Below are positions 1 through 64,000 of a DNA stretch of 64,000 nucleotides, in pieces; position 1 is the first letter of the stretch; every line of letters begins with the position of its first letter. Origin of the DNA: an uncultured Eubacteriales bacterium (GTDB taxonomy: Bacteria > Bacillota > Clostridia > Oscillospirales > Oscillospiraceae); contig ONVI01000016.1 in assembly GCA_900321275.1 (NCBI GenBank), positions 43,148 through 107,147 of the forward strand. Direction: 5' to 3'. The notes beneath the pieces were generated by a model. That model ran no database searches. It saw only the letters and a program-made list of their open reading frames with translations, and had not been told where the DNA came from. Position numbers and translations under genes: made by a program.

Positions 1-288
1 TTTTCGGTAGTCCCAGGCGTATTGGACACGCCGCCGCCAGAAGGAGGCGTCAAAGCGGTCGTTGGCGTTGCGGGAGACCAGGCGCAGGCCGATCTTGCTC
101 TCCCGGCTGTAGAGGCCGGTGCCGAGATATTTGCCGTTTTCGCTTACCGCGTCGGCGAGGGCGCCGTTTTCCGGCTCCGCGCTTTTGGAGAGGATTTCCT
201 CCGCGTAGATCCAGGGGTGCCCGCCCTCGACCCAGCGTGTCCCCTTTTTGGTGACGGTGAAGATGGGGTATTCCCGCGTCTGCTTCAT
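1..288 (-). CDS. RlmI-like class I SAM-dependent rRNA methyltransferase (N-terminal part)
   Basis: The reverse strand codes for 96 residues that run off the window edge, so only the N-terminus is present. It begins MKQTREYPIFTVTKKGTRWV and contains a GHPWIYAEE motif followed by a segment ending near FWRRRVQYAWDYR. This is the layout of the N-terminal PUA domain plus linker of RlmI/RlmK-type 23S rRNA cytosine methyltransferases, in which the Rossmann SAM-binding domain follows. The catalytic part lies outside the window, so the family call rests on the PUA region alone. The ATG at 288 has a GGAGGG ribosome binding site just upstream. The gene is divergent from the CNNM operon. Confidence 0.75.
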   Translation of the reverse strand, partial: MKQTREYPIFTVTKKGTRWVEGGHPWIYAEEILSKSAEPENGALADAVSENGKYLGTGLYSRESKIGLRLVSRNANDRFDASFWRRRVQYAWDYRK

Positions 289-319
289 GACTGTGCCCTC
301 CGTTATTTCTGTTGCCGCT

Positions 320-348
320 ACTATATCACAGCCCGCGGCCGATGAAAA
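320..348 (-). promoter_or_regulatory. Putative promoter of the RlmI-like gene
   Basis: On the reverse strand TTTTCA and TATAGT are separated by 17 bases, about 30 bases upstream of the methyltransferase start. The -10 is good and the -35 weak. Confidence 0.45.
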
Positions 349-364
349 GACCTGCACACAGCAA

Positions 365-393
365 TTGACGAAAACGGACTGCCGTGATATAAT
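365..393 (+). promoter_or_regulatory. Putative sigma-A promoter of the CNNM operon
   Basis: TTGACG and TATAAT are spaced by 17 bases, 47 bases upstream of the first CNNM start codon. It faces away from the methyltransferase promoter, giving a compact divergent control region. Confidence 0.7.
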
Positions 394-440
394 AAACGCT
401 AATTTTGAATCTATAGCATAAAAGGAGATGTTGATCCTTT

Positions 441-1724
441 ATGGACGACGGCAGTCGATTGCCACTCATCTGCGCGGTGCTGCTGCTGTTTTGCGCGATC
501 TTTTTCGCCCTGGCCGAGACGGCTTTCGCCTCGACCTCGCGCACGCGCATGCGGCTTGCGGAGGATCGGGGGGACATGCGGGCGAAGGAAGCCCTGTATG
601 TACTGGATAACTTCGATCTTGCGATCAGCGCCATTTTAATCGGCACCAATATTACGCACTTGTCCGTTGCCGCCCTCGTCACGCTCGCGGTCACGCGGCG
701 CTGGGGACTGAGCGCGGTGTCGGTCAGCACGCTCGCCACCACGGGCGTGGTGTTTTTCTTCGGAGAAATGCTGCCCAAGAGCGTGGCCAAAAAATTCAGC
801 GACAAGCTGGCCCTTGCGACGGCGTCGCCGCTGGTCTTCTTTATGAAGCTGTTCAGCCCTGTCTCCGCCGTGCTGACAAAAATCGGCCAGTGGGCGGCGA
901 GCCAGACCCCGGGCGACGCGGAGAAATCCGTCACCGAGGACGAGCTTTACGATATTATCGAGGACATGACCGAGGAGGGAAGCCTTAACGAGGAGCAGGG
1001 AGATCTCATTTCCTCCGCCCTGCAGTTCGGCGACGTCACGGTTGAAAACGTCCTCACCCCGCGCGTGGATCTGGTGGCGCTGGACATGCACAGCAGCCAT
1101 GAGCAGATCCTGGACTGCATCAAGAGCTGCACCCACAGCCGCCTGCCCGTCTATGAGGGCAGCATCGACAACATCATCGGTGTGCTGCAGATCCGCAAAT
1201 ACATCAAGGCCTGGCTCCGCGAGGGGACGGCTTTGGATATCCGGCCGCTGCTGGACGATGTCTGCTTTGTCCACCAGAGCACCAAAATCGACGAGCTGCT
1301 GCCCATCATGTCCAAGCACAAGCACAACATGGCGGTGGTAACGGATAACTTCGGCGGCACGCTCGGCATCGTGACGGTGGAGGATATTCTGGAAGAACTG
1401 GTGGGCGAGATCTGGGACGAAGAGGATGTCGTCGAGGAGCCCATCGTGGAGATCTCCGAGGGCGTCTTCGAGGTCGACGCGGACGAATCCGTCAGCGACG
1501 TGTTCGAGCGCCTGGAATACGAAGATCCCGAGGGGAACGACGAGCTGGTCAACACCCTCATGGGCGAGTGGGCCTATGAGCAGTTTCCCTCCATTCCCCA
1601 GCCGGGCGACAGCTTTACCTACCACCGGGTTTCTGTCACAGTGGCGGGCATGGAGCACAACCGCATCCTCAAGCTGCGCGTGACCCTGCTTCCCGAGGAA
1701 ATAAAGGGAGGTGAGGACGCATGA
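441..1724 (+). CDS. CNNM/HlyC-CorC family transporter (DUF21-CBS-CorC), copy 1
   Basis: This 427-residue membrane protein has the standard CNNM/CorC order. Residues about 1-140 hold several hydrophobic segments of the DUF21 domain, including the LAETAFAS and GEMLPKS motifs. About 190-330 holds two CBS repeats, one with SRLPVYEGSIDNIIGVL. The C-terminal CorC_HlyC domain contains the FEVDADESVSDV segment. Family members are linked to divalent cation, often Mg2+, efflux or homeostasis; the older name hemolysin C is misleading. The ATG at 441 follows AAAGGAGATG at a suitable distance. The stop overlaps the start of the next paralogue by four bases, so the two are co-translated and may form a heteromer. 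Substrate is not shown by sequence. Confidence 0.9.
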   Translation: MDDGSRLPLICAVLLLFCAIFFALAETAFASTSRTRMRLAEDRGDMRAKEALYVLDNFDLAISAILIGTNITHLSVAALVTLAVTRRWGLSAVSVSTLATTGVVFFFGEMLPKSVAKKFSDKLALATASPLVFFMKLFSPVSAVLTKIGQWAASQTPGDAEKSVTEDELYDIIEDMTEEGSLNEEQGDLISSALQFGDVTVENVLTPRVDLVALDMHSSHEQILDCIKSCTHSRLPVYEGSIDNIIGVLQIRKYIKAWLREGTALDIRPLLDDVCFVHQSTKIDELLPIMSKHKHNMAVVTDNFGGTLGIVTVEDILEELVGEIWDEEDVVEEPIVEISEGVFEVDADESVSDVFERLEYEDPEGNDELVNTLMGEWAYEQFPSIPQPGDSFTYHRVSVTVAGMEHNRILKLRVTLLPEEIKGGEDA

Positions 1725-2992
1725 GCATTTATCTGATCGTGATCGCGATCATCCTGATGGTCTGCCTGTCCGCCTTCTTCTCCGGCTCGGAAATGGCGCT
1801 GTCCTCCTGCAATCTGCTGCGCATGCAGAATCTGCGGGAAGAGGGCTCCAGGCGCGCGGCGGTCGCGGTAAGGATCCTCGAGAATTTTGACTATGCCCTC
1901 AGCGCCATTCTGATCGGCAACAACCTGGTGAACATCGGGGCCTCCGCGCTGGTGTCGGTGCTGGTGATCCTGATGAGCGGGAACGACAAATATACCTGGA
2001 TCGGCACCGTGATCCTGACGATCGTTATCATCATCTTCGGCGAGACGATCCCGAAGATCTGCGCGAAAAAGAGCGCGAACCGCCTCACCCTGCGCATCGC
2101 TTATCCGATCCGGGCGCTGACGGTCTTTCTCACACCGGTGATCTGGGTGGTGGTAGGCCTCAACTGGCTGCTGACCTTCTGGATGAAGGAGGAAAAGGAC
2201 GAGAACAGCGAAGAGGCCGTGGAGGAGCTGCACTCCATCATCGAGACCGCCGAGGACGAAAAGGTTCTGGATGAGGATCAGTCGGAGCTGGTGCGCTCGG
2301 CCATCGACTTCTCCGAAATCTCCGCGATGGACGTTATGACCGCCCGCGTAGATGTGGTTGCCATCGACATCGAGGATAGCTGGGACGAGATTCTTGCGCA
2401 GATCGAGAAGTCGAACGTCTCCCGCATGCCCGTGTACGAGGGCAGCATTGACAACATCATCGGCGTTTTGTATCTCAACCGCTTCCTTAAAGCCGTGGCC
2501 GAGGAGGGCAAGCCCGATATCCGGAGCCTGCTGATGCCGCCGTGCTATGTCTACAAGACGATGAAGCTGCCCGCGGTGCTCAATCAGCTTCGCCGCGCCA
2601 AGCAGCACCTGGCCATCGTAACCGACGAATACGGCGGGACGCTGGGCGTTTTGTCCATGGAGGACGTGCTGGAGCAGATTGTCGGCGATATCTGGGACGA
2701 CAACGATGAGGTCGAGCCCGAGGTCGTGGAGCGCAAAGAGGGCGAATATGAGCTGGACGGCGCGATGATGCTCTTCGAGATGGAGGAGCTGCTGGGACTG
2801 CCCGAGGAGAGCATCGAGGCGGAGAGCAACACCGTCGGCGGCTGGACCATCGAGTGCTTCGGCGGGTTTCCGCAGGTGGGCGACAGCTTTGAAAAAGACG
2901 GCCTGAAGGTGACCGTCCTCGAAATGAGCGACGGCAGACGCGTCGACAAGGTTCTCGTCAAACGCGTGAGCGAAGACGGGAAAAAGGAATAA
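1721..2992 (+). CDS. CNNM/HlyC-CorC family transporter (DUF21-CBS-CorC), copy 2
   Basis: This 423-residue protein is a clear paralogue of the upstream gene, with the same DUF21 membrane domain, CBS pair and CorC-type C-terminus. Shared landmarks are FSGSEMALSS in the first helix, GETIPK at the end of the membrane domain, and an almost identical CBS segment SRMPVYEGSIDNIIGVL. It starts at an ATGA overlap with the first copy, behind a GGAGGTGAGG ribosome binding site, and ends just before a MITE-like repeat that probably stops transcription. A likely role is divalent cation export or sensing in the cytoplasmic membrane; which ion cannot be told here. Confidence 0.9.
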   Translation: MSIYLIVIAIILMVCLSAFFSGSEMALSSCNLLRMQNLREEGSRRAAVAVRILENFDYALSAILIGNNLVNIGASALVSVLVILMSGNDKYTWIGTVILTIVIIIFGETIPKICAKKSANRLTLRIAYPIRALTVFLTPVIWVVVGLNWLLTFWMKEEKDENSEEAVEELHSIIETAEDEKVLDEDQSELVRSAIDFSEISAMDVMTARVDVVAIDIEDSWDEILAQIEKSNVSRMPVYEGSIDNIIGVLYLNRFLKAVAEEGKPDIRSLLMPPCYVYKTMKLPAVLNQLRRAKQHLAIVTDEYGGTLGVLSMEDVLEQIVGDIWDDNDEVEPEVVERKEGEYELDGAMMLFEMEELLGLPEESIEAESNTVGGWTIECFGGFPQVGDSFEKDGLKVTVLEMSDGRRVDKVLVKRVSEDGKKE

Positions 2993-3076
2993 AGAAGGGG
3001 CTGTCTCAAAACGTGAATAAGCCTGAAAACGATGGTATATCATCGTAGGGGAGGGGCTTGCCCCCTCCCGGCAGTT

Positions 3077-3237
3077 ATACTATTATCCAATAGAACGGCT
3101 CGATTTTTCACGGTCAGAATTACGCCATGCTTCGTTATCGTCCTTGAAAATACACAAAGTATTTCCTGCGGACGCTACCTCACCTGACATAATTCTGCCT
3201 CGCGAAAATTTCAAACCATCTTATTGGATAATAGTAT
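3077..3237. mobile_element. Nested small inverted-repeat element inside MITE A
   Basis: This segment is bounded by perfect 16-base inverted repeats, ATACTATTATCCAATA at 3077-3092 and its complement at 3222-3237. It is absent from the second copy of element A, where GTTAAACGCA runs straight across the site. That makes it an insertion of about 160 bases with a possible TA or TTA target duplication. It contains the structured core annotated at 3115-3197. Confidence 0.75.
3115..3197 (+). repeat. Structured repeat B, copy 1
   Basis: An outer stem CAGAATTA/TAATTCTG (3115-3122 with 3190-3197) encloses a conserved strand CGCCATGCTTCGTTATC, an inner stem GTCC/GGAC, a hairpin AAATAC-ACAAA-GTATTT, and the strand GCTACCTCACCTGAC. 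The copy at 18735-18899 keeps the unpaired strands and loop nearly unchanged but uses different stem sequences. Function unknown. Confidence 0.7.
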
Positions 3238-3417
3238 TTAACGCAAAATCTTGAAAAAACGTGGGGCGAATCCGAACATTTCTACGGATTTGCCCCACGT
3301 TTCTGCGTCGATTCGGCTTTTCCCGCGCGGGAGGGTCAAGACCCTCCCCTACGGTACAAATTCAGTCTCTGCGTATATAAATTTGTTTTGAGACAGCCCC
3401 TTTTCGGAAGCAGTTGA

Positions 3418-4608
3418 TCAGTGCCTTCCCGATTTTCCAGCCCTGCGTCGGCGGACGGCGGTGCGGATGGAATCGACGATCAGGACGAGGACCGTTAGCG
3501 CGACGAGACCGCCGACGCCGTATGTCACAAGCTGCCTGGTGGGGCTGGGACTCTGATAGGGCAGCTCCCGCTCGGTCTCATGGCCGCATACGGAGCATGT
3601 GCCGCGTTCTACACCGGGTTTGGAGCGGGCAGCGGGCTGCTGCACCGTCCACTCATAGGTGTGGGCGCCCTGCTCGATCCGTTCGCCGCAGCTGCATTCG
3701 CGCCAGTGGCTGTCTTCGGTGCGCTCCCATGTCTCGGGAAACACATGGACATGCGCCGGTTCCGGCGACGGCGCCGGTGTCGGTTCGGGCGACGGCGTCG
3801 GTTCGGGTGTGGGTTCCGGTGAAGGCGTAGGTGTGGGCACCGGGGTTTCCTCGGGCTCCGCTTCTTCCGTAATCGGGACAGGCGGCGTCAGGGAACGGAC
3901 ATGGAGTGTGGCGCGGCCGGAGTTGGACTGGCTGCCAAGCGCGCCGACAAAGGTACAGAACACCTGCCATCCGTCCATCCATGCAGGCACGCCGTAGATG
4001 TTGAGCTTGCTGGTCTCCCCGTCGGAGATGATATCGACGCCGTTGGGAATCGCGTTGATGGACTGGGTGGTGTTTGTATTGGGATCGTATGCGTACCACT
4101 GAAAGCCCTCGGCATAGGAGGCGGAGGTGACGAAGGAGGCATAGCCGCCCTCGTCCAGATACTCGTCGCCGGGGTCTTTGATCACGGAGGGGGCCCAGAT
4201 CATGGGGTCATACTCCCGCGTGAGCGTCAGATAATGCCGGTCTTCGCTGACCGTGCAGACGGAGCGCTCGTTGTTAAGATAGGCGGCGGCCTGGGGGTCA
4301 AACTCGTAGCCGTCGTGCGTGGCGAAGACCAGGACGGCCGCGACGCGGCGGGTGCCGAATTTTTCAAGCACGGGATTGCCGGTGGCAGCGTCAAACCAGC
4401 CGTATTCCAGCAGGTAAATTCCGGGGGTGCTGGTGGCGGCAGTGATGAAATTCACATCCATCAGCGCGACGGGGGTATAGCTCGTCGTTGACAGAACCTT
4501 GATGATCGGGGTGTCCGCTGAAGCCTTTGGCGCGCAGAAGCCGAAAAGGGACAATACCAGACACAGGCACAGCAGCAGCGGCAGAATCCGCGCAGGTTTT
4601 TGCCTCAT
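3418..4608 (-). CDS. Secreted, membrane-anchored surface protein with Pro-Thr stalk and Cys-pair module
   Basis: The 396-residue product starts MRQKPARILPLLLCLCLVLS, a typical signal peptide ending near APKASA. An unrecognised extracellular region of about 210 residues follows. Next come a Thr-Pro-Ser-Glu-Pro stalk, a module with CSCGERIEQGAHTYEW and CSVCGHETE cysteine pairs, one transmembrane segment (about 360-380) and an RRRR tail. This order suggests a wall-spanning protein held in the membrane by its C-terminus. The start is fixed at 4608: it has a GAGGAG site, and the promoter at 4655-4683 lies inside any longer reading frame. The gene is convergent with the CNNM operon. Function not recognised. 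Confidence 0.8.
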   Translation of the reverse strand: MRQKPARILPLLLCLCLVLSLFGFCAPKASADTPIIKVLSTTSYTPVALMDVNFITAATSTPGIYLLEYGWFDAATGNPVLEKFGTRRVAAVLVFATHDGYEFDPQAAAYLNNERSVCTVSEDRHYLTLTREYDPMIWAPSVIKDPGDEYLDEGGYASFVTSASYAEGFQWYAYDPNTNTTQSINAIPNGVDIISDGETSKLNIYGVPAWMDGWQVFCTFVGALGSQSNSGRATLHVRSLTPPVPITEEAEPEETPVPTPTPSPEPTPEPTPSPEPTPAPSPEPAHVHVFPETWERTEDSHWRECSCGERIEQGAHTYEWTVQQPAARSKPGVERGTCSVCGHETERELPYQSPSPTRQLVTYGVGGLVALTVLVLIVDSIRTAVRRRRAGKSGRH

Positions 4609-4654
4609 GTCGATCTCCTCCTCTCCGCCGGATGAAAGAACAATTCCTTTCATT

Positions 4655-4683
4655 ATTATAACGTCCTGTAATCCGGCGGTCAA
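4655..4683 (-). promoter_or_regulatory. Promoter of the surface protein gene
   Basis: On the reverse strand TTGACC and TATAAT are 17 bases apart, about 45 bases upstream of the start at 4608. This position rules out the longer in-frame start at 4719. Confidence 0.75.
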
Positions 4684-4739
4684 GAAAAAAAGCACAAAAT
4701 CTTTGACGCTTTTTACCAAATGATCGCCATATCTTGTGT

Positions 4740-4769
4740 TTGACGCAGACGAGGCGCGGATGCTACAAT
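4740..4769 (+). promoter_or_regulatory. Putative promoter of mnmG-mnmA
   Basis: TTGACG and TACAAT are separated by 18 bases on the forward strand. The transcript would carry a leader of about 115 bases that includes the inverted repeat at 4792-4857. Confidence 0.6.
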
Positions 4770-4791
4770 AACAAAGATTATTTGGGCGGTG

Positions 4792-4857
4792 TCATACCGA
4801 GTATAATGTAACAACTTAAGCTTTAGCTGTCATGGCTTCGCTTGCGCTCGGGATGAC
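4792..4857. repeat. Inverted repeat (GTCAT-type) in the mnmG leader
   Basis: GTCATACCGAG at the left and CTCGGGATGAC at the right form an interrupted inverted repeat, with a second TGTCAT in between. It resembles the GTCATCCTGAGCG repeat at 33347-33432 and would fold in the mnmG 5' untranslated region. Confidence 0.5.
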
Positions 4858-4891
4858 AAGGAGCTGCCAATAAATAATAAGGATGTCTGAA

Positions 4892-6775
4892 ATGATGCAA
4901 GGAATACGATACGACGCCGGAAGCTGCGACATCGCGGTGATCGGGGCGGGCCACGCGGGGATCGAGGCCGCCCTTGCCGCGGCGCGGCTTGGGATGGATA
5001 CGATCTGCTTTACTGTCAATCTTGACAGCGTGGGAAACATGCCCTGCAACCCCGCCATCGGCGGCACCGGCAAGGGTCATCTGGTGCGGGAGCTTGACGC
5101 CCTCGGCGGGGAGATGGCGAAGGCCGCGGACAGGGCCTGCATCCAGTACCGGATGCTCAATCTCGGCAAGGGGCCGGCAGTACATTCTCTGCGGGCGCAG
5201 GCCGACCGGCGGCGCTATCAGCAGGTGATGAAATACACGCTGGAAAAACAGGAGAACCTGCGCGTCAAGCAGGCCGAGGTCGTGGATATCGGTGTGGACG
5301 AGACGGGCGCGGTCTGTTCGGTCACGACGCACACAGGGGCAGTCTGGCGCTGCCGCGCGGTGGTGATCGCTTCGGGCACCTATCTCGGCGGGCGTACCAT
5401 CGTGGGCGAGGTGCTGCGGGATTCGGGCCCGGACGGCCTGGCGGCGGCGATGGAGCTGACCGGGCGGCTGCGGGAGCTGGGGCTTTCTCTGCGGCGCTTT
5501 AAGACCGGCACGCCCCCGCGGGTCAACGCCCGGACGGTGGATTTTGACAAAATGGAGCTGCAGCCGGGTGATGAAGAGCCGGAGCCGTTTTCGTTTTCCA
5601 CCGAGGCCGTCCCCGAGAACCGGGCGGTGTGCTATCTCACCTATACCAATGAACACACGCACGACATCATCCGCGCCAATCTTGACCGCAGCCCGATCTA
5701 CGCGGGCGTGATCGAAGGCGTGGGGCCGCGCTACTGCCCGAGCATCGAGACCAAGGTCATGACCTTTCAGGACAAGCCGCGCCATCAGCTCTTTGTGGAG
5801 CCGATGGGACTCGAGACGGAGGAATTATACATCCAGGGCTTTTCCTCCTCCATGCCGGAGGAGGTGCAGGTACAGATGCTGCACACGATCCCGGGACTCG
5901 AACACGCGGAAATGACGCGCTGCGCCTATGCCATCGAGTACGACTGCGTTGATCCGACGGAGCTGTATGCCACGCTGGAGAGCAAAAAAATCCCCGGCCT
6001 GTACGGGGCGGGGCAGTTCAACGGTTCGAGCGGGTATGAAGAGGCGGCGGCGCAGGGCTTTGTCGCGGGTGTCAACGCGGCGCGGAAGCTGAGAGGGGAG
6101 AGCCCCTTTATCCTGAGAAGAAGCGACGGGTACATCGGCACGCTGATCGACGATCTGGTGACCAAGGGTACCAACGAGCCCTACCGCATGATGACCTCCC
6201 GCAGCGAGTACCGGCTGCTGCACCGGCAGGACAACGCCGACCAGCGGCTTGCGAAGCTGGGGCTGGAGATCGGACTTGTGAGCCAGGAGCAGTATCGGAA
6301 GGTTTTGGAGAAGTACGCGGCTGTGGAGGCGGAGCTGAAGCGGCTGGAAAATACACACGTCCCGCCGACGGAGGAGCTGAACGCGATGCTGGCGGAGAAG
6401 GGGACCGCGCCGGTCACGACGGGGTTTTCGCTGGCGGAGCTCATACGCCGCCCGCAGATCACATACAGCGACACCGCGCCCTTTGATTCGGCGCGGCCGG
6501 AGCTTCCCAAGGCGGTGCGGGAACAGGCGGAGATCCGGCTAAAATACGACGGATATATCAAGCGGCAGCTCCGGCAGATCGAAGAATTTGCCCGGATGGA
6601 GGAAAAGAAGCTGCCCGCGGAGCTTGACTACGCGTCGATCTCCGGGCTGCGGCTCGAGGCGCGGGAGAAGCTGGAAAAGATACGGCCCGAAAACTTCGGT
6701 CAGGCAAGCCGCATTTCCGGCGTGTCCCCGGCGGATATCTCGGTGTTGATGGTGTATATGGAGACGCATAAATGA
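4892..6775 (+). CDS. mnmG: tRNA uridine-5-carboxymethylaminomethyl modification enzyme MnmG
   Basis: MnmG (GidA) works with MnmE to install the carboxymethylaminomethyl group at U34 of tRNAs, using FAD, NADH and methylenetetrahydrofolate. The 627-residue product is full length. It has the FAD-binding [12 protein letters not shown] motif near the N-terminus, the [18 protein letters not shown] signature, the GTYLGGR and TGTPPRV segments, and a C-terminal helical domain ending with the [11 protein letters not shown] motif. Three possible ATGs lie at 4883, 4892 and 4895. I chose 4892 because AAGGA at 4879-4883 sits eight bases upstream of it and overlaps the first ATG. It is coupled to mnmA by an ATGA overlap. 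Confidence 0.95.
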
Positions 6776-7782
6776 GCAAGGTCGTACTGGGCTTTTCCGG
6801 CGGGGTGGACTCCGCCGTGTCCGCCGTGCTGCTGCAGAGGGCGGGCTTTGAGGTACACGGGCTGTACATGGACAACACAAGCGCTGAAGCGCGGCAGGAA
6901 GCTGCCGCGTCCGCGGAGAGGATGGGTGTGGAGCTCACCGTCATCGACGTACACGACGCCCTGGAGGAGCGGGTCTGCCGGGCGTTTACCGACTGCTATC
7001 TGCGCGGGGAGACACCGAACCCCTGTATCCTCTGCAATCCGACGCTGAAGTTCCCGACCCTGCTTCAAGAGGCCGACCGCGTGGGGGCGGAGCTTGTCGC
7101 CACCGGGCACTATGCGCGGGCGGAGAACGGCGCGCTGTATAAGGGGCGGCCTGCGAACGACCAGAGCTATATGCTGTGCAGGCTGACAAAGGAGCAGGTC
7201 GCGCGGCTTACCCTGCCGCTCGGCGGCTTTGAGAAAAAGCAGGTGAGGGCGCTGGCCGAGGAGTTCGGTCTGCCCGCCGCGCACAAGAAGGACAGCATGG
7301 AGATCTGCTTCATCCCGGATAAGGATTACGTGGGCTGGATCCGGCGCCGCGCGGAGCTGCCGGGGCCGGGGGACTTCGTGTTCCACGGCGTTTGTGTCGG
7401 GCAGCACGACGGGGTCGTGAACTGGACAGTGGGCCAGCGTATTCCGGGGCTCCATGAGGGGCGGAAGCTCTATGTCTCGCGCATCGACGCCAAGGCGAAT
7501 GTCATCGAGCTTGCCCTGTGGGAGGAGCTTTTTAAGACGGAGGTTTTGGCGGGGGATTTCAACTGGCTGATCGACCCGCCGGTAGGGAAGATTATTCCCG
7601 CGAGCGTGCGGGTGCGGCATACCAAGTGGGAGGAACCGCCCTGCACCGTGACTGCAGAGGGCGAGAGCGTCGCATGGATCCGGTGCGAGACGCCGGTGCG
7701 CGCTCCGGCCCCCGGCCAGAGCGCCGTGCTGTATCAGGGTGAGCGACTGATCGGCGGCGGGTTTATATTGGAACATTTATAA
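6772..7782 (+). CDS. mnmA: tRNA-specific 2-thiouridylase MnmA
   Basis: MnmA adds sulfur at position 2 of the wobble uridine in Lys, Glu and Gln tRNAs, using ATP and a persulfide donor. The 336-residue product has the PP-loop SGGVDS near residue 9. It also has a catalytic cysteine in NPCILCN (C88) and a second one in MEICFIP (C179), matching the E. coli C102/C199 pair. Its start overlaps the mnmG stop, so the two enzymes that modify the same base are co-expressed. A strong terminator follows directly, closing a two-gene operon. Confidence 0.95.
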
Positions 7783-7794
7783 AAAATAAGGATG

Positions 7795-7843
7795 AAATGC
7801 CCCTGCGGGTACGCAATTGCGCGTATTCGCAGGGGCATTTTTT
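7795..7843 (+). terminator. Rho-independent terminator after mnmA
   Basis: AAATGCCCCTGCG pairs with CGCAGGGGCATTT, followed by a T run. Its A/T-flanked stem could also terminate the convergent thrC-thrH transcript. Confidence 0.85.
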
Positions 7844-7877
7844 CATACGCAGGATGGCACAGTTTTTATACCATCTT

Positions 7878-8480
7878 TTATACCATCGCGGACTTGATGA
7901 GGCGCAGGAGATCGTCGTATTCCTCGCAGGCGGGGATGTCGGGGTACTGCGCCTTGATGCTGTCGGGGGCGCGGAAGAGGAAGCCTGCCTTGCTCGCCTG
8001 GATCATGGCGAGATCGTTGAAGCTGTCCCCGGAGGCGATGGTCTCATAGCCCACGGACTGGAAGGCGCGGACGGTGGAGAGCTTCGTCTCCTTGCAGCGG
8101 AGGCGGAAATCCGTCACCTCGCCGTTGGGGGCGACAACCAGCTCATTGCAGAACAGCGCCGGCCAGCCGAGCTTGCGCATGAGCGGCTGGGCAAACTGGG
8201 TGAAGGTGTCGCTGAGGATAACGGCCTGGGTGATGGAGCGCAGCTCGTCCAGAAATTCCTTCGCGCCGGGCAGGGGGTCGATGGTGGCAATGACGTCCTG
8301 AATCTCTTTGAGGCCGAGGCCGTGTTCCTTCAAAATGCCGATGCGCCAGCGCATGAGCTTGTCGTAATCCGGCTCGTCCCGGGTGGTGCGGCGCAGCTCC
8401 GGAATACCGCTGGCTTCGGAAAAGGCGATCCAGATCTCAGGCACCAGAACGCCCTCAAGGTCTAAACAGGTGATATACAT
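7878..8480 (-). CDS. thrH: Bifunctional phosphoserine phosphatase/homoserine phosphotransferase ThrH
   Basis: This 200-residue HAD-family protein begins MYITCLDLEGVLVPE. The D-L-E-G form of motif I is typical of ThrH rather than the DxDGT of SerB. Motif II is ILSDTF, and motif III/IV includes GDSFNDLAMI. Characterised ThrH enzymes hydrolyse phosphoserine and can move its phosphate to homoserine. The gene lies 20 bases downstream of thrC in the same operon, and no thrB is visible in the window, so a homoserine-phosphorylating role is plausible. The start at 8480 has an AAAGGAC site; a longer frame to 8510 lacks one. The functional assignment beyond the family is inference. Confidence 0.88.
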   Translation of the reverse strand: MYITCLDLEGVLVPEIWIAFSEASGIPELRRTTRDEPDYDKLMRWRIGILKEHGLGLKEIQDVIATIDPLPGAKEFLDELRSITQAVILSDTFTQFAQPLMRKLGWPALFCNELVVAPNGEVTDFRLRCKETKLSTVRAFQSVGYETIASGDSFNDLAMIQASKAGFLFRAPDSIKAQYPDIPACEEYDDLLRLIKSAMV

Positions 8481-8500
8481 GGCGATTGTCCTTTCTGTGA

Positions 8501-9952
8501 TTATGCCCAACTGGGCTCGGCCTTTTTGGCTTTCACGTATTCCAGCATGTCGGCGGGGGCGACCACGTCGCGGTGGAGGACGGGGCGCTCGCGCAGGCCG
8601 CGGAGATTTTCGGGCATGGGTACCTTTGTCCCGGCCTCGAGCGCTTCCATCATGTCGAACTCATCGCCGTCACAGGGAAGGCCGACGGCGGAGAGCACCG
8701 CGGCGGGGAACTTGTAGGGCGAGGCGGTGGAGAGAATCACGACAGGGCCGTTTTCCGCGCCGAAGGCTTTCGCCGCGCTCCACCCGCAGGCGGTGTGCGT
8801 GTCGATCAGGTAGCCGCTGTCCTTCCAGACCCTGGCGATGGCGGCCTCGGTGCCCTGATCGTCACAGCAGTACGCGACAAAACGGGACTGAATTTTCTCG
8901 AGCAGATCGGCGGGCACCTGATAGTGTCCCTCGTTTTTAAGCTGCGCCATCAGCGAGGCGACGAGGGCGCTGTCCCCGCTCATGAGGTACAGCAGGCGCT
9001 CGAGGTTGCTGGAGATGAGAATGTCCATCGACGGCGAGAGCGTCTTGTGGAAGGGACGCCGTCGGTCGTAGACACCGGTATTGATAAAGTCGGTCAGAAC
9101 GTTGTTCGCGTTCGAGGCGCAGATCAGCTTGCCGACGGGGAGACCCATCTCGGCGGCGAGATAGCCAGCCAGAATGTCGCCGAAGTTGCCGGTCGGGACG
9201 GAATAGTTCATCGGCTGCCCCGCTTCGATGCGGCCGAGGCGCACGGCGTCAAAGTAGGCGGAGAAGTAGTAGACCACCTGGGGCACAAGACGGCCGATGT
9301 TGATGGAGTTTGCCGAAGAGAGACCCGCAGGCATGGCGGAGAAGATGGCCTTGACGCCGGACTGGGCGTCGTCAAAATTGCCCTCCACCGCGCAGACCTT
9401 GACGTTATTGCCCGCCTGCGTGACCATCTGCGCCTTCTGCACGGGGCTGACGCCGTCGCGGGGATAGAAGACGAGGATGCGGATGCCGTCAACGTCCCGG
9501 AAGCCCTCCAGCGCGGCCTTGCCGGTGTCGCCGCTGGTGGCGGTGAGAATGAGGATATCGTCGGCGTCGCCGCATTTCTCGGCGGAGCGCTTCATGAGGT
9601 GGGGCAGGAGGCAGAGCGCCACATCCTTGAAAGCGGAGGTGGGGCCGTGGAAAAGCTCCAGAAACAGGTCGCCCGCGTCGTGCAGGGGCGCGATGCGGGG
9701 ATCGCTGAATTTACCCCGGTAAGCAGCCTCGACAAGCACCTTCGCCTCTGCCTCAGGAAAGTCCGGCAGGAGGGCGGAGAGCACCTTTGCCGCAAGGGAG
9801 GGGTAGTCAAGGTTTTGGAGCTCGCGCCAGTCGAGCCTGGGGATCTCATTCGGCGCCATGGTATAGAGGCCGCCGTCTGGGGCGAGACCGTCCACGATCG
9901 CGCGGGCGGAGGAAACTTTGGGCGATGCGCCGCGGGTGCTGGTATAGAGCAT
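8501..9952 (-). CDS. thrC: Threonine synthase
   Basis: ThrC converts O-phosphohomoserine to threonine using pyridoxal phosphate. The 483-residue product starts MLYTSTRGASP and has the PLP-lysine motif GPTSAFKDVAL (K109), the LTATSGDTGKAALEGF loop, and the VPTGNFGDILAGY phosphate-binding segment. This length and motif set match the long, E. coli-type threonine synthase class. I chose the ATG at 9952 over a GTG nine bases upstream because AGGA is better spaced and this residue matches the family start. It is the first gene of an operon with thrH. Confidence 0.95.
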   Translation of the reverse strand: MLYTSTRGASPKVSSARAIVDGLAPDGGLYTMAPNEIPRLDWRELQNLDYPSLAAKVLSALLPDFPEAEAKVLVEAAYRGKFSDPRIAPLHDAGDLFLELFHGPTSAFKDVALCLLPHLMKRSAEKCGDADDILILTATSGDTGKAALEGFRDVDGIRILVFYPRDGVSPVQKAQMVTQAGNNVKVCAVEGNFDDAQSGVKAIFSAMPAGLSSANSINIGRLVPQVVYYFSAYFDAVRLGRIEAGQPMNYSVPTGNFGDILAGYLAAEMGLPVGKLICASNANNVLTDFINTGVYDRRRPFHKTLSPSMDILISSNLERLLYLMSGDSALVASLMAQLKNEGHYQVPADLLEKIQSRFVAYCCDDQGTEAAIARVWKDSGYLIDTHTACGWSAAKAFGAENGPVVILSTASPYKFPAAVLSAVGLPCDGDEFDMMEALEAGTKVPMPENLRGLRERPVLHRDVVAPADMLEYVKAKKAEPSWA

Positions 9953-9991
9953 GGTTATCACATCCTGTAAAAAATCAAGTTAAGCGTGGAT

Positions 9992-10020
9992 ACTATACAA
10001 TGTACGCAGGAAAAAGTCAA
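9992..10020 (-). promoter_or_regulatory. Promoter of thrC-thrH
   Basis: On the reverse strand TTGACT and TATAGT are 17 bases apart, about 40 bases upstream of thrC. It lies between the 3' end of the immA-like gene and thrC, so thrC has its own promoter. Confidence 0.75.
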
Positions 10021-10026
10021 GTGTAT

Positions 10027-10365
10027 TTATAAGGCGGACAAATCGAGGCCCAGCTGCGTACAGAGCGCACCGAGCCAGCGGGCGAGAGCTTCTTCGGAAT
10101 CAAAGCAGGGGATCATGCCCGCGGGCGGGTGGAGGACGACATTGAGCGCTTCCCCGTCGGCCTGTCGCTCCATGCGGTCAATGGGCATGTCGAGATAAAA
10201 ATGCCCGTGCCGGATATGGCGCAGCTCATGCTCCAGCGTCTCCTGCTGGCGGGCGGGGGAGAGGCGGGCGTTGATGTAGATATCGAAGCTGCCGTCGTCA
10301 TTCGGGAGCGTCACGCCCTCCACCTTCGCGGGCAGGGGGACGAGGCGGACGAAGGTGTCAGTCAT
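10027..10365 (-). CDS. ImmA/IrrE-like metallopeptidase
   Basis: The 112-residue protein holds EHELRHIRHGHF, a zinc HExxH motif in the sequence context of ImmA/IrrE proteases, followed by acidic and hydrophobic stretches. In ICEBs1 and several prophages an ImmA-like protease cleaves a partner XRE repressor and so induces the element. Here the start codon overlaps the stop of an XRE gene in the same ATGA arrangement, and the pair is divergent from a phage gene cassette. Role in control of that cassette is inference from this context. It is short compared with ImmA proteins near 150-170 residues. Confidence 0.7.
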   Translation of the reverse strand: MTDTFVRLVPLPAKVEGVTLPNDDGSFDIYINARLSPARQQETLEHELRHIRHGHFYLDMPIDRMERQADGEALNVVLHPPAGMIPCFDSEEALARWLGALCTQLGLDLSAL

Positions 10366-10715
10366 GGCTTTCTGAGGGCTTCAATGATCTTCACCGCCTG
10401 GCGCACGTCCTCGGGCGTCGCGTCCTGCGCCAGCTTAAAGAGCATGCGCATATCCTCACGCTCGCGCAGGGAGGTAAGAAGCTGCTCCAGCTCCGCGTCC
10501 TGAACGGGCGATACCTCGTCCGTCTCACCGCGCAGGTATGCGGGCGTGGTGCAGAGAATACGGGCGACCTCCGTGAGCTGCGCGTCGCTCGGCTGGGATT
10601 TCTGCTGCTTCCAGTCCTGGCAGAGCGTGGCGCTGCGCCCCAGAGAGCGGGCGATAAAGGTCTTGGTGATACCGCGCGCTTTGAGCAGCGATTCAAATCT
10701 GTCATAGTTGAACAA
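10362..10715 (-). CDS. XRE-family repressor-like regulator (ImmR-like)
   Basis: A helix-turn-helix runs from about residue 5 to 60: RFESLLKARGITKTFIARSL, then SDAQLTEVARIL. The C-terminal part is charged and helical. I place the start at a TTG (10715) because GGGGTGATC directly upstream pairs with the 16S rRNA tail over nine bases at a good distance. An in-frame ATG at 10739 has no ribosome binding site. It precedes and overlaps the ImmA-like gene, so the pair resembles the ImmR/ImmA switch of mobile elements. Targets are probably in the 345-base gap between it and the phage cassette. Confidence 0.75.
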   Translation of the reverse strand: MFNYDRFESLLKARGITKTFIARSLGRSATLCQDWKQQKSQPSDAQLTEVARILCTTPAYLRGETDEVSPVQDAELEQLLTSLREREDMRMLFKLAQDATPEDVRQAVKIIEALRKP

Positions 10716-10773
10716 AAGGATCACCCCATTTTTGTGCATAACGAATGAATCTGAAAAAAGACCGAGCAAAACC

Positions 10774-10802
10774 TTGAGAATCGCAAATTAATGGGATATA
10801 AT
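10774..10802 (+). promoter_or_regulatory. Putative rightward promoter toward the phage cassette
   Basis: TTGAGA and TATAAT are 17 bases apart on the forward strand in the gap between the XRE gene and the first phage gene. The rest of the 10716-11060 gap holds a weaker TTGTCA/TATGTA candidate near 10872-10899 and the repeat at 10907-11007. No obvious operator palindrome was identified. Confidence 0.6.
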
Positions 10803-10906
10803 GCAGACGACTCTTAAAGAAATGTGACACCGATCTGCGGTATCTCTATTTTAGAGCAAGGATACAGGTTTGTCAAGGGAATAATCTTAAATATGTAAGA
10901 AATGGC

Positions 10907-11007
10907 CCTCTCAGTCACCAGTGTGAGCACTGGTGACAGCTCCCCCGGAGGGGGAGCCAAGGTTCTCAGTCAGCTTCGCTGACGGCGCCCCGGATGGGGA
11001 GCCAGGG
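10907..11007 (+). repeat. Tandem two-unit stem-loop repeat C
   Basis: Two related units each read CTCAGTC, a stem-loop, then a G/C-rich stem-loop and a GGGGAGCCA(A)GG end. The first stems differ (CACCAGTG/CACTGGTG against CAGC/GCTG). The same GGGGGAGCCAAGG end appears at 49797-49809 between lysC and asd, so this is a dispersed host repeat lying in the phage control region. Confidence 0.65.
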
Positions 11008-11060
11008 AATGTCGACCCTTATGACAGGGGATTACAACATCAGGGGAGTGAGGTGAGTGC

Positions 11061-11201
11061 GTGAAGCTGATCGGGGATGATCCGATCATCCGCTGCATGG
11101 AGCAAAGCGGATATCCGCCCTGGTTTTACCGGGACGGCACAGATTACGAAGAGCGGGACGGCGATGCCGGCCGCGGAGAGGACGAAGATGGGAAGCTATA
11201 A
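11061..11201 (+). CDS. Small phage protein, 46 residues
   Basis: A GTG-started frame codes for 46 residues beginning VKLIGDDPIIRCMEQSGYPP and ending in an acidic tail. It has a GAGGTGAG ribosome binding site four to eight bases upstream and overlaps the next gene by 14 bases. Its position just before terminase is common for small phage proteins of unknown role. No domain was recognised. It is short, but start site, spacing and overlap support it as the first gene of the cassette. Confidence 0.65.
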   Translation: MKLIGDDPIIRCMEQSGYPPWFYRDGTDYEERDGDAGRGEDEDGKL

Positions 11202-11424
11202 AAAAATCGGCTGGACAGACGCAGATGTGCGCTGCCCCTTCTATATCACGGACGACCGGGAGACGCGCAGCATCAGCTGCGAGGGCTTCGGGAAGGGGGT
11301 CGACGCGGTCAGCCGCTTTCAGACTATCCCGCTCATGGATCGACACATGGGCCTGTATTGCGTGGGACGCTTTGAGGACTGCCCGGTCTACCGCTGCACC
11401 TACGGGTGCAAGTATCAGGACTGA
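11188..11424 (+). CDS. Small cysteine-rich phage protein
   Basis: This 78-residue protein starts MGSYKKIGWTDADVRCPFYI and holds cysteines in CPFY, SCEGFG, YCVGRFEDCPVY and CTYGCKY. The spacing suggests a small metal-binding fold, perhaps DNA-binding, but no family was identified. The ATG at 11188 is preferred over an in-frame start at 11077 because it has GAGAGGAC upstream and the extra N-terminus would overlap the previous gene fully. Its stop overlaps the terminase small subunit start. Confidence 0.7.
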   Translation: MGSYKKIGWTDADVRCPFYITDDRETRSISCEGFGKGVDAVSRFQTIPLMDRHMGLYCVGRFEDCPVYRCTYGCKYQD

Positions 11425-11783
11425 TGCGAGACTGGGACGAGCTGCGGCGCGCCTGCGAAAGCGGGGAGAGTCTGGCAAAGCTCTCGCGGCGGCTGGATAT
11501 TCCCTACTCCACGCTGCTCAACCGGGCGGTGAAGGAGGAGTGGACGCTTGCGCAGGAGTCTCTGCCCTGCACGGCGGAATCCGGGTTCGAGCGCGTGGGT
11601 CACAAGCTGCTGCGGCGGATTGAAGAGTGTCTCGACCGGGAAGGAGAGCTGGATCTCAAAGAGCTCAAAACCGTGACGGGCGCGCTGAAGGAGCTGCAGA
11701 GCCTGTGGGAAGAGAAAAACGGCACAAAAGGCGGCGGGCTCACGGTGCGCTTTGAGGGGGAGGCGGAGGAGATGAGCCTGTAA
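11424..11783 (+). CDS. Phage terminase small subunit-like protein
   Basis: The 119-residue product opens with MRDWDELRRACESGESLAKL, then a helix-turn-helix of the type SRRLDIPYSTLLNRAVKEEW. The C-terminal half is a charged helical stretch, LDLKELKTVTGALKELQSL. A DNA-binding N-terminus with a coiled oligomerising C-terminus directly before a terminase large subunit is the usual layout for TerS, which recognises pac or cos sites. The start overlaps the previous stop (TGATG), and AGGA lies upstream. The call rests on context plus the HTH, not on a strong motif. Confidence 0.75.
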   Translation: MRDWDELRRACESGESLAKLSRRLDIPYSTLLNRAVKEEWTLAQESLPCTAESGFERVGHKLLRRIEECLDREGELDLKELKTVTGALKELQSLWEEKNGTKGGGLTVRFEGEAEEMSL

Positions 11784-11812
11784 CAGTGTGGGGTCAGGAG
11801 TGTGGAGTTGAG

Positions 11813-13237
11813 ATGGCGGAGCTGAGACTGCCGGAGCCGAGCGAGAAGCAGAAGCAATTTCTGCGCGACCGGCATAAATATGTGGGCTACGGCGGGGCCA
11901 GGGGCGGCGGCAAGAGCTGGGCCGTGCGGGTCAAGGCGGTGCTGCTGTGTCTGCGGTATCCGGGGATCAAGGTCATGATCGTGCGCAAGACCTACCCGGA
12001 GCTGCAGGAGAACCATATCGTGCCGCTGTGTGAAATGCTGGGCTGCTACGCCGACGAGGACGGACGTATCGCGGTCTACAACGACGCGAAGAAGCACATC
12101 GTCTTCCCCAACGGGAGCAGGATTCTGTTTCGCTATCTCGAAAACGAAAAGGACGCGCTGCGCTTTCAGGGCACCGAGGTTGATGTACTGTTCGTGGATG
12201 AGGCCACGCACCAGAGCGAGAGCAGGATGGAAAAGCTGCGGGCCTGCGTGCGCGGAACCAACGACTTTCCCAAGCGCATTTACTTCACCTGCAACCCCGG
12301 CGGCGAGGGACACAACTGGGTCAAGCGCCTCTTTATCGACAGGCGCTTCCGCGAGGGGGAGGAGCCGGACGAGCACAGCTTCATCCAGGCGCTCATCACC
12401 GACAACCGGGCGCTGATGGAAAAGAATCCGGATTACATCAGGCAGCTTGAAAGCCTGCCGCCGAAGCTGAAGGATGCCTGGCTCTACGGGAGCTGGGAGA
12501 TCTTTGAGGGGCAGTTTTTCGAGGACTTTCGCGTTGAGCCGGATATGACAGCCGCGGCGGAGCATGGCTGTGAGCTCACGCGCGAGGAATTGAAGGAACA
12601 GGGGCGCTGGTGCCATGTGATCGCGCCGTTTGATCTGAGTACGGGGCCGCGGCGGAGCTGGAGCATCGTAAGAAGCTACGACTTCGGTTACGGCAAGCCC
12701 TTCTCCTGCGCCTGGTGGGCGGTGGACCATGAGGGGGTGCTGTACCGCATCCTTGAGCTCTACGGCTGCACCGACACGCCGAACGAGGGACTGCGCTGGA
12801 CGCCCGACCGACAGTTCCGGGAGATCGCGCGGATCGAATCCGAACACCCCTGGCTCAAGGGACGGCGGATCGAGGGCGTGGCCGACCCTGCCATCTGGGA
12901 CGCAAGCCGCGGCGAAAGCATCGCCGAGACCGCCGCCAGGTGCGGAATCTACTTCGTGCCGGGGGATCACAAGCGCATACCCGGCTGGATGCAGTGCCAT
13001 TACCGCCTGCAGTTCGACGACGAGGGGCGGGCGCGGATGTATGTCTTCGATAACTGCAGGGCGTTTATCCGCACGATTCCGCTTTTGCAGTTTTCCAAGA
13101 CCGAGCCGGAGGATCTGGACACGGAGCAGGAGGATCACGTCGCGGACGAGTGGCGCTACCTCTGCATGTTGCGCCCGGTGACGCCGCTGCGAGAGACGGA
13201 GACGCGGGCGGTGATGGTCGATCCGCTGAAAAAGTGA
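11813..13237 (+). CDS. Phage terminase large subunit
   Basis: The 474-residue product is the ATP-driven DNA packaging motor with a nuclease domain. The Walker A-like motif is GYGGARGGGKSWAVR (about residues 30-45). Walker B with the catalytic glutamate is VDVLFVDEATHQ (about 125-136), and the coupling motif segment is IYFTCNPGG. The C-terminal half has acidic residues in RSYDFGYGKPFS and GVADPAIWDAS, expected for an RNase H-like nuclease. I chose the ATG at 11813 with GGAG upstream; an upstream GTG lies within a repeat tract of GTGTGG/AGTGTGGAG type. Confidence 0.92.
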   Translation: MAELRLPEPSEKQKQFLRDRHKYVGYGGARGGGKSWAVRVKAVLLCLRYPGIKVMIVRKTYPELQENHIVPLCEMLGCYADEDGRIAVYNDAKKHIVFPNGSRILFRYLENEKDALRFQGTEVDVLFVDEATHQSESRMEKLRACVRGTNDFPKRIYFTCNPGGEGHNWVKRLFIDRRFREGEEPDEHSFIQALITDNRALMEKNPDYIRQLESLPPKLKDAWLYGSWEIFEGQFFEDFRVEPDMTAAAEHGCELTREELKEQGRWCHVIAPFDLSTGPRRSWSIVRSYDFGYGKPFSCAWWAVDHEGVLYRILELYGCTDTPNEGLRWTPDRQFREIARIESEHPWLKGRRIEGVADPAIWDASRGESIAETAARCGIYFVPGDHKRIPGWMQCHYRLQFDDEGRARMYVFDNCRAFIRTIPLLQFSKTEPEDLDTEQEDHVADEWRYLCMLRPVTPLRETETRAVMVDPLKK

Positions 13238-13451
13238 AAAGTGGAGAGTGAAAAGTGAAATTATAAATAACAACAAAAAAACAGGGTCACGTTCGTCAGG
13301 CCGTCAGAATTCTGATGTTTCACCCGATAGCAATAACCCTGTCAAAGCCAATGACTGGATTGGGCTAAGCGAACCGCTTTCGCGTCCAGAGTCAAAGACT
13401 TCGTCTAAGGACAGCATATCAGATACCACAGCATGAGACAAGGGGGACACG
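13233..13451. other. Repeat-derived, A/T-richer gap between terminase and portal
   Basis: The first 25 bases are GTGAAAAGTGGAGAGTGAAAAGTG-type repeats, the same family as at 42945-42980. The remaining stretch is markedly lower in G+C than the genes on either side. A GTG-started frame at 13248-13436 is not supported by a ribosome binding site. The portal gene's AAGGGGGAC site lies at the right end. Confidence 0.5.
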
Positions 13452-15308
13452 ATGGAAAAAGAGCAAATGCAGTTGCCGGTCGACGAGAAGCGGCTGGCGG
13501 AGTTTACACGGATTTTGCAGAAGTACAAGGCGGGGAAGGCCAGCGTCGAGCGGCGCGCGGTGGCGGCGGAAAACTGGTGGAAGCTCCGCAACAGCGCGGA
13601 GGAGCGCAAAAGCCATGAGGGGGTCGGCGGATTTCAGGCCGTGTCCGGGTGGCTGCATAACGTGATCGTCTCCAAGCACGCCGACGCGATGGACGCCTAT
13701 CCCGAGCCGAACATCCTGCCGCGCGAGCCGGACGACCGGGCGGAGGCGCGCATCCTCTCCAAAATTCTGCCCGTGATCCTGGAGCAGAACGCCTTCGAGA
13801 AAACGTACTCCGACGGGATGTGGCAGAAGCTCAAAACCGGGACGGGCGTATACCGCGTGGGCTGGGACGCGGAAAAGGCCGGCGGCCTCGGCGATATCGA
13901 GATCGAGCGCGTCGATCTGCTGAACGTGTTCTGGGAGCCGGGCGTGCGGGATATTCAGGACAGCGCCTACTTCTTCCATACCAAACTGGAGGACAACGAG
14001 AAGCTGGAGGCGGCATACCCGCAGCTTGCGGGGAAGCTGAAAGCGCTGAGCTTTTCGGCCACGCGCTTTCTCTATGACGACAGCGTGAGCACCGACGGGA
14101 AATCCACGGTCATTGATGTGTACTACAAGAAGAAAATCGAGGGGCGGGAAGTACTGCATTACTGCAAGTACGTCGGCGGGACGCTGCTGTACAGCACCGA
14201 GAACATGGACGCCCTGCTGGAGACAAACGACGGGGAACTGTTCACGCGCGGCCTGTATGAGCACGGGCGCTACCCCTTCGTGTTCGACAGCCTCTTCCCC
14301 GTGGAGGGCAGTCCCTGCGGCTACGGCTTTATTGATCTTTGCCGCAGCGCCCAGACGCAGATCGACATGCTCCAGACCGCGTTTGTCAAGAACACGATGG
14401 TGGGCGCGGTGCCGCGCTACTTCCAGCGGGCGGACGGGGCGGTGAACGAGGAGGAATTTCTCAATCTTGCCAATCCTATCGTCCACGTCAGCGGCAATCT
14501 GGGCGAGGACAGCCTGCGCATGGTGGACTACCGCCCTCTCAGCGGCAACTATCTTGAAATGCGAGCCAGCGTCATCAACGAACTGCGCGAGACCTCGGGC
14601 AATACCGAGACCTCGGTGGGACTTGTCAATGCGGGCGTCACCGCCGCCTCCGCCATCGCGGCTTTGCAGGAGGCAAGCGGCAAAGGCAGCCGCGACTCCA
14701 CCCGCGCAAGCTATCGCGCTTACGCGGAGATGATCGAACTGTGCATCGAGCTGGTGCGCCAGTTTTACGATCTGCCGCGGCAGTTTCGCATTACAGGCGG
14801 GCTCGGGATCGAGCAGTTTGTCAGCTACGACAATCGCGGCCTGCGGCCCCAGACGCTCTACGGACCAGAGGGGATGGAGCTGGGACTGCGCCGTCCGGTG
14901 TTCGACATCCGGGTCATCCCGCAGAAGAGCAGCGCCTATACCCGCATGAGCCAGAACGAGCTGGCGCTGCAGTTTTATCAGCTCGGCTTCTTTTCCCCGG
15001 AGCACAGCGATCAGGCTCTCGCCTGCATGAGCATGATGGAATTCGACGGCAAGGACGAGCTGATGCAGCAGCTTTTTTACAACGGAAACATGCAGAAGGA
15101 GCTGGCATTGTACCAGCAGTACGCGCTGGCGATGACGCAGAAATACGAGCCGGAGCGCGCCCAGGCGCTGATGGCAGGCATGACGGGGCGCTTGGCCGGA
15201 GCGCCGAAAAAGGCGGCGTATCGAAAGCGCGGAGGCGGCGAAGGCGGCCGCATGGAGCGGGCCAGGGCGAGGGCGGCCAACGCCTCGCAGCCGGGAGGCG
15301 GCCGATGA
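13452..15308 (+). CDS. Phage portal protein
   Basis: The 618-residue product follows terminase directly and has the size and composition of podovirus/P22-type portal proteins, which form the dodecameric DNA gate. Visible features are an N-terminal helical region (AEFTRILQKYKAGKASVE), a central segment with GSPCGYGFIDLCRSAQTQID, typical of the portal wing/stem region, and a long C-terminal part with an Ala/Gly/Arg-rich tail after residue 580. The ATG has AAGGGGGAC upstream. Its stop overlaps the Prp-like gene (ATGA). Identification is by position and the central motif. Confidence 0.82.
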   Translation: MEKEQMQLPVDEKRLAEFTRILQKYKAGKASVERRAVAAENWWKLRNSAEERKSHEGVGGFQAVSGWLHNVIVSKHADAMDAYPEPNILPREPDDRAEARILSKILPVILEQNAFEKTYSDGMWQKLKTGTGVYRVGWDAEKAGGLGDIEIERVDLLNVFWEPGVRDIQDSAYFFHTKLEDNEKLEAAYPQLAGKLKALSFSATRFLYDDSVSTDGKSTVIDVYYKKKIEGREVLHYCKYVGGTLLYSTENMDALLETNDGELFTRGLYEHGRYPFVFDSLFPVEGSPCGYGFIDLCRSAQTQIDMLQTAFVKNTMVGAVPRYFQRADGAVNEEEFLNLANPIVHVSGNLGEDSLRMVDYRPLSGNYLEMRASVINELRETSGNTETSVGLVNAGVTAASAIAALQEASGKGSRDSTRASYRAYAEMIELCIELVRQFYDLPRQFRITGGLGIEQFVSYDNRGLRPQTLYGPEGMELGLRRPVFDIRVIPQKSSAYTRMSQNELALQFYQLGFFSPEHSDQALACMSMMEFDGKDELMQQLFYNGNMQKELALYQQYALAMTQKYEPERAQALMAGMTGRLAGAPKKAAYRKRGGGEGGRMERARARAANASQPGGGR

Positions 15309-15646
15309 CCCGCGTATGTTATGACCGGGCCGGGCTCCTGCTCAGGATGGAGGGTCATGCGCAGGCGGGGCCGGAGGGTCAGGATCTCGTGTGTGCGGCG
15401 CTGAGCATGCTGATGATGGCGCTGGAGCGGCGCATGCAGGAGCGGGCAGAAGCCGCCCTGCCGGTGATAAGCCGGGGGCCGGGGAGCTTTATGCTCCGCT
15501 GTGCGCCCGCGCCTGACGCGGAAAGACTGTGCCGCGAGAGCTTTGACACCATCGCCGCAGGTCTGGCGGTGTTGGCGGAAAACAGGCCGGAATACGTGGC
15601 GTTCACGATGGAAAACGGAGAAACGGATGAGGAGGAGTATGCATGA
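15305..15646 (+). CDS. Prp-like cysteine protease (DUF464 family), phage-encoded
   Basis: This 113-residue protein carries the Prp signature: GHAQAG with the catalytic histidine (H18) and DLVCAALSML with the catalytic cysteine (C30). The 12-residue spacing equals that of the ribosomal-processing protease Prp (H22/C34 in S. aureus). Prp trims the N-terminus of ribosomal protein L27 and can cleave phage 80alpha structural proteins. Here the gene lies between portal and scaffold with four-base overlaps on both sides, where many phages encode the prohead protease. I infer a capsid-maturation role. Much of it is divergent from host Prp after residue 45, so the family call is good but not certain. 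Confidence 0.8.
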   Translation: MTRVCYDRAGLLLRMEGHAQAGPEGQDLVCAALSMLMMALERRMQERAEAALPVISRGPGSFMLRCAPAPDAERLCRESFDTIAAGLAVLAENRPEYVAFTMENGETDEEEYA

Positions 15647-16455
15647 GCGGATTGCCGGAGGAGAGAAATACGTCGGAATACGCCGACACGATGGAGGCGC
15701 TGCGCCGGGCGGAGAGCGCCCTGCCGGACTATAGCACCAGCTATGACGGGGAGATCCAAAGGCTCTATGAGCAGATCGTGTCGAGGCCCGCTTTCCGCTA
15801 CGATCCGGGCAGCGATCCGCTGTACCGGAGCTACCGCGATCAGATGGTGAGCGAGGGCAGCCGCACCATGCGGGACACCGTGGGACAGGCCGCGGCGCTC
15901 ACGGGCGGCTATGGCTCGAGCTACGCCGAGAGTGTGGGTCAGCAGCAGTACGGGCTGTATCTGCAAAAGCTCGGACAGGCGATGCCGGAGCTGTACAAGG
16001 CGGCCTTTGAGCGTTACAGCGCCGAGGGCGACGCGCTGCGTGCCGACTTCGACATGGCGAAGGGACTTGCGGACAGCGAATACGGACGCAGGCGCGATCG
16101 CTTCAATCAGGCGGCGGCGCTGGAGAAGCAGCAGTATGAGCGCGGCGAGAAGAGCTACCAGAAGCTTGTGAGCCTGATTTCCGAGAGCGGCTATCAGCCG
16201 AGTGACGCGGAACTCCGGGCCGCGGGCATGAACCGCATGCAGGCACAGGCGCTGCGAAACGATTATCTGCAACGGAATCCGCTGGCGCTGGTGCTGTCCG
16301 GCGCATGGGCGGCCGGCGTCGGCGGAGGCGGCGATGACGGCGGCGCATACAGCGGGGGAAGCGCTTCTTCCGCGACGTCCGCCGGGACGAAGGAGCAGAC
16401 CAAGCTCGCCGCCAATCAGAAGGGCAGCGGCAGCGGAAAGAAGCGCAGACTGTAA
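15643..16455 (+). CDS. Phage head-associated protein, unrecognised
   Basis: The 270-residue protein begins MSGLPEERNTSEYADTMEAL, has a mixed helical body with PAFRYDPGSDPLYRSYRDQM and an Ala/Gln-rich coiled stretch (about 75-170). It ends in a low-complexity Gly/Ser/Ala tail with KKRRL. Placed between the protease and scaffold and coupled to the former by an ATGA overlap, it is likely a head or internal protein. The YDPxSDPLYRxYxxQ pattern is, from memory, recurrent in gut Firmicutes phages without a defined function. No enzymatic motif was seen. Confidence 0.7.
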   Translation: MSGLPEERNTSEYADTMEALRRAESALPDYSTSYDGEIQRLYEQIVSRPAFRYDPGSDPLYRSYRDQMVSEGSRTMRDTVGQAAALTGGYGSSYAESVGQQQYGLYLQKLGQAMPELYKAAFERYSAEGDALRADFDMAKGLADSEYGRRRDRFNQAAALEKQQYERGEKSYQKLVSLISESGYQPSDAELRAAGMNRMQAQALRNDYLQRNPLALVLSGAWAAGVGGGGDDGGAYSGGSASSATSAGTKEQTKLAANQKGSGSGKKRRL

Positions 16456-16521
16456 ATTTACCCTTTCCCGGCGCGAAGCGCCGGTTCCCCGCTGCAGAGG
16501 GGATAGAAAAAGGAGGTTCGT

Positions 16522-17256
16522 ATGAACAAAGAGCTGGAAGACAAGAGACCGGAGGAGCCGGTCACGGGCGAGGAAAACGCCGTTTCGGAAGAAGCGGCGC
16601 CTGTCGACGCCGGACAGGAGGAAGAGAAGGCGGCGCGTATGAGCTGGGAAGAAATCCTGGCAGACCCGGCGTATCGGAAAAGCTACGACGCGGCGGTGCA
16701 GGGCATTGTGAAGGCGCGGCTCAAGAGCAGGGCGGAGGCCGAGGCAAGGCTGGAGCGCCTTGCGCCGGTATTGGAGGCGCTGGAGGAGGATTACGGCCTC
16801 ACAGCAGAGAGTGACGCCGGGGAGATCGCCGCGCTGCTGCGGCAGAGCGCCGGACTGCGCCGCCCGAGCGGGGAAGAGATCGAGGCGCACCTGAGCGCGA
16901 TGCTCGCAGAGGCGGAGGCGCTGCGGGAGAGCGTGCCGGATTTTGATCTGCTGCACGAGCTGGAGGATCCCGATTTCCTGCGCATGACCGCGCCGCACAG
17001 CGGGATTGCACTCGCGGACGCCTACTACGCAAGGCATCGCGCCGAGCGGGAGCGGGAGACGGCGCGGCGCAGTCTCGAGGCCGTGAGCCGAAGCCTTCAA
17101 AGCGGCGGGGCGAGACCCCGTGAGCTGCGCGAGACCACTGCGGGCGCAAGATTCGCGGCCGAGCCCGGCAGGATGAGCCGCCAGGAGCGCGAGGCTCTGA
17201 AAAAGCGCATCCTCGAAGCCAAGGCCCAGGGGCGGAAAATCGGTCCGGGGGAGTGA
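16522..17256 (+). CDS. Phage scaffold-like protein
   Basis: This 244-residue protein is charged, helical and lacks cysteines. It has an acidic N-terminus, the segment DPAYRKSYDAAVQGIVKARL and long Ala/Glu/Arg coiled-coil stretches, and ends in a basic KKRILEAKAQGRKI tail. These are the usual properties of phage scaffolding proteins, which lie just upstream of the capsid gene as here. The ATG follows AAGGAGG. A short G/C-rich hairpin (CCGGCG/CGCCGG) lies in the 66-base gap before it. Could instead be a scaffold/protease target for the Prp-like enzyme. Confidence 0.75.
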   Translation: MNKELEDKRPEEPVTGEENAVSEEAAPVDAGQEEEKAARMSWEEILADPAYRKSYDAAVQGIVKARLKSRAEAEARLERLAPVLEALEEDYGLTAESDAGEIAALLRQSAGLRRPSGEEIEAHLSAMLAEAEALRESVPDFDLLHELEDPDFLRMTAPHSGIALADAYYARHRAERERETARRSLEAVSRSLQSGGARPRELRETTAGARFAAEPGRMSRQEREALKKRILEAKAQGRKIGPGE

Positions 17257-17431
17257 AGATATGCCACCCTCTCCGAGAGAGGCGGCACGGCAGATCTCCC
17301 GCGAGACCGTGACGGAGGGAGTCCCGAACCCCTTCCGCCGCTGAAGCGGCCGGCAAGCTTTGCATGTTGCACGCTTCCCGCGCGTCAGAATGCTCCCCCA
17401 AAGAGGGAGCCTATATGGAAAGGAGATTATT

Positions 17432-18505
17432 ATGCACAACACGTATTTCAACCTTCAGCATTTCGCCGAGGCGGGGACACTGGTCAACGCCACCGGTAAT
17501 TTTGTCAACGCCGCCACCGGCGCGACGACCGCCTTTGACAGCGGCCACAGCCTGTCGGCGGAGCTCAAGGCCTTCTATGACACGGAGCTGCTGGAGAACG
17601 CGCGCACGGAGCTGTTCTATGCCCAGTTTGCCAAGCGCCAGCCCCTGCCCGCCAATCACCACGGCAGCGTGGAGTGGCGCAAGTGGAACACCTTCGACAA
17701 GGCCTCCAAGCTCACCGAGGGCGTGATCCCCACGGGGCAGAAGTTCGGCGTCACCGCTGTGACCGGCAGCATCGACCAGTACGGCACCTATACCGCCATC
17801 ACCGACAAGCTGGAGCTCAGAGCCTACGACGACGTGATCCTCGGCGCAACCGAGGAGATGGGCGCCTCCGCCGCCGAGACCCAGGAAGCCCTGATCCGTG
17901 ATGCGCTCTATACCAACACCAACGTCCTCTACTGTGACAAGATCAAGCGTGCGGACGGCAGCGTCAGCGCAACGCCCACCCAGCAGAGCGGGCTGGCGGA
18001 GGACGCGACCTATCACTGCCATCTGACCCCGGAGATGGTCAACAAGGCCGTCACTGTGATGAAAAAGAACCGCGTGCCCCGTATCGGCGGCAAGTACTAC
18101 GCGGTGATCCACCCCTCGGTGGCCCACGATCTGCGCGCCGACGAGAGCTGGATCGAGGCGCACAAGTACGCCTCCCCCGAAGAGATCTTCAACGGAGAGA
18201 TCGGCGAGCTGCACGGCGTGCGCTTCATCGAGAACGTCTTTGCCCCCGTCATCAAGGGCCAGAACGACACCATCGCCGTCTATGCCAGTTACTTCTTCGG
18301 CAAGGACAGCTTCGGCATCATCGATCCCGAGGGCGGCGCGCTGGAGATGATCATTCACGACAAGGGTGAGATCGGCGGCCCGCTGAACCAGTTTTCGACC
18401 ATCGGCTACAAGTTCGAGACCAACGGCGCGACTATCCTGTACCCGGAGAGACTGCTGCGCGTGATGAGCACTTCCAGCTTCTCCGCAAACGACGAAGCCA
18501 ACTAA
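17432..18505 (+). CDS. Major capsid protein, N4-gp56 family
   Basis: The 357-residue product starts MHNTYFNLQHFAEAG and matches the N4-gp56 capsid layout. It has GHSLSAELKAFYDTELLENA, the substrate-like LPANHHGSVEWRKWNTF segment, EGVIPTGQKFGVTAVTGSID, and the late YYAVIHPSVAHDLRAD and YASYFFGKDSFG segments. It forms the head shell. The preceding 175 bases hold no gene, only short hairpins and a repeat-like CCGAACCCCTTCCGCC tract. AAAGGAGATT precedes the ATG. An upstream in-frame start at 17360 would add an unrelated tail and is rejected. Confidence 0.9.
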   Translation: MHNTYFNLQHFAEAGTLVNATGNFVNAATGATTAFDSGHSLSAELKAFYDTELLENARTELFYAQFAKRQPLPANHHGSVEWRKWNTFDKASKLTEGVIPTGQKFGVTAVTGSIDQYGTYTAITDKLELRAYDDVILGATEEMGASAAETQEALIRDALYTNTNVLYCDKIKRADGSVSATPTQQSGLAEDATYHCHLTPEMVNKAVTVMKKNRVPRIGGKYYAVIHPSVAHDLRADESWIEAHKYASPEEIFNGEIGELHGVRFIENVFAPVIKGQNDTIAVYASYFFGKDSFGIIDPEGGALEMIIHDKGEIGGPLNQFSTIGYKFETNGATILYPERLLRVMSTSSFSANDEAN

Positions 18506-18518
18506 GGAGGGACAGACA

Positions 18519-18728
18519 ATGGAAGAGAAGAGAACCGAAGTATTTATCCCCAGAGGCGCCGACCGTGAGGACCCCAACCTTTTTGTCGGCATCAACGGCG
18601 TCAACTATCTGCTGCCCCGGGGCAAGAAGTCCATGGTGCCCCAGGCGGTCGCCGCGGAGATCGCAAGGGGCGAGCTTGCCGCCGAACGCTTCTATGAGAG
18701 CGTCGACGGTCTGAAGCAGAGCGTGTAA
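18519..18728 (+). CDS. Small phage protein after the capsid gene
   Basis: A 69-residue protein begins MEEKRTEVFIPRGADREDPN and contains NLFVGINGVNYLLPRGKKSM and an Ala/Arg helix at its C-terminus. AAGGAGGGAC precedes the ATG, only 13 bases after the capsid stop, so it is translated in the same operon. Proteins of this kind, with FVGINGxxYxxPRGK, accompany N4-gp56 capsids in gut phages and may be a minor head or decoration component. This role is inference. Confidence 0.7.
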   Translation: MEEKRTEVFIPRGADREDPNLFVGINGVNYLLPRGKKSMVPQAVAAEIARGELAAERFYESVDGLKQSV

Positions 18729-18734
18729 TTTTTG

Positions 18735-18899
18735 AATGCGAAAACCTGACGAAAGCTGCTGATTCGCAGCGGCATGTTTTCCGCCGTGCATCGTTATCCG
18801 AGGCGGGAAATACACAAAGTATTCCTCCGCCTCGGCTGCCTTGCCTGACGAAAAACATGCTCGCTGCTCGGTCAGTCATTTTCATCAGTTTTCCGCATA
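18735..18899 (+). repeat. Structured repeat B, copy 2, inside the prophage
   Basis: An outer ATGCG(G)AAAAC inverted repeat bounds the element. A stem GCATGTTTT/AAAACATGC (18772-18780 with 18852-18860) encloses CGCCGTGCATCGTTATC, stem CCGAGGCGG/CCGCCTCGG, hairpin AATAC-ACAAA-GTATT and CTGCCTTGCCTGAC. The unpaired segments match copy 1 (3115-3197) at most positions; the paired ones do not match but still pair. It fills the 221-base gap between two phage head genes. Confidence 0.75.
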
Positions 18900-18949
18900 A
18901 GAGCGCGCATCCGGGGAACTGTCCCCGGGTGCGCAGAGAGGGCAGTAAT

Positions 18950-19318
18950 ATGAAAGCAATGGACATCATCGAGCGGCTGGATCTGCTGGAGCCGAACGAC
19001 TATTCGCCGGAGCAGAAGCTGCGCTGGCTCAATACCCTCGACGGGAAAATCTACCGGGAGGTCATCCAGACGCATGAGGACGTATGGACGCTGTTCCCGG
19101 ACAGCTATGTCAGCGGTGAGGAAGAGCTGCTTGTCGGCGAGCCCTACGGAGAGGATCTGTATTACTACTACCTGCAGGCCATGGTCGCGGCGGAGAACGG
19201 GGAGACCCAGCGCTACAACAAGCGCATGACGCTCTTCAACAGCGCCTGGCAGGGCTGGGTCAACTGGTATAACCGCAGCCACATGCCCCACAAGCAGGGC
19301 GCGGGCTTTCGCTTTTAG
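18950..19318 (+). CDS. Putative phage head-tail connector/adaptor protein
   Basis: This 122-residue protein begins MKAMDIIERLDLLEPNDYSP, then EQKLRWLNTLDGKIYREVIQ, a conserved start I associate with phage neck proteins placed after the capsid genes. The C-terminus holds YYYYLQAMVAAENGETQRYN and a Trp-rich end. Its position between capsid and the gp10-like tail gene fits a connector or gp4-like adaptor. GAGAGGGCAG lies upstream of the ATG at 18950; the in-frame start at 18857 lies in the repeat and is rejected. Confidence 0.7.
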   Translation: MKAMDIIERLDLLEPNDYSPEQKLRWLNTLDGKIYREVIQTHEDVWTLFPDSYVSGEEELLVGEPYGEDLYYYYLQAMVAAENGETQRYNKRMTLFNSAWQGWVNWYNRSHMPHKQGAGFRF

Positions 19319-19329
19319 GAGGTGAGACG

Positions 19330-21081
19330 ATGGCGCTGCTGCCAAAGCTTCAAAATGAATACGCCGAGCGCGTCGTGACCGACGTGTTCGCGGGCTATCG
19401 GCACAAGGCAAGAATCGGCGAGGGCGAGTTTTACGACACGAAGAATCTGACGAGCGCCTATTACCCGCTGCTGGGAAACCGGAAAAAGCGCGCCCGCGTG
19501 AGAGGCATGAAGAATCCCGGCGGGCTGCTGGCCAAGGAGAAGCTGGCCTTTGTGGAGGACGGAACGCTCTGGTATGACGGCAGGGAGACGGCGCTGACCG
19601 ATCTCACGCCCGGAGAGAAGCAGCTTGTGAGCATGGGCGCGACCATCGTCGTCTTCCCGGATAAAATGTATTACAACACCGCCGATCCTTCGGACTATGG
19701 AAGCCTGGAGGCTGAGTACAGCGCGGCGGGCGCGGTGGAATACAGCCTCTGCCGCGAGGACGGGACAGTCTATCCCGCGCCCGCCCTTGCGGAGACCGCG
19801 CCGGATTCGCCGAACGACGGCGCGCTGTGGATCGATGCCTCCGGCAGCACGCGCACGCTGCGGCAGTGGAGCGCGGCGCTGGGAGAGTGGAGCGAGATCC
19901 CGACGGCATACACACGCCTGCGCTTTATCTCCGAAGGGGAACTGCCGCGGCTGTTTCACAAGTATGACGGCATCAGCATCTCCGGCGCGGCGGTGGAGAT
20001 GTGCGGCGGTGACCACGTAATCTATGCCATCGGGGGCGGCGCGGGAGAGCTCGACTATATCGTGGTGGCGGGACTTCTGGATCGGGCAGTCACGCAGACG
20101 GAAGGCACGGTGAAGCTCGCGCGGAGGGTGCCGGATCTGGACTATGTGATCGAGTGCAAAAACCGTCTCTGGGGCTGCCGCTATGGGACAAGCGAAGGGA
20201 AGAATCTCAACGAGATCTACTGCAGCGCGCTGGGCGATTTCAAAAACTGGCGGCAATACATGGGACTGTCGACGGACAGCTGGACGGCCTCGGTCGGCTC
20301 CGACGGACCGTGGACGGGCGCGGTGAACTATCTGGGCTATCCGATGTTCTTCAAGGAAAACCGCATCCACCGCGTCTCCGTCTCCGGCAGCGGCGCGCAC
20401 CAGATCACGGAGACGGTCTGCCGCGGGGTGCAGGAGGGCTGCGGCGGGAGCTTGCAGGTGGTCAACGAGACGCTGATCTACAAGAGCCGGGCGGATATCT
20501 GCGCGTACCAGGGCAGCTTTCCCGAGAGCATCAGCGACGCGCTGGGCGACGAGCACTATGACGCGGCGACGGCAGGCGTACTGGGGGAGCGCTACTACAT
20601 CTCCATGCGCGATTCCGGGGGAGAATGGAATCTCTTCGTCTACGACATCCGCCGCAATCTTTGGCTGCGGGAGGACGAGCTGCATGCGGTGCGCTTTGCC
20701 GCGCTGGGGGATGAGCTGTACTGCCTGACGCCCGACGCACTGCTCACCCTGGCGGGAAGTGTGGGGACGCCCGAGCCCTTCGTCTCCTGGGAGGCGGAGA
20801 CGGGGATGCTGTACTACCAGTACCCGGACCGCAAATACCTCTCCCGCTTCAATCTCCGGCTTTATATGGAGGAGGGCGCGCAGATCGACGTTTACCTCAT
20901 GTACGACTCTGACGGAGAGTGGGTGAGGCAGGGGCGCATCCGGATGAAGGGAACCCGCACCGTCACCCTGCCCGTACGCCCGCGGCGCTGCGATCACATG
21001 CGCATGAAGCTGGTCGGCCGGGGCGAGGTGCGGCTCTATTCCATCGCAAAAATCCTGACGATGGGAAGTGACGTGGGATGA
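19330..21081 (+). CDS. P22 gp10-like tail/packaged-DNA stabilisation protein
   Basis: The 583-residue protein is beta-strand rich, with many short Gly/Asp/Trp turns, for example ECKNRLWGCRYG, SALGDFKNWRQY, YLGYPMFFKENRIHRVS and QVVNETLIYKSRADICAYQG. This pattern is typical of gp10-like beta-propeller tail hub proteins in P22-like podoviruses, which close the portal after packaging. It follows the connector by 11 bases with an AGGAGG ribosome binding site. No tail tube or tape measure follows, which supports a short-tailed virion. Fold assignment is by pattern, so moderate. Confidence 0.7.
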   Translation: MALLPKLQNEYAERVVTDVFAGYRHKARIGEGEFYDTKNLTSAYYPLLGNRKKRARVRGMKNPGGLLAKEKLAFVEDGTLWYDGRETALTDLTPGEKQLVSMGATIVVFPDKMYYNTADPSDYGSLEAEYSAAGAVEYSLCREDGTVYPAPALAETAPDSPNDGALWIDASGSTRTLRQWSAALGEWSEIPTAYTRLRFISEGELPRLFHKYDGISISGAAVEMCGGDHVIYAIGGGAGELDYIVVAGLLDRAVTQTEGTVKLARRVPDLDYVIECKNRLWGCRYGTSEGKNLNEIYCSALGDFKNWRQYMGLSTDSWTASVGSDGPWTGAVNYLGYPMFFKENRIHRVSVSGSGAHQITETVCRGVQEGCGGSLQVVNETLIYKSRADICAYQGSFPESISDALGDEHYDAATAGVLGERYYISMRDSGGEWNLFVYDIRRNLWLREDELHAVRFAALGDELYCLTPDALLTLAGSVGTPEPFVSWEAETGMLYYQYPDRKYLSRFNLRLYMEEGAQIDVYLMYDSDGEWVRQGRIRMKGTRTVTLPVRPRRCDHMRMKLVGRGEVRLYSIAKILTMGSDVG

Positions 21082-21191
21082 TCGAACTGCCGCCCATCCT
21101 CAGCGGAGACGAGAAACAGCAAATCAAGCAGCTGCGGGACTATCTTGTGAGACTTGTCCTGCAGCTTGACGAGGAGGAAAAACATGATTGA
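21078..21191 (+). CDS. Small phage protein, 37 residues
   Basis: The frame MIELPPILSGDEKQQIKQLR... codes for 37 residues with a helical, charged middle (DYLVRLVLQLDEEEK). It overlaps the stop of the gp10-like gene by four bases (ATGA) and overlaps the next gene by eight bases. The overlaps and the conserved-looking helix argue for a real gene, perhaps a coiled-coil linker between tail and fibre. It is too short for family assignment. Confidence 0.55.
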   Translation: MIELPPILSGDEKQQIKQLRDYLVRLVLQLDEEEKHD

Positions 21192-22419
21192 GCTATACAT
21201 CAGCGGTCAGAGCCTGCGGATCTATACGCCGGTCATCGCGGCGGACACGCTGAACTATCTGACGGTACAGGCTTATTTCCTCAACGACGACTGGGAGGGC
21301 TATACCCGCTGGGTGCATTTCCGAAAGGGCAACAGTCTCGGAACGGAGGTTTTTGATCTCCTTCTGGACGGAAACAACAGCATCACCGAGGACAAGGGGC
21401 TCAACCTCAGCGTGGGGGAATGGACCGTCTATCTCAGCGGCAACCGCGAGGGCTCGCGCCTGACCACTGCGCCGGTCATCATCACGGTGAAGGAATCGGG
21501 CCTGGTGGACGCGCCCCTGCACGCCCTGCCGCTGAGCGTGGCGGAACAGATCGCAAACGATGCTGCCGCGGCGCTGGCCTGCGCGCGGGAGGTTAAGGCA
21601 GCCGCGCTGGCAGGGGACTTCGACGGCAAGGACGGAACCAGCTTCGTTATTGAAGGCTTCTTCGATACGCCCGAAGCGCTTGCGGAGGGCGTGCCGTCGC
21701 CGACTGCGGGGCAGGCCTGCGGCGTAGGGACGGAGGCGCCTTATGAAGTCTATATCTGGGACGGCGTCAACCGTCAGTGGAAAAACAATGGGACGATACA
21801 GGGCGCAAAGGGCAGCACAGGCGATCCCGGGGCAACCTTCCGGCCGAGCGTCGATGCCGACGGCAATATCTCCTGGACAAACGACGGGGGTCTGCTCAAT
21901 CCTGCCACGCAGAATATCCGCGGCCCGGCCGGACAAGACGGCGAGAGAGGGCCGGCGGGGGCCAGCGCCTATGACGCAGCGGTGGACGCGGGTTATCAGG
22001 GCACGGAGGCGACCTTCAATACGGCACTGGCGGCAATGCCCTATCACAACGCCCGGCACTTGCCAGGCGGTGCGGATCCAATCGTCATCCAGACCGATAA
22101 TCTGGAAAACGGAGCAGTTACGGCCGCAAAGCTCTCTTCCGGCGCGGTGAGCACGATATTGAACGGAAATCTCCCCCCTACGGGCTGGAACGGCGCGGAG
22201 GCGCCTTACAGCCAGTCGATCTTTCTGACCGGAATGCGCGCGAGCGATACGCCGTTTGTGGATGTAATCCTCAGCGGTTCATTCGCGACGGATAAAAAGA
22301 GGGTGGAGGAATTCGGGAAGGTCTACCGCGTCGTCACCTTCGACGGAACGATCACCGCGTACGCGATGAACAAACCGACCGTCGCGCTGCCGCTCCGATT
22401 CTTTTGCATAAGGAAGTGA
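21184..22419 (+). CDS. Phage tail fibre/appendage protein with collagen-like segment
   Basis: The 411-residue protein starts MIELYISGQSLRIYTPVIAA, an immunoglobulin-like N-terminal domain of about 120 residues that also occurs in BppU-type baseplate proteins. An Ala-rich helix follows (LSVAEQIANDAAAALACARE). Then come Gly-X-Y stretches GAKGSTGDPG and GPAGQDGERGPAG, and a C-terminal beta domain. The collagen-like part would trimerise the fibre. GAGGAGG lies upstream of the ATG. First in a run of seven fibre-region genes. Confidence 0.78.
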   Translation: MIELYISGQSLRIYTPVIAADTLNYLTVQAYFLNDDWEGYTRWVHFRKGNSLGTEVFDLLLDGNNSITEDKGLNLSVGEWTVYLSGNREGSRLTTAPVIITVKESGLVDAPLHALPLSVAEQIANDAAAALACAREVKAAALAGDFDGKDGTSFVIEGFFDTPEALAEGVPSPTAGQACGVGTEAPYEVYIWDGVNRQWKNNGTIQGAKGSTGDPGATFRPSVDADGNISWTNDGGLLNPATQNIRGPAGQDGERGPAGASAYDAAVDAGYQGTEATFNTALAAMPYHNARHLPGGADPIVIQTDNLENGAVTAAKLSSGAVSTILNGNLPPTGWNGAEAPYSQSIFLTGMRASDTPFVDVILSGSFATDKKRVEEFGKVYRVVTFDGTITAYAMNKPTVALPLRFFCIRK

Positions 22420-22423
22420 AGCA

Positions 22424-23110
22424 ATGGGAGAAGGAATACTCTGTAAAAAGGGCAGTATACTGACGCAGACCGCAGTGAGCGATTACGCGCTGATCTGCGC
22501 CAAATACCCCACGGGGAGCAGCTGCGCCTGTTCCAAAGGCAGCGAGAGCTTTACGGCGGAGGGCGGGACGGGACTTGCCGCCTTCGCGGTCACCGGAAGC
22601 GGCGTATGGACGGTGACGATCAGCGACGGGATGCGGACAAAAAGCGGCAGCGTGACAATCTCTGCCGCCGGAGAAGTCAAAACGATACAGCTGAGCTACC
22701 CGTCCGATCCCGTCGTGAGTGAGGAAGGGGTGCTACTGTCGGCGCAGAACGGCCTGGCAAACGGTTACAGCCTCGGCGGCAACGCCAGCATGAACGGAAA
22801 CGCGATCCGGGAGCGTGACGGAGGCGGCTTTTGGCTCAGACCGGCGGTCAACCTGAGCGGCTATTCCACCCTCTCCGTGAGCGGTTACCTGCGCAGTGCC
22901 AAATATGGCCAAAGCAGGATCTGCGTGGGTTCAAGCAGCGAAAGCGTCTTTGACATCGCGAAGACGCCGGAGCTGTACGCCATGTGGCAGGGCGTCTTTG
23001 ATACGCTGTACACCGTAACGCTGAATGTCGCGTCACTAAACGGAGCGTACTATATCGGCGCTACCTCTGTGGGAAACAATCTGGAGATCACCGGGATCGT
23101 GCTGTCATAA
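22424..23110 (+). CDS. Phage tail appendage protein, unrecognised
   Basis: A 228-residue, beta-rich protein beginning MGEGILCKKGSILTQTAVSD. The first 95 residues look like an Ig-like or PEGA-like domain (FAVTGSGVWTVTISDGMRTK, SGSVTISAAGEVKTIQLSYP), and the rest like a carbohydrate-binding beta sandwich. It follows the collagen-like fibre by four bases and precedes further fibre genes, so an accessory receptor-binding role is likely. No catalytic motif was found. Confidence 0.65.
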   Translation: MGEGILCKKGSILTQTAVSDYALICAKYPTGSSCACSKGSESFTAEGGTGLAAFAVTGSGVWTVTISDGMRTKSGSVTISAAGEVKTIQLSYPSDPVVSEEGVLLSAQNGLANGYSLGGNASMNGNAIRERDGGGFWLRPAVNLSGYSTLSVSGYLRSAKYGQSRICVGSSSESVFDIAKTPELYAMWQGVFDTLYTVTLNVASLNGAYYIGATSVGNNLEITGIVLS

Positions 23111-23122
23111 GGAGGCTTGCGT

Positions 23123-23428
23123 ATGATCAATGCGGTAAGAAGAGAGCCTTTCGTGCTCGATATCGTTTTCGACAGGGACGCGAATGCCCTGCAGGATTTT
23201 ACGCTGAGCTTCCGGCAGCGAGGACAGATGATTATCAGAAAAACGCGGAAGGACGCGGAAATCACAGAAAACGGCCTGCGTGCATGCGTTGCGCTCTCCG
23301 GGGCGGAGACGGCGCTGTTTGAGGCGTGGGACCCGGTCTATGCGCAGGTCTGCGCCGTCCTGGCGGATGGGCAGGAGCTGCACAGTGAAACGGCGGAGAT
23401 CAGCGTCGCGGACGTTCTGGATGCATAG
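23123..23428 (+). CDS. Small phage tail-region protein
   Basis: The 101-residue product begins MINAVRREPFVLDIVFDRDA and ends with a beta-rich segment (YAQVCAVLADGQELHSETAE). It resembles the small N-terminal Ig-like modules that attach fibres to phage baseplates, such as the BppU N-domain, but a family was not confirmed. AAGGAGGC sits eight bases upstream of the ATG at 23123; a TTG at 23117 is less likely. It lies between two appendage genes. Confidence 0.6.
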   Translation: MINAVRREPFVLDIVFDRDANALQDFTLSFRQRGQMIIRKTRKDAEITENGLRACVALSGAETALFEAWDPVYAQVCAVLADGQELHSETAEISVADVLDA

Positions 23429-23439
23429 GGGGATACGTT

Positions 23440-24363
23440 ATGAGCATCAGACTGGAAGCGCGAAACAAGGGGACAATCAGGATTGATATGGACAATGCCT
23501 CCCTCGCGGCAAAATACGCGAGGGAGGCGGAGACAGCGGAAAGAGCCGCCGGGATCAGCGCGGCGAATGCCGCGAGCGCCGCGCAACAGGCGGAGTTGGC
23601 CTCCCTTGGCGCGGCCCGCGCGGCAGCGGAAGCCCGGGAGGCGGCCATTCATCCGCCCCAACTGGGAGAGAACGGCAGATGGTTGGTCTGGAATCAGAAC
23701 GGCGCATGTTATGTAGATTCGGGCGTGTCCGGCAAAGGGGAAAAGGGTGAAGACGGTTTTTCCCCTGCTGTGTCGGTCGTCAGAATTGCAGGCGGGCACC
23801 GCGTAACCATCACGGACGCCGTTGGTGATCATGTGTTTGACGTGATGGACGGCAGCGGCGGCTCGGCGGCGCCGGAGCCCGGAGAGGAAGCCTTATTCGT
23901 TATGAACGAAAACGGGGCCCATTTTTCCATCCCCGCCGGCGAGGGATCGGACGGAGATATTGTCATCCTCGACGGAGACGACGGCACCTGGCATCTGGAA
24001 TCCGGAGCGGGAGCGGTGCTTGACATCGGCGTCACCGATGGAGACGACGGAGAATGGCATATCTCCAGACCGGGAATGGCAGCCGACCTTGAAGAGGCGG
24101 ATGTCTTCTATGGGCTGCCTCCCGGCGGTACGGACGGGCAGTGGCTCGTGAAAGACTCGACCGCAGAGGGCGGCGCGAGGTGGGCCGATCTCCCGGTATT
24201 TGAGCCGACAGCGGGCGCGTGGAGCGTGACGCCGCTCGTCGAAGCGGAAACCACGCTCCACACGGCGGGCAACTATCTCGACAGAGATATTGTCGTAGAA
24301 GCAATCCCTTACGCGGAAGTCTCAAACATTTCAGGCGGCATGACCGCAACAATTGGAGGTTAA
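23440..24363 (+). CDS. Phage tail fibre protein with coiled-coil and repeat C-terminus
   Basis: The 307-residue protein starts MSIRLEARNKGTIRIDMDNA, then an Ala-rich coiled coil (about 20-70). A series of short beta repeats follows: GKGEKGEDGFSP, NGAHFSIPAGEGSDGDIV, DGDDGTWHLESGAGA, DGDDGEWHISRPG. Its last 35 residues (TAGNYLDRDIVVEAIPYAEV...) echo the end of the next gene, so it shares a module with its neighbour. GGGGGAT precedes the ATG. Likely a trimeric fibre shaft. Confidence 0.7.
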   Translation: MSIRLEARNKGTIRIDMDNASLAAKYAREAETAERAAGISAANAASAAQQAELASLGAARAAAEAREAAIHPPQLGENGRWLVWNQNGACYVDSGVSGKGEKGEDGFSPAVSVVRIAGGHRVTITDAVGDHVFDVMDGSGGSAAPEPGEEALFVMNENGAHFSIPAGEGSDGDIVILDGDDGTWHLESGAGAVLDIGVTDGDDGEWHISRPGMAADLEEADVFYGLPPGGTDGQWLVKDSTAEGGARWADLPVFEPTAGAWSVTPLVEAETTLHTAGNYLDRDIVVEAIPYAEVSNISGGMTATIGG

Positions 24364-24367
24364 TATT

Positions 24368-24955
24368 ATGGCAAACAATCAGTACATCAACAAGGTTATC
24401 TATGGCGGCGATACCCTGATCGACCTGACCGGAGACGATGTTGCGGCAAGCGACGTCCTGAGCGGCAAGAAGTTCCATCTTCCCAGCGGCGAGCCGGGAA
24501 CCGGCACCTGCCCCTATGACGCGGACACGTCCGACGCCACGGCTGTCGCGGCTGAGATTCTGGCGACCAAGACGGCCTACAAGAACGGAAGCAAGCTGAC
24601 CGGCACCATGCCCAACAACGGCGCGGTAGCAGGCACGATCTCCACCAAGGCCGGGCAGTACACCGTCCCGCAGGGCTACCACGACGGCAGCGGCAAGGTC
24701 AGCATCAGCTCCACAGAGCAGGCCAAGATCATCGCCGGGAACATCAAATCCGGCGTCCAGATCCTCGGCGTCACCGGCAGCTACACCGGCGAGGCGATCT
24801 CCGCGCAGGCCAAGACCGCTACGCCGACCACGACGCAGCAGACCATTCTCCCCGACACGGGCTATGACTATCTGTCTCAGGTTACTGTGGCGGCGATCCC
24901 GTACACGGAGACTGACAATACCGCCGGAGGGAAGACTGTCACCATCGCGGCGTAA
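24368..24955 (+). CDS. Phage tail fibre-like protein, duplicate module copy 1
   Basis: This 195-residue protein begins MANNQYINKVIYGGDTLIDL and contains VLSGKKFHLPSG. The next gene begins the same way with only a few changes over 40 residues, so these two are tandem paralogues. Later segments such as TGTMPNNGAVAGTISTKAGQ and GVQILGVTGSYTGEA are repeats commonly seen in short phage fibres. It is read 5 bases after the previous gene with GGAGG upstream. Role inferred as receptor-binding or spacer. Confidence 0.68.
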   Translation: MANNQYINKVIYGGDTLIDLTGDDVAASDVLSGKKFHLPSGEPGTGTCPYDADTSDATAVAAEILATKTAYKNGSKLTGTMPNNGAVAGTISTKAGQYTVPQGYHDGSGKVSISSTEQAKIIAGNIKSGVQILGVTGSYTGEAISAQAKTATPTTTQQTILPDTGYDYLSQVTVAAIPYTETDNTAGGKTVTIAA

Positions 24956-24966
24956 GGGGGCCCGTT

Positions 24967-25764
24967 ATGGCAAGCAATCAGAATGTAAACAAGGTTGTCT
25001 ACGCCGGGACTACGCTGATTGATCTCACCGGCGACGACGTGACTGCTGCCTCTGTTCTCAGCGGGAAAAAGTTCCACTTGCCGAGCGGGGCGGCAGCTAC
25101 GGGCACAATTGCCACGAAGACGGCAAGCAATCTTTCTGCATCCGGCGCGACTGTCACCGTTCCTGCTGGATATTACGCGAGTCAGGCCACGAAGGCTGTG
25201 GCAAGCGGTTCTGTTACTGCGCCGGCCAGTATTACCGGCTCTTCCGCTTCTGTTAGCGCGATTAGTGGAGGAATAAAGCTTTCAAAAACGCTTTCAGTAA
25301 CGCCAAGTGTGACGACCGCCGGATATATCTCGTCCGGTACTGCGAGAAACAGCACAATTGAGCTGTCAGCGAGCCTCGTTCCATACATAGGTGGCTCAGC
25401 AGAATCGCCATATCTTACGAAAGGCTATATTGCACTTGCTACCGGTAAAACCGGAGCATCAAGCGCCGGGAAATATTACAGGACAGCATACGACTCACCG
25501 ACAGTAATCCCACAAACGAAACTTCTCCTTTTGTGCGGAATCAGCAATATTCAATGGACTGGCTGGACATATTCTGCACCGGATAACCCAACTCGTTCTC
25601 TGACCAACAATCAGTATATCTCATCAACAATGCCTATTGTCGTCCCGTATTCATCAACCGACAAGTATTTTGCATTGAGCTTTAGGAAACCTGACGAGTC
25701 CGCGTTTTCTGACTCGGAAGTTTCCAATTTACAATACGCGATCACATATTTGAAACTATCATAA
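24967..25764 (+). CDS. Phage tail fibre-like protein, duplicate module copy 2
   Basis: A 265-residue product with an N-terminus nearly the same as its neighbour (MASNQNVNKVVYAGTTLIDL ... VLSGKKFHLPSG). After about residue 55 it diverges to a Ser/Thr-rich beta domain with a different C-terminus. Base composition falls sharply in this second part and stays low through the next gene, which points to an exchanged receptor-binding tip. The upstream site is a weak AAGGGGG. Confidence 0.68.
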   Translation: MASNQNVNKVVYAGTTLIDLTGDDVTAASVLSGKKFHLPSGAAATGTIATKTASNLSASGATVTVPAGYYASQATKAVASGSVTAPASITGSSASVSAISGGIKLSKTLSVTPSVTTAGYISSGTARNSTIELSASLVPYIGGSAESPYLTKGYIALATGKTGASSAGKYYRTAYDSPTVIPQTKLLLLCGISNIQWTGWTYSAPDNPTRSLTNNQYISSTMPIVVPYSSTDKYFALSFRKPDESAFSDSEVSNLQYAITYLKLS

Positions 25765-25777
25765 ATGAGGTGTGGAT

Positions 25778-27844
25778 ATGTCAAACCTTAGATTAAAAGA
25801 CCATACATGGGACGCCGCCAACGTCTATGACTCCGCGCTTGGCAAGACGCAGGAGCAGATAAACGCGGAAGTCGGAACGTCTCTCGCGGGGAAACAGGGA
25901 ACGCTTGTCTCCGGCGAGAACATCAAGACCGTAAATGGTGCGTCCATCCTCGGCAGCGGAAACATCGAAATTCAGGGCGGCGGAGGCAGCGGCGTTGTCG
26001 TTGACGACACGCTTTCCATCGCCGGGGCCGCAGCAGACGCAAAGAAAACCGGTGAGTTAAAGAAGGCATTAGATTCTTTCTCTGTTGTACCGATGCCAAG
26101 CACAGGGCCGAAGTCAGTATTGACAAAAGGAAAATATATCAAAGCATCGACGGGCGTTATCAATAATGGCGCCGCTTATGCGGCGACGAATCAACTGATA
26201 TTCGGCTATAACAATATTGTTGCTGTACAATTGAAGGGGGATACTTATTCTTTCAGCGTCGCTTTGTATGGCGAAGACGGAAACATTGCAAACGGCGCAG
26301 ATTTTATAGAAGCAAGCGATTACATTACCGGTTTTTATTACATTCCAGCAACTGCGGCGAAAATCGGTATAACCTTTAGGAGGGCTGACGGCAATAATAT
26401 TTCCGATTCAGACATAACCGCAATACTTGAGCAGTTCACCATGTACGCCTTTTCTGACAGGTCATTGTCATTAAGCGGGCACGCCGCTGACTCGTCTATG
26501 GTTGGCAAGTATATAGACACGCTCGATGGTGTCCTTGCGTTGACAGATAATATCGAAATACCTTTTTATCTGAACTCGAATAAATACATTAACGAAGACG
26601 GAGTTATGTACAATGCCGCTGAATACAACTGCACAAATCTAATTGATGTCAGCGCGTTTTCCTATCTGAAATATAAGAGAATCGGAACTACCTCGACAGC
26701 TGAAAGCGGTCTTTGTATGTGCTTCTTTGATAAAGATAAAGCCTTTATCACCAGACAGAGGGCTGCGAACAACCAAACATCAAATGGTTATTTAAGTGAT
26801 TTACAAGGAATTGCTGTTCCAGGCAACGCAAAATATGCAGCTTTTTCTTGCTACGCCGATACCGACACATATGGAGAATTTCAGCTTTTCGGGGGAAGTA
26901 AACTCACGAATTATCTTCATCTTCCCGACGCGTATACCTCTGTAAAAGATAGACATAAGTTGGTTGAAACCTACAATGGAGTTATCGCACTCTATGACGA
27001 TCTTGTTTCAAAATACAGCGGCTACGTCACGAAAAACACGCTCGAAAAAAACGGGTTTTCGCTCTATGAGTACGTCTTTTCCGGGAAAAACTATAATTCG
27101 CAAAACGGTCAGAGGTCTCAAAACCCGGAAATCTCAAAGCCGGAAGTCTTGATAACCGCAGGCGTGCACGGCAGTGAAAAAAGCGCTGTTATGTCTCTGT
27201 TCTTTTTGTGCAAAGCCATGTGTGAGGATGATTATATTCTTGCCGATGTTGTAAACGCGATAAGGCTGCGTGTAATTCCAGTTGTCTGCCCGTCTGGATA
27301 TGATTCCGACAGCCGGGTCAATTCAAACGGCGTAAATATCAACAGAAATTTTGACGCTGATTGGGCTGAGACAGAAGAAGGAAGAGACTATTCGGGAGCG
27401 GCCCCGGCAGACCAGGTAGAAACACAAATCGTGCAAGAATGGCTTGAGAACCATCACGACGCTGCAATCTATATTGACTTTCACAACAGCGGATACGGAA
27501 ACGAAATCTCCTGCTTGCTTGGCACACAAACCAGCGATTCCATCTCAGCCAAAAAGAAGTATCTGCTCGCGATCAATAAGATTATCCCGTTTTGGAAAAA
27601 GATAAGACTGATGACGGACAGCGGGATCATCTATGCTTATACCGGCGGCTTTAATCCGGGTGATACTGTGACTACCGGCTCGACAACCAACTACGCGCGA
27701 GAACAAGGACTTCTGTCTTTCACCTTGGAAACAAGCATCAATGTGATGGATTCCGGTAGACACAGTGTTAAAACCATAGACGTCGGCACCGAAGTCATGG
27801 CCAATACCCTGTTGGGGCTGAAAGATTTATACTCAATTACCTAA
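25778..27844 (+). CDS. Tail fibre with C-terminal M14-type zinc carboxypeptidase domain
   Basis: The 688-residue protein opens with a fibre-attachment region (MSNLRLKDHTWDAANVYDSA ... VNGASILGSGNIEIQGGG), then a long beta region with low G+C. From about residue 440 it has an M14 peptidase core. The zinc ligands are in GVHGSEKS (H464, E467) and DFHNSG (H569), the substrate-binding pair in NINRNFD (N522, R523), and the catalytic glutamate in FTLETS (E651), all in the right order. I infer cleavage of a peptide C-terminus, possibly a peptidoglycan stem peptide, during adsorption. The ATG at 25778 has GAGG seven bases upstream. Confidence 0.82.
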   Translation: MSNLRLKDHTWDAANVYDSALGKTQEQINAEVGTSLAGKQGTLVSGENIKTVNGASILGSGNIEIQGGGGSGVVVDDTLSIAGAAADAKKTGELKKALDSFSVVPMPSTGPKSVLTKGKYIKASTGVINNGAAYAATNQLIFGYNNIVAVQLKGDTYSFSVALYGEDGNIANGADFIEASDYITGFYYIPATAAKIGITFRRADGNNISDSDITAILEQFTMYAFSDRSLSLSGHAADSSMVGKYIDTLDGVLALTDNIEIPFYLNSNKYINEDGVMYNAAEYNCTNLIDVSAFSYLKYKRIGTTSTAESGLCMCFFDKDKAFITRQRAANNQTSNGYLSDLQGIAVPGNAKYAAFSCYADTDTYGEFQLFGGSKLTNYLHLPDAYTSVKDRHKLVETYNGVIALYDDLVSKYSGYVTKNTLEKNGFSLYEYVFSGKNYNSQNGQRSQNPEISKPEVLITAGVHGSEKSAVMSLFFLCKAMCEDDYILADVVNAIRLRVIPVVCPSGYDSDSRVNSNGVNINRNFDADWAETEEGRDYSGAAPADQVETQIVQEWLENHHDAAIYIDFHNSGYGNEISCLLGTQTSDSISAKKKYLLAINKIIPFWKKIRLMTDSGIIYAYTGGFNPGDTVTTGSTTNYAREQGLLSFTLETSINVMDSGRHSVKTIDVGTEVMANTLLGLKDLYSIT

Positions 27845-27873
27845 AGTGAGAACAAAGGCCATGGACGACGACG

Positions 27874-27978
27874 ATGAAAAGAGCTTATCTGGACTTCTCA
27901 CAGACGACTGAGAAGCAGCCATGGGAAGAGCCGACAATCGAGTTCTTCCCGTGGCGGGATATCATCACGGAGGACTGA
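27874..27978 (+). CDS. Small phage protein, 34 residues
   Basis: The frame codes for MKRAYLDFSQTTEKQPWEEP followed by TIEFFPWRDIITED. It lies in the 225-base gap between the fibre gene and the lysozyme, and its 3' end contains the GGAGG site of the next small gene. The ribosome binding site upstream is weak, so it is tentative. The Trp/Pro-rich content resembles small proteins found before lysis genes in related prophages. Confidence 0.4.
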   Translation: MKRAYLDFSQTTEKQPWEEPTIEFFPWRDIITED

Positions 27979-27981
27979 ACA

Positions 27982-28068
27982 ATGGGCGAGGAGTTTTGGG
28001 CGTGCCTGGCATTTGCGGCAATTCTCTGCACGGCGGCAGTCGTGATTATTGCGATTTGGAGGGACTGA
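27982..28068 (+). CDS. Single-pass membrane peptide before the endolysin
   Basis: A 28-residue frame reads MGEEFWACLAFAAILCTAAV then VIIAIWRD, one transmembrane helix with a charged end on either side. CACGGAGG lies just upstream, and the stop is one base before the lysozyme start codon, so it is probably translated with it. It may be a very short holin- or antiholin-like peptide. It is too short for a firm call. Confidence 0.55.
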   Translation: MGEEFWACLAFAAILCTAAVVIIAIWRD

Positions 28069-28069
28069 T

Positions 28070-28783
28070 ATGAAAGGCGTAGACATTTCCCATTATCAAA
28101 ACGGGCTGACCATCCGGCAGATCAGGGACAACGGCAACGAGTTTGCCATTATCAAGCTCACGGAAGGGACGCGGCTGGTGGACGAAGCAGCGTTCGGCTT
28201 CTACCGCGAGGCTTACGAAACGGGCTTCCCGGTCGGCTGCTATTGCTACTCCCACGCCATCAACGCGCAGCAGGCGATGGCGGAGGCGGCGTATCTTCTG
28301 GACGCGATCAACGGCTTTCCCATGCCCTGCGGCGTGTTCCTCGATATCGAAGAGCCGGAGACGCTGGAGCTTGACCACGACGCGATCCTGAATGTGATCC
28401 GCGGCTGGTGCGCGGGAATCGGCGGTAAAGGCTACATTCCCGGCGTCTACAGCTCCGAGGGGACGCTGTGGTCGAAGATCAGCCCGGACGAACTGCCGGA
28501 CGGCTGCCTGGTGTGGGTAGCCAAGTGGAGCGAGACGCAGCCGAATACGCCGTGCGATCTGTGGCAGAACAGCGACAACGGGCGCGTCGAAGGCTACGAA
28601 GGGCCGGTTGATACCGACGTCGCGCGGAGCGAACGGTTTATGGCGCTGGTGGAACAGCGCGGGGAACCTTCTCAGGCGCTGAGGGACGCCGCCGATGTAT
28701 TGAAGTTTCTGGCTGACTATATGCGAACCGAAGAGTTTGCGGAAAACTTCAAACAATACATAGAGGGGGAGAGAGGAAAATGA
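28070..28783 (+). CDS. Phage endolysin, GH25 lysozyme (muramidase)
   Basis: The 237-residue protein starts MKGVDISHYQNGLTIRQIRD. This holds the first conserved Asp of GH25, and GVFLDIEEPE carries the catalytic Asp-Glu pair near residue 97. CDLWQNSDNGRVEGYEGPVDTD closes the barrel. It cleaves the beta-1,4 link between N-acetylmuramic acid and N-acetylglucosamine. There is no signal peptide, so release depends on holins. The C-terminal 45 residues are a short helical tail rather than a recognisable wall-binding domain. Start chosen at 28070 behind TTTGGAGGG. Confidence 0.9.
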   Translation: MKGVDISHYQNGLTIRQIRDNGNEFAIIKLTEGTRLVDEAAFGFYREAYETGFPVGCYCYSHAINAQQAMAEAAYLLDAINGFPMPCGVFLDIEEPETLELDHDAILNVIRGWCAGIGGKGYIPGVYSSEGTLWSKISPDELPDGCLVWVAKWSETQPNTPCDLWQNSDNGRVEGYEGPVDTDVARSERFMALVEQRGEPSQALRDAADVLKFLADYMRTEEFAENFKQYIEGERGK

Positions 28784-29010
28784 ACGAGGCCTGGATCGGG
28801 ATGATCGGGTCCGTGATTGTCGGGGCTCTGACGCTGATCGGCGTACTTGCCAGCAACAGCCGGGCGCAGGCTGTCACGGAGACAAAGCTGGAGGATCTGA
28901 CGCGGGAGGTGCGGGAGCACAACAATTTCGCCCGGCGCATGCCCGTGGTGGAGGAGCAGATCAAGGTTATCAATCACCGCATCGGGGACCTGGAACGGAT
29001 GAGGGAATAA
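28780..29010 (+). CDS. Phage holin-like membrane protein with cytoplasmic coiled coil
   Basis: The 76-residue protein has one N-terminal transmembrane helix (MIGSVIVGALTLIGVLASNS) and a charged helical tail (TKLEDLTREVREHNNF, VEEQIKVINHRIGDLE). This form resembles XhlA-type hemolysin/holin accessory proteins. It overlaps the lysozyme stop by four bases and precedes another membrane protein, which makes a lysis cassette. Which of the two is the pore-former is not clear. Confidence 0.7.
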   Translation: MNEAWIGMIGSVIVGALTLIGVLASNSRAQAVTETKLEDLTREVREHNNFARRMPVVEEQIKVINHRIGDLERMRE

Positions 29011-29025
29011 GGAAAGGAGATTAAA

Positions 29026-29286
29026 ATGGATTTTATGGGAATGGCAGGCGTGGCGGCGATCAGCGTGATCGCCTGGCTCGTGGGGGAGGCTGTCAAACTC
29101 AGTCCCCTCGACAGCAAATGGATCCCGGTAATCTGCGGCCTGTGCGGGGCGGCGCTCGGCGTACTGGGGATGCGTACAATGCCGGACTTTCCGGCGGCGG
29201 ATCTGATGAGCGCGGCAGCGGTTGGCATTGTGTCCGGCCTCGCGGCGACCGGCGCGGATCAGATCGGCAAGCAGATGAAGAAATAA
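29026..29286 (+). CDS. Phage holin family protein
   Basis: An 86-residue protein with hydrophobic segments GVAAISVIAWLVGEAVKL, IPVICGLCGAALGVLGM and LMSAAAVGIVSGLAATGAD, then a lysine tail GKQMKK. This is the layout of a small phage holin that lets endolysin reach the wall. AAAGGAGATT lies upstream of the ATG, 15 bases after the previous gene. It is the last phage gene before a strong terminator. Confidence 0.78.
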   Translation: MDFMGMAGVAAISVIAWLVGEAVKLSPLDSKWIPVICGLCGAALGVLGMRTMPDFPAADLMSAAAVGIVSGLAATGADQIGKQMKK

Positions 29287-29292
29287 AAAAAC

Positions 29293-29318
29293 GGGCGGGG
29301 TGAAAAATCACCCCGCCC
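29293..29318. terminator. Bidirectional terminator at the right end of the phage cassette
   Basis: GGGCGGGGTGA pairs with TCACCCCGCCC around an AAAA loop, with A/T on the left side. It separates the convergent holin and yugP-like genes. Confidence 0.8.
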
Positions 29319-29330
29319 CAAAGCAAACTA

Positions 29331-30032
29331 TCAATCCCGTTTCCGGTTGTTGACCATGACAATGAAGCGCAAAAGCTGCATCATCGTCGTTGCGAGCCCC
29401 GCCACATAGGTCAGCGCCGCGGCACGGAGTACCTTTTTCGCGCCGATCAGCTCCTCGCCTTCCAGAAGCCCCATACGCTCAATGCTGACCAGCGCGCGCT
29501 TGCTGGCGTCAAACTCCGTCGGCAGCGTGACCACCTGAAACAGGACGCACAGCCCGTAGAGCAGAATGCCCGCATAGGCCAGATAAAGCAGCTTCTGGGA
29601 ATAGGAGCTGAGAAACAGACCCGCGATCAGCAGCGGTATGGAGAGCTTTGCCCCAAAGCCGGCGGCCGGGAGGATGGCCTGGCGGATCTGGATGGGGAGA
29701 TAGTTCTCGGCGTGCTGGATGGCGTGGCCCACCTCATGGCAGGCGACGCCCACCGCCGCGGTGGAGGTGCTTCCGTAGACCGAATCGGACAGAAAGATGG
29801 CGTTGCTTCTCGGATCAAAATGGTCGCTGAGTTCGACGCCGACGCGCTGGATCGGCACATTTTGCAGGTGGTTCGCGTCCAGTACCTGCCGCGCGGCCTG
29901 CGCCCCGGTAATGCCGCGGGAGTTCATCTGTTCGGAATACTTCCGAAAGGTGCGCTTGACGTTCCAGCTTGCCCAGAGTGAGAGGATCACCGCCGGGAGC
30001 ACAAAGATGACGTAAGTGTAATCAAAATACAT
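29331..30032 (-). CDS. YugP-type membrane zinc metallopeptidase
   Basis: The 233-residue protein has an N-terminal membrane helix (VIFVLPAVILSLWASWNV), the zinc motif CHEVGHAIQH near residue 99, and three further hydrophobic segments toward the C-terminus. This matches the neutral zinc metallopeptidase family of B. subtilis YugP, whose substrate is not well defined. AAGGAG precedes the ATG. It lies 12 bases downstream of the alpha/beta hydrolase gene, so the two form an operon. Confidence 0.87.
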   Translation of the reverse strand: MYFDYTYVIFVLPAVILSLWASWNVKRTFRKYSEQMNSRGITGAQAARQVLDANHLQNVPIQRVGVELSDHFDPRSNAIFLSDSVYGSTSTAAVGVACHEVGHAIQHAENYLPIQIRQAILPAAGFGAKLSIPLLIAGLFLSSYSQKLLYLAYAGILLYGLCVLFQVVTLPTEFDASKRALVSIERMGLLEGEELIGAKKVLRAAALTYVAGLATTMMQLLRFIVMVNNRKRD

Positions 30033-30044
30033 GGCGTTTTCTCC

Positions 30045-30944
30045 TTATTTCGTATTTTCGCGGATAAAAGCGTCCAGCTCCCCAAAATAGCGCCTGGGGT
30101 CGGAACCGCAGGAGCGGATGTGCGGCACAGTTTGATAGGTCGCGCGCTGCTTCTTCGCCGCGCAGGCCTGATAGCAGCGGTCGAGATTGTCATAGGGAAC
30201 CACCGCGTCGGCTGTGCCATGGATAAAGAGCATCGGGATTTTACAGCGGCCGAGGGAGGCGCTGCGCGGATCGTTGAGCGAAAAGCCCTTGAAGAGACGG
30301 CAGTATAGACCGAGCAGCCGGATGAAAAAGCGCTTGGCAGGCAGACGCGGCATATTCTCCTGACAACTGAAAAGAAGCTGGGTTCTGAGATCGTCATAGC
30401 CGCAGTCGGCCACGGCGCAGCGCACGTTTTCCGTCAGCGCTTCCCCGACGGCGCCCATGACCGTATTGCCGCCCATCGACCAGCCGAAAAGCACAATTTT
30501 CCCGTCCGGCTTCCGTGCGGCGATTTCCTTTGCCCAGTCTGCGACGTCCAGCTTTTCCTTTACGCCCATGGTAAAATAGCTGCCCTCGCTTAACCCGTGG
30601 GCGCGCTGGAAGATCAGCAGGATATTCATGCCCTCCGCATACAGATGGGAGGCGATGCCGCTGAGCTCCACCGGCCCGCCGCGATAGCCGTGGCAGAGAA
30701 TGACAGTCACGTCCCCGCCCTGATCGTAAAACCAGGCCTTGAGGCGCAGCCCATCGCGGGCGGTGATCTCCAGCAGCTCCCGATCCGGGCGCTCAAAGAA
30801 AGCACGGTCTTTCAGAACAAATTCACCGAGACCGTCGTTCCAGGGGTCGGGCTTGTCGGCGCGCAGGAAGGTGTAACGGAAGAAGTAGCTCGATGCGAAA
30901 AGCAGCAGCGCGAGCAATACAACAATTACGATTACCGCCGTCAT
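30045..30944 (-). CDS. Membrane-anchored alpha/beta hydrolase
   Basis: The 299-residue protein has an N-terminal anchor (TAVIVIVVLLALLLFASSYF) and an alpha/beta hydrolase fold with LCHGYRG (oxyanion region), the nucleophile elbow GWSMGG and IHGTADAVVP near the acid position. The final histidine is in TVPHIRSC. It belongs to the serine aminopeptidase S33/BAAT-like group, often of unknown substrate. A QRAHG motif follows LLIF, where relatives usually have D before Q. The start at 30944 has AAGGAGAG; a longer frame to 30989 overlaps the promoter. Confidence 0.82.
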   Translation of the reverse strand: MTAVIVIVVLLALLLFASSYFFRYTFLRADKPDPWNDGLGEFVLKDRAFFERPDRELLEITARDGLRLKAWFYDQGGDVTVILCHGYRGGPVELSGIASHLYAEGMNILLIFQRAHGLSEGSYFTMGVKEKLDVADWAKEIAARKPDGKIVLFGWSMGGNTVMGAVGEALTENVRCAVADCGYDDLRTQLLFSCQENMPRLPAKRFFIRLLGLYCRLFKGFSLNDPRSASLGRCKIPMLFIHGTADAVVPYDNLDRCYQACAAKKQRATYQTVPHIRSCGSDPRRYFGELDAFIRENTK

Positions 30945-30974
30945 GATGCTCTCCTTCGTTTTGTTCTGATACTT

Positions 30975-31003
30975 ATTATACTGCGGCAATACTGTCTTCG
31001 CAA
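30975..31003 (-). promoter_or_regulatory. Promoter of the hydrolase-yugP operon
   Basis: On the reverse strand TTGCGA and TATAAT are 17 bases apart, about 30 bases upstream of the hydrolase start. Confidence 0.7.
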
Positions 31004-31039
31004 GACATATTCTGCCCGGAAACTGTACATGGCCTGTGC

Positions 31040-31068
31040 TTGAAATGAGCGGGGCAATATGGTAAGGT
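31040..31068 (+). promoter_or_regulatory. Putative promoter of the Glu/Pro-rich lipoprotein gene
   Basis: TTGAAA and TAAGGT are 17 bases apart on the forward strand, about 35 bases before the start. The -10 is not ideal. Confidence 0.45.
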
Positions 31069-31103
31069 AGACAAAACAGGATATGCAGGGGAGTGATTTC
31101 AAC

Positions 31104-31940
31104 ATGAGAAGGAGCGGAAAAATCTTTGCGCTTCTTATACTGTGCGCGCTGCTCGCCGCGCTTTTGCTGAGCGCCTGCTCAAAGCAGGAACCGGCAGAGA
31201 CGCCGCAGCCGACGGCGGAAACCGCGGAAGAGAAGGAGACAAAATCGGAAGCGGTCGAAACGGAAGCACCCGCAGCGGAAACGCCGCAGGCGACACAATT
31301 ACCGAAGAATTCCGAAACGCCGGATACAACGGAGCTGCCCGAGCCGCCGGAGCCGTCGGAACCGGAAGCAACCCCGGAACCGGAAGCGACCCCGGAAGCG
31401 TCCGCAATCCCGCCGGAGCTGACCGAAGCGCTTGAAAAGGTTCGGGATCTGATCGACAGCCACAGCTGCTATGCGGCCTTTGAGGACATCCGCAGCCTTG
31501 AGGAGACCTATCGTGACAATCCCGCCGCCGTCAAAGAGTGCGAGAAACTGTTTGAAAAGCTGGATCTCCTTCTGCGCGATATGGAACCGGCCACCGGTAC
31601 GGAGCTTGCGCGTACCTTTGCCGTGCAGGGCGGGGGCGTGCTGGAGGTCAACGCCTTCAACGGCCCGGCGCTCGTCACGGTCACGGACGCCATGGCGCTG
31701 ATGGAGGGCGCGGCGGAGCCGGCAATGGTGCGCTTCTATGTCCGGCAGGGAGAAGTGGGGCAGACGAATCTGCCCGCCGGTACCTATCTCGTCCAGTATC
31801 AGGTGGGCTATCGCTGGTTCGGCCCGGAGAAGGGCTTCGGCGAATACTGCACCGAAGGGATGCTGGAGGAGCCGCTGACCTTCGATTTCTACATGGACGG
31901 TCAGTGGGCCAGCAACGCAAAGTTTACCATTACGCTGTAA
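31104..31940 (+). CDS. Lipoprotein with Glu/Pro/Thr-rich stalk
   Basis: The 278-residue product starts MRRSGKIFALLILCALLAAL with the lipobox LLSAC. A low-complexity Glu/Thr/Pro/Ala stalk (about 28-105, including EATPEPEATPEAS) separates it from the folded part. An alpha-helical segment (LTEALEKVRDLIDSHSCYAA) precedes a C-terminal beta domain with GYRWFGPEKGFGEYC and FDFYMDGQWASNAKF. It is probably displayed on the outer membrane face. Function is not recognised. The start at 31104 follows GGGGAGTGAT. Confidence 0.8.
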   Translation: MRRSGKIFALLILCALLAALLLSACSKQEPAETPQPTAETAEEKETKSEAVETEAPAAETPQATQLPKNSETPDTTELPEPPEPSEPEATPEPEATPEASAIPPELTEALEKVRDLIDSHSCYAAFEDIRSLEETYRDNPAAVKECEKLFEKLDLLLRDMEPATGTELARTFAVQGGGVLEVNAFNGPALVTVTDAMALMEGAAEPAMVRFYVRQGEVGQTNLPAGTYLVQYQVGYRWFGPEKGFGEYCTEGMLEEPLTFDFYMDGQWASNAKFTITL

Positions 31941-31970
31941 AAGCGGCAAGCTTACAATGGAATAATAACA

Positions 31971-32005
31971 AAAGCAGAGCTCCTGACAGCTCTGCTTAGT
32001 TTTTT
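31971..32005. terminator. Terminator between two lipoprotein genes
   Basis: AAGCAGAGCT pairs with AGCTCTGCTT, followed by AGTTTTTT. It ends the forward lipoprotein gene; the gap to 32112 shows nothing else. Confidence 0.8.
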
Positions 32006-32111
32006 AAGAAGTTATTCAAATGAAGGGTCTTTGCTGCTTGCGGGATTATAATAACAGGAAGTTATTTCGTAAACCATGCAATTTCTGTTTCCGATTTGTA
32101 AAATGTTCGAG

Positions 32112-33044
32112 CTATGCCGTCCTGTTCATGATGATGGGGAACACGTTTCCGAACGCCGGGACATTGCTGTATCCGGTGAGCGTCAGCGCCGCTCCGTCAA
32201 AATCGAAGGTCACGTATCGCGTGTCGCTGACTGCTTCCTCAAGACTGCCGGAGAGCAATAGTCTTCCTTCTTCGACCCGGTAATTCCCAAGTGTTTCTGT
32301 GTTTGCGCCCAGCGCGTCCAGAAGCGTACTCCGGACGGTCTGAATGATATAGTCGATGTACGCATCCAGACTCATGCCGAGGTCGGCCTCCACCAGCGAA
32401 TTGAAGTCCATGCCGGTCGCGGAGACCCACGCCTCATCTGAGTGGATATCGTCGATAACAATCCCGCTGAACGCCAGCTCCTGGGCAATAAGATCCCGCA
32501 TTATGTCTGCGTAATAGCGCTTTATCGGCGTAACAATTGAATCCAGAAAAGTCTCTCGCTGCGCCGCGGTGAAGCCGATTTTATAGGTGCCGTTACCCAG
32601 CAGCGTGAAGCTCCCCGTTGCAGCGATACGATCCACGTAATCGGAAAAGTGGATTTCTGTAAAGCCCATCATAGAACCGATCATGCGGTCGATTAATTCA
32701 GCGTATTCGTCTGTTACTTCCTGCGTAAACTCCCAGCTTCCAAGAAGCTCCCGGCGCAGCGTTTCCAGCCGCGTCTGCCGTTCTCGTTCTTCCCGTTCCG
32801 CAATGGCCTTCTTCCATGCGTCCCTTGCCGCGGGCAGCTCCGCCGCGTTTTCAACCTTTTCCCGTTCCTTTGCGCTCAGTGCGTCCATGGCCGCTTCTGC
32901 GTCAGCAATCGCCGCGCCGCTGTCAGCGGTAACGGTTCCGATCGCCGCGATCTTTTCTTCTGCGTTCCGAACCGCATTGCTTTTCCCACAGCCGGACAGG
33001 ATCAGACACATCATTACGAGTGCCAGTACAAGTCTCTTTTTCAT
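32112..33044 (-). CDS. Lipoprotein with helical N-domain, regulated by the adjacent XRE gene
   Basis: A 310-residue protein with signal MKKRLVLALVMMCLILSGCG, lipobox cysteine at 19. A helical region rich in Ala/Glu (about 25-95) is followed by a mixed domain with GSWEFTQEVTDEYAELIDRM and a C-terminal beta part (RYVTFDFDGAALTLTGYSN). The LLGSWEFT start and the late beta segments suggest a lipocalin-like or META-like ligand domain, but the family is not recognised. AAGGAATGG precedes the start. Its promoter overlaps the operators of the divergent XRE gene, so repression by that protein is likely. Confidence 0.78.
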   Translation of the reverse strand: MKKRLVLALVMMCLILSGCGKSNAVRNAEEKIAAIGTVTADSGAAIADAEAAMDALSAKEREKVENAAELPAARDAWKKAIAEREERERQTRLETLRRELLGSWEFTQEVTDEYAELIDRMIGSMMGFTEIHFSDYVDRIAATGSFTLLGNGTYKIGFTAAQRETFLDSIVTPIKRYYADIMRDLIAQELAFSGIVIDDIHSDEAWVSATGMDFNSLVEADLGMSLDAYIDYIIQTVRSTLLDALGANTETLGNYRVEEGRLLLSGSLEEAVSDTRYVTFDFDGAALTLTGYSNVPAFGNVFPIIMNRTA

Positions 33045-33066
33045 GTTTCTCCATTCCTTATCTGTA

Positions 33067-33117
33067 TTAACCGATATTGGTTAATATTACTATACACCGT
33101 TTTCGGTTAACATGCAA
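33067..33117. promoter_or_regulatory. Overlapping divergent promoters with two operators
   Basis: Reverse strand: TTGCAT and TATAGT with 17 bases between (33089-33117), for the lipoprotein. Forward: TTAACC and TATACA with 18 bases between, for the XRE gene. Operator 1 is TTAACC-GATATT-GGTTAA (33067-33084). Operator 2 is ACCG-TTTT-CGGT (33097-33108), between the reverse -35 and -10. The sites share ACCG/CGGT or CC/GG arms, so one protein may bind both. Confidence 0.7.
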
Positions 33118-33135
33118 GAGGAAAGCGGTGATTTT

Positions 33136-33342
33136 ATGATTTCATACGAGAATCTTTGGAAAGTAATGGAGAAGCAAGGTGTCAGCCAATACGCGCTGAT
33201 CAAAAAGTACCATGTCAGCCCCGGGCAGATCACGCGCCTGAAGCGCAATGAGAGCGTCAGCACGCACACGATTGAGATGTTCTGCAAGATCCTCAGCTGC
33301 CAGGTCGGCGATATTATGGAATATGTGCCTGACGAAGAATAG
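33136..33342 (+). CDS. Small XRE-family transcriptional regulator
   Basis: This 68-residue protein is almost only a Cro/CI-type helix-turn-helix: ISYENLWKVMEKQGVSQYAL, KKYHVSPGQITRLKRNESVS and THTIEMFCKILSCQVGDIME. Such single-domain regulators often control themselves and a divergent gene. Its start (ATG 33136) has GGTGAT upstream, and the intergenic region holds two candidate operators. It is convergent with the khpA operon and separated from it by a repeat and a terminator. Confidence 0.88.
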   Translation: MISYENLWKVMEKQGVSQYALIKKYHVSPGQITRLKRNESVSTHTIEMFCKILSCQVGDIMEYVPDEE

Positions 33343-33346
33343 AAAG

Positions 33347-33432
33347 TGTCATCCTGAGCGCGGCGAAGGATTCCCCCGGCAGTACGTGTACCCATACGGG
33401 ATTCTTCGCTTCGCATAGAATAACACTTTCAT
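33347..33432. repeat. Dispersed inverted repeat D (GTGTCATCCTGAGCG type)
   Basis: AAAGTGTCATCCTGAGCGCG at the left pairs imperfectly with GCATAGAATAACACTTT at the right; inside, GCGAAGGATTC opposes GGATTCTTCGC. Such TGTCAT(C/T)CTGAGCG repeats are widely scattered in Firmicutes and other genomes. A related inverted repeat lies at 4792-4857. Confidence 0.65.
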
Positions 33433-33454
33433 AACATTATAGTTTAAAATGTCA

Positions 33455-33484
33455 AAAACCCTTCGGTACAAACCGAAGGGTTTT
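33455..33484. terminator. Bidirectional terminator between XRE and khpA
   Basis: AAAACCCTTCGGT pairs with ACCGAAGGGTTTT around ACAA, flanked by A and T runs. It ends both convergent transcripts. Confidence 0.85.
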
Positions 33485-33489
33485 CAGGA

Positions 33490-33720
33490 TCAGTCCATAA
33501 TCTCAACTGATACTTTCTTGCCCTTTCTCTGGGCGACGGCCCGCATGAGGATGCGGATCTGCTTGACGATCCTCCCCTGCCGGCCGATGACCTTGCCCAT
33601 GTCGCCGTCCGCGACGCGGACCTCGAAGATCGTCTCTCCGTCGGCTTTGCGCTCGGTCACAGAGACCTGGTCGGGATTGTCCACCAGGCTCTGCACGATA
33701 TAGGTCAAAAGCTCTTTCAT
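33490..33720 (-). CDS. khpA: KH-domain RNA-binding protein KhpA
   Basis: This 76-residue protein is a single type II KH domain with the loop GKVIGRQGRIVKQIRILM near residues 42-59. It binds RNA together with KhpB/EloR in Firmicutes and affects cell elongation. It sits 20 bases downstream of rpsP in the ylxM-ffh-rpsP-khpA operon, the usual place. The stop is just ahead of the terminator. Confidence 0.92.
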   Translation of the reverse strand: MKELLTYIVQSLVDNPDQVSVTERKADGETIFEVRVADGDMGKVIGRQGRIVKQIRILMRAVAQRKGKKVSVEIMD

Positions 33721-33740
33721 GCGGTCATGAACTCCTTAAT

Positions 33741-33977
33741 TTAGGCCTCAACTTTCTTGAGCAGGCCGCGGACTGTATCGGTGGGCTGTGCGCCGTTCGC
33801 GATCCAGTACTTTGCGCGCTCCATGTCGACCTTGATCTTCTCGCCTTCGGCCATGGGATCGTACATACCGATCTCCTCGATGAAACGGCCGTCACGCGGG
33901 CTGCGGGAATCCGCAACGACGATGCGGTAGTAAGGGGCCTTCTTGGCGCCCATTCTGCGAAGTCTGATCTTAACCAT
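33741..33977 (-). CDS. rpsP: 30S ribosomal protein S16
   Basis: The 78-residue product begins [20 protein letters not shown] and continues [20 protein letters not shown], both diagnostic for S16. It is complete and of normal length. An AGGTGAA-type site precedes the ATG. The neighbours ffh and khpA are standard in Firmicutes. Confidence 0.97.
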
Positions 33978-34041
33978 GTATATTCACCTCCATGTTGAAT
34001 ATCAAAATATATTACAAGCGCTTTCGCGCATTGCAAACGCT

Positions 34042-35412
34042 TTAAAATCCGGGGAAGCCCCCGAACAGGCCGCCGCCTTTGCCGCCCATGCGGCCCATCT
34101 TCTTTTGCAGCTTCTTCATGTTCTTGCCGGTGAGCTGCTTGGTCATCTGCTGCATGGCCTCAAACTGCTTGACCAGGCGGTTGATGTCCACCACCGTGGT
34201 GCCGGAGCCCGCGGCGATTCTCTTTTTGCGGCTGGAGTTGAGGATCGCGGGATTCTCGCGCTCGGCCCTCGTCATGGACAGGATGATGGCCTCCTGCCGC
34301 GCCATGGCCTTGTCGTCGAGCTTTGCGCCCTTGAGGGCCTTGGCGTCCATGCCGGGGATCATGCTCAGGACGCTCTCGAGATCGCCCATGCTCTTGAGCT
34401 GGTTCATCTGGTCGAGATAATCGCTGAGAGTGAAGCGGTTGGCTTTGAGCCTCTCGGCGGCTTCGAGTGCCTTCTTCTCGTCGAAGCTCTGCTGCGCCTT
34501 CTCGATGAGGGTGAGCATGTCGCCCATGCCGAGGATGCGCGAGGCCATACGGTCGGGATAGAACGGCTCGATCATGTCGAGCTTTTCGCCCACGCCGATG
34601 AACTTGATGGGTTTTCCGGTCGCCGCCGTGATAGACAGGGCCGCGCCGCCCCTCGCGTCGCCGTCGAGCTTCGTGAGCATGACGCCGGTGATGTCCAGCG
34701 CCTCGTCAAAGGCGGTCGCCGCGCTGACGGCGTCCTGACCGGTCATGGCGTCCACGACAAGCAGGATCTCCGCCGGTTCGACCGCGGCCTTGATGTTCTT
34801 CAGCTCGTCCATGAGCTGGGCGTCGATGTGCAGACGGCCGGCGGTGTCGAGGAAGACAAGGTCGTTGCCGTGCTTCTTCGCGTGCTCTATGGCGGCCTTC
34901 GCGATATCGACGGGATTCGTCGTGCCCATCTGGAAGACGGGGATATCAAGCTGGGCGCCGACAGTCTCGAGCTGCTTGATGGCGGCGGGACGATAGATGT
35001 CGCACGCGGCCAGCAGCGGACGCTTGCCCTGCTTGCGCATATAGGCCGCGAGCTTTGCGCCGTTGGTGGTCTTGCCCGCGCCCTGCAGGCCGACCAGCAT
35101 CACGACGCTGGGCGATTTGTCGCTGATATTGAGCTTGCGGTTCTCGCTGCCCATCAGGCCGCAGAGCTCGTCGTTGACGATCTTGATGACCATCTGGGCG
35201 GGGTTCAGGGCTTCCAGCACATCCTCGCCCACGGCTTTGGCGGTGACGGACTTGGTAAAGTCGCGCACGACCTTATAGCTGACGTCCGCCTCCAGCAGGG
35301 CCATACGCACCTCGCGCATGGCGTCCTTGACGTCGTCCTCCGTCAGTCTGCCTTTGCCGCGAAGCTTTTTGAAGGCCTCATTCAGTTTTTCGGATAAGCT
35401 TTCAAATGCCAT
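34042..35412 (-). CDS. ffh: Signal recognition particle protein Ffh
   Basis: Ffh is the GTPase subunit of SRP that, with 4.5S RNA and FtsY, targets nascent membrane proteins. The 456-residue product has the N-domain, the GTPase loop GLQGAGKTT (about residue 107), FLDTAGRLH, TKLDGDARGGAALS and the methionine-rich M domain (for example MQQMTKQLTGKNMKKLQKKM), ending in a Gly-rich GGLFGGFPGF tail. It is preceded by ylxM by three bases, so the pair is translated together. Length and motifs are normal. Confidence 0.97.
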   Translation of the reverse strand: MAFESLSEKLNEAFKKLRGKGRLTEDDVKDAMREVRMALLEADVSYKVVRDFTKSVTAKAVGEDVLEALNPAQMVIKIVNDELCGLMGSENRKLNISDKSPSVVMLVGLQGAGKTTNGAKLAAYMRKQGKRPLLAACDIYRPAAIKQLETVGAQLDIPVFQMGTTNPVDIAKAAIEHAKKHGNDLVFLDTAGRLHIDAQLMDELKNIKAAVEPAEILLVVDAMTGQDAVSAATAFDEALDITGVMLTKLDGDARGGAALSITAATGKPIKFIGVGEKLDMIEPFYPDRMASRILGMGDMLTLIEKAQQSFDEKKALEAAERLKANRFTLSDYLDQMNQLKSMGDLESVLSMIPGMDAKALKGAKLDDKAMARQEAIILSMTRAERENPAILNSSRKKRIAAGSGTTVVDINRLVKQFEAMQQMTKQLTGKNMKKLQKKMGRMGGKGGGLFGGFPGF

Positions 35413-35415
35413 GGT

Positions 35416-35766
35416 TCAATCCTCAAGGCTGTCGATCTCCCGCATGATCTGCCACGCGGTCCTCTGCGGCTTGCCCTCGGTCAGTTCTCCGATCTCCTTT
35501 GCCTGCCGGTAGATCGCTTCCAGGATGCGTCTTGTGCCCTCGAAGCGGCGGATCAGGCCGGTTTTCTCCTCAATCTCCTGCATGGAGGCCTCGGCCCGGC
35601 GGATATTGTCCCACACGCCCTGGCGAGAGATGCCAAGCTGCTCGGCGATTTCCGACAGGGACAGATCCTCATTGTAATGCAGGTCGAAGCACTCTCTCTG
35701 CTTGTCTGTCAGCAGCTCTCCGTAAAAGTCCAGGAGCATGCTCTGTGTTCTTCGGTTCTCCGCCAC
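35416..35766 (-). CDS. ylxM: YlxM-family HTH protein, SRP-associated
   Basis: The 116-residue protein contains the sigma-70 region 4-like HTH: DLHYNEDLSLSEIAEQLGIS then RQGVWDNIRRAEASMQEIEE. YlxM is encoded before ffh throughout Firmicutes and is reported to affect SRP GTPase activity. It starts with GTG (35766) nine bases after AGGAGG. First gene of the four-gene operon, with a strong promoter upstream. Confidence 0.93.
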   Translation of the reverse strand: MAENRRTQSMLLDFYGELLTDKQRECFDLHYNEDLSLSEIAEQLGISRQGVWDNIRRAEASMQEIEEKTGLIRRFEGTRRILEAIYRQAKEIGELTEGKPQRTAWQIMREIDSLED

Positions 35767-35803
35767 AGCGCTGCGCCTCCTGTCAAGTCATCAAGCTTTA
35801 CAG

Positions 35804-35832
35804 AGTATACGCGCAGTTTCACGATCTGTCAA
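35804..35832 (-). promoter_or_regulatory. Promoter of the ylxM-ffh-rpsP-khpA operon
   Basis: On the reverse strand a perfect TTGACA and TATACT are 17 bases apart, about 40 bases upstream of ylxM. Confidence 0.85.
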
Positions 35833-35920
35833 GTGTTTTTTCTTGTCAGAGAATTTTTGCATATCCCGCTTCAAATGGGAAAAACTGCATGGTGAATCCA
35901 AACATGAAACGGAGAAAGCC

Positions 35921-38900
35921 ATGGACAGCATGAATCTGGTACCGTATATCGAGGATGAGCGGCTATACGACTACGCCGTATCCTGCGCGCACGCCCTCCG
36001 CCCGGACGGAACCCGCGACGGGCGGGGCGAGGCGCAGACGCTCAGGCGCGGCTTTCAGGAGACGGAGCGCTGCAATACCCTGCTGCGGCGGCGTTACGCG
36101 GGCGGAGGAAGGATCCCCGCGGCCTGTGAATGGCTGCTGGACAACCACTATCTGCTCCAGCGGGAATACCCCGCCGTCTGCCGCGCCCTGCGGGAATGCG
36201 AGCGCCAGCGGAGCTGCCGGGGGAGGCTTCTGATTGTGGAGCTCTGTCGCACGCTTTTACAGGCGGGCAACGGGAAAATCGATCAGCCGCGCTGCGCGGT
36301 TTTTCTGCGCGGCTTTCAGTCTGTTACGGTGCTGCAAAGGCGGGAGCTGCTGCTTTTCCCGGCGGCGCTGCGGGCGGTAATCCTCGAGGCGGTCTCCGGC
36401 GCGTGCCGCAGACTCGTCGCGTCATCGGAGCCCGGGGAGCTGACGGAGACGCTCTCGTCGCTCTTTCGCTCACTGATCCTGCTGTCCGCCATGGATATGG
36501 AAGCCGTCCTGGACGGGGCCGACGTGCCCGGACAGATCCTGTCCGAAGAGACGGAGGGCAGCTATGTCAAAATGGACCGGCAGACAAAGGATTCCTATCT
36601 GCGCCGTCTGTCGAAGCTGGCTGCGGCGCAGGGGACGGATGAACAGTCTATGGCCCGACGCCTTGTGGATACGGCAGGGGAGGAGGGGCGGCACGTCGGC
36701 TTCCTGCTCTTCTCCCCACCGGGGGAGCTGCGGGGCGCGGTCTATATCGCTTCCCTCACGGGGCTGACGCTCTTCGGCTGTCTGTTCTTCTTCGTGCTGC
36801 TCGGGGATCTGTGGGGGACGCTCCTGCTGCTGGTGCCGCTCTGGTCGCTTGTGAAGGGCTTTGTGGATTTCCTGCTGCTGCGCTTTCTGAAGCCGGAGCC
36901 CCTGCCGCGGCTCGATCTCTCCAGGGGCGTGCCGCCGGAGGGCAGGACAATCTGCGTACTGTCGGCGCTTTTGGGCTGTGTGGAGCTCAAGCGCCTGGAA
37001 GAGCTGCGCCTTGCCTCCGTCCACGAGGGGAAGGAGCTGCGCTTCGGTCTGCTGGCCGATCTGCCCGCGGCGAAGACGGAGACCGCCCCTGGCGACGCGG
37101 CGCTGATACAGGAGGCGAAGCGCTTTGTGGAAGAGCTTAACCGTAAATACGGCGGCGGCTTTTATCTCTTTCTGCGGCAGCGAAGCTTTGACGGAGAGGA
37201 GTGGAGCGGTTTTGAGCGCAAGCGCGGGGCGCTCACGGAGCTTGCAAAGCTCCTGTGCGGGCAAAACAGCGCCCTCGAGGTCACGGGCGACAGGGAGGCC
37301 CTGCGCGGCACACGCTTCATCATCTCTCTCGACGCGGACACGCGGGTCTTTCCCGGCACGCTCGGACAGCTCATCGGCGCGGCGCTGCATCCGCTCAACA
37401 CCCCCAGACCGGGGCCGGACGGACTGCCGGTATTGGGACACGCGGTCATTCACCCGCGCATCGAAACGGAGCTCGAGAGCGCGGGGGCGACGGACTTTGC
37501 CCTGATTTTCGCCGGCTCCGGCGGCTCTGACCCCTACGGCGGCCTGTCGACGGAGCTGTACATGGACGCCTTCGGCTCCGGCGGCTTTGCGGGCAAGGGC
37601 ATTCTGGACGCGGGAATGCTGCTGCGCTGCTCGGAAAAGCTGCCGCAAAAACGCGTGCTGAGTCATGACGCCCTGGAGGGCGCGTATCTGCGCGGGGCTT
37701 ATATGAGTGACGCCGCCGTCGTGGACGCCTTCCCGGCAAAGCCCGTCGCCTACTATAAGCGGCTGCACCGCTGGGTGCGCGGCGACTGGCAGAACGCCCC
37801 GTGGATCTTCAAGCGGGCGCTGCCGCTGATGGATCGCTTCCGCCTGCTGGACAGCCTGCGACGGAGCCTTGTCGCCCCCGCGACGCTGGCGGCGATGCTG
37901 CTCGGCCTCTGCTGCGAGAGCATAGGGCTGCGCCTCGCGGGCTGGGCTGCGCTTTTGACGCTTTTGCAGGATCTCATGCTGACCATGGCGGAAGCGGGAC
38001 TCCGGCGCGAGGCCGGACGCGTGCGCCTGCGTCGGCATACAAGGCTTTTGACCGGCCTCGGCGGGGCGATCGTGCGGAGCTTTATGCGCCTGTGGCTGCT
38101 GCCCTATGAGGCCTGGGTCTGCCTGACCGCAATGCTCACGGCGCTCTGGCGCATGCTAGTAAGCCATAAACGGCTTTTGCAGTGGACGACCTTTGCCGAG
38201 GTGCGCGCTTCCGCCTCCCTTGCCGAGCATGTGCGGGCGATGTACCCCTGCGTCGTGCTGGGGGTACTGCTGATGGCCTTCGCGCCCGAGACCGCGGGAA
38301 AGGCGGCGGGATTCATGTGGCTTCTGTCCCCCGCGGCTGCCGCGGCGCTGGCGCTGCCTGCGGCAAGAGAAGCTTCCCTCTCCGTGCGCGACCGCGACCT
38401 GCTGCACCGCAGCCTGACGGATTGCTGGGGATATTATAAAGATCTCTCAGGCGCGGAGGATCATTTTCTCCCGCCCGACAACTTTCAGCAGCAGCCGCCC
38501 GTCGGCGCGGCGCACCGCACGTCTCCGACCAATATCGGGCTGGGGCTGGCTTCGGCGGCGGCACTGGGGACGGCGGGCGTGATCCCGAAGCAGGAGGCCG
38601 TCGCTTATCTCCGGAACATGCTGCCGACGCTTGAGCGCATGGAGCGGCGCCTGGGTCACTTTTTCAACTGGTATGACACGCGCACGCTCCGTCCCCTGCG
38701 CCCGCGCTTCATCTCCACTGTGGACAGCGGCAATCTCTGCGCGGGGCTTATCACAGTCTGCGCGGCGTTGAAGCGCTGGGGCGAAACTTCGCTGGAGGGG
38801 CGTTTCCGCGCGCTGCTGGACGCGATGGATTTTGCCCCGCTCTTCGATCCGCGCCGGGAGCTTTTCTATATCTGCTACGACGCCGAGAAGGAGCGCGGCG

Positions 38901-41900
38901 CGGGCGGCTGGTACGACCTGATGGCCAGCGAGTCCATGCTCACAAGCTATATCGCCATTGCCCGGGGACAGATCCCCCTGCGCCACTGGAAACGGCTGAG
39001 CCGCGCCCAGCTTCAGAAGGACGGCTACCGGGGACTGGCAAGCTGGACGGGCACAATGTTTGAATACCTCATGCCCATGCTGTTCCTGCCGCTCTATCGT
39101 TCGAGTCTGCTTTATGAGAGCGCCCGCTTCTGCCTCTACGCACAGCGGCGGCGAAAGCTGCCTGGCAAGCCCTGGGGCATCTCCGAGAGTGCGTTTTACT
39201 CCCTCGACGCCTCACTCAGCTATCGCTACAAGGCCCACGGCTGTCCGGCGCTTGCCCTCAAACGCGGGCAGGAGGCGGATCTGGTCATCGCGCCCTACGC
39301 AAGCTTTCTGGCCCTCGCGGCGGAGCCGGCGGCCGCGGTGAAAAATCTGCGGCGGCTGAGGGAACTGGGCGCGGTCGGGCGCTGGGGCTATATCGAGGCG
39401 CTGGACTTTACGCCCGGACGCTGCGCAAATCCCGACGGGGAGCAGGTGCGCTGCTGGATGGCCCATCATGTGGGCATGAGCATCCTCGCCGCGCTCAACG
39501 CCGTCGAAGGCGGCTGTGTGCGGGAGCTTTTCATGAGCGAGCCTTCGATGGCGGCCTTTACCCTGCTTTTGCAGGAGAAACTGCCGGACTCCGCCGCCGT
39601 GATCCGCAGGGACGGCAGCCCCGCGCCGGAAAAGCCCATGCATGCCGCGCGCCGAAACTGGACGCAAAGCGGAGTCTGCGCAGGGGAAGAGCGCGCCTGC
39701 CTGCTCTCAAACGGCGCGTACAGTCTGCGGCTCAGGGACACGGGCGAGAGCGCCGCGTTTCTTGGCGATATCTGCGTCTACCGCCCGGAGGGCGACGACC
39801 CCGGCCTCACAGTCACGCTCGACGGCCGGGCGCTGCTGCCCGGCAATGTAAATACGAAATGGGAATTCGGCGAGGCGCGCTGCCGCTGGGAGACCGAATC
39901 TGACGGTCTGCGCTGCACGCTCACAAGGCAGAGCGCGGAGGGGGAACCGGGCGAGATCGTCCGTCTGATCATCTCTTCCGGCGCCGCGCGTGAAATCCCG
40001 CTTGCCCTGTCCTTTGCACCCATTCTCGCGGAGGAACGCGACTGGGACAGCCACCGGGCCTACTGGCAGCTCGGTATGCAGGCGGAGGAGCGGGACGGCA
40101 AGCTGCTGCTGCGCCGCCTGTCCAAATCCGGCGGGGCGGAGAAATGGCTCTCCCTTGCCGCGGACGCCCCGGCAGGCTTCAGCGCGGACGTCCGCGGCGG
40201 GCTCGGGGCGCTGTTTTCGCCGCTGGTGCGGGCGGAAGTCAGGCTCATGCCGCGCCGGGGCGGGGAGGCGGAGATCCGCTTCGTGATCGCCCTCGGGACA
40301 AGCGCGAAGGAGGCGGCGGAGGCGGCGGAAAGGATTCTCGCCGCACCTCCGAAAGCTGCCGGAAGCATGATCCGGGCGGCGGCGCTGCGGCTCGGGATGA
40401 GTACGGAAGAGCTGGACAACGCGATGGAGCTTGTGCTGCCGCTGTGGGAAAACCGGCTGTGCCATGCAGCGCCAAAGCGTGAGCTGTGGCGCTGGGGAAT
40501 CTCCGGCGATTACCCGATTCTCTGCTGTCAGGCCGGGGCAAGCGAGGCGGACTTTCTGCTGCGCGCCTTTTGCCTGCTCAAATGCTGCGGACTGGAGGCG
40601 GAGCTGGTCTGTCTCTCCGACGAGCAGGGTGAGTACCTGCGCCCGCGCCTGCGGGAGATTGAGAGCCGCCTTGCCTCCTTCGGCCTGGAAGCGTTGCTGA
40701 ACACCCGGGGCGGTGTCCTGTGCGCGCCAACGGAGGCGAAGGAGCTTCTGCGAAACCGCGCCGCCGTATTCATTGGGGAAACGGCCGGAAGAAGCGCTCC
40801 GCTCGCGCCCGCGCTGACGACGCCGGAGCGCGGCGGGGACGTCCCCGCATGCCGCTGGGATGGCGACACCGTCATCTTTGAAATCGGAGGGGCGCTGCCG
40901 CCGCGCATCTGGCAGCAGGTGCTCACAAACGGCAGCTTCTCCGGCTTTGCCGCCGATTTCGGCCCCGCGGGGCTGTGGCTTCAAAACGCGCGGGAGATGC
41001 GGCTGCTGCCTCCGCCCGCGGATATCCGCGCCGCAGCGGGCAGCGAGGCCGTTTATGCCTGTATCGGCAGCGAGACGGTCAGTCTCTTCGCGGACGGCCT
41101 GAACCCCTGCGAGGTACGCTATGCGCCGGGCGTTGCCGTCTGGCGCAAGGAGCTTGCCGGGCGGCGGATCGAGACGACGCTGTTCATCCCCATGGAGCCC
41201 GACGTGCGCGTGCTGATGATCCGCGGCGCGGGCGGCCTCACCCTGGGCTGGGAGCTGCATCCCATGCTCGGAACCGAGGACGCGGCGGGTCTGCGGATCG
41301 AGACGCGCGACGGCCTTCTCTGTCTCACGGACGAGGGGAGCTGGCTGCGCGGGACGGAGCTTTTCGCGGCGGTCTCCGCCGACTTCACGTTCGAGGACGA
41401 TTTCTGCCCCGCCGCCCTGCGCTTTACGCTGGAGGCGCAGGACACGACGCTGCTGATCCTCGGCACCGACGAGGAGGCGGTGCGCCGCGCTGCTGTGCCG
41501 GGGGAGACGCGGGAAATGCTGGACGGCACGCGCGGCTGGTGGCGGAGCTTTCTGGGGCGCTTTCAGCTCGTCTGCGCGGACGCGGCGCTTATGCACTATA
41601 TGAACGCCTGGGCGGTGTACCAGAGCTATGCCTGCCGCCTGCTCGCCCGCAGCAGCGTCTATCAGTGCGGCGGGGCGGTCGGCTTTCGCGATCAGCTTCA
41701 GGACAGCGTCAATCTCCTGCTTCTTGACCCCGGCCTCTGCCGCGCGCAGATTCTGGACTGCTGCCGCCACCAGTACCGCGAGGGGGATGTGATGCACTGG
41801 TGGCACAGGCACCCCGCGGGCGACAAGGGCGTGCGCACGCGCTGCTCGGACGATCTGCTGTGGCTCCCCTGGGCGCTGTGCGAATATACCGAGGCCACGG

Positions 41901-42940
41901 GCGATATGAGCCTCTGCACGCTGGAGCTGCCGTTTGCGGAATCTCAGACGCTGCGGGACGATGAGCGCAACCGCTACGAAACCCCGGCACAGAGCGGAGA
42001 GCGGGCATCCGTCCTCGAACACGCCCACCGCGCCCTGGCAAAGACGGAGGCGCGCGGCTTCGGCGAGCACGGACTCCCCCTGATGGGAAGCGGCGACTGG
42101 AACGACGGCCTCGACCGTGTGGGCGGCGAGAGCGTATGGCTGGGCTGGTTCCTCTCCTGTACGGCGCAGCGCTTTGCCTCGCTTCTGGAAAAACTGGACG
42201 ACAAGCGCGCCGGGCACTATGACGCGCTTTCCGAGCAGATGGGCCGCGCCGCCGACAACGCTTTCAACGGGCGCTGGTATCTGCGCGCCTGGCGGGAGAA
42301 TGGGGAAGCCCTCGGCGACGGGGAGCGCATCGACGCCCTGCCGCAGACCTGGGCGGCCTTCTGCCCCTGGGCAAGCCCCGAAAAGGTCGACCTCGCGCTG
42401 GACAGCGCGCTTTCAAGGCTTGTCGACCGGGAGCACGGCCTCGTAAAGCTGCTCACCCCGCCCTATACCGCCGCGGACAGTCCCGGTTATCTCAGCGGCT
42501 ACGGCGAGGGCTTCCGCGAAAACGGCGGGCAATACACCCACGCGGCGATCTGGCTGGCGCTGGCCTGCCTCCGGCGCGGCCGGGAGTCCGAGGGGCGGGA
42601 GCTCCTGCGCATGCTGTTGCCCGAAACGCACGATACAGCTGTTTACGAGGCGGAGCCCTATGTCCTCCCGGCGGACGTCTGCGCGGCGAAAGGGCGTGAG
42701 GGCAAAGCGGGCTGGACGTGGTACACGGGCTCTGCGGGCTGGTATTTCCGCGCGGTATGCGAGGGGCTGCTGGGCCTGCGCCTGCGGGACGGAAAACTGT
42801 ACGCGGGCCGCGCCCCGGCGTCCTTCGGCGAGTATGCCGTGAAATGGACAGACACGAAAGGGAAAGAGCACCGCATTGAGGCCCGGGACGGCACAGTGTT
42901 TGCCGATGGCAAAGAATATAAAGGGGAAGGGATCGGATAA
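35921..42940 (+). CDS. Cyclic beta-1,2-glucan synthase-like multidomain protein (GT84-GH94 type)
   Basis: This 2339-residue enzyme matches the Cgs plan. The N-terminal region and a membrane pair (YIASLTGLTLFGCLFFFVLL, LLLVPLWSLVKGF) precede a GT84-like domain with SLDADT (near 471), HDALEG and KRLHRWVRGDWQNAPW. More membrane helices follow (about 640-830), then the glucoamylase-like region (NFQQQPPVGAAHRTSPTNIG) and a GH94-like C-terminus with GGAVGFRDQLQDSVN, CSDDLLWLPWALCEY and GSGDWNDGLDRVGGESVWLG. Known relatives make, size and cyclise beta-1,2-glucan. The ATG at 35921 has GGAGA upstream; a longer frame to 35738 enters the ylxM gene and is rejected. It is transcribed alone. Confidence 0.87.
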   Translation: MDSMNLVPYIEDERLYDYAVSCAHALRPDGTRDGRGEAQTLRRGFQETERCNTLLRRRYAGGGRIPAACEWLLDNHYLLQREYPAVCRALRECERQRSCRGRLLIVELCRTLLQAGNGKIDQPRCAVFLRGFQSVTVLQRRELLLFPAALRAVILEAVSGACRRLVASSEPGELTETLSSLFRSLILLSAMDMEAVLDGADVPGQILSEETEGSYVKMDRQTKDSYLRRLSKLAAAQGTDEQSMARRLVDTAGEEGRHVGFLLFSPPGELRGAVYIASLTGLTLFGCLFFFVLLGDLWGTLLLLVPLWSLVKGFVDFLLLRFLKPEPLPRLDLSRGVPPEGRTICVLSALLGCVELKRLEELRLASVHEGKELRFGLLADLPAAKTETAPGDAALIQEAKRFVEELNRKYGGGFYLFLRQRSFDGEEWSGFERKRGALTELAKLLCGQNSALEVTGDREALRGTRFIISLDADTRVFPGTLGQLIGAALHPLNTPRPGPDGLPVLGHAVIHPRIETELESAGATDFALIFAGSGGSDPYGGLSTELYMDAFGSGGFAGKGILDAGMLLRCSEKLPQKRVLSHDALEGAYLRGAYMSDAAVVDAFPAKPVAYYKRLHRWVRGDWQNAPWIFKRALPLMDRFRLLDSLRRSLVAPATLAAMLLGLCCESIGLRLAGWAALLTLLQDLMLTMAEAGLRREAGRVRLRRHTRLLTGLGGAIVRSFMRLWLLPYEAWVCLTAMLTALWRMLVSHKRLLQWTTFAEVRASASLAEHVRAMYPCVVLGVLLMAFAPETAGKAAGFMWLLSPAAAAALALPAAREASLSVRDRDLLHRSLTDCWGYYKDLSGAEDHFLPPDNFQQQPPVGAAHRTSPTNIGLGLASAAALGTAGVIPKQEAVAYLRNMLPTLERMERRLGHFFNWYDTRTLRPLRPRFISTVDSGNLCAGLITVCAALKRWGETSLEGRFRALLDAMDFAPLFDPRRELFYICYDAEKERGAGGWYDLMASESMLTSYIAIARGQIPLRHWKRLSRAQLQKDGYRGLASWTGTMFEYLMPMLFLPLYRSSLLYESARFCLYAQRRRKLPGKPWGISESAFYSLDASLSYRYKAHGCPALALKRGQEADLVIAPYASFLALAAEPAAAVKNLRRLRELGAVGRWGYIEALDFTPGRCANPDGEQVRCWMAHHVGMSILAALNAVEGGCVRELFMSEPSMAAFTLLLQEKLPDSAAVIRRDGSPAPEKPMHAARRNWTQSGVCAGEERACLLSNGAYSLRLRDTGESAAFLGDICVYRPEGDDPGLTVTLDGRALLPGNVNTKWEFGEARCRWETESDGLRCTLTRQSAEGEPGEIVRLIISSGAAREIPLALSFAPILAEERDWDSHRAYWQLGMQAEERDGKLLLRRLSKSGGAEKWLSLAADAPAGFSADVRGGLGALFSPLVRAEVRLMPRRGGEAEIRFVIALGTSAKEAAEAAERILAAPPKAAGSMIRAAALRLGMSTEELDNAMELVLPLWENRLCHAAPKRELWRWGISGDYPILCCQAGASEADFLLRAFCLLKCCGLEAELVCLSDEQGEYLRPRLREIESRLASFGLEALLNTRGGVLCAPTEAKELLRNRAAVFIGETAGRSAPLAPALTTPERGGDVPACRWDGDTVIFEIGGALPPRIWQQVLTNGSFSGFAADFGPAGLWLQNAREMRLLPPPADIRAAAGSEAVYACIGSETVSLFADGLNPCEVRYAPGVAVWRKELAGRRIETTLFIPMEPDVRVLMIRGAGGLTLGWELHPMLGTEDAAGLRIETRDGLLCLTDEGSWLRGTELFAAVSADFTFEDDFCPAALRFTLEAQDTTLLILGTDEEAVRRAAVPGETREMLDGTRGWWRSFLGRFQLVCADAALMHYMNAWAVYQSYACRLLARSSVYQCGGAVGFRDQLQDSVNLLLLDPGLCRAQILDCCRHQYREGDVMHWWHRHPAGDKGVRTRCSDDLLWLPWALCEYTEATGDMSLCTLELPFAESQTLRDDERNRYETPAQSGERASVLEHAHRALAKTEARGFGEHGLPLMGSGDWNDGLDRVGGESVWLGWFLSCTAQRFASLLEKLDDKRAGHYDALSEQMGRAADNAFNGRWYLRAWRENGEALGDGERIDALPQTWAAFCPWASPEKVDLALDSALSRLVDREHGLVKLLTPPYTAADSPGYLSGYGEGFRENGGQYTHAAIWLALACLRRGRESEGRELLRMLLPETHDTAVYEAEPYVLPADVCAAKGREGKAGWTWYTGSAGWYFRAVCEGLLGLRLRDGKLYAGRAPASFGEYAVKWTDTKGKEHRIEARDGTVFADGKEYKGEGIG

Positions 42941-43090
42941 AGCGTGGAAAGTGAAAAGTGAAAAGTGGAGAGTGGAGTTGGGGAGCAACTTCGGCATAAC
43001 CCGATTCGGCCCGCCTTTAGGCAAGGGGGCTTTCAACTCCACGCTCCGACACGAACTCCACGCTATATTCACGCTTTTCTTTTCCCCCTT
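42941..43090. repeat. AGTGAAAAGTG-type inverted repeat region
   Basis: GGAAAGTGAAAAGTG and GTGGAGAGTGGAGTTG at the left oppose CAACTCCACGCTCC and ACGCTTTTCTTTTCC at the right. It fills the 196-base gap between the glucan synthase and yfmF. The right end holds a TATAAT (43098-43103) that may serve yfmF. Similar repeats lie at 13233-13256 inside the prophage. Confidence 0.6.
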
Positions 43091-43136
43091 GCAGTGTTAT
43101 AATATATAAAACGATTTACAAAGCCGGAGGTGCCCC

Positions 43137-44465
43137 ATGGAGTATTCACGGTCGGAGCTGATGCCGGGCGTTTTTCTGAGCCATCTGCGTTCCGATAAAT
43201 TCAAAACCGCCTGCATGAGCGTCAATCTGCTCACGCAGCTCAGGCGGGAGACTGCCGCCATGAACGCCCTGCTCCCCGCGGTGCTGCGCCGGGGTACGAC
43301 CCGTTACCCGGATATGGAGCAGCTCTCCGGGCGTCTGGACGAGCTCTACGGCGCCGCGATCGAACCCGTGATCCGACGCGTGGGGGAGGTGCACTGCTTC
43401 GGCTTCTTTGCAAGCTTTCCCGAGCCTGTCTTTCTCCCCGGCGGGGAGGCTTTGCTTGGCGAAATGAGCGCCTTGATGGCGGAGATGCTGCTGTCCCCGA
43501 ATACCCGCGGCGGGCTCCTGCTGCCCCGGTATGTGGACAGCGAGAAGGAAAAGCTGCTCGACCTCATCCGCAGCGCCGTCAATGAAAAGCGCAGCTATGC
43601 CGTGCAGCGCTGCATCGAGGAGATGTGCTGCTATGAGGACTTCGCGGTCTCCCGCTTCGGCGATGTGGAGACGGCGGAGGCCATCCACTATAAAAAGCTC
43701 AGCCGTTATTACCGGGAGCTTCTGCGCACCTGTCCGGTGGAGCTTTTCTACTGCGGCCGGGCAAAGCTGTCCGAGGTGGAGGAAACCCTGCGCGACGCGT
43801 TCAGCGGCCTGCCCCGGGGCGAGATCGACTACGACATCGGCACCGAGATCCGCATGAACGCCATTGAGGCCGCGCCGCGCTATTATGAGGAGCGCATGGA
43901 TGTGACCCAGGGCAAGCTGGTGCTCGGCTTCCGCCTGGGCGAGTGCATGGAGGAGCCGGACCGGGCCGCCATCCACGTCTTCAACGCCCTTTACGGCAGC
44001 GGCGCGACCTCCAAGCTCTTCCTGAATGTGCGGGAAAAGCTGTCGCTGTGCTATTACGCAAGCTCCGCCATCGTCCTGCGCAAGGGCCTGATGATCGTGT
44101 CCTCCGGCATAAGCTTCGAGAATTTCGAGCCCGCTAAGACCGAAATCCTCACCCAGCTGGACAAGGTGCGAAACGGCGAGATCACGGATGAAGAGCTCAC
44201 CTGGGCGCGGCGCGCGGTGGCCTCCGATCTGCGCGCCGCCCTCGACAGTCAGGGCGACCTGGAGGGCTACTGGCTCAGCCAGGCCATCGACGGGCTGGAT
44301 TACGGCCCGACCGAGCTTGCGGAGCTGGCGGAGAACGTGACGAAGGAAGACGTCATGAAGGTTGCGCGCAGCATTGAGCTGGATCTTGTCTACTTCCTGC
44401 GCGGCGAGGACGGGGAAGAGACCGACGAAGAAGAGGAAACGGAAGATGACAATACACAAGCATGA
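43137..44465 (+). CDS. M16-like protein YfmF (inactive partner)
   Basis: The 442-residue protein belongs to the M16 peptidase superfamily. It lacks the HxxEH zinc motif: the corresponding place reads TAAMNALLPAVLRRG. In B. subtilis YfmF and YfmH lie together and are linked to 5-aminopentanol modification of EF-P. Other landmarks are KEKLLDLIRSAVNEKRSYAV, the RAAIHVFNALYGSGATSKLF segment and an acidic tail. GCCGGAGGTG precedes the ATG at 43137. It overlaps yfmH by 20 bases, so the two are likely made as a pair. Confidence 0.85.
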   Translation: MEYSRSELMPGVFLSHLRSDKFKTACMSVNLLTQLRRETAAMNALLPAVLRRGTTRYPDMEQLSGRLDELYGAAIEPVIRRVGEVHCFGFFASFPEPVFLPGGEALLGEMSALMAEMLLSPNTRGGLLLPRYVDSEKEKLLDLIRSAVNEKRSYAVQRCIEEMCCYEDFAVSRFGDVETAEAIHYKKLSRYYRELLRTCPVELFYCGRAKLSEVEETLRDAFSGLPRGEIDYDIGTEIRMNAIEAAPRYYEERMDVTQGKLVLGFRLGECMEEPDRAAIHVFNALYGSGATSKLFLNVREKLSLCYYASSAIVLRKGLMIVSSGISFENFEPAKTEILTQLDKVRNGEITDEELTWARRAVASDLRAALDSQGDLEGYWLSQAIDGLDYGPTELAELAENVTKEDVMKVARSIELDLVYFLRGEDGEETDEEEETEDDNTQA

Positions 44466-45741
44466 TTATCCCGGCATCGGCGAGACGCTGTACACCGCCG
44501 TACTGGACAACGGACTGGAGATCCGCGTGGTGCCGAAGAAGGATTTTTCCACCTTCTACGCCGCCTTCGCCACGAATTACGGCGGAGCCTGCCGCCGCTT
44601 TACTGTGGACGGGCGGGCGCTCGACACCCCGGCGGGCGTGGCCCACTATCTGGAACATAAGATGTTCGACCTGCCGAACGGCGACAACGCGCTGAACATT
44701 CTCTCGGCAAACGGGGCCGACCCCAACGCCTTTACCTCCTCGGGCATCACCTGCTACTACTTCCAGTGCACCGAGAGCTTTGAGGAAAATCTGCGGATGC
44801 TGCTGCACTTTGTCTCCACCCCGTATTTTACCGATGAGACCGTGCAGAAGGAGCAGGGCATCATCGCGCAGGAGATCCGCATGGGCGAGGATAACCCCGG
44901 TATGCGGGTTTACTACAATCTGCTGGAAATGCTCTATGCCCATCATCCCATCCGCGACCGCGTCGCCGGTACGGTGGAGAGCATCGCCGAGATCACCGCG
45001 CAGACCCTCTATGACTGCCACAAGGTCTTCTACGCGCCGTCCAATATGGTGCTGTGCGTGGAGGGCGACGTCGATCCCGAGCAGGTTGCCCGCATCGCGG
45101 AAGAAGTACTGCCGAAGGAGAAGGCCCCCGTCCCGCACGCGGACTTCGGCCCCGCCGAGGCGCTTGCGCCTGAGGAGCATTTCCGCCTTGAGAAGATGGA
45201 AGTCTCGGCCCCGCAGTTTCTGATCGGCGCGAAGCTCCTGCCCGGACTCCGGGGCGGAGAGGCGCAGCGGCAGCGGCTGATCGCGGCGCTTTCGCTTCGC
45301 ATGCTCTGCGGCAGCTCGTCCCCCTTCTTCACCCGGCTGTACGCCGAGGGGACGCTGAACATGGACTTTGACTACGAGGTGGATGCCAGCGCCGGAACGC
45401 TGACGATGATCGTCGGCGGCGAGAGCAAGACGCCCGAAAAGGTGCTGGAGGAATTCAACGCCGAGATCGCCCGCATCGTGAGAGAGGGCTTTGACGAGGC
45501 GTTCTTCATCCGTTCCAGGCGCGCGTCGCTGGGGGCGCGGCTGCGGGCGCTGGAGGATTTCGACAACGTGTGCGTGTCGCTGGCGATGGACTGCTTCGAC
45601 GGCTACTGCACCTTTGACAGCTATAAGATCCTGGAGGAGATCACGGCGGAGGACTGCCGCCGCTTTGCGGAGACGGAGCTTGCCCCCGAGCGGCTGGCTC
45701 TCTCGGTCATCGCGCCGAAGAGCGGGGAGGCGAAGGCCTGA
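44446..45741 (+). CDS. M16-family metallopeptidase YfmH
   Basis: The 431-residue product carries the active zinc site GVAHYLEHKMF (about residues 64-74) and the downstream glutamate in QEIRMGEDNPGMRVYYN. It also has the R/Y-type LGARLRALEDFDNVC region late in the chain. Unlike its neighbour it keeps the catalytic residues. The pair is typical of Firmicutes and linked to EF-P modification in B. subtilis. I set the start at 44446, inside the 3' end of yfmF; the longer frame beginning at 44362 would overlap much more. It is followed by lgt after three bases. Confidence 0.88.
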   Translation: MTIHKHDYPGIGETLYTAVLDNGLEIRVVPKKDFSTFYAAFATNYGGACRRFTVDGRALDTPAGVAHYLEHKMFDLPNGDNALNILSANGADPNAFTSSGITCYYFQCTESFEENLRMLLHFVSTPYFTDETVQKEQGIIAQEIRMGEDNPGMRVYYNLLEMLYAHHPIRDRVAGTVESIAEITAQTLYDCHKVFYAPSNMVLCVEGDVDPEQVARIAEEVLPKEKAPVPHADFGPAEALAPEEHFRLEKMEVSAPQFLIGAKLLPGLRGGEAQRQRLIAALSLRMLCGSSSPFFTRLYAEGTLNMDFDYEVDASAGTLTMIVGGESKTPEKVLEEFNAEIARIVREGFDEAFFIRSRRASLGARLRALEDFDNVCVSLAMDCFDGYCTFDSYKILEEITAEDCRRFAETELAPERLALSVIAPKSGEAKA

Positions 45742-45744
45742 ATC

Positions 45745-46644
45745 ATGCTGGAAACGATACAGCGGGACGCGGAGATCTCCTTCCCCATGCTGGGGGGACT
45801 GCGCATCAATCCGCCTTCTTACTTCACACTTTTTGGCCGCCCCATCTATTTTTACGGCGTGCTCATCGGCCTCGGCTTCCTGCTGGCCATCGTCTTCTGC
45901 GCCAAGCGCGCCAAGCGCTTCGGCCTCAAGGAGGATGACGTCTACGATGTGGCGATCTGGCTCATCCCCTGTTCGATCCTGGGCGCGCGGCTCTACTATG
46001 TGCTGTTCCGCTTTGACTACTACCGGGTGCATCCGGATGAACTCTTCTCCGTCTGGAACGGCGGGCTTGCCATCTACGGCGGCGTCATCGCCGGGGTGCT
46101 GACGGTATATCTCGTGTGCAGGCATAAGAAAATCCCTGTCCCCGCCATGCTCGACAACCTGTGCTACGGCCTGCTGATCGGGCAGATCATCGGGCGCTGG
46201 GGCAACTTCCTGAACCGCGAGGCCTTCGGCGCGGTGACTGATATCTTCTGCCGCATGGGGCTCACCGCCCCGGACGGGACGACGGTCTATGTCCACCCCA
46301 CCTTCCTGTATGAGAGCCTGTGGAATCTCGGGGTTCTGCTGTTCCTGCTGTGGTTTGAAAGAACGGGCAGGCGCCGCTTTGACGGACACTGCGTGACGCT
46401 CTATTTTCTGCTCTACGGGCTCGGCCGCTTCTGGATCGAGGGACTCAGAACCGACAGCCTCTACATCGGCAATACCGGCGTCCGTGTCTCCCAGGCGCTG
46501 AGTCTGGCGCTGGTGATCGCGTCGGCGGCCCTGCTGCTTTACATGCGCCGACGCCCATTCTCGCCGGACGACCTGTACGTCAACCGCGTCGCGGCGATGG
46601 AAAATCCGATCGTGATTGAAAAAACGCAAAAGGAGGAACAATAA
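45745..46644 (+). CDS. lgt: Prolipoprotein diacylglyceryl transferase
   Basis: Lgt attaches diacylglycerol to the lipobox cysteine of prolipoproteins, the first step of lipoprotein maturation. The 299-residue integral membrane protein has the signature GRWGNFLNREAFG (about residue 150) and the conserved tyrosine/arginine stretch in RPIYFYGVLIGLGFLLA. It has about seven transmembrane helices. The lipoproteins at 31104 and 32112 would be substrates. The reading frame follows yfmH by three bases. Confidence 0.95.
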   Translation: MLETIQRDAEISFPMLGGLRINPPSYFTLFGRPIYFYGVLIGLGFLLAIVFCAKRAKRFGLKEDDVYDVAIWLIPCSILGARLYYVLFRFDYYRVHPDELFSVWNGGLAIYGGVIAGVLTVYLVCRHKKIPVPAMLDNLCYGLLIGQIIGRWGNFLNREAFGAVTDIFCRMGLTAPDGTTVYVHPTFLYESLWNLGVLLFLLWFERTGRRRFDGHCVTLYFLLYGLGRFWIEGLRTDSLYIGNTGVRVSQALSLALVIASAALLLYMRRRPFSPDDLYVNRVAAMENPIVIEKTQKEEQ

Positions 46645-46645
46645 T

Positions 46646-47080
46646 ATGGCGGATTATAAGGATATTTTCGGCAGGCTCGCCGGAAAGGTCAGAGAGGCCG
46701 CGGATTCCAGCGGCGTGCTGGACATCTACGCTCAGGGGACGGAGCGCGCCAAGGCGCTGGGGCAGATCGCGAAGCTTTCGATCGAGCTCAAAAACGAGCA
46801 TGACGAGCTGCAGCGCATTTATACCGAGATCGGCCGCATGTACTACGAACAGGCGAAAGCCGCGCCCGAGGGCCCCTTTGCCCCGCTCTTTGACCAGGCC
46901 GGCCGCACGACGGAAAAGATTCGGGTGACCCGCGCGAAGATCGACGATCTGCACGCGCATTACGGGGAAGCCGGGGAGCGCGACATCGACGTGGAGATCG
47001 GCGATTTTGACGACATCGTGAGCGCCGCCGAGACCGACGCGATGACCTTCGATTTTGAAAATAAAACCCCGGAGGAATAA
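46646..47080 (+). CDS. Conserved-looking helical protein after lgt, unrecognised
   Basis: The 144-residue protein begins MADYKDIFGRLAGKVREAAD, has a long helical body (AKALGQIAKLSIELKNEHDEL, EIGRMYYEQAKAAPEG) and a short acidic C-terminus after about 105 residues. No membrane segment or known motif was seen. AAAGGAGGAAC precedes the ATG at 46646, one base after the lgt stop, so it is part of the yfmF-yfmH-lgt operon. Proteins with a similar LxKLSxELxNxxxxLxRxYxEIGxxYYE pattern occur widely in Oscillospiraceae, from memory. Function unknown. Confidence 0.72.
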   Translation: MADYKDIFGRLAGKVREAADSSGVLDIYAQGTERAKALGQIAKLSIELKNEHDELQRIYTEIGRMYYEQAKAAPEGPFAPLFDQAGRTTEKIRVTRAKIDDLHAHYGEAGERDIDVEIGDFDDIVSAAETDAMTFDFENKTPEE

Positions 47081-47094
47081 ACACGGCTGACGGC

Positions 47095-47150
47095 AAGCTT
47101 ACGGCGGGTTTGTGCCTGTTTCTGGCAGAAACCCGCCGCCTTGCTTTGCT
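47095..47150 (+). terminator. Terminator after the yfmF-lgt operon
   Basis: GCAAG and GGCGGGTTT at the left pair with AAACCCGCC and CTTGC at the right, followed by TTTGCTTTCTGTTT. Confidence 0.75.
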
Positions 47151-47221
47151 TTCTGTTTAAATATACCAAGAAGCGGGACAATTTTTGCCGCAATTCTGAC
47201 AAAGTTTTTTTCAAAAAAAGC

Positions 47222-47250
47222 TTGTAATCCGGCGCGGGGTATGTTAAACT
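47222..47250 (+). promoter_or_regulatory. Putative promoter of hom-lysC
   Basis: TTGTAA and TAAACT are 17 bases apart. The leader to the hom start is about 55 bases and contains an AAGACA/TGTCTT inverted repeat near 47262-47275. No T-box or riboswitch fold was recognised. Confidence 0.5.
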
Positions 47251-47308
47251 GTCGCCGTTCTAAAGACAAATGTCTTCATTTTACGGACATTCAGAGAGGA
47301 AGATACAA

Positions 47309-48448
47309 ATGAAAGTTGCTATTCTGGGATTCGGTACTGTCGGCGTCGGCGTTTATGAGATGCTGGAGAAATGCGCCGGGCTTGAGCCGGGGCCTGTTCT
47401 GGTGAGACCGGGCAAGGCGGACAAGCCCTTTAAGGTCACCTCTGTCGAGACCATTGTGGGCGATCCGTCCGTCGGCGCGGTGGCGGAGGTCATGGGCGGT
47501 ATCGAGCCCGCGAACACTTACGTCGCCATGGCGCTGAAGGCGGGCAAACATGTGGTGACCTCCAACAAGGCGCTGGTGGCCGCCCACGGGATTGAGCTGT
47601 GTGAGATCGCCCGCAACAACGGCGTGTCCTTCCTCTTCTCCGCCGCCTGCGGCGGCGGCGTGCCCTTCCTGCACAATCTGGCCATCGCCGCGCAGAGCGA
47701 TAAGATCCTCTCCCTCGGCGGCATCCTCAACGGCACGACGAACTTCATGCTCGACGCCATGCAGAGCGAGGGCAAGGATTACGGCGACGTGCTCAAACAG
47801 GCGCAGGCGCTCGGTTACGCGGAGGCAGACCCGACGGCCGACGTCTCCGGTCTTGACGCGCTGCGCAAGATCATGCTGGCCTGCGCGGTGGCCTATGACA
47901 AGCTCCCGGTGGACGGCTTCAGCCGCGAGGGCATTGAGAGCATCACCGCCGCCGACGTGGCGGACTTCCAGGCGCGCGGCCTGACCTGCCGCCTCATCAC
48001 CTCCGGCGGCCCTGCGGGCGACAGCGTCTACGCCTATGTCGAGCCCGTGCTCTTCCCGGCAAGCTCCCCGGAGTGCGCGGTGGTGAAGAACTTCAACATG
48101 GCCAAGTACAACGGCGAGAACGCGGGTGCCATCGTCCTCATGGGGCAGGGCGCCGGGCGCTATCCCACCGCCTCCGCGGTGGTGCGCGACCTCTGCGGGC
48201 TCGGCAGTCTTGAGATGTTCCGCCCCGCCTGCATCCAGGTTCGGGCCGACAACTCGAACTGCGTCCACAGCTATTATGTGCGCGTGAATGCCGATAAGGC
48301 CGACCGGTTCTCCTTCAGCGAGAGCAAGGCTGCCGGCGATGCCGTGCGCGGTGTGACCGTCCCGATGGCCGTGCCTGTGATGCACGCGATTGCCGAGGAT
48401 ATCCGGAACGAGGGCGGCAGCATCTTCTTCGCCGCCATGGAGGGTTAA
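47309..48448 (+). CDS. hom: Homoserine dehydrogenase
   Basis: Hom reduces aspartate semialdehyde to homoserine, using NAD(P)H. The 379-residue product has the Rossmann motif GFGTVGVGV (residues 6-14), VTSNKALVA, the substrate-binding GGILNGTTNFML and EADPTADVSGLDALRK. The product is shorter than the usual 430 residues, and I do not see the regulatory C-terminal ACT domain. It is therefore less likely to be feedback-inhibited by threonine through that domain. AGAGAGGAAG precedes the ATG; the next gene begins with no gap. Confidence 0.94.
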   Translation: MKVAILGFGTVGVGVYEMLEKCAGLEPGPVLVRPGKADKPFKVTSVETIVGDPSVGAVAEVMGGIEPANTYVAMALKAGKHVVTSNKALVAAHGIELCEIARNNGVSFLFSAACGGGVPFLHNLAIAAQSDKILSLGGILNGTTNFMLDAMQSEGKDYGDVLKQAQALGYAEADPTADVSGLDALRKIMLACAVAYDKLPVDGFSREGIESITAADVADFQARGLTCRLITSGGPAGDSVYAYVEPVLFPASSPECAVVKNFNMAKYNGENAGAIVLMGQGAGRYPTASAVVRDLCGLGSLEMFRPACIQVRADNSNCVHSYYVRVNADKADRFSFSESKAAGDAVRGVTVPMAVPVMHAIAEDIRNEGGSIFFAAMEG

Positions 48449-49768
48449 ATGTTAAAGGTTGCGAAATTCGGCGGCTCCTCTGTCGCGGGGGCCGAACAGT
48501 TTAAAAAGGTCAAGGCCATTATCGAGGCTGACCCCGCGCGGCGCATTGTGGTCAGCTCCGCGGCGGGCAAGCGCGACTCCGGCGACCACAAGCTGACGGA
48601 TCTTCTCTATCTCTGTCACGCGCACATCACCTACGGCGTGTCGTGTGAGGATATCGTCTCCACTATCCGTTCCCGTTTCGTCGAGATCCGCGACGAGCTG
48701 GGGCTTCAGTACGATGTGGAGGGCGATTTCGATAAGCTTGCGCATCGCCTTGACCGCTCTCTCGGCGTGGACGAGCTGGTTTCCCGCGGCGAGTATTTCA
48801 CCTCGCGCCTGCTGGCGGAATATCTTGGATATAGGTTTGTGGACGCCGCAGACTGCGTGTTCTTCGGCTTCGACGGTCAGATTGACCGCGAGAAAACCTA
48901 CGCCGCCATCAAGAAAGCGCTGGATCAGTACGAGCGTATCCTGATCCCCGGCTTCTATGGCAAGCTCCCGACGGGGAAGATCAAGGTCATGTCCCGCGGC
49001 GGCAGCGACATTTCCGGCGCACTGGCCGCGGCGGCGGTAAATGCCGACGTCTATGAAAACTGGACGGACGTCTCCGGCATCCTGGTAGCCGATCCCCGGA
49101 TCGTGGATAATCCGGCTCCCATCTCCACCATCACCTATGCCGAGCTGCAGGAGCTGGCCTTCATGGGCGCGTCCGTGCTGCACGAGGACTCCATCCTCCC
49201 GGTCAAGGAGAAGGGCATTGACCTCAACATCCGCAACACCAACCGTCCCCAGGATCCCGGCACCATGATTGTAGACGAGGTAGCGGAAGGAGGCAGCGAT
49301 GAGGAAGAGCGCTTCATCACCGGCATCGCCGGCCGGCGCGATTTCACCATCCTCACCATCAAGAAGCGCAGCATGAACACCAGTCTCTGCCTGCGCCAGA
49401 CCCTGGAGATTCTGGAGCGCTACCATGTACCGGTGGAGCATATCACCCTCGGCCTGGACAGCCTGGCGCTGGTGGCCTCCACCAAAGCTCTGGGCGACAG
49501 CGTCTATGACGTTATCGCCGACATCCAGAAGACTGTCAGCCCCGACGACGTGAACGTGAAGGAGGGCATCTCCCTCGTCGCCACCGTCGGCCGCAAGATG
49601 ACGTCCCGCCCCGGCACCTCGGGCAGACTGTTCCACGCGCTGGGTAAAAACGGCATCAACATCCGCACCATCGCGCAGGGCGCCGACGAGCTGTCCATCA
49701 TCGTAGGCGTGGAGAACGCGGACTTTGAGAAAGCGATCCGGGTTATCTACGAGCGCTTCGCGGGGTAA
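48449..49768 (+). CDS. lysC: Aspartate kinase
   Basis: LysC phosphorylates aspartate, the first committed step toward Lys, Met and Thr. The 439-residue product has KFGGSSVAGAEQFKKV at the N-terminus, the kinase segment SRGGSDISGALAAAAVNADV and two C-terminal ACT-type domains (FTILTIKKRSMNTSL and SLVATVGRKMTSRPG). It is read directly from hom with no intergenic base, the SD lying in the end of hom (ATGGAGGGTTAA). Placement supports co-expression with hom. Confidence 0.94.
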   Translation: MLKVAKFGGSSVAGAEQFKKVKAIIEADPARRIVVSSAAGKRDSGDHKLTDLLYLCHAHITYGVSCEDIVSTIRSRFVEIRDELGLQYDVEGDFDKLAHRLDRSLGVDELVSRGEYFTSRLLAEYLGYRFVDAADCVFFGFDGQIDREKTYAAIKKALDQYERILIPGFYGKLPTGKIKVMSRGGSDISGALAAAAVNADVYENWTDVSGILVADPRIVDNPAPISTITYAELQELAFMGASVLHEDSILPVKEKGIDLNIRNTNRPQDPGTMIVDEVAEGGSDEEERFITGIAGRRDFTILTIKKRSMNTSLCLRQTLEILERYHVPVEHITLGLDSLALVASTKALGDSVYDVIADIQKTVSPDDVNVKEGISLVATVGRKMTSRPGTSGRLFHALGKNGINIRTIAQGADELSIIVGVENADFEKAIRVIYERFAG

Positions 49769-49886
49769 ACGGGCACAGCCCCTGCTCTCCCGGTGCGGGG
49801 GAGCCAAGGCAGGCGGCGCATATCCTTTCGTATCACAAGAACGGCGGGCGGTTCGTGAATCGCCCCTGCGAAATCCTTATAATAAT
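49769..49886. repeat. Repeat C fragment and hairpin between lysC and asd
   Basis: GGGGGAGCCAAGG at 49797-49809 matches the end of repeat C at 10950-10962. GGGCG-GTTCGTGAAT-CGCCC (about 49845-49865) forms a hairpin. TATAAT at 49878-49883 may be a -10 for asd, but no good -35 was seen. Confidence 0.5.
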
Positions 49887-49900
49887 TGGAGGTAAAAATT

Positions 49901-50908
49901 ATGAAAGCTTTGAATATCGCGGTTCTGGGCGCTACGGGCGCCGTTGGTCAGGAAATGCTCAAGATCCTCGCCGAGTACGACATCCCCATCAATGAGCTCC
50001 GTCCTCTCGCCAGCGCCAAGAGCGTCGGCAAGTGCATCTCCTTCAAGGGCAAGGACGTCCCCATCCAGGAGGCGAACGAGAACGCCTTCGACGGTCTGGA
50101 CTTTGTCCTCGGCGCGGTTGAGGGCGACATGTCCCGGAAATTCGCCCCTGCCATCAAAAAGAGCGGCGCCGTGTACATCGACAACAGCTCCGCCTTCCGT
50201 CTTGAGCCCGACGTGCCTCTGGTCGTCCCTGAGATCAACGGCGCTGACGCCTTCAATCACAAGGGCATTATCGCAAACCCCAACTGCTGCACCATCATCA
50301 CCCTCATGGCCGTCGCGGGCATCAACAATCTCTCCCCCATTGAGAAGATGATCGTCTGCACCTATCAGGCTGTCTCCGGCGCCGGTACCAACGGCATCAA
50401 CGAGCTCAACGAGCAGATGGCCGCCATTGCCAAGGGTGAGAAGCCCGTGGTCAAGACCTTTGCCCACCAGATCGCCATGAACGTTATCCCCTTCATCGAC
50501 GCGCCCTACGGCAACGACTACACCAAGGAAGAGATGAAGATGCAGAATGAGGGCCGCCGCATCATGCACAGCCCCGAGCTCAAGGTCAACTGCACCTGCG
50601 TGCGCGTGCCGGTCATGCGCTCCCACTCCATGGCGGTCACCCTGCACACGAAGGATAAGGTCTCGGTCGAGGCCGCGAAGGCCGCCGTCGCCGCCTATCC
50701 CGGCGTGCGCCTCATCGAGGACTACGAGGGCCGCTGCTATCCCACCCCGCTGGACACCACCGATCAGGACATCGTCTGGGTCGGCAGAATCCGCGACGAT
50801 CTGACCGACGACCACGGCCTCACGCTCTGGTGCTGCGGCGACCAGATCCGCAAGGGCGCGGCCTCCAACGCCGTCCAGATCCTCAAGCTCCTGGCGGAGA
50901 AAATGTAA
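49901..50908 (+). CDS. asd: Aspartate-semialdehyde dehydrogenase
   Basis: Asd reduces aspartyl phosphate to aspartate semialdehyde, the substrate for Hom. The 335-residue product has the nucleotide-binding GATGAVGQEM near residue 9, the catalytic cysteine in NPNCCTI, the YQAVSGAGTNG segment and the RVPVMRSHS substrate region. GGAGGTAAA precedes the ATG at 49901; a TTG 15 bases upstream overlaps that site. It lies 132 bases downstream of lysC, perhaps with its own promoter. Confidence 0.95.
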   Translation: MKALNIAVLGATGAVGQEMLKILAEYDIPINELRPLASAKSVGKCISFKGKDVPIQEANENAFDGLDFVLGAVEGDMSRKFAPAIKKSGAVYIDNSSAFRLEPDVPLVVPEINGADAFNHKGIIANPNCCTIITLMAVAGINNLSPIEKMIVCTYQAVSGAGTNGINELNEQMAAIAKGEKPVVKTFAHQIAMNVIPFIDAPYGNDYTKEEMKMQNEGRRIMHSPELKVNCTCVRVPVMRSHSMAVTLHTKDKVSVEAAKAAVAAYPGVRLIEDYEGRCYPTPLDTTDQDIVWVGRIRDDLTDDHGLTLWCCGDQIRKGAASNAVQILKLLAEKM

Positions 50909-50918
50909 TCATAGAATG

Positions 50919-50955
50919 CAACCAGCCCCGGCACATCACGTGCCGGGGCTGGTTG
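50919..50955. terminator. Strong hairpin after asd
   Basis: CAACCAGCCCCGGCAC pairs with GTGCCGGGGCTGGTTG around ATCAC. It lacks a clear T run but separates convergent asd and the SH3 miniprotein gene. Confidence 0.65.
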
Positions 50956-50977
50956 CTGGTACCTGAAAGAGGCTTCC

Positions 50978-51277
50978 TTATCCGACAAAAGCGGAATTGA
51001 CCCAACCGCTTCTGCCGCTTCTGGGATTGTACACGTAGACGTAGAGTTTGCCGTCGGGCCCGTAGGTGTAGCTGCCGACGATCTGCAGCGTCTGGCCGTT
51101 GTAGCTCTCGCTGCCGCGGATCTCATTGTTGTAATCATAGTTCGGCTGGCTTCTCAGGGCGAGATAACCCGTCTGAAGGCCGCGGACCGTGACCCAGTTG
51201 CCGGTGTTGGGGCCGCCGTAATTGCCGCCCGCAACGGTGTTCATTTCCTGATCGTTCATTTTCTCGATCTCAGACAT
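50978..51277 (-). CDS. Double-glycine-leader protein with bacterial SH3 domain
   Basis: This 99-residue protein begins MSEIEKMNDQEMNTVAGG. Counting back from the second Gly, M(-12), N(-11), E(-8), M(-7), V(-4), G(-2) and G(-1) fit the bacteriocin-type double-glycine leader that is cut by C39-peptidase ABC exporters. The rest, from about residue 19, is an SH3-like domain with YLALRSQPNYD, GQTLQIVGSY and GWVNSAFVG. There is no Sec signal, so the leader is probably the export signal for a wall-binding domain. No exporter gene lies nearby. AAAGGAGGAAC precedes the start. Function is inference. Confidence 0.8.
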   Translation of the reverse strand: MSEIEKMNDQEMNTVAGGNYGGPNTGNWVTVRGLQTGYLALRSQPNYDYNNEIRGSESYNGQTLQIVGSYTYGPDGKLYVYVYNPRSGRSGWVNSAFVG

Positions 51278-51335
51278 TTTTGTTCCTCCTTTTGAACGCC
51301 GCCGGGCGGCGTGTTGTTATGTTCTTTCATAATGG

Positions 51336-51364
51336 ATTTTACCACGGCTGCGCCCGGAGCGCAA
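51336..51364 (-). promoter_or_regulatory. Promoter of the SH3 miniprotein
   Basis: On the reverse strand TTGCGC and TAAAAT are 17 bases apart, about 60 bases upstream of the start, with a GCCGCC/GGCGGC palindrome in the leader near 51297-51313. Confidence 0.6.
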
Positions 51365-51390
51365 CGCCTCCGGGGCTTAAAAATACTTAA

Positions 51391-51414
51391 GACGCCGCCC
51401 GTTCGGGCGGCGTC
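51391..51414. terminator. Terminator after upp
   Basis: GACGCCGCCC pairs with GGGCGGCGTC around GTTC. On the reverse strand it is followed by TTAAGTATTTTT. Confidence 0.8.
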
Positions 51415-51432
51415 AAATGATGGAATCCCGGT

Positions 51433-52062
51433 TTACTTGGTGCCGAAGATGCGGTCGCCCGCGTCGCCGAGACCGGGGACGATATAGCCGTGGTCGTTGA
51501 GGTGATCGTCCAGCGCGGCAACAAAGATATCGACGTCAGGATGATCCTCCTGCATGCGCTTCACACCCTCGGGCGCGCCGATGATGCTCATGAGCTTGAT
51601 GTGCTTGACGCCGACTTCCTTGAGGAAGGTGACGGCAGCGGAGGCGGAGCCGCCGGTGGCCAGCATCGGATCGACGACGATGACGTCGCGCTCTTCAATA
51701 TCGGGGGGCATCTTGAAGTAGTACTTGACCGGCTCAAGCGTGGCAGGATCGCGGAACAGACCCACATGGCCGACCTTGACGTTGGGCATCATGCTCACCA
51801 TGCCGTCAACCATGCCGAGACCGGCGCGGAGGATGGGGACGACAGCCAGCTTCTTGCCGGCGATACGCTTGCACTTGGCAGGAGCAACAGGGGTTTCGAC
51901 GATGACCTCCTCCAGGGGCAGATCGCGGGTTGCCTCATAGCACATGAGCATGGCAATCTCAGAGATAAGCTCACGGAATACCTTGACGCTGGTGTTCTTG
52001 TCGCGGAGGACGGACAGCTTGTGCTGAATCAACGGATGGTCGAAAACACATACTTTGCTCAT
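51433..52062 (-). CDS. upp: Uracil phosphoribosyltransferase
   Basis: Upp joins uracil and PRPP to form UMP in pyrimidine salvage. The 209-residue product starts [20 protein letters not shown] and has the PRPP-binding segment [16 protein letters not shown] and the uracil-binding end [27 protein letters not shown] precedes the start at 52062. An in-frame extension to 52200 contains the promoter and is rejected. Confidence 0.96.
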
Positions 52063-52116
52063 TGATTTTCTCCTTTTATCATGATTGGATTCATGCCTGG
52101 TCTGATTTCTCAAAGA

Positions 52117-52145
52117 AGTATAGCATGTTTCACTCCCTGTGGCAA
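52117..52145 (-). promoter_or_regulatory. Promoter of upp
   Basis: On the reverse strand TTGCCA and TATACT are 17 bases apart, about 55 bases upstream of upp. Confidence 0.7.
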
Positions 52146-52250
52146 TGAAAACTTGCGGCAAACGCCAAAAAAGTGTCACGCTGCGGGAAAAGGAGGGCAT
52201 GACATGGCACCATAAAGGCCGATCTTAAGAATTATTCATGCCCCGCGCTC

Positions 52251-52279
52251 TGTTCAACCTGTTCCCCGTATGCTATAAT
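52251..52279 (+). promoter_or_regulatory. Putative promoter of the LysM miniprotein
   Basis: TATAAT (52274-52279) is a consensus -10 about 50 bases before the start. The -35, TGTTCA at 17-base spacing, is weak. Confidence 0.5.
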
Positions 52280-52330
52280 ACTGACGTAATTTGAAACAAA
52301 CCTTGCGAAATCTTGAAAGGAGAACATAAA

Positions 52331-52558
52331 ATGAGCGATCAAAAGATCAGGAGCCTGGACGACGGCGAACTGCTCAAAGTCAGCGGCGGCACGTACAACG
52401 GCCCCGTTTTCGTCTATGTCATGAAGGAGGGCGACACGCTGGAAAGCGTTGCCGCGCGTTATCACACCACTGCGAGCGTTCTGGCTGAGCTGAACAACAT
52501 CAGCAACCCCGCCATCCCGATCACCGGACGGCAGATCTACGTCCCGTCCAATTTCTGA
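52331..52558 (+). CDS. Double-glycine-leader protein with LysM domain
   Basis: The 75-residue protein begins MSDQKIRSLDDGELLKVSGG. L(-12), D(-11), E(-8), L(-7), V(-4), G(-2) and G(-1) match the double-glycine leader consensus as well as the SH3 protein 1 kb away does. The rest is one LysM domain: YVMKEGDTLESVAARYHTTA then SVLAELNNISNPAIPITGRQIYVP in sequence, which binds N-acetylglucosamine in peptidoglycan. A wall-binding domain without a Sec signal needs an export route, which the leader would provide. AAAGGAGAACAT precedes the ATG. It has its own terminator and no exporter or immunity gene beside it. Role inferred. Confidence 0.85.
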   Translation: MSDQKIRSLDDGELLKVSGGTYNGPVFVYVMKEGDTLESVAARYHTTASVLAELNNISNPAIPITGRQIYVPSNF

Positions 52559-52573
52559 GGAACAGATAACAAC

Positions 52574-52595
52574 GCGCCGCGGAAAACCGCGGCGC
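52574..52595. terminator. Terminator between LysM miniprotein and tsaB
   Basis: GCGCCGCGG pairs with CCGCGGCGC around AAAA, followed by ATTTCTT. It serves two convergent genes. Confidence 0.75.
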
Positions 52596-52600
52596 ATTTC

Positions 52601-53302
52601 TTATGATTCGTTCTCCCGATCGAGCCGCTCCTGACGTTCCCGCTCGGCCTGGGAGAGACGCAGGTAGACCGGGAGCAGGCTGTCGGCGCTGCCGGGCTCC
52701 TTGTCCATGGCCGCCATTGCCACACCCCAGGCGCTCTGCATGCGCAGGTTCTCCGGCGCAAGGCCGCAGGGGAGACCCAGCGCCGAAAGCGTCCGGAAGC
52801 TCAGCTCCGCCCCGTCGCCCACAAGGAAAACGCGTTCCTTGTATGCGCGCAGTTCCTCCGCAAGCTCGGTCAGCGCGATTGGCCTGTCTTCCGTCAGGCG
52901 CACGGGACGCCCGTCCTCCATGCGGAAGAGGGCATTATAGACCTGACTGCGCCGCGCGTCCATCACCGGGCAGATGAGACCGCCCGCCGCGAGACCGTGC
53001 CAGGCCATGGCCTCCAGCGTCGAGACGCCCACGCAGGGCTTGTCGGCGGCCCAGGCGAGGCCCTTGACCATCGACACGCCGATGCGTACCCCGGTAAAGG
53101 AGCCGGGGCCATGGGCAACCGCGATCAGATCGACATCGCCCAGTGTGAGCTCTGCGTTTTTCAGCATGTCCTCCCCCATGGGCAGGAGGGTGCGGCTGTG
53201 GGTCAGGCCGCTGCACTGGCTGTACTGGCTGACGAGCTTTCCGTCCCGTACCAGCGCCGCCGAGGCCGCCTTCGCCGTGGATTCAAACGCCAGGATCAGC
53301 AT
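52601..53302 (-). CDS. tsaB: tRNA threonylcarbamoyladenosine biosynthesis protein TsaB
   Basis: TsaB is the dimerising partner of TsaD in making the t6A modification at A37 of ANN-decoding tRNAs. The 233-residue product starts [18 protein letters not shown] and has the ASKHA motifs AVAHGPGSFTGVRIGVS and STLEAMAWH. It does not carry the metal-binding residues found in TsaD, as expected. Its start overlaps the tsaE 3' end by seven bases. GAGGGGG precedes the ATG. Confidence 0.93.
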   Translation of the reverse strand: MLILAFESTAKAASAALVRDGKLVSQYSQCSGLTHSRTLLPMGEDMLKNAELTLGDVDLIAVAHGPGSFTGVRIGVSMVKGLAWAADKPCVGVSTLEAMAWHGLAAGGLICPVMDARRSQVYNALFRMEDGRPVRLTEDRPIALTELAEELRAYKERVFLVGDGAELSFRTLSALGLPCGLAPENLRMQSAWGVAMAAMDKEPGSADSLLPVYLRLSQAERERQERLDRENES

Positions 53303-53721
53303 GGCTTCGCCCCCTCAATCGTGATTTTCCGCTCCGTGTCGGACAGCTTTTCAATGGTGACGCGGATCTCATCACCGAAAAAGGCGTCCTCCACGTTCTC
53401 GCTCCACTCCACCGCGCAGACCGCGCCGCGGGCGAGATAGTCCTCCCAGCCGATATCGAACAGCTCGTCCGCGCCGGAGAGCCGGTACATATCAAAGTGG
53501 ATAAGCTCCCGATCGCCCAGGTACTCGTTGACAATGGTAAAGGTCGGGCTGGAGACCCGGCAGTTGAGGCCCATTCCCCGGGCCATGCCGCGCACAAAGG
53601 CGGTTTTGCCTGCGCCGAGATCACCGTACATGGCGATCACCGCGCCCCCGGGCAGCTTCTCCGCAAAACGCGCGCCGAGGGCTTCGGTCTCGGCCTCGCT
53701 GTGACTCAAGTATTCAGACAT
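53296..53721 (-). CDS. tsaE: tRNA threonylcarbamoyladenosine biosynthesis ATPase TsaE
   Basis: TsaE is the small ATPase of the t6A machinery. The 141-residue product has the Walker A motif [13 protein letters not shown] (about residue 33), the [10 protein letters not shown] segment, HFDMYRL and EWSENV. CAGGAGAA precedes the ATG. It is first in the tsaE-tsaB operon; tsaD is not in this window. Confidence 0.95.
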
Positions 53722-53806
53722 GGTATTCTCCTGTCGCCCGCACGGATTTACATTCTAATAACAAACGCGGGCTGTTTGTGTGATAAACTGACTTGGTTAC
53801 CGGTGT

Positions 53807-53835
53807 ATTATACCACCGATTTCCTCATTGCGTAA
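53807..53835 (-). promoter_or_regulatory. Promoter of tsaE-tsaB
   Basis: On the reverse strand TTACGC and TATAAT are 17 bases apart, about 85 bases upstream of tsaE. Confidence 0.6.
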
Positions 53836-53886
53836 AGTATAAGTTCGTGTTATTATCAGCGTCCCATCTTTTTTTACAGAAAGGCG

Positions 53887-55050
53887 GTGCTGCACATCAA
53901 AACGCTCAAGCCTTATATCAGACAGTTTTTCCAGCGGGCGGATATCTTTCTGCTGGTCATGTGCACCGTTTGCGCGATCTTCGGCGTCCTGATGGTTGAC
54001 AAGGCTGTCGTCGGCATGGTCAACGGCGGCTGGAACATGGCCGCCCCGTCCAAGTATATTGCGGTGCAGGTCTTTTCCATGTTCCTCGGCATCGGGGCCT
54101 TTGTCGTGTTCACGATCATTGACGCGGACATTCTCGGATCTCAGTGGAAAATTCTCTGTGTGATCAACGTGCTGCTGCTGGTTGCGCTGGTGATCTTCGG
54201 CCAGGACGACGGCACCGGCAACAAGGCGTGGATTCGCTTCGCCGGCATCGGCATCCAGCCGGCCGAGGTTATCAAGATCCTCTATATCATCGTCGCCGCC
54301 AGGCAGATGACGTATATCAAAGAGCATGCGGATATCGACGGCTTCTTCTCCATCGTGCAGATGGTGGGCCATTTCGTGATCGTTTTCGGCCTCATCATCG
54401 TGGTCTCCTCCGACCTGGGAAGCGCCACGGTTATCATGCTCATTTTCCTGACCATGTTCTTCCTGCTGGGCGTGCGGCTTTACTGGTTTGCTTTGGGCGG
54501 CGCGGCAGTGGCCGCGGCGGTTCCGCTTCTCTGGAACTACTTCCTCAAGGACTATCAGAAAAAGCGCCTGATCGCCCCCTATGATCCGAGCATCGACCCG
54601 GACGGCTGGGGCATCACCTGGCAGACCACGCAGAGCAAGCTGACCCTCGCCTCCGGCCGTCTCACCGGCGTGGAAGAGGGACACCGCACCACGGTCTTCA
54701 CCGGCAAGCACACCGACTTCATCTTCTCGGTGGTGGGCGAAAACCTGGGCATGATCGGCTGCATTGTTGTGATCATTCTGCTGGCGATCATCATTGTCCA
54801 CATTGTCCGCATCGGACTCAAGAGCGGCCGCCTCTTCGATATGCTCATCTGTATGGGCGTGGCCTCGGCGATGACCTTCCAGGCCTTCATCAATATCGGC
54901 ATGTGCATCGGCATCACGCCCGTTATCGGCATCACGCTGCCATTCTTCAGCTACGGGGGATCGTCCATGGTGACGATGTACGGCGCGATGGGCCTCGTTT
55001 CCGGCGTCAAATACAAGCTCAAACCGGAACACTTCTCCCTTATTTACTGA
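53887..55050 (+). CDS. SEDS peptidoglycan polymerase, RodA/FtsW/SpoVE family
   Basis: The 387-residue protein has about ten membrane helices and SEDS-family landmarks: GIGIQPAEVIKILYI (Gln-Pro-x-Glu), VVSSDLGSATVIML with the conserved Asp, the long loop with GRLTGVEEGHRT, HTDFIFSVVGENLG and the closing GITLPFFSYGGSSM. These are glycosyltransferases that extend glycan strands in elongation, septation or sporulation with a cognate class B PBP; a RodA-like role is likely but not proven. The start codon is GTG; AAAGG is only a few bases upstream, an unusually short distance, so the start may be slightly different. Confidence 0.9.
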   Translation: MLHIKTLKPYIRQFFQRADIFLLVMCTVCAIFGVLMVDKAVVGMVNGGWNMAAPSKYIAVQVFSMFLGIGAFVVFTIIDADILGSQWKILCVINVLLLVALVIFGQDDGTGNKAWIRFAGIGIQPAEVIKILYIIVAARQMTYIKEHADIDGFFSIVQMVGHFVIVFGLIIVVSSDLGSATVIMLIFLTMFFLLGVRLYWFALGGAAVAAAVPLLWNYFLKDYQKKRLIAPYDPSIDPDGWGITWQTTQSKLTLASGRLTGVEEGHRTTVFTGKHTDFIFSVVGENLGMIGCIVVIILLAIIIVHIVRIGLKSGRLFDMLICMGVASAMTFQAFINIGMCIGITPVIGITLPFFSYGGSSMVTMYGAMGLVSGVKYKLKPEHFSLIY

Positions 55051-55056
55051 TACGAA

Positions 55057-55084
55057 ACAGGCGCCCCCAAACGGGGGCGCCTGT
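55057..55084. terminator. Terminator between SEDS and DUF975 genes
   Basis: ACAGGCGCCCCC pairs with GGGGGCGCCTGT around AAAC. It stands between two convergent genes. Confidence 0.75.
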
Positions 55085-55088
55085 CAGA

Positions 55089-55835
55089 TTACAGGGGATA
55101 ATCCGGGGGATAGTCCGGCGTATAGCTCCAGACATTGCGGCCGAGGAGCTTTTCGTAATACAATGCCTTAATCATCCCGATGTACGGGACAGACCAGACC
55201 TGCGCTGCATAGCCCACATAGGGGATCATGGCGAGCAGGAACCAGCCGATGAGGCTCAGGTCGAGCTGAAACAGCTCTTTCTTATGCCCGGCCATCATGG
55301 ACTTCGATTCCCGCAGGCACTGTACCGGGGATTTCGTTGGATCGTCAATAAGAATGTAGAGCGCCTGGGAGTACCGGTAATAGGCGATAACGCCGGGGAC
55401 AAGCAGCAGCAGGCTCCACAGGCCAATGATCAGACTTTGCAGAAAATTGAGCAGGATCACCTTCCACCAGATGCCAAAGCCGTCGAGCAGATTCGCAAAG
55501 CACGGCTGGCGGTTGCGAATGGTATTGAGCAGGAAGATGACAAAGCCCGCGCCGATGATGCCGGAGATCACCTTGAGCAGACTGTTGATGGCATACGCGG
55601 CGGTCGGCGGCTCCATGGTTTTCAGATACTCCAGGGCATATTCGTAATTTCCCTCCGCGGCGTAGCGCATGTAATTCATCAGCTCGCTCTCGCTGATGTT
55701 GACGCTCATCACGCGCGCGCCGAGGGCATTGAGCACAATACCGATAAGAAGGTAAACCAGACCGACCGTGAGCACCTTCGGATTGGATGTGGCAATGACC
55801 TCCCGCGCTCTTGCCTTGAGAGCAGCTCTATCCAT
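55089..55835 (-). CDS. DUF975 family integral membrane protein
   Basis: The 248-residue protein opens MDRAALKARAREVIATSNPK and has about six hydrophobic segments. The conserved block VPGVIAYYRYSQALYILIDD (about 140-160) followed by CLRESKSMMAGHKKELFQLD is typical of DUF975 proteins. These are common in Firmicutes and of unknown function. The ATG at 55835 lies 11 bases after GGAGG. A longer frame to 55943 lacks support. Confidence 0.87.
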   Translation of the reverse strand: MDRAALKARAREVIATSNPKVLTVGLVYLLIGIVLNALGARVMSVNISESELMNYMRYAAEGNYEYALEYLKTMEPPTAAYAINSLLKVISGIIGAGFVIFLLNTIRNRQPCFANLLDGFGIWWKVILLNFLQSLIIGLWSLLLLVPGVIAYYRYSQALYILIDDPTKSPVQCLRESKSMMAGHKKELFQLDLSLIGWFLLAMIPYVGYAAQVWSVPYIGMIKALYYEKLLGRNVWSYTPDYPPDYPL

Positions 55836-55943
55836 TGCGTCATGCGCCTCCCTTGATCGTTCTTGACGAAAACAATATACCATCGCCGACCGCTTCTGTA
55901 AAGAAAATAAGTTGTGAACACGCGCAGGGACAGGAGAAGGCAA

Positions 55944-56186
55944 GGGACTGTCTCAAAATGTGAATGAGTCTGAAAACAATGGTATATCACCGTAGGGGAG
56001 GGGCTTGCCCCTCCCGGAAGTTAAACGCATAAATCTTGGAAAAACGTGGGGTGAATCCGAACATTTCTGCGGATTTGCCCCACGTTTCTGCGTTGATTCG
56101 GTTTTCCCGCGCGGGAGGGTCAAGACCCTTCCTCTACGGTATGAATTCAGTCTCCGCATATATAAATTCATTTTGAGACAGCCCCC
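55944..56186. mobile_element. MITE-like element A, copy 2 (uninterrupted)
   Basis: The ends are CTGTCTCAAAATG and its complement, with the pair GGCAAGGG/CCCTTGCC extending the arms on both sides. The internal stem-loops AACGTGGGG...CCCCACGTT and CGTAGGGGAGGG...CCTCTACGG are shared with copy 1 at 2997-3400. It lies upstream of the DUF975 gene and downstream of the 37-residue peptide gene. Confidence 0.8.
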
Positions 56187-56262
56187 TTGCCTTTTTGGGG
56201 TGGAACAGACCACCGGCAGGAGGATGTCCTGGTCCTCATCATGTTCAAACATGATGAATCAA

Positions 56263-56376
56263 TTATATATCCGGAGTTTGTACCTCATCCGGAGTTTGTA
56301 CCTCGTGTGATGATGTTAACACATCCCCACTCTCAAAGCGGATGATTTCCATTTCAGGGGCTTCATAAGGCTTCAT
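56263..56376 (-). CDS. 37-residue peptide coupled to the adhesin gene
   Basis: The frame begins MKPYEAPEMEIIRFESGDVL and ends with a doubled EVQTPD unit. AAGGAGGAGC precedes the ATG, only 12 bases after the adhesin stop, so it is the last gene of that transcript. The MKxYxxPExExxxFExxDVLTS pattern is, from memory, common in short Firmicutes peptides of unknown role. There is no signal or membrane segment. A short frame after its stop (MFEHDEDQD...) runs into the MITE and may be an interrupted extension. Confidence 0.65.
   Translation of the reverse strand: MKPYEAPEMEIIRFESGDVLTSSHEVQTPDEVQTPDI
56269..56304. repeat. Two tandem 18-base units in the peptide gene
   Basis: ATCCGGAGTTTGTACCTC occurs twice with no spacer and no mismatch. 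It encodes the doubled EVQTPD unit and keeps the frame. Confidence 0.9.
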
Positions 56377-56388
56377 TTTTGCTCCTCC

Positions 56389-59300
56389 TTAGCGGGCGTT
56401 GTATTGCCTGGCAGCGTCATAGTATCGGTATAGGGATGCCACCGCTGCCTGCGCGGACGGAGAAAGGTTGTCGGGATTTGCAAGCGCCTTATAGACATAC
56501 GAGAGGGCCGACACGCTGACCGTACAGTCTTTCCCGTCTGCGGTGATGACAACTTCATATTTGTCGCCGAGCTGTGTCGCCCGAATGCTCGGGATCACCA
56601 CCCGGTAGCGGCCGTCCGACATGCGGGTGACCTTCAGGGATTTGTTCCCAATTTTCGCGGTCGGGATGCCGCCCGCATAGTCGTCCCGCATTTCAAGATG
56701 GAGATAAATCGAGGTTTCGCTGTCCAGAACCAGAGCCTGTTTGACATTGATGATCGGCGAACCCTCCGTGATGTTTTTGACCATATCGTAGTCGGCGGTC
56801 TTGTTCTTGATCTCCGCGATCTGCTCGGCCGTAATCTTGTTCTCCTCCGGCATCACCCTATGCTTTCCGTTTTCACCGAGAGTCCACTGATTGGCCTCCG
56901 ACAGGAAGGGCTGCATGTAGTGCCCGAAGTCCGCCAGCGCATCGACCATGGCCTTGACTTTGCCGACATACTCGGGGCCCGTTTTGATCTTCTCCACATA
57001 GTGCGCCACAGAGTAGATCTGTGAGACGGTCCTGTCGTCGCCGTAATGGAAGGCGGCGTTAACGGTGTCGGCCATCTCCGCGACGTTGATCATACAGGTG
57101 AAGCCATAGTATTTGCCGTTCTGGCTTTTGAAATTCGGATTATAGGCCGCGGTATGGATGCGGCTGCTGTCGATGCCGCCGATGGTAAAGATCATCTCGC
57201 TCTTGCTGTAGTCCACGCCTTCGATCGTCGGAAGATCCATGAAGAAGTTTATGGCGATCCGTTCACCGAGAGCCAGGGAGTGTGTCCGGAAGACAGGCAC
57301 CGTCCCCTCGGCCCACCTGGCTTTCAGGGTGAGGTTCCTGTTTACCGGTGTGTAGAAGCTGAACTCCTCACCGTTGAGCTCCCAGCGGATGAAGGTGTAA
57401 CCCTGCTTTGTCGGCATCTCCGGTTCTGCAGCGGTTTTGCCGACGAAGACCGTCTGGGCAGCGACGGCGCTGCCGCCGTCGGTGTCGAAGGTGACGGTAA
57501 GCTGCTCCGCCCACTGAGCCGTCACTGTGGCGTCGCCGGTGATCTTGACAAGGTCGCCGGGCTGCTTGCCTGTCGCTGTGGTCTGGCCGCCGACGGAAAT
57601 ATTCCAGCCTGTAAAGCCCTTCCCTGCGGGAGCGGTGAAGCGGCAATCGGGCAGCATATACTGCTCGTTTCGCATTATTTTTTCGCTGCCCATGTTCCCT
57701 GTGCCGCCGTTTGCATCAAAGCTGATAGCGGCCGGCAAACAGAGCTCTGCCTCGCCCTGTTCATTGATATGCACAATATAGGCGTCGTTGTCGCTTGTAA
57801 AGTTGATAACTTCGGCATTGTCCTTCAGGCCTTTGGTGAAGACGACGGGCTTGTCCGCCGTGGGCGCAACCTCGGTCGTGACGCCGATGAGGGTGCTTTG
57901 ATCGAGCTTGCCCGTCACGGTCAGGACCTTGTCCTTGCAGAGATAAACGTTGCAGGCCTTCATCGTCCCCGCCCTGTTGCCGGTGATGTTGATTTTGCCT
58001 GAAATCTCCATATCACCGGCCACATAGACGCCGCCGCCCTGATCGGTGGCATGGTTTCCGTTGATCGTGCCGCCCTTCATCTGGAAAAGCGCCTCGGAAT
58101 CCACATAGACACCGCCGCCCTTGCCGAGAAAGCTCGCCACGCCCGCAGCCTCGTTTGCCGTGATCGTGCCGCCGGTCATCAGGGTGTTGGTCTTATGGCC
58201 CACATAGACGCCGCCGCCGCAGGTTGCCATGTTTTCCTCGATCATGCCGGCTTTGAAGAAGAACATCGGCACGTTCCTGTCAAAAGCGCCGTCAAATGAT
58301 CCCGTGTAGACGCCGCCGCCCTGTCCGCCAACGCTCGTCGCGGACAGCACGGCTTTGTTGTTCAGGATGCTGCCGCCGTTGAGCACAAATCTGCCGCTTT
58401 CCATGACGCAGACAGCGCCGCCGTTGAAACCAATGGCGCTGCCGTTGACAACCCCGCCGTGCTGCTCCTTCTTGGCGGCAGAATCCATGATGGTCAGCGT
58501 ACCGGCAATGACTTCGAACACGTTGCCGCCGATCACTTCGGTAGTTGCACCCACGCCGAGACCCAGGCTTCGGTCGATGGTGCTGCCCTTGAGGTCAATG
58601 CCGAAATCGGAGGCGACCAACCGCAGCGTCGAATCTCCCCGCATGGCTTTTACAGTGCCTGCCAGCACCTCGGTTCCCGCCAGGGAGGGAGAAAGCATCT
58701 TGTCTCTGAGCTTGCTCCACTTGGACCTCCACTGCGCCGTTACCTCCGTATTGGCAAGAATCGCGACGGGCGTGCCCTCGGCCAGACCCTTTTTCGCGGC
58801 GTTGGGATCCGCGTTCGCAGGCTTGTTAATGGCGACACCGCCCATGGAAACCCGCCAGCCGTCGAAATCGTAATAGTCGCGCTTGAACGGGTTCATTCGG
58901 AGAACGTGCACTTCTCCGAAGGGTACAGCCTCGGTTATGGGAGTGATGCCCTTCTCCGGGTCTTCGTCGGCCGCTGTCGTTGTTTTTTTGTATTCAACCG
59001 TGCATTCCCAATCACTGCTGAGATCGAGATCATCCTTGATCTCTATCCTCAATTTTCCGTCCTGGAAGATGCGGGCCTTGTCAAAGGGCTTCCAGCCGCC
59101 GAATCTGTAGAACCGTACGAGCGTACCCCAGACACCGCCCGGCATGTCCGGCCTTTGGAGGCTGCCCGGCTGCCCCTGCTTGTGGGGAACGTTCTGAACC
59201 ACGCTCCGGGGTTCTTCCGCGGGGATCTTCTGAAGCTCCTCGAGAATTGCCTTTGCCGCATCGTTGTCCGCCGCGGCCTGAAGCGTCTCGATGATCTTGT

Positions 59301-62300
59301 CGAGGCCCGAGTGCAGGGTCACCTTATAGGGCGCGACCTCTTTGGTCTCGGAGCTGCCGTACTTTGTGACCGTGTATTTCCAGGTCTGCGTTTCCTCCTC
59401 CAGCATAGCGGTGGAATTGACCTTCTCCGTGATCGTGGTACCGCATTTCTTGCATGCGGCTGTCATTGTGGCAGACTCGTAGGTCGCCTCGTCCCAGACC
59501 CAGGTCTGCACCACATATTCCTCGTGCTTGCAGTTCTTCTGCTCGGTCTTTTGCTGTTCGCCCGGGTTGGTGGGAGTAGATTCCAGATCATTTTTGCTCT
59601 TTCTGTCGACGATAAATTTGATCCCAAAGCCGAGACCGAGGGTGATGAGGCCCCCTAACGCAAGCTTCGCGAGAGTAGCGCTCGAAACGCCTATGGAGCT
59701 GGCGGCGCCTCCGGCCCCGGCCCCGGCGACAAACGCGATCGGGGCGCCGTTTCCGCCTCCGCCGCTTCCGCTTCCGCTGCCTTGCTGGCCGCCGCCGTTT
59801 TCACCTTCATAGGATTCGACGTTGTCGTAGCTTACCTCGCTGCCGCTGCTCGGGTTGGTATTGTCCAGGATCTCCACGCCATTGCCGATTTCCAGCGTAC
59901 CGCCCTGGCCGATATAGGTGCCGCCGCCCTTCAGCGCTTTGTTGCCGACGAAATAGACAAGACCGCCGACGGCGCCGAGACCGAGGCCGACGCCCCAATA
60001 GATGCTGCTGTTGCTGTTGGTGCTTACCTTGGCGCCATCGTCGATATAGGCGGCGCCGCCCTTGGCAGCGGACGTGTTGCCGGAGATGCTGATATTGGCA
60101 ACCAGGAGCGTCGAGGAGGTTCCGAGATAGAAGCCGCCGCCGTTGCCGGTGTTGTTGCCGCCGGTGACCGCGCCGCCGTTGCCGAAGAGGTTGAGCGTGG
60201 ATCTCTCGCCCAGAGAGAAAACGCAGCCGTCGTCCTTTGCCCCGGCCTCCGCAAGGCCGCGGTCAAGCGTGTAGCCGTCAAGATTCAGAGAGGCCGTCTT
60301 ATTGGCGGGAATTTTCAGGCTTCCCTCGTCGTCAGCGGCCGTGATGCTGTTGAGCAGCTTAAAGGCCTGGCCGGCCTCCAGCGCTTTGCTCACCTCGGCC
60401 CAAGTGGATTCCCACTGCGCGACAAAGACCTTGTCCCCGCTCAGCGTACAGCTCTCGCCCGGCGCATAATCCGTGCCGTCCTGATCCTGCCAGCCTTTTA
60501 TCACCGCACCCGCCGGAGCGGCGAAACCGTCCGCTGCCGCGGGCAGCGTATAGCTGCTGCCGGTCACCGGCACCGTCTTATCACTGCCGCCGCCGAGCCC
60601 CGCCTTCAGTGTGACCTGGTAGACGTTATCCTTGTGAGTGTATTCGATGCCCTCAAATGTCGCCTTCGCGGTCTTGACGGTCTGATTGCCTTCGGTCTGC
60701 TCTGTCACCGTCGCCTGGATGATTTGCTCTTTGCCGCATCCGGGCTTCACGCACCTGACGGTGATGGTCGGCGGAACACTGTCCCAATTCGTATTCTTTA
60801 TGGCGTATTCATGGTCGGTATACACCACCGTATACCGCCCGCCGTGCGTATCCTCGCCCTCGCCGAGCGCCGAGGCATGCAGCGCGCTGATCCGGACATT
60901 GCCCGCAAACGCGCTGTCCGCGATGCTGATTTTTCGCTCCGCGCTCAGTGTCAGCTCCGTGACGCCGCTGCCGAGGAAAGCGTCGGCGCCGATCTCCGTG
61001 AGATTCGACGTGCTGCCGCCGAAGGTTTTGAGATTGCTCAAGCCCTTAAAGGCATTCGCCGCCACCCTCTGGGTATTCTCTGTGACAGTAACGGTGACCG
61101 CCATGCCGGCGGGATTATCAAACAGCGCATGCTCGCCGTCGCCGATCTGCGTGAGAGCATTGCCGTCAAAGGTCTTCGGCAGGACAAGGTTCGTCGATGT
61201 CTCAAAGCCGCCGGTATAGCCGGTGATGACATTGCCCCGGAAGCTGAAATACATGACCGGACGGACAGTGCCTGTCACCGCTCCCACGCTGCCGTCTTCG
61301 GCCGCGGCGAGGAGCCAGGTTTTATTGTCCTCCCCCTCGAAGCTGTAATAAGCCTCCGTGCCGGGAATGTAGGCGCCCTCATCGTCGATGCGCGGCTCGA
61401 CCCGCGCGTGGCTTGTCAGGGTGCCGCCGATCCTGTGTGTATCGGTATACGTTTTCCCGTCATGGGTCACAGTGGCCGTATATTCGAGCTTTTGCTGCTC
61501 GCTGTTAAAGACGGGGCCGGATATGACCGCGTCCTCGGTCCACAATACTTCATGGCAGCTCTGGCAGTGAATCTCGGCTTTAGCCGCGCCGGCCCTCCAG
61601 GTCCACACGGGCTGCTGCAGGAAGTGATGCTCGATTTCCACGAGGATCGCGCCGTTCCTGCTGTAGGGGGTTCCGCCGTTGTCGGCAAAGAAGTAGGTAT
61701 CGGCGGAATCTGCCTGCGTGTAGCCCACCGCCGCGACAACGTCCGCCGCTGTGTCAAGGCCGATGTACGCGTCGTCGGTAAAGCTGCCGTTTACGGTGAT
61801 CTTCACCCCGCCTGTGAGAGCGACGTCCGATGGCGTATAGCTCTCCTGCTCCGTGTCAGGGTTTGTCACAATATAGTTGTCGGTGACTTCGGGGCCGCGG
61901 GACATTTTAAGCGTCGAGGCAGCACAGGCGTAAATACCGCCGCCGCTGCCCGCGGCGGTATTGCTGTAGATCTTGCCGCCGGTGAAGGTAAAGACTGCGC
62001 CGTCGGCAAGGAAGATGCCGCCGCCGTTTTTGGCCTCGTTGGCAGCGACGATGCCGCCGCTCATGTTCAGGGTTCCTCCGGAGGCCACGAAGATGCCGCC
62101 GCCGTTGCCGAGACTTTTGCTGCCGACGATACTGCCGCCGACCAGGTTGAGCGTACCCTGAACGATGATCGCGCCGCCGTCATAGTAGTTATTGCCGCCG
62201 AGGATCATGCCGGACTGCTCTTTGCTGCTGTCGATAATGGTGAGAGTCGAGCCGCTTGGGACTGTCAGGATATTGCCGGGTATGCCGGACATGTAAGAGA

Positions 62301-63822
62301 TGCGCTCAATGACATGGCCGTTGAGGTCGATGGTCAGGTTTTTACCCCCTGCGATGATCAGATGACCCTCCCGGGCGGAATCGTAGTCGAATTCCAAAGT
62401 GATCGTTTCGCCGTCATTCGCCGTGTAGATCCGCTTTTGCAGCTCTGTCCCGGACGTGATCGTCCACACGGCCTCAAACTCGAGGTTGCTTCTGACATTC
62501 TCAAACGTCTTGCCGGGCTGCAGTTCCGTATCGGTTCCCTTCTGCTTCCAGCACTTGAAAACTTTCCCGTCAGGCGCCATGAGGATGTCCCCGTCGGGCA
62601 GGGTATAGGTCCCCTTCGGGCTCACATATTCAATCGCATACTCGTCATTCCCGCTCTCCGGGTAGGCGAAAAACAGCCTTGCTTCATAGCATTTGGTCAC
62701 TTCAAGCTGCCCTGCGTTACTGAGCCTGCAGTAGTAGCAGTCGCTTTCCGTGAACGCACCTGTCTTCGAATCGTAGGTGCCGCAAATCGTGAACTGATCG
62801 GCCGAGGCTGTAAAGTCGCCCTGCGAGAGGACCTTCCACCAGTCAGGCTTGTCGGGAGGCTCCTCTACGGCCAGGTTGTAATTCCCGTAAAGCTTTGACT
62901 CTACCGAAATGGAGGCATGGTTGCTCAGTTCAATTCGCTCCCTGATCGCCGGGCCGTCCCGGAGGATGATTGTGCCGTTGTTGACGCGCAGAATGTTCAT
63001 CTCGGGGTTGCTGTATAGGTAGTGAAACATAACCAAAGCGCCGCCGTCAATCACCATACCGACCTCGGGATGCTCAAAGTGGACGCCGGTCACACTGCAG
63101 TAGTTATTGCCTGTCACCTTCACATTGCAGACCCTGCCGCCTACAATCGAGCCGTGCTGGCTGTAGATTGATGCGTTGTTCAGCTCCAGGACATAGTCCG
63201 CGTCCAGCGCTGAGCCGTCGAGGGTGTACCCGTTCAGATCCAGCCCCGAGCAGTTGGTCAGCAGCAGCGGCTTATCATCAGCCGTCGCCGTGACAGGCCC
63301 GCCCAGCTTCAGCCGTTTGCCGTTGAGGCTATCGAGAACTTCCTGGAGTTCACGCCAGTTGCCTAAACTGTACCATACTTCTCCCGCATCGAAGGTCTCG
63401 CTTTCGGAAAGGTCATAGATGGACGTTTCCTCTTTGTTCTCCTCCGTATCCCCGGGCGCCGCCTCTTCGTCTTCTTCGGTATCCCCGTTCTCTGCCGGGG
63501 ACGCCGGGACCTGCTCTGGCTCGGGTTCCGCGAAGGCGGGCTTGTCCGGCACCATCTCCTCAAGGATGGGCTGTTCCTCTTCCGCGAATTCTTCAAAGAA
63601 CAGCTCTTGGTCCTGCACCGCATCATCCGGGGACACAAAAGCATTCTCCTCGATGCTGTCCCGCGCCGCTTCCTCATCCCGGAAGCCGGCGTCTTCGACA
63701 AAGCCCTTGTCCGCATATTCCTGTGCAAACGCCTCAATGTTCACACAGCTCATGAGCATGACGAAAGCCAGCAACAGAGATATTCCTCTTCTCCAACTCT
63801 TTACCGAACCGTTTTTCACCAT
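56389..63822 (-). CDS. Giant secreted beta-helix adhesin-like protein
   Basis: The 2477-residue protein starts with a signal peptide (ISLLLAFVMLMSCVNIEAFA) and a Glu/Pro-rich acidic stretch. Then come beta-helix clusters with GGGIF/GGGVYV turns near 575-635, 1200-1320 and 1765-1940. A BspA-like leucine-rich region lies near 875-975, Cys-pair modules (CQSCHE, CKKCG) lie between, and InlB-type repeats (VTFDTDGGSAVAAQTV) lie near 2030-2175. A Gly/Ser linker and hydrophobic LALGGLITLGLGFGIKFIVD segment near 1385-1405 lies mid-chain, like an internalised membrane anchor. No LPxTG was seen. The ATG at 63822 has AAAGGTG at a long spacing. Confidence 0.85.
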   Translation of the reverse strand: MVKNGSVKSWRRGISLLLAFVMLMSCVNIEAFAQEYADKGFVEDAGFRDEEAARDSIEENAFVSPDDAVQDQELFFEEFAEEEQPILEEMVPDKPAFAEPEPEQVPASPAENGDTEEDEEAAPGDTEENKEETSIYDLSESETFDAGEVWYSLGNWRELQEVLDSLNGKRLKLGGPVTATADDKPLLLTNCSGLDLNGYTLDGSALDADYVLELNNASIYSQHGSIVGGRVCNVKVTGNNYCSVTGVHFEHPEVGMVIDGGALVMFHYLYSNPEMNILRVNNGTIILRDGPAIRERIELSNHASISVESKLYGNYNLAVEEPPDKPDWWKVLSQGDFTASADQFTICGTYDSKTGAFTESDCYYCRLSNAGQLEVTKCYEARLFFAYPESGNDEYAIEYVSPKGTYTLPDGDILMAPDGKVFKCWKQKGTDTELQPGKTFENVRSNLEFEAVWTITSGTELQKRIYTANDGETITLEFDYDSAREGHLIIAGGKNLTIDLNGHVIERISYMSGIPGNILTVPSGSTLTIIDSSKEQSGMILGGNNYYDGGAIIVQGTLNLVGGSIVGSKSLGNGGGIFVASGGTLNMSGGIVAANEAKNGGGIFLADGAVFTFTGGKIYSNTAAGSGGGIYACAASTLKMSRGPEVTDNYIVTNPDTEQESYTPSDVALTGGVKITVNGSFTDDAYIGLDTAADVVAAVGYTQADSADTYFFADNGGTPYSRNGAILVEIEHHFLQQPVWTWRAGAAKAEIHCQSCHEVLWTEDAVISGPVFNSEQQKLEYTATVTHDGKTYTDTHRIGGTLTSHARVEPRIDDEGAYIPGTEAYYSFEGEDNKTWLLAAAEDGSVGAVTGTVRPVMYFSFRGNVITGYTGGFETSTNLVLPKTFDGNALTQIGDGEHALFDNPAGMAVTVTVTENTQRVAANAFKGLSNLKTFGGSTSNLTEIGADAFLGSGVTELTLSAERKISIADSAFAGNVRISALHASALGEGEDTHGGRYTVVYTDHEYAIKNTNWDSVPPTITVRCVKPGCGKEQIIQATVTEQTEGNQTVKTAKATFEGIEYTHKDNVYQVTLKAGLGGGSDKTVPVTGSSYTLPAAADGFAAPAGAVIKGWQDQDGTDYAPGESCTLSGDKVFVAQWESTWAEVSKALEAGQAFKLLNSITAADDEGSLKIPANKTASLNLDGYTLDRGLAEAGAKDDGCVFSLGERSTLNLFGNGGAVTGGNNTGNGGGFYLGTSSTLLVANISISGNTSAAKGGAAYIDDGAKVSTNSNSSIYWGVGLGLGAVGGLVYFVGNKALKGGGTYIGQGGTLEIGNGVEILDNTNPSSGSEVSYDNVESYEGENGGGQQGSGSGSGGGGNGAPIAFVAGAGAGGAASSIGVSSATLAKLALGGLITLGLGFGIKFIVDRKSKNDLESTPTNPGEQQKTEQKNCKHEEYVVQTWVWDEATYESATMTAACKKCGTTITEKVNSTAMLEEETQTWKYTVTKYGSSETKEVAPYKVTLHSGLDKIIETLQAAADNDAAKAILEELQKIPAEEPRSVVQNVPHKQGQPGSLQRPDMPGGVWGTLVRFYRFGGWKPFDKARIFQDGKLRIEIKDDLDLSSDWECTVEYKKTTTAADEDPEKGITPITEAVPFGEVHVLRMNPFKRDYYDFDGWRVSMGGVAINKPANADPNAAKKGLAEGTPVAILANTEVTAQWRSKWSKLRDKMLSPSLAGTEVLAGTVKAMRGDSTLRLVASDFGIDLKGSTIDRSLGLGVGATTEVIGGNVFEVIAGTLTIMDSAAKKEQHGGVVNGSAIGFNGGAVCVMESGRFVLNGGSILNNKAVLSATSVGGQGGGVYTGSFDGAFDRNVPMFFFKAGMIEENMATCGGGVYVGHKTNTLMTGGTITANEAAGVASFLGKGGGVYVDSEALFQMKGGTINGNHATDQGGGVYVAGDMEISGKINITGNRAGTMKACNVYLCKDKVLTVTGKLDQSTLIGVTTEVAPTADKPVVFTKGLKDNAEVINFTSDNDAYIVHINEQGEAELCLPAAISFDANGGTGNMGSEKIMRNEQYMLPDCRFTAPAGKGFTGWNISVGGQTTATGKQPGDLVKITGDATVTAQWAEQLTVTFDTDGGSAVAAQTVFVGKTAAEPEMPTKQGYTFIRWELNGEEFSFYTPVNRNLTLKARWAEGTVPVFRTHSLALGERIAINFFMDLPTIEGVDYSKSEMIFTIGGIDSSRIHTAAYNPNFKSQNGKYYGFTCMINVAEMADTVNAAFHYGDDRTVSQIYSVAHYVEKIKTGPEYVGKVKAMVDALADFGHYMQPFLSEANQWTLGENGKHRVMPEENKITAEQIAEIKNKTADYDMVKNITEGSPIINVKQALVLDSETSIYLHLEMRDDYAGGIPTAKIGNKSLKVTRMSDGRYRVVIPSIRATQLGDKYEVVITADGKDCTVSVSALSYVYKALANPDNLSPSAQAAVASLYRYYDAARQYNAR

Positions 63823-63964
63823 GGAACCAACCACACCTTTCTGCTATGAAAACACTAAGTCGGCGAAGTAACATTTTTTACCATTTTTACATATATATTA
63901 CGTAAGCGCACAATAAGCACCCGCCTACCAAGTGACCCACATTTATGAGACAATCTCCGAGAGA

Positions 63965-63993
63965 CTCGAAAAACTTCTAGTGAGTTTTTCGAG
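63965..63993. terminator. Hairpin at the right edge
   Basis: CTCGAAAAACT pairs with AGTTTTTCGAG. It may terminate a gene outside the window. The 140 bases between it and the adhesin start are A/T rich and hold its presumed promoter, which I could not define. Confidence 0.5.
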
Positions 63994-64000
63994 AAAACTG

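What the first reader, a model, noticed from the sequence alone, without database searches (positions are those of the whole stretch)
52331..52558. LysM domain behind a double-glycine export leader
A 75-residue protein joins a leader with the double-glycine consensus at -12, -8, -7, -4, -2 and -1 to a complete LysM domain. Leaders of this type normally serve bacteriocins and signalling peptides exported by C39-peptidase ABC transporters. A wall-binding cargo suggests a small protein that is secreted, trimmed and attached to peptidoglycan. It has its own promoter, ribosome site and terminator.
Basis: partly seen in the sequence, partly recalled or inferred. Interest (0 to 1): 0.82.

Follow-up and report, generated by a model that had tools for sequence, protein, structure and literature searches.

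The report
Bacteriocin-style export of bare wall-binding domains
A gut-type bacterium tags tiny wall-binding domains with the signal normally used to export bacteriocins, and in its genus these tagged proteins occur almost only where the matching cutting-and-exporting pump is present, which points to a little-known way of sending proteins to the cell wall.

Summary
Window 52331-52558 encodes 75 residues: a 20-residue leader matching the double-glycine consensus at -12, -8, -7, -4, -2 and -1, then one full LysM domain (Pfam E 2e-11). It is one of many. A second leader protein, with an SH3-like cargo, lies 1 kb away (50978-51277). The genome holds seven leader-LysM proteins, others with CW_7, PepSY and further cargo, and one complete C39 ABC exporter (NHLM type) beside a leader-CW_7 gene. 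Among 61 genomes of the genus, leader-LysM proteins occur in 32 of 36 with the exporter and 1 of 25 without (Fisher p 8e-12). LysM proteins of the window's clade lie in the exporter gene run of four named MAGs. A direct-repeat box has 27 sites in five genomes, 18 before leader genes, reversed-pattern control 0; the window gene itself lacks it. Best reading: the C39 pump cuts after GG and exports small domains that bind the producer's own peptidoglycan. The export route is well supported; cleavage, location and purpose are inferred. Closest known: Faecalibacterium MAM, a GG-leader envelope protein with unrelated cargo. New variant of a known kind.

The parts
52331..52558 (+). leader-LysM gene, 75 aa
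52331..52390 (+). 20-residue double-glycine leader (inferred C39 cleavage after G20)
   Evidence: residues 7-20 modelled with pLDDT under 50
52415..52546 (+). LysM domain, residues 29-72
   Evidence: Pfam PF01476 E 2e-11; best PDB matches are LysM chains
52316..52322 (+). ribosome-binding site AAAGGAG
   Evidence: read
52271..52279 (+). extended -10 TGCTATAAT, weak -35
   Evidence: read; not listed by the consensus scan
52224..52239 (+). class A operator-like site CTTAAGAATTATTCAT (3 mismatches to the palindrome CTTAAGAATTCTTAAG); a lead only
52574..52595 (+). intrinsic terminator stem-loop
50978..51277 (-). second double-glycine leader protein, 99 aa, SH3-like cargo; leader 51224-51277
51376..51391 (-). 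class A operator-like site upstream of the SH3-like gene (2 mismatches)

Best explanation
The 75-aa protein is a substrate of the genome's single NHLM-type C39 exporter. The leader docks in the C39 domain, is cut after Gly-20, and the 55-residue cargo, a bare LysM domain, is pumped out and binds glycan strands of the producer's own peptidoglycan. It is one item of a modular set in which the same leader is put on different small domains: LysM, SH3-like and two-repeat CW_7, which bind walls, plus PepSY, zinc-ribbon-like and unknown cargos. The wall binders decorate the wall and tune its turnover (occupying glycan sites, shielding them from autolysins or outside lysozyme). Shown by sequence: leader, cargo fold, exporter, co-occurrence, linkage in relatives, shared upstream boxes for part of the set. 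Inferred: cleavage, export, wall location, and the decorating or shielding role.
For: One complete C39 ABC exporter in the genome, with Q7, C13, H87 and D103 of the C39 part invariant in a 10-row alignment (their catalytic role is recalled). A leader-CW_7x2 gene lies upstream of STAS, HlyD-like and exporter genes. A leader profile from three proteins with different cargo finds five more leaders in the genome at E up to 0.05. In 250 family genomes, leader hits occur in 11 of 26 with the exporter against 8 of 224 without, p 8e-8; without the genus 6 of 21 against 8 of 224, p 4e-4. In 61 genus genomes, leader-LysM in 32 of 36 with and 1 of 25 without, p 8e-12 (the 25 and the four exporter genomes lacking leader-LysM were listed again); among those at least 90% complete, 12 of 15 against 1 of 9, p 0.0017. 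43 of 112 leader-LysM loci lie within 15 kb of an exporter, in 21 genomes. The window LysM groups (99/96 support) with LysM proteins in the exporter gene runs of L153, L155, L157, L158. 18 of 27 class B boxes precede leader genes.
Against: No cleavage, export or binding data. In the window genome the LysM gene is not linked to the exporter (contig C59 against C58) and lacks the class B box. G306 (93% complete) has leader-LysM proteins but no exporter over the cut-off, and G257 (65% complete) has leader-CW_7 without one. Four exporter-positive genus genomes (G286, G292, G297, G299) have no short leader-LysM at E up to 1e-5, and 15 of 26 exporter genomes of the family gave no leader hit at E 0.05. 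Zinc-ribbon-like, PepSY and Cys-rich cargos do not fit a purely wall-binding purpose; of the 63 exporter-linked leader proteins only 11 match LysM, 7 CW_7 and 4 SH3_3. The window SH3-like protein is below the Pfam SH3 cut-off, matches SH3 folds only weakly (best E 0.03), and weakly matches Bacteriocin_IIc over its N-terminal 38 residues, E 0.036, below cut-off.
Confidence: 0.78

Rival explanations
1. The leader-LysM is an antibacterial (class II bacteriocin-like) peptide that uses LysM to bind rival cell walls.
For: Same leader and exporter type as bacteriocins; small size; several variable paralogues per genome; a few set members weakly match bacteriocin or ComC profiles.
Against: The cargo is a LysM domain with no further part; the flanking genes look like upp and tsaB (recognised by eye), with no immunity-like gene recognised beside it; class B boxes also precede Sec-signal proteins.
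Confidence: 0.1
2. The cargo is a signalling or host-facing molecule: released LysM sequesters peptidoglycan or chitin fragments, as fungal LysM effectors do with chitin.
For: Top PDB matches of the model include fungal LysM effectors Ecp6 (4b8v) and a Zymoseptoria protein titled as protecting hyphae against chitinase (6q40), E 1.7e-3 and 4.2e-3; gut or rumen labels on many related MAG records.
Against: Fold matches to LysM are generic; CW_7 and SH3 siblings suggest attachment to the wall; no host data.
Confidence: 0.12
3. The leader-like N-terminus is a relic and the proteins stay in the cytoplasm.
For: No direct export data; G306 and G257 have leader proteins but no exporter found.
Against: The same leader stands on unrelated cargos and co-occurs tightly with the exporter.
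Confidence: 0.03

Closest known systems
MAM of Faecalibacterium duncaniae with its PCAT (PMC12184118; passages seen)
   Same: Non-bacteriocin protein with a GG leader of the same consensus, gene beside a C39 ABC transporter in most species of that genus, located in the envelope; its export is also an in silico inference
   Different: MAM is reported as restricted to its genus, helical, without known domain, with an MMMPAN leader motif; here the cargos are LysM, CW_7, SH3-like and PepSY domains, many per genome, scattered, with an exporter over the NHLM cut-off
NHLM export system and NHLP/Nif11 precursors (Haft et al. 2010, PMC2887384; abstract and section list seen)
   Same: Exporter scores over the NHLM_micro_ABC1 cut-off; GG cleavage motif
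   Different: NHLP leaders are long and related to nitrile hydratase; here the leader is about 20 residues; the HlyD-like protein is short (140 aa, 45.5 bits against a cut-off of 156.2)
Class II bacteriocins and ComC-type pheromones with GG leaders (general knowledge)
   Same: Leader consensus; C39 exporter
   Different: Cargo here is a wall-binding domain, not a short toxic or signalling peptide
Ordinary LysM proteins (autolysins, spore proteins; general knowledge)
   Same: LysM domain
   Different: Those join LysM to other domains; in the genus the other LysM hits listed lie in frames of 238 codons or more, apart from two weak short hits in G263 and G307; here LysM stands alone behind a GG leader

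Membership tests
Double-glycine (C39/PCAT) exported precursors | short N-terminal leader with GG at -2/-1 and hydrophobic -4, -7, -12 | tested here: met
   44 of 47 genus leaders meet -12, -7 and -4 as coded (rows were chosen by their leader)
Double-glycine (C39/PCAT) exported precursors | C39 ABC exporter in the genome | tested here: met
Double-glycine (C39/PCAT) exported precursors | cleavage after GG and export of the rest | not testable with these tools
   needs an enzyme assay or mass spectrometry
LysM domain proteins (PF01476) | profile match over cut-off, full length | tested here: met
   44.1 bits against 20.9, profile 1-43 of 43
LysM domain proteins (PF01476) | strand-helix-helix-strand fold | tested here: met
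   model strands 26-30 and 68-72, helices 37-43 and 48-54; best PDB matches LysM, though none reaches E 0.001
LysM domain proteins (PF01476) | binding of GlcNAc-containing glycan | not testable with these tools
   no assay
NHLM exporter system | ABC1 with C39 domain over the TIGR03796 cut-off | tested here: met
   928.2 bits against 853.3
NHLM exporter system | NHLP or Nif11 type leader on the substrate | tested here: not met
   window LysM and SH3-like proteins (E up to 1) and the C58 CW_7 protein (E up to 0.001) match no such NCBIfam model
Class II bacteriocin | match to a known bacteriocin family | tested here: not met
   none for the 75-aa protein at E up to 1 in Pfam or NCBIfam
MAM family | MMMPAN leader motif (from PMC12184118) | tested here: not met
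   leader begins MSDQKIR

The most novel reading that the evidence does not exclude
A dedicated, partly co-regulated secretome of bare wall-binding domains: gut Clostridia use a bacteriocin-type pump as a general export line that loads many interchangeable mini-domains (LysM, SH3, CW_7, with PepSY and others) onto their own peptidoglycan as a protein coat that controls wall turnover or shields the wall from host lysozyme, with operators resembling the WalR/PhoB direct-repeat type.
Probability: 0.4. Interest if true: 0.86.

Novelty: new variant of a known kind. Interest (0 to 1): 0.74.

Why it matters
GG leaders and C39 pumps are mostly read as marks of bacteriocins or pheromones, so genome mining would be expected to file such genes as bacteriocins or to miss them. 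Here the same route seems to carry single wall-binding domains, many per genome, in gut Clostridia. That would add a second way, besides Sec, to send small proteins to the wall, and makes a testable set (leaders, exporter, cargo, operators) for wall homeostasis in largely uncultured bacteria. It would also put MAM, the anti-inflammatory envelope protein of Faecalibacterium, into a wider setting.

Tried and rejected
A loose GG motif alone was rejected as evidence because shuffles give 1.13 per window against 3 observed. In the 80 exporter loci, 74 raw GG ORFs were found against 39 (AA), 32 (SS) and 1-15 for 17 other dipeptides; 11 low-scoring rows were dropped, leaving 63 in 33 loci, so the weakest rows may be chance. 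The class A palindrome is weak as a count (16 places against 12 for the reversed control in G000, 8 against 7 in G174) and was drawn from seven of those sites; only its position (7 of 16 in G000 and 3 of 8 in G174 about 75-105 bp upstream of leader genes) speaks for it; it also precedes an 80-aa ORF in both genomes that looks like IreB by eye. Class B was drawn from about 14 known upstream regions; four further leader genes not used to draw it turned up downstream of its sites (L233, L228, L234, L238). It has no site in G224 or G004. Of the other nine sites four precede clear Sec-type signal peptides (L230, L243, L245, L246, by eye) and five do not or are unclear. The two SH3-type cargos of the window genome are SH3-like by model or eye only. 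The tree used 28 rows: 18 of the 20 of A4 (L040 and L110 left out) and 10 of the 11 exporter-linked LysM proteins (L164 left out). The listing was capped; one search listed every match at E up to 1e-5 of the 25 exporter-negative genomes and of the four exporter-positive ones without leader-LysM: outside G306 the frames are 254-1347 codons, none short. Literature: ten searches, one of them on WalR (74) and one on MAM (25); judged by titles and abstract starts, none listed a GG-leader LysM, SH3 or CW_7 protein; passages seen in PMC12184118, PMC13289728 and PMC3482391 do not describe one. The library holds open-licence papers only and no preprints, so absence there is not proof.

Full report
What is there. 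Window 52331-52558 (+) encodes MSDQKIRSLDDGELLKVSGG followed by TYNGPVFVYVMKEGDTLESVAARYHTTASVLAELNNISNPAIPITGRQIYVPSNF. The leader fits the consensus I/L/V(-12)-x3-E(-8)-L(-7)-V(-4)-G-G (quoted in PMC12184118, passage) at every place. The cargo is one complete LysM domain. The model has a low-confidence leader and a strand-helix-helix-strand cargo (mean pLDDT 70.9); its best PDB matches are LysM chains, though none reaches E 0.001. The gene has a ribosome site and a strong terminator; the promoter is an extended -10 with a poor -35.

It is not alone. About 1 kb away on the other strand, 50978-51277 encodes a second leader protein (MSEIEKMNDQEMNTVAGG) with a beta-rich, SH3-like cargo. A homologue in genus member G174 (L109) is 65% identical, and 40-41% identical leader proteins lie near exporters of three Lachnospiraceae MAGs (L172, L176, L187). 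A 22-row leader profile gives 13 leaders at E up to 0.001 in the genome. Seven leader proteins there carry LysM; two carry CW_7-type repeats, one a PepSY-type domain, and the rest are SH3-like, zinc-ribbon-like or unknown by eye. Of 47 leader proteins collected from five genomes of the genus, 21 match LysM, 5 CW_7 and 2 PepSY in Pfam at E up to 0.01.

The exporter. The genome has one complete C39 ABC transporter (the only other C39 hit at E up to 1 is in a 280-codon frame, too short for one). It scores over the NHLM_micro_ABC1 cut-off. The gene order is leader-CW_7x2, STAS, short HlyD-like, ABC1 with C39, a second ABC protein (358 bits to the same profile, below its cut-off), DUF218. In genus member G109 two leader-LysM genes and a leader-CW_7 gene lie on the same strand just upstream of a STAS-like, HlyD-like and exporter gene run, and a dCache-HAMP-SpoIIE-HATPase protein precedes them, which with STAS suggests partner-switching control (inference).

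Co-occurrence. In 250 family genomes the leader profile (E up to 0.05) hits 11 of 26 genomes with the exporter and 8 of 224 without; about 11 would be expected by chance among 224 at that E-value. The sharper test is inside the genus: of 61 genomes, own included, 36 have the exporter over its cut-off; leaders at E 0.001 occur in 29 of 36 against 1 of 25 (G257), and leader-LysM proteins in 32 of 36 against 1 of 25 (G306). A rerun listing every match of the 25 and of the four exporter genomes without leader-LysM found, outside G306, only LysM in frames of 254 codons or more. Among genomes at least 90% complete the counts are 12 of 15 and 1 of 9 (hand count, test). The 112 leader-LysM loci counted lie in frames of at most 205 codons; 111 align from profile column 6 or earlier, inside the leader, and one from column 18. 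I did not read GG in all 112. Two weaker short hits (G263 C26, G307 C94) were left out; both genomes count as positive without them. 43 of the 112 lie within 15 kb of an exporter.

Linkage in named genomes. In those loci 63 leader ORFs passed the leader score (33 of 80 loci); 11 match LysM (7 loci), 7 CW_7, 4 SH3_3 and 1 PepSY. In L153, L155, L157 and L158 a LysM gene of the window's type lies on the same strand 0.06-1.9 kb after the second ABC gene and directly before a 480-500-aa protein (DUF218 in L153, the one tested). A tree of cargo alone, 28 rows, puts the window LysM in one clade (99/96) with these four and with proteins of G224 and G174.

Upstream boxes. At least ten of the 14 own-genome leader genes looked at are followed by terminator-like hairpins (by eye). 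Two box types recur. Class B is a direct repeat TGTGAY-N5-TGYGAYR with 11-bp period: 7, 16 and 4 sites in G000, G174 and G109, none in G224 and G004, none for the reversed pattern in any of the five; 18 of 27 precede leader genes. It resembles the WalR box TGTWAH-N5-TGTWAH and the PhoB box quoted in PMC4168254 (passages), but G stands for W, so the regulator is unknown. Class A, a CTTAAG-N4-CTTAAG-like palindrome, lies upstream of the window LysM gene, the window SH3-like gene and the exporter-side CW_7 gene; its count is hardly above control, so it is a lead only.

How it most likely works. The leader is recognised and cut by the C39 domain, the ABC part pumps out the remainder, and the small domain attaches non-covalently to peptidoglycan. 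Cargos of the genus set run from about 14 to 126 residues, which should suit such pumps (MAM's cargo, residues 22-135 in PMC12184118, is 114). LysM, CW_7 and SH3 binding of walls is general knowledge of those families. The purpose, wall coating and tuning of turnover or shielding, is inference.

Known or new. GG-leader export of a non-bacteriocin envelope protein has been proposed for MAM of Faecalibacterium. Leader-tagged LysM, SH3 and CW_7 domains as a multi-gene set were not found in the searches of an open-licence library. I therefore call it a new variant of a known kind.

Noticed in passing
window 50978-51277 (-): Second double-glycine leader protein with SH3-like cargo, about 1 kb from the LysM gene
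   Followed up: yes
L035 4876-5142 (-), L108 764-1015 (+), L168 12553-12819 (+): Double-glycine leaders on PepSY-type domains, an unusual cargo for a C39 exporter
   Followed up: partly
L132 843-2409 (-): Array of leader-tagged Cys-rich small proteins in another genus of the family (G216, 18 leader hits)
   Followed up: no
L230, L243, L245, L246: Class B direct-repeat boxes also precede Sec-signal proteins, so one regulon may span two export routes
   Followed up: partly
L258, L261: Class A palindrome conserved upstream of an 80-aa protein that looks like IreB by eye
   Followed up: no
L044 4250-6970 (-) and 2608-2907 (-): dCache-HAMP-SpoIIE-HATPase protein and a STAS-like protein in the exporter gene run, suggesting partner-switching control
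   Followed up: partly
L153 12627-14093 (+); L042 6960-7697 (-): DUF218 protein beside the leader-LysM gene in L153 (Pfam hit); a similar-looking protein near it in G174, by eye
   Followed up: partly
window 56389-63834 (-): 2481-aa secreted-looking protein, long and repeat-rich, with a Gly-rich membrane-like stretch in the middle
   Followed up: no
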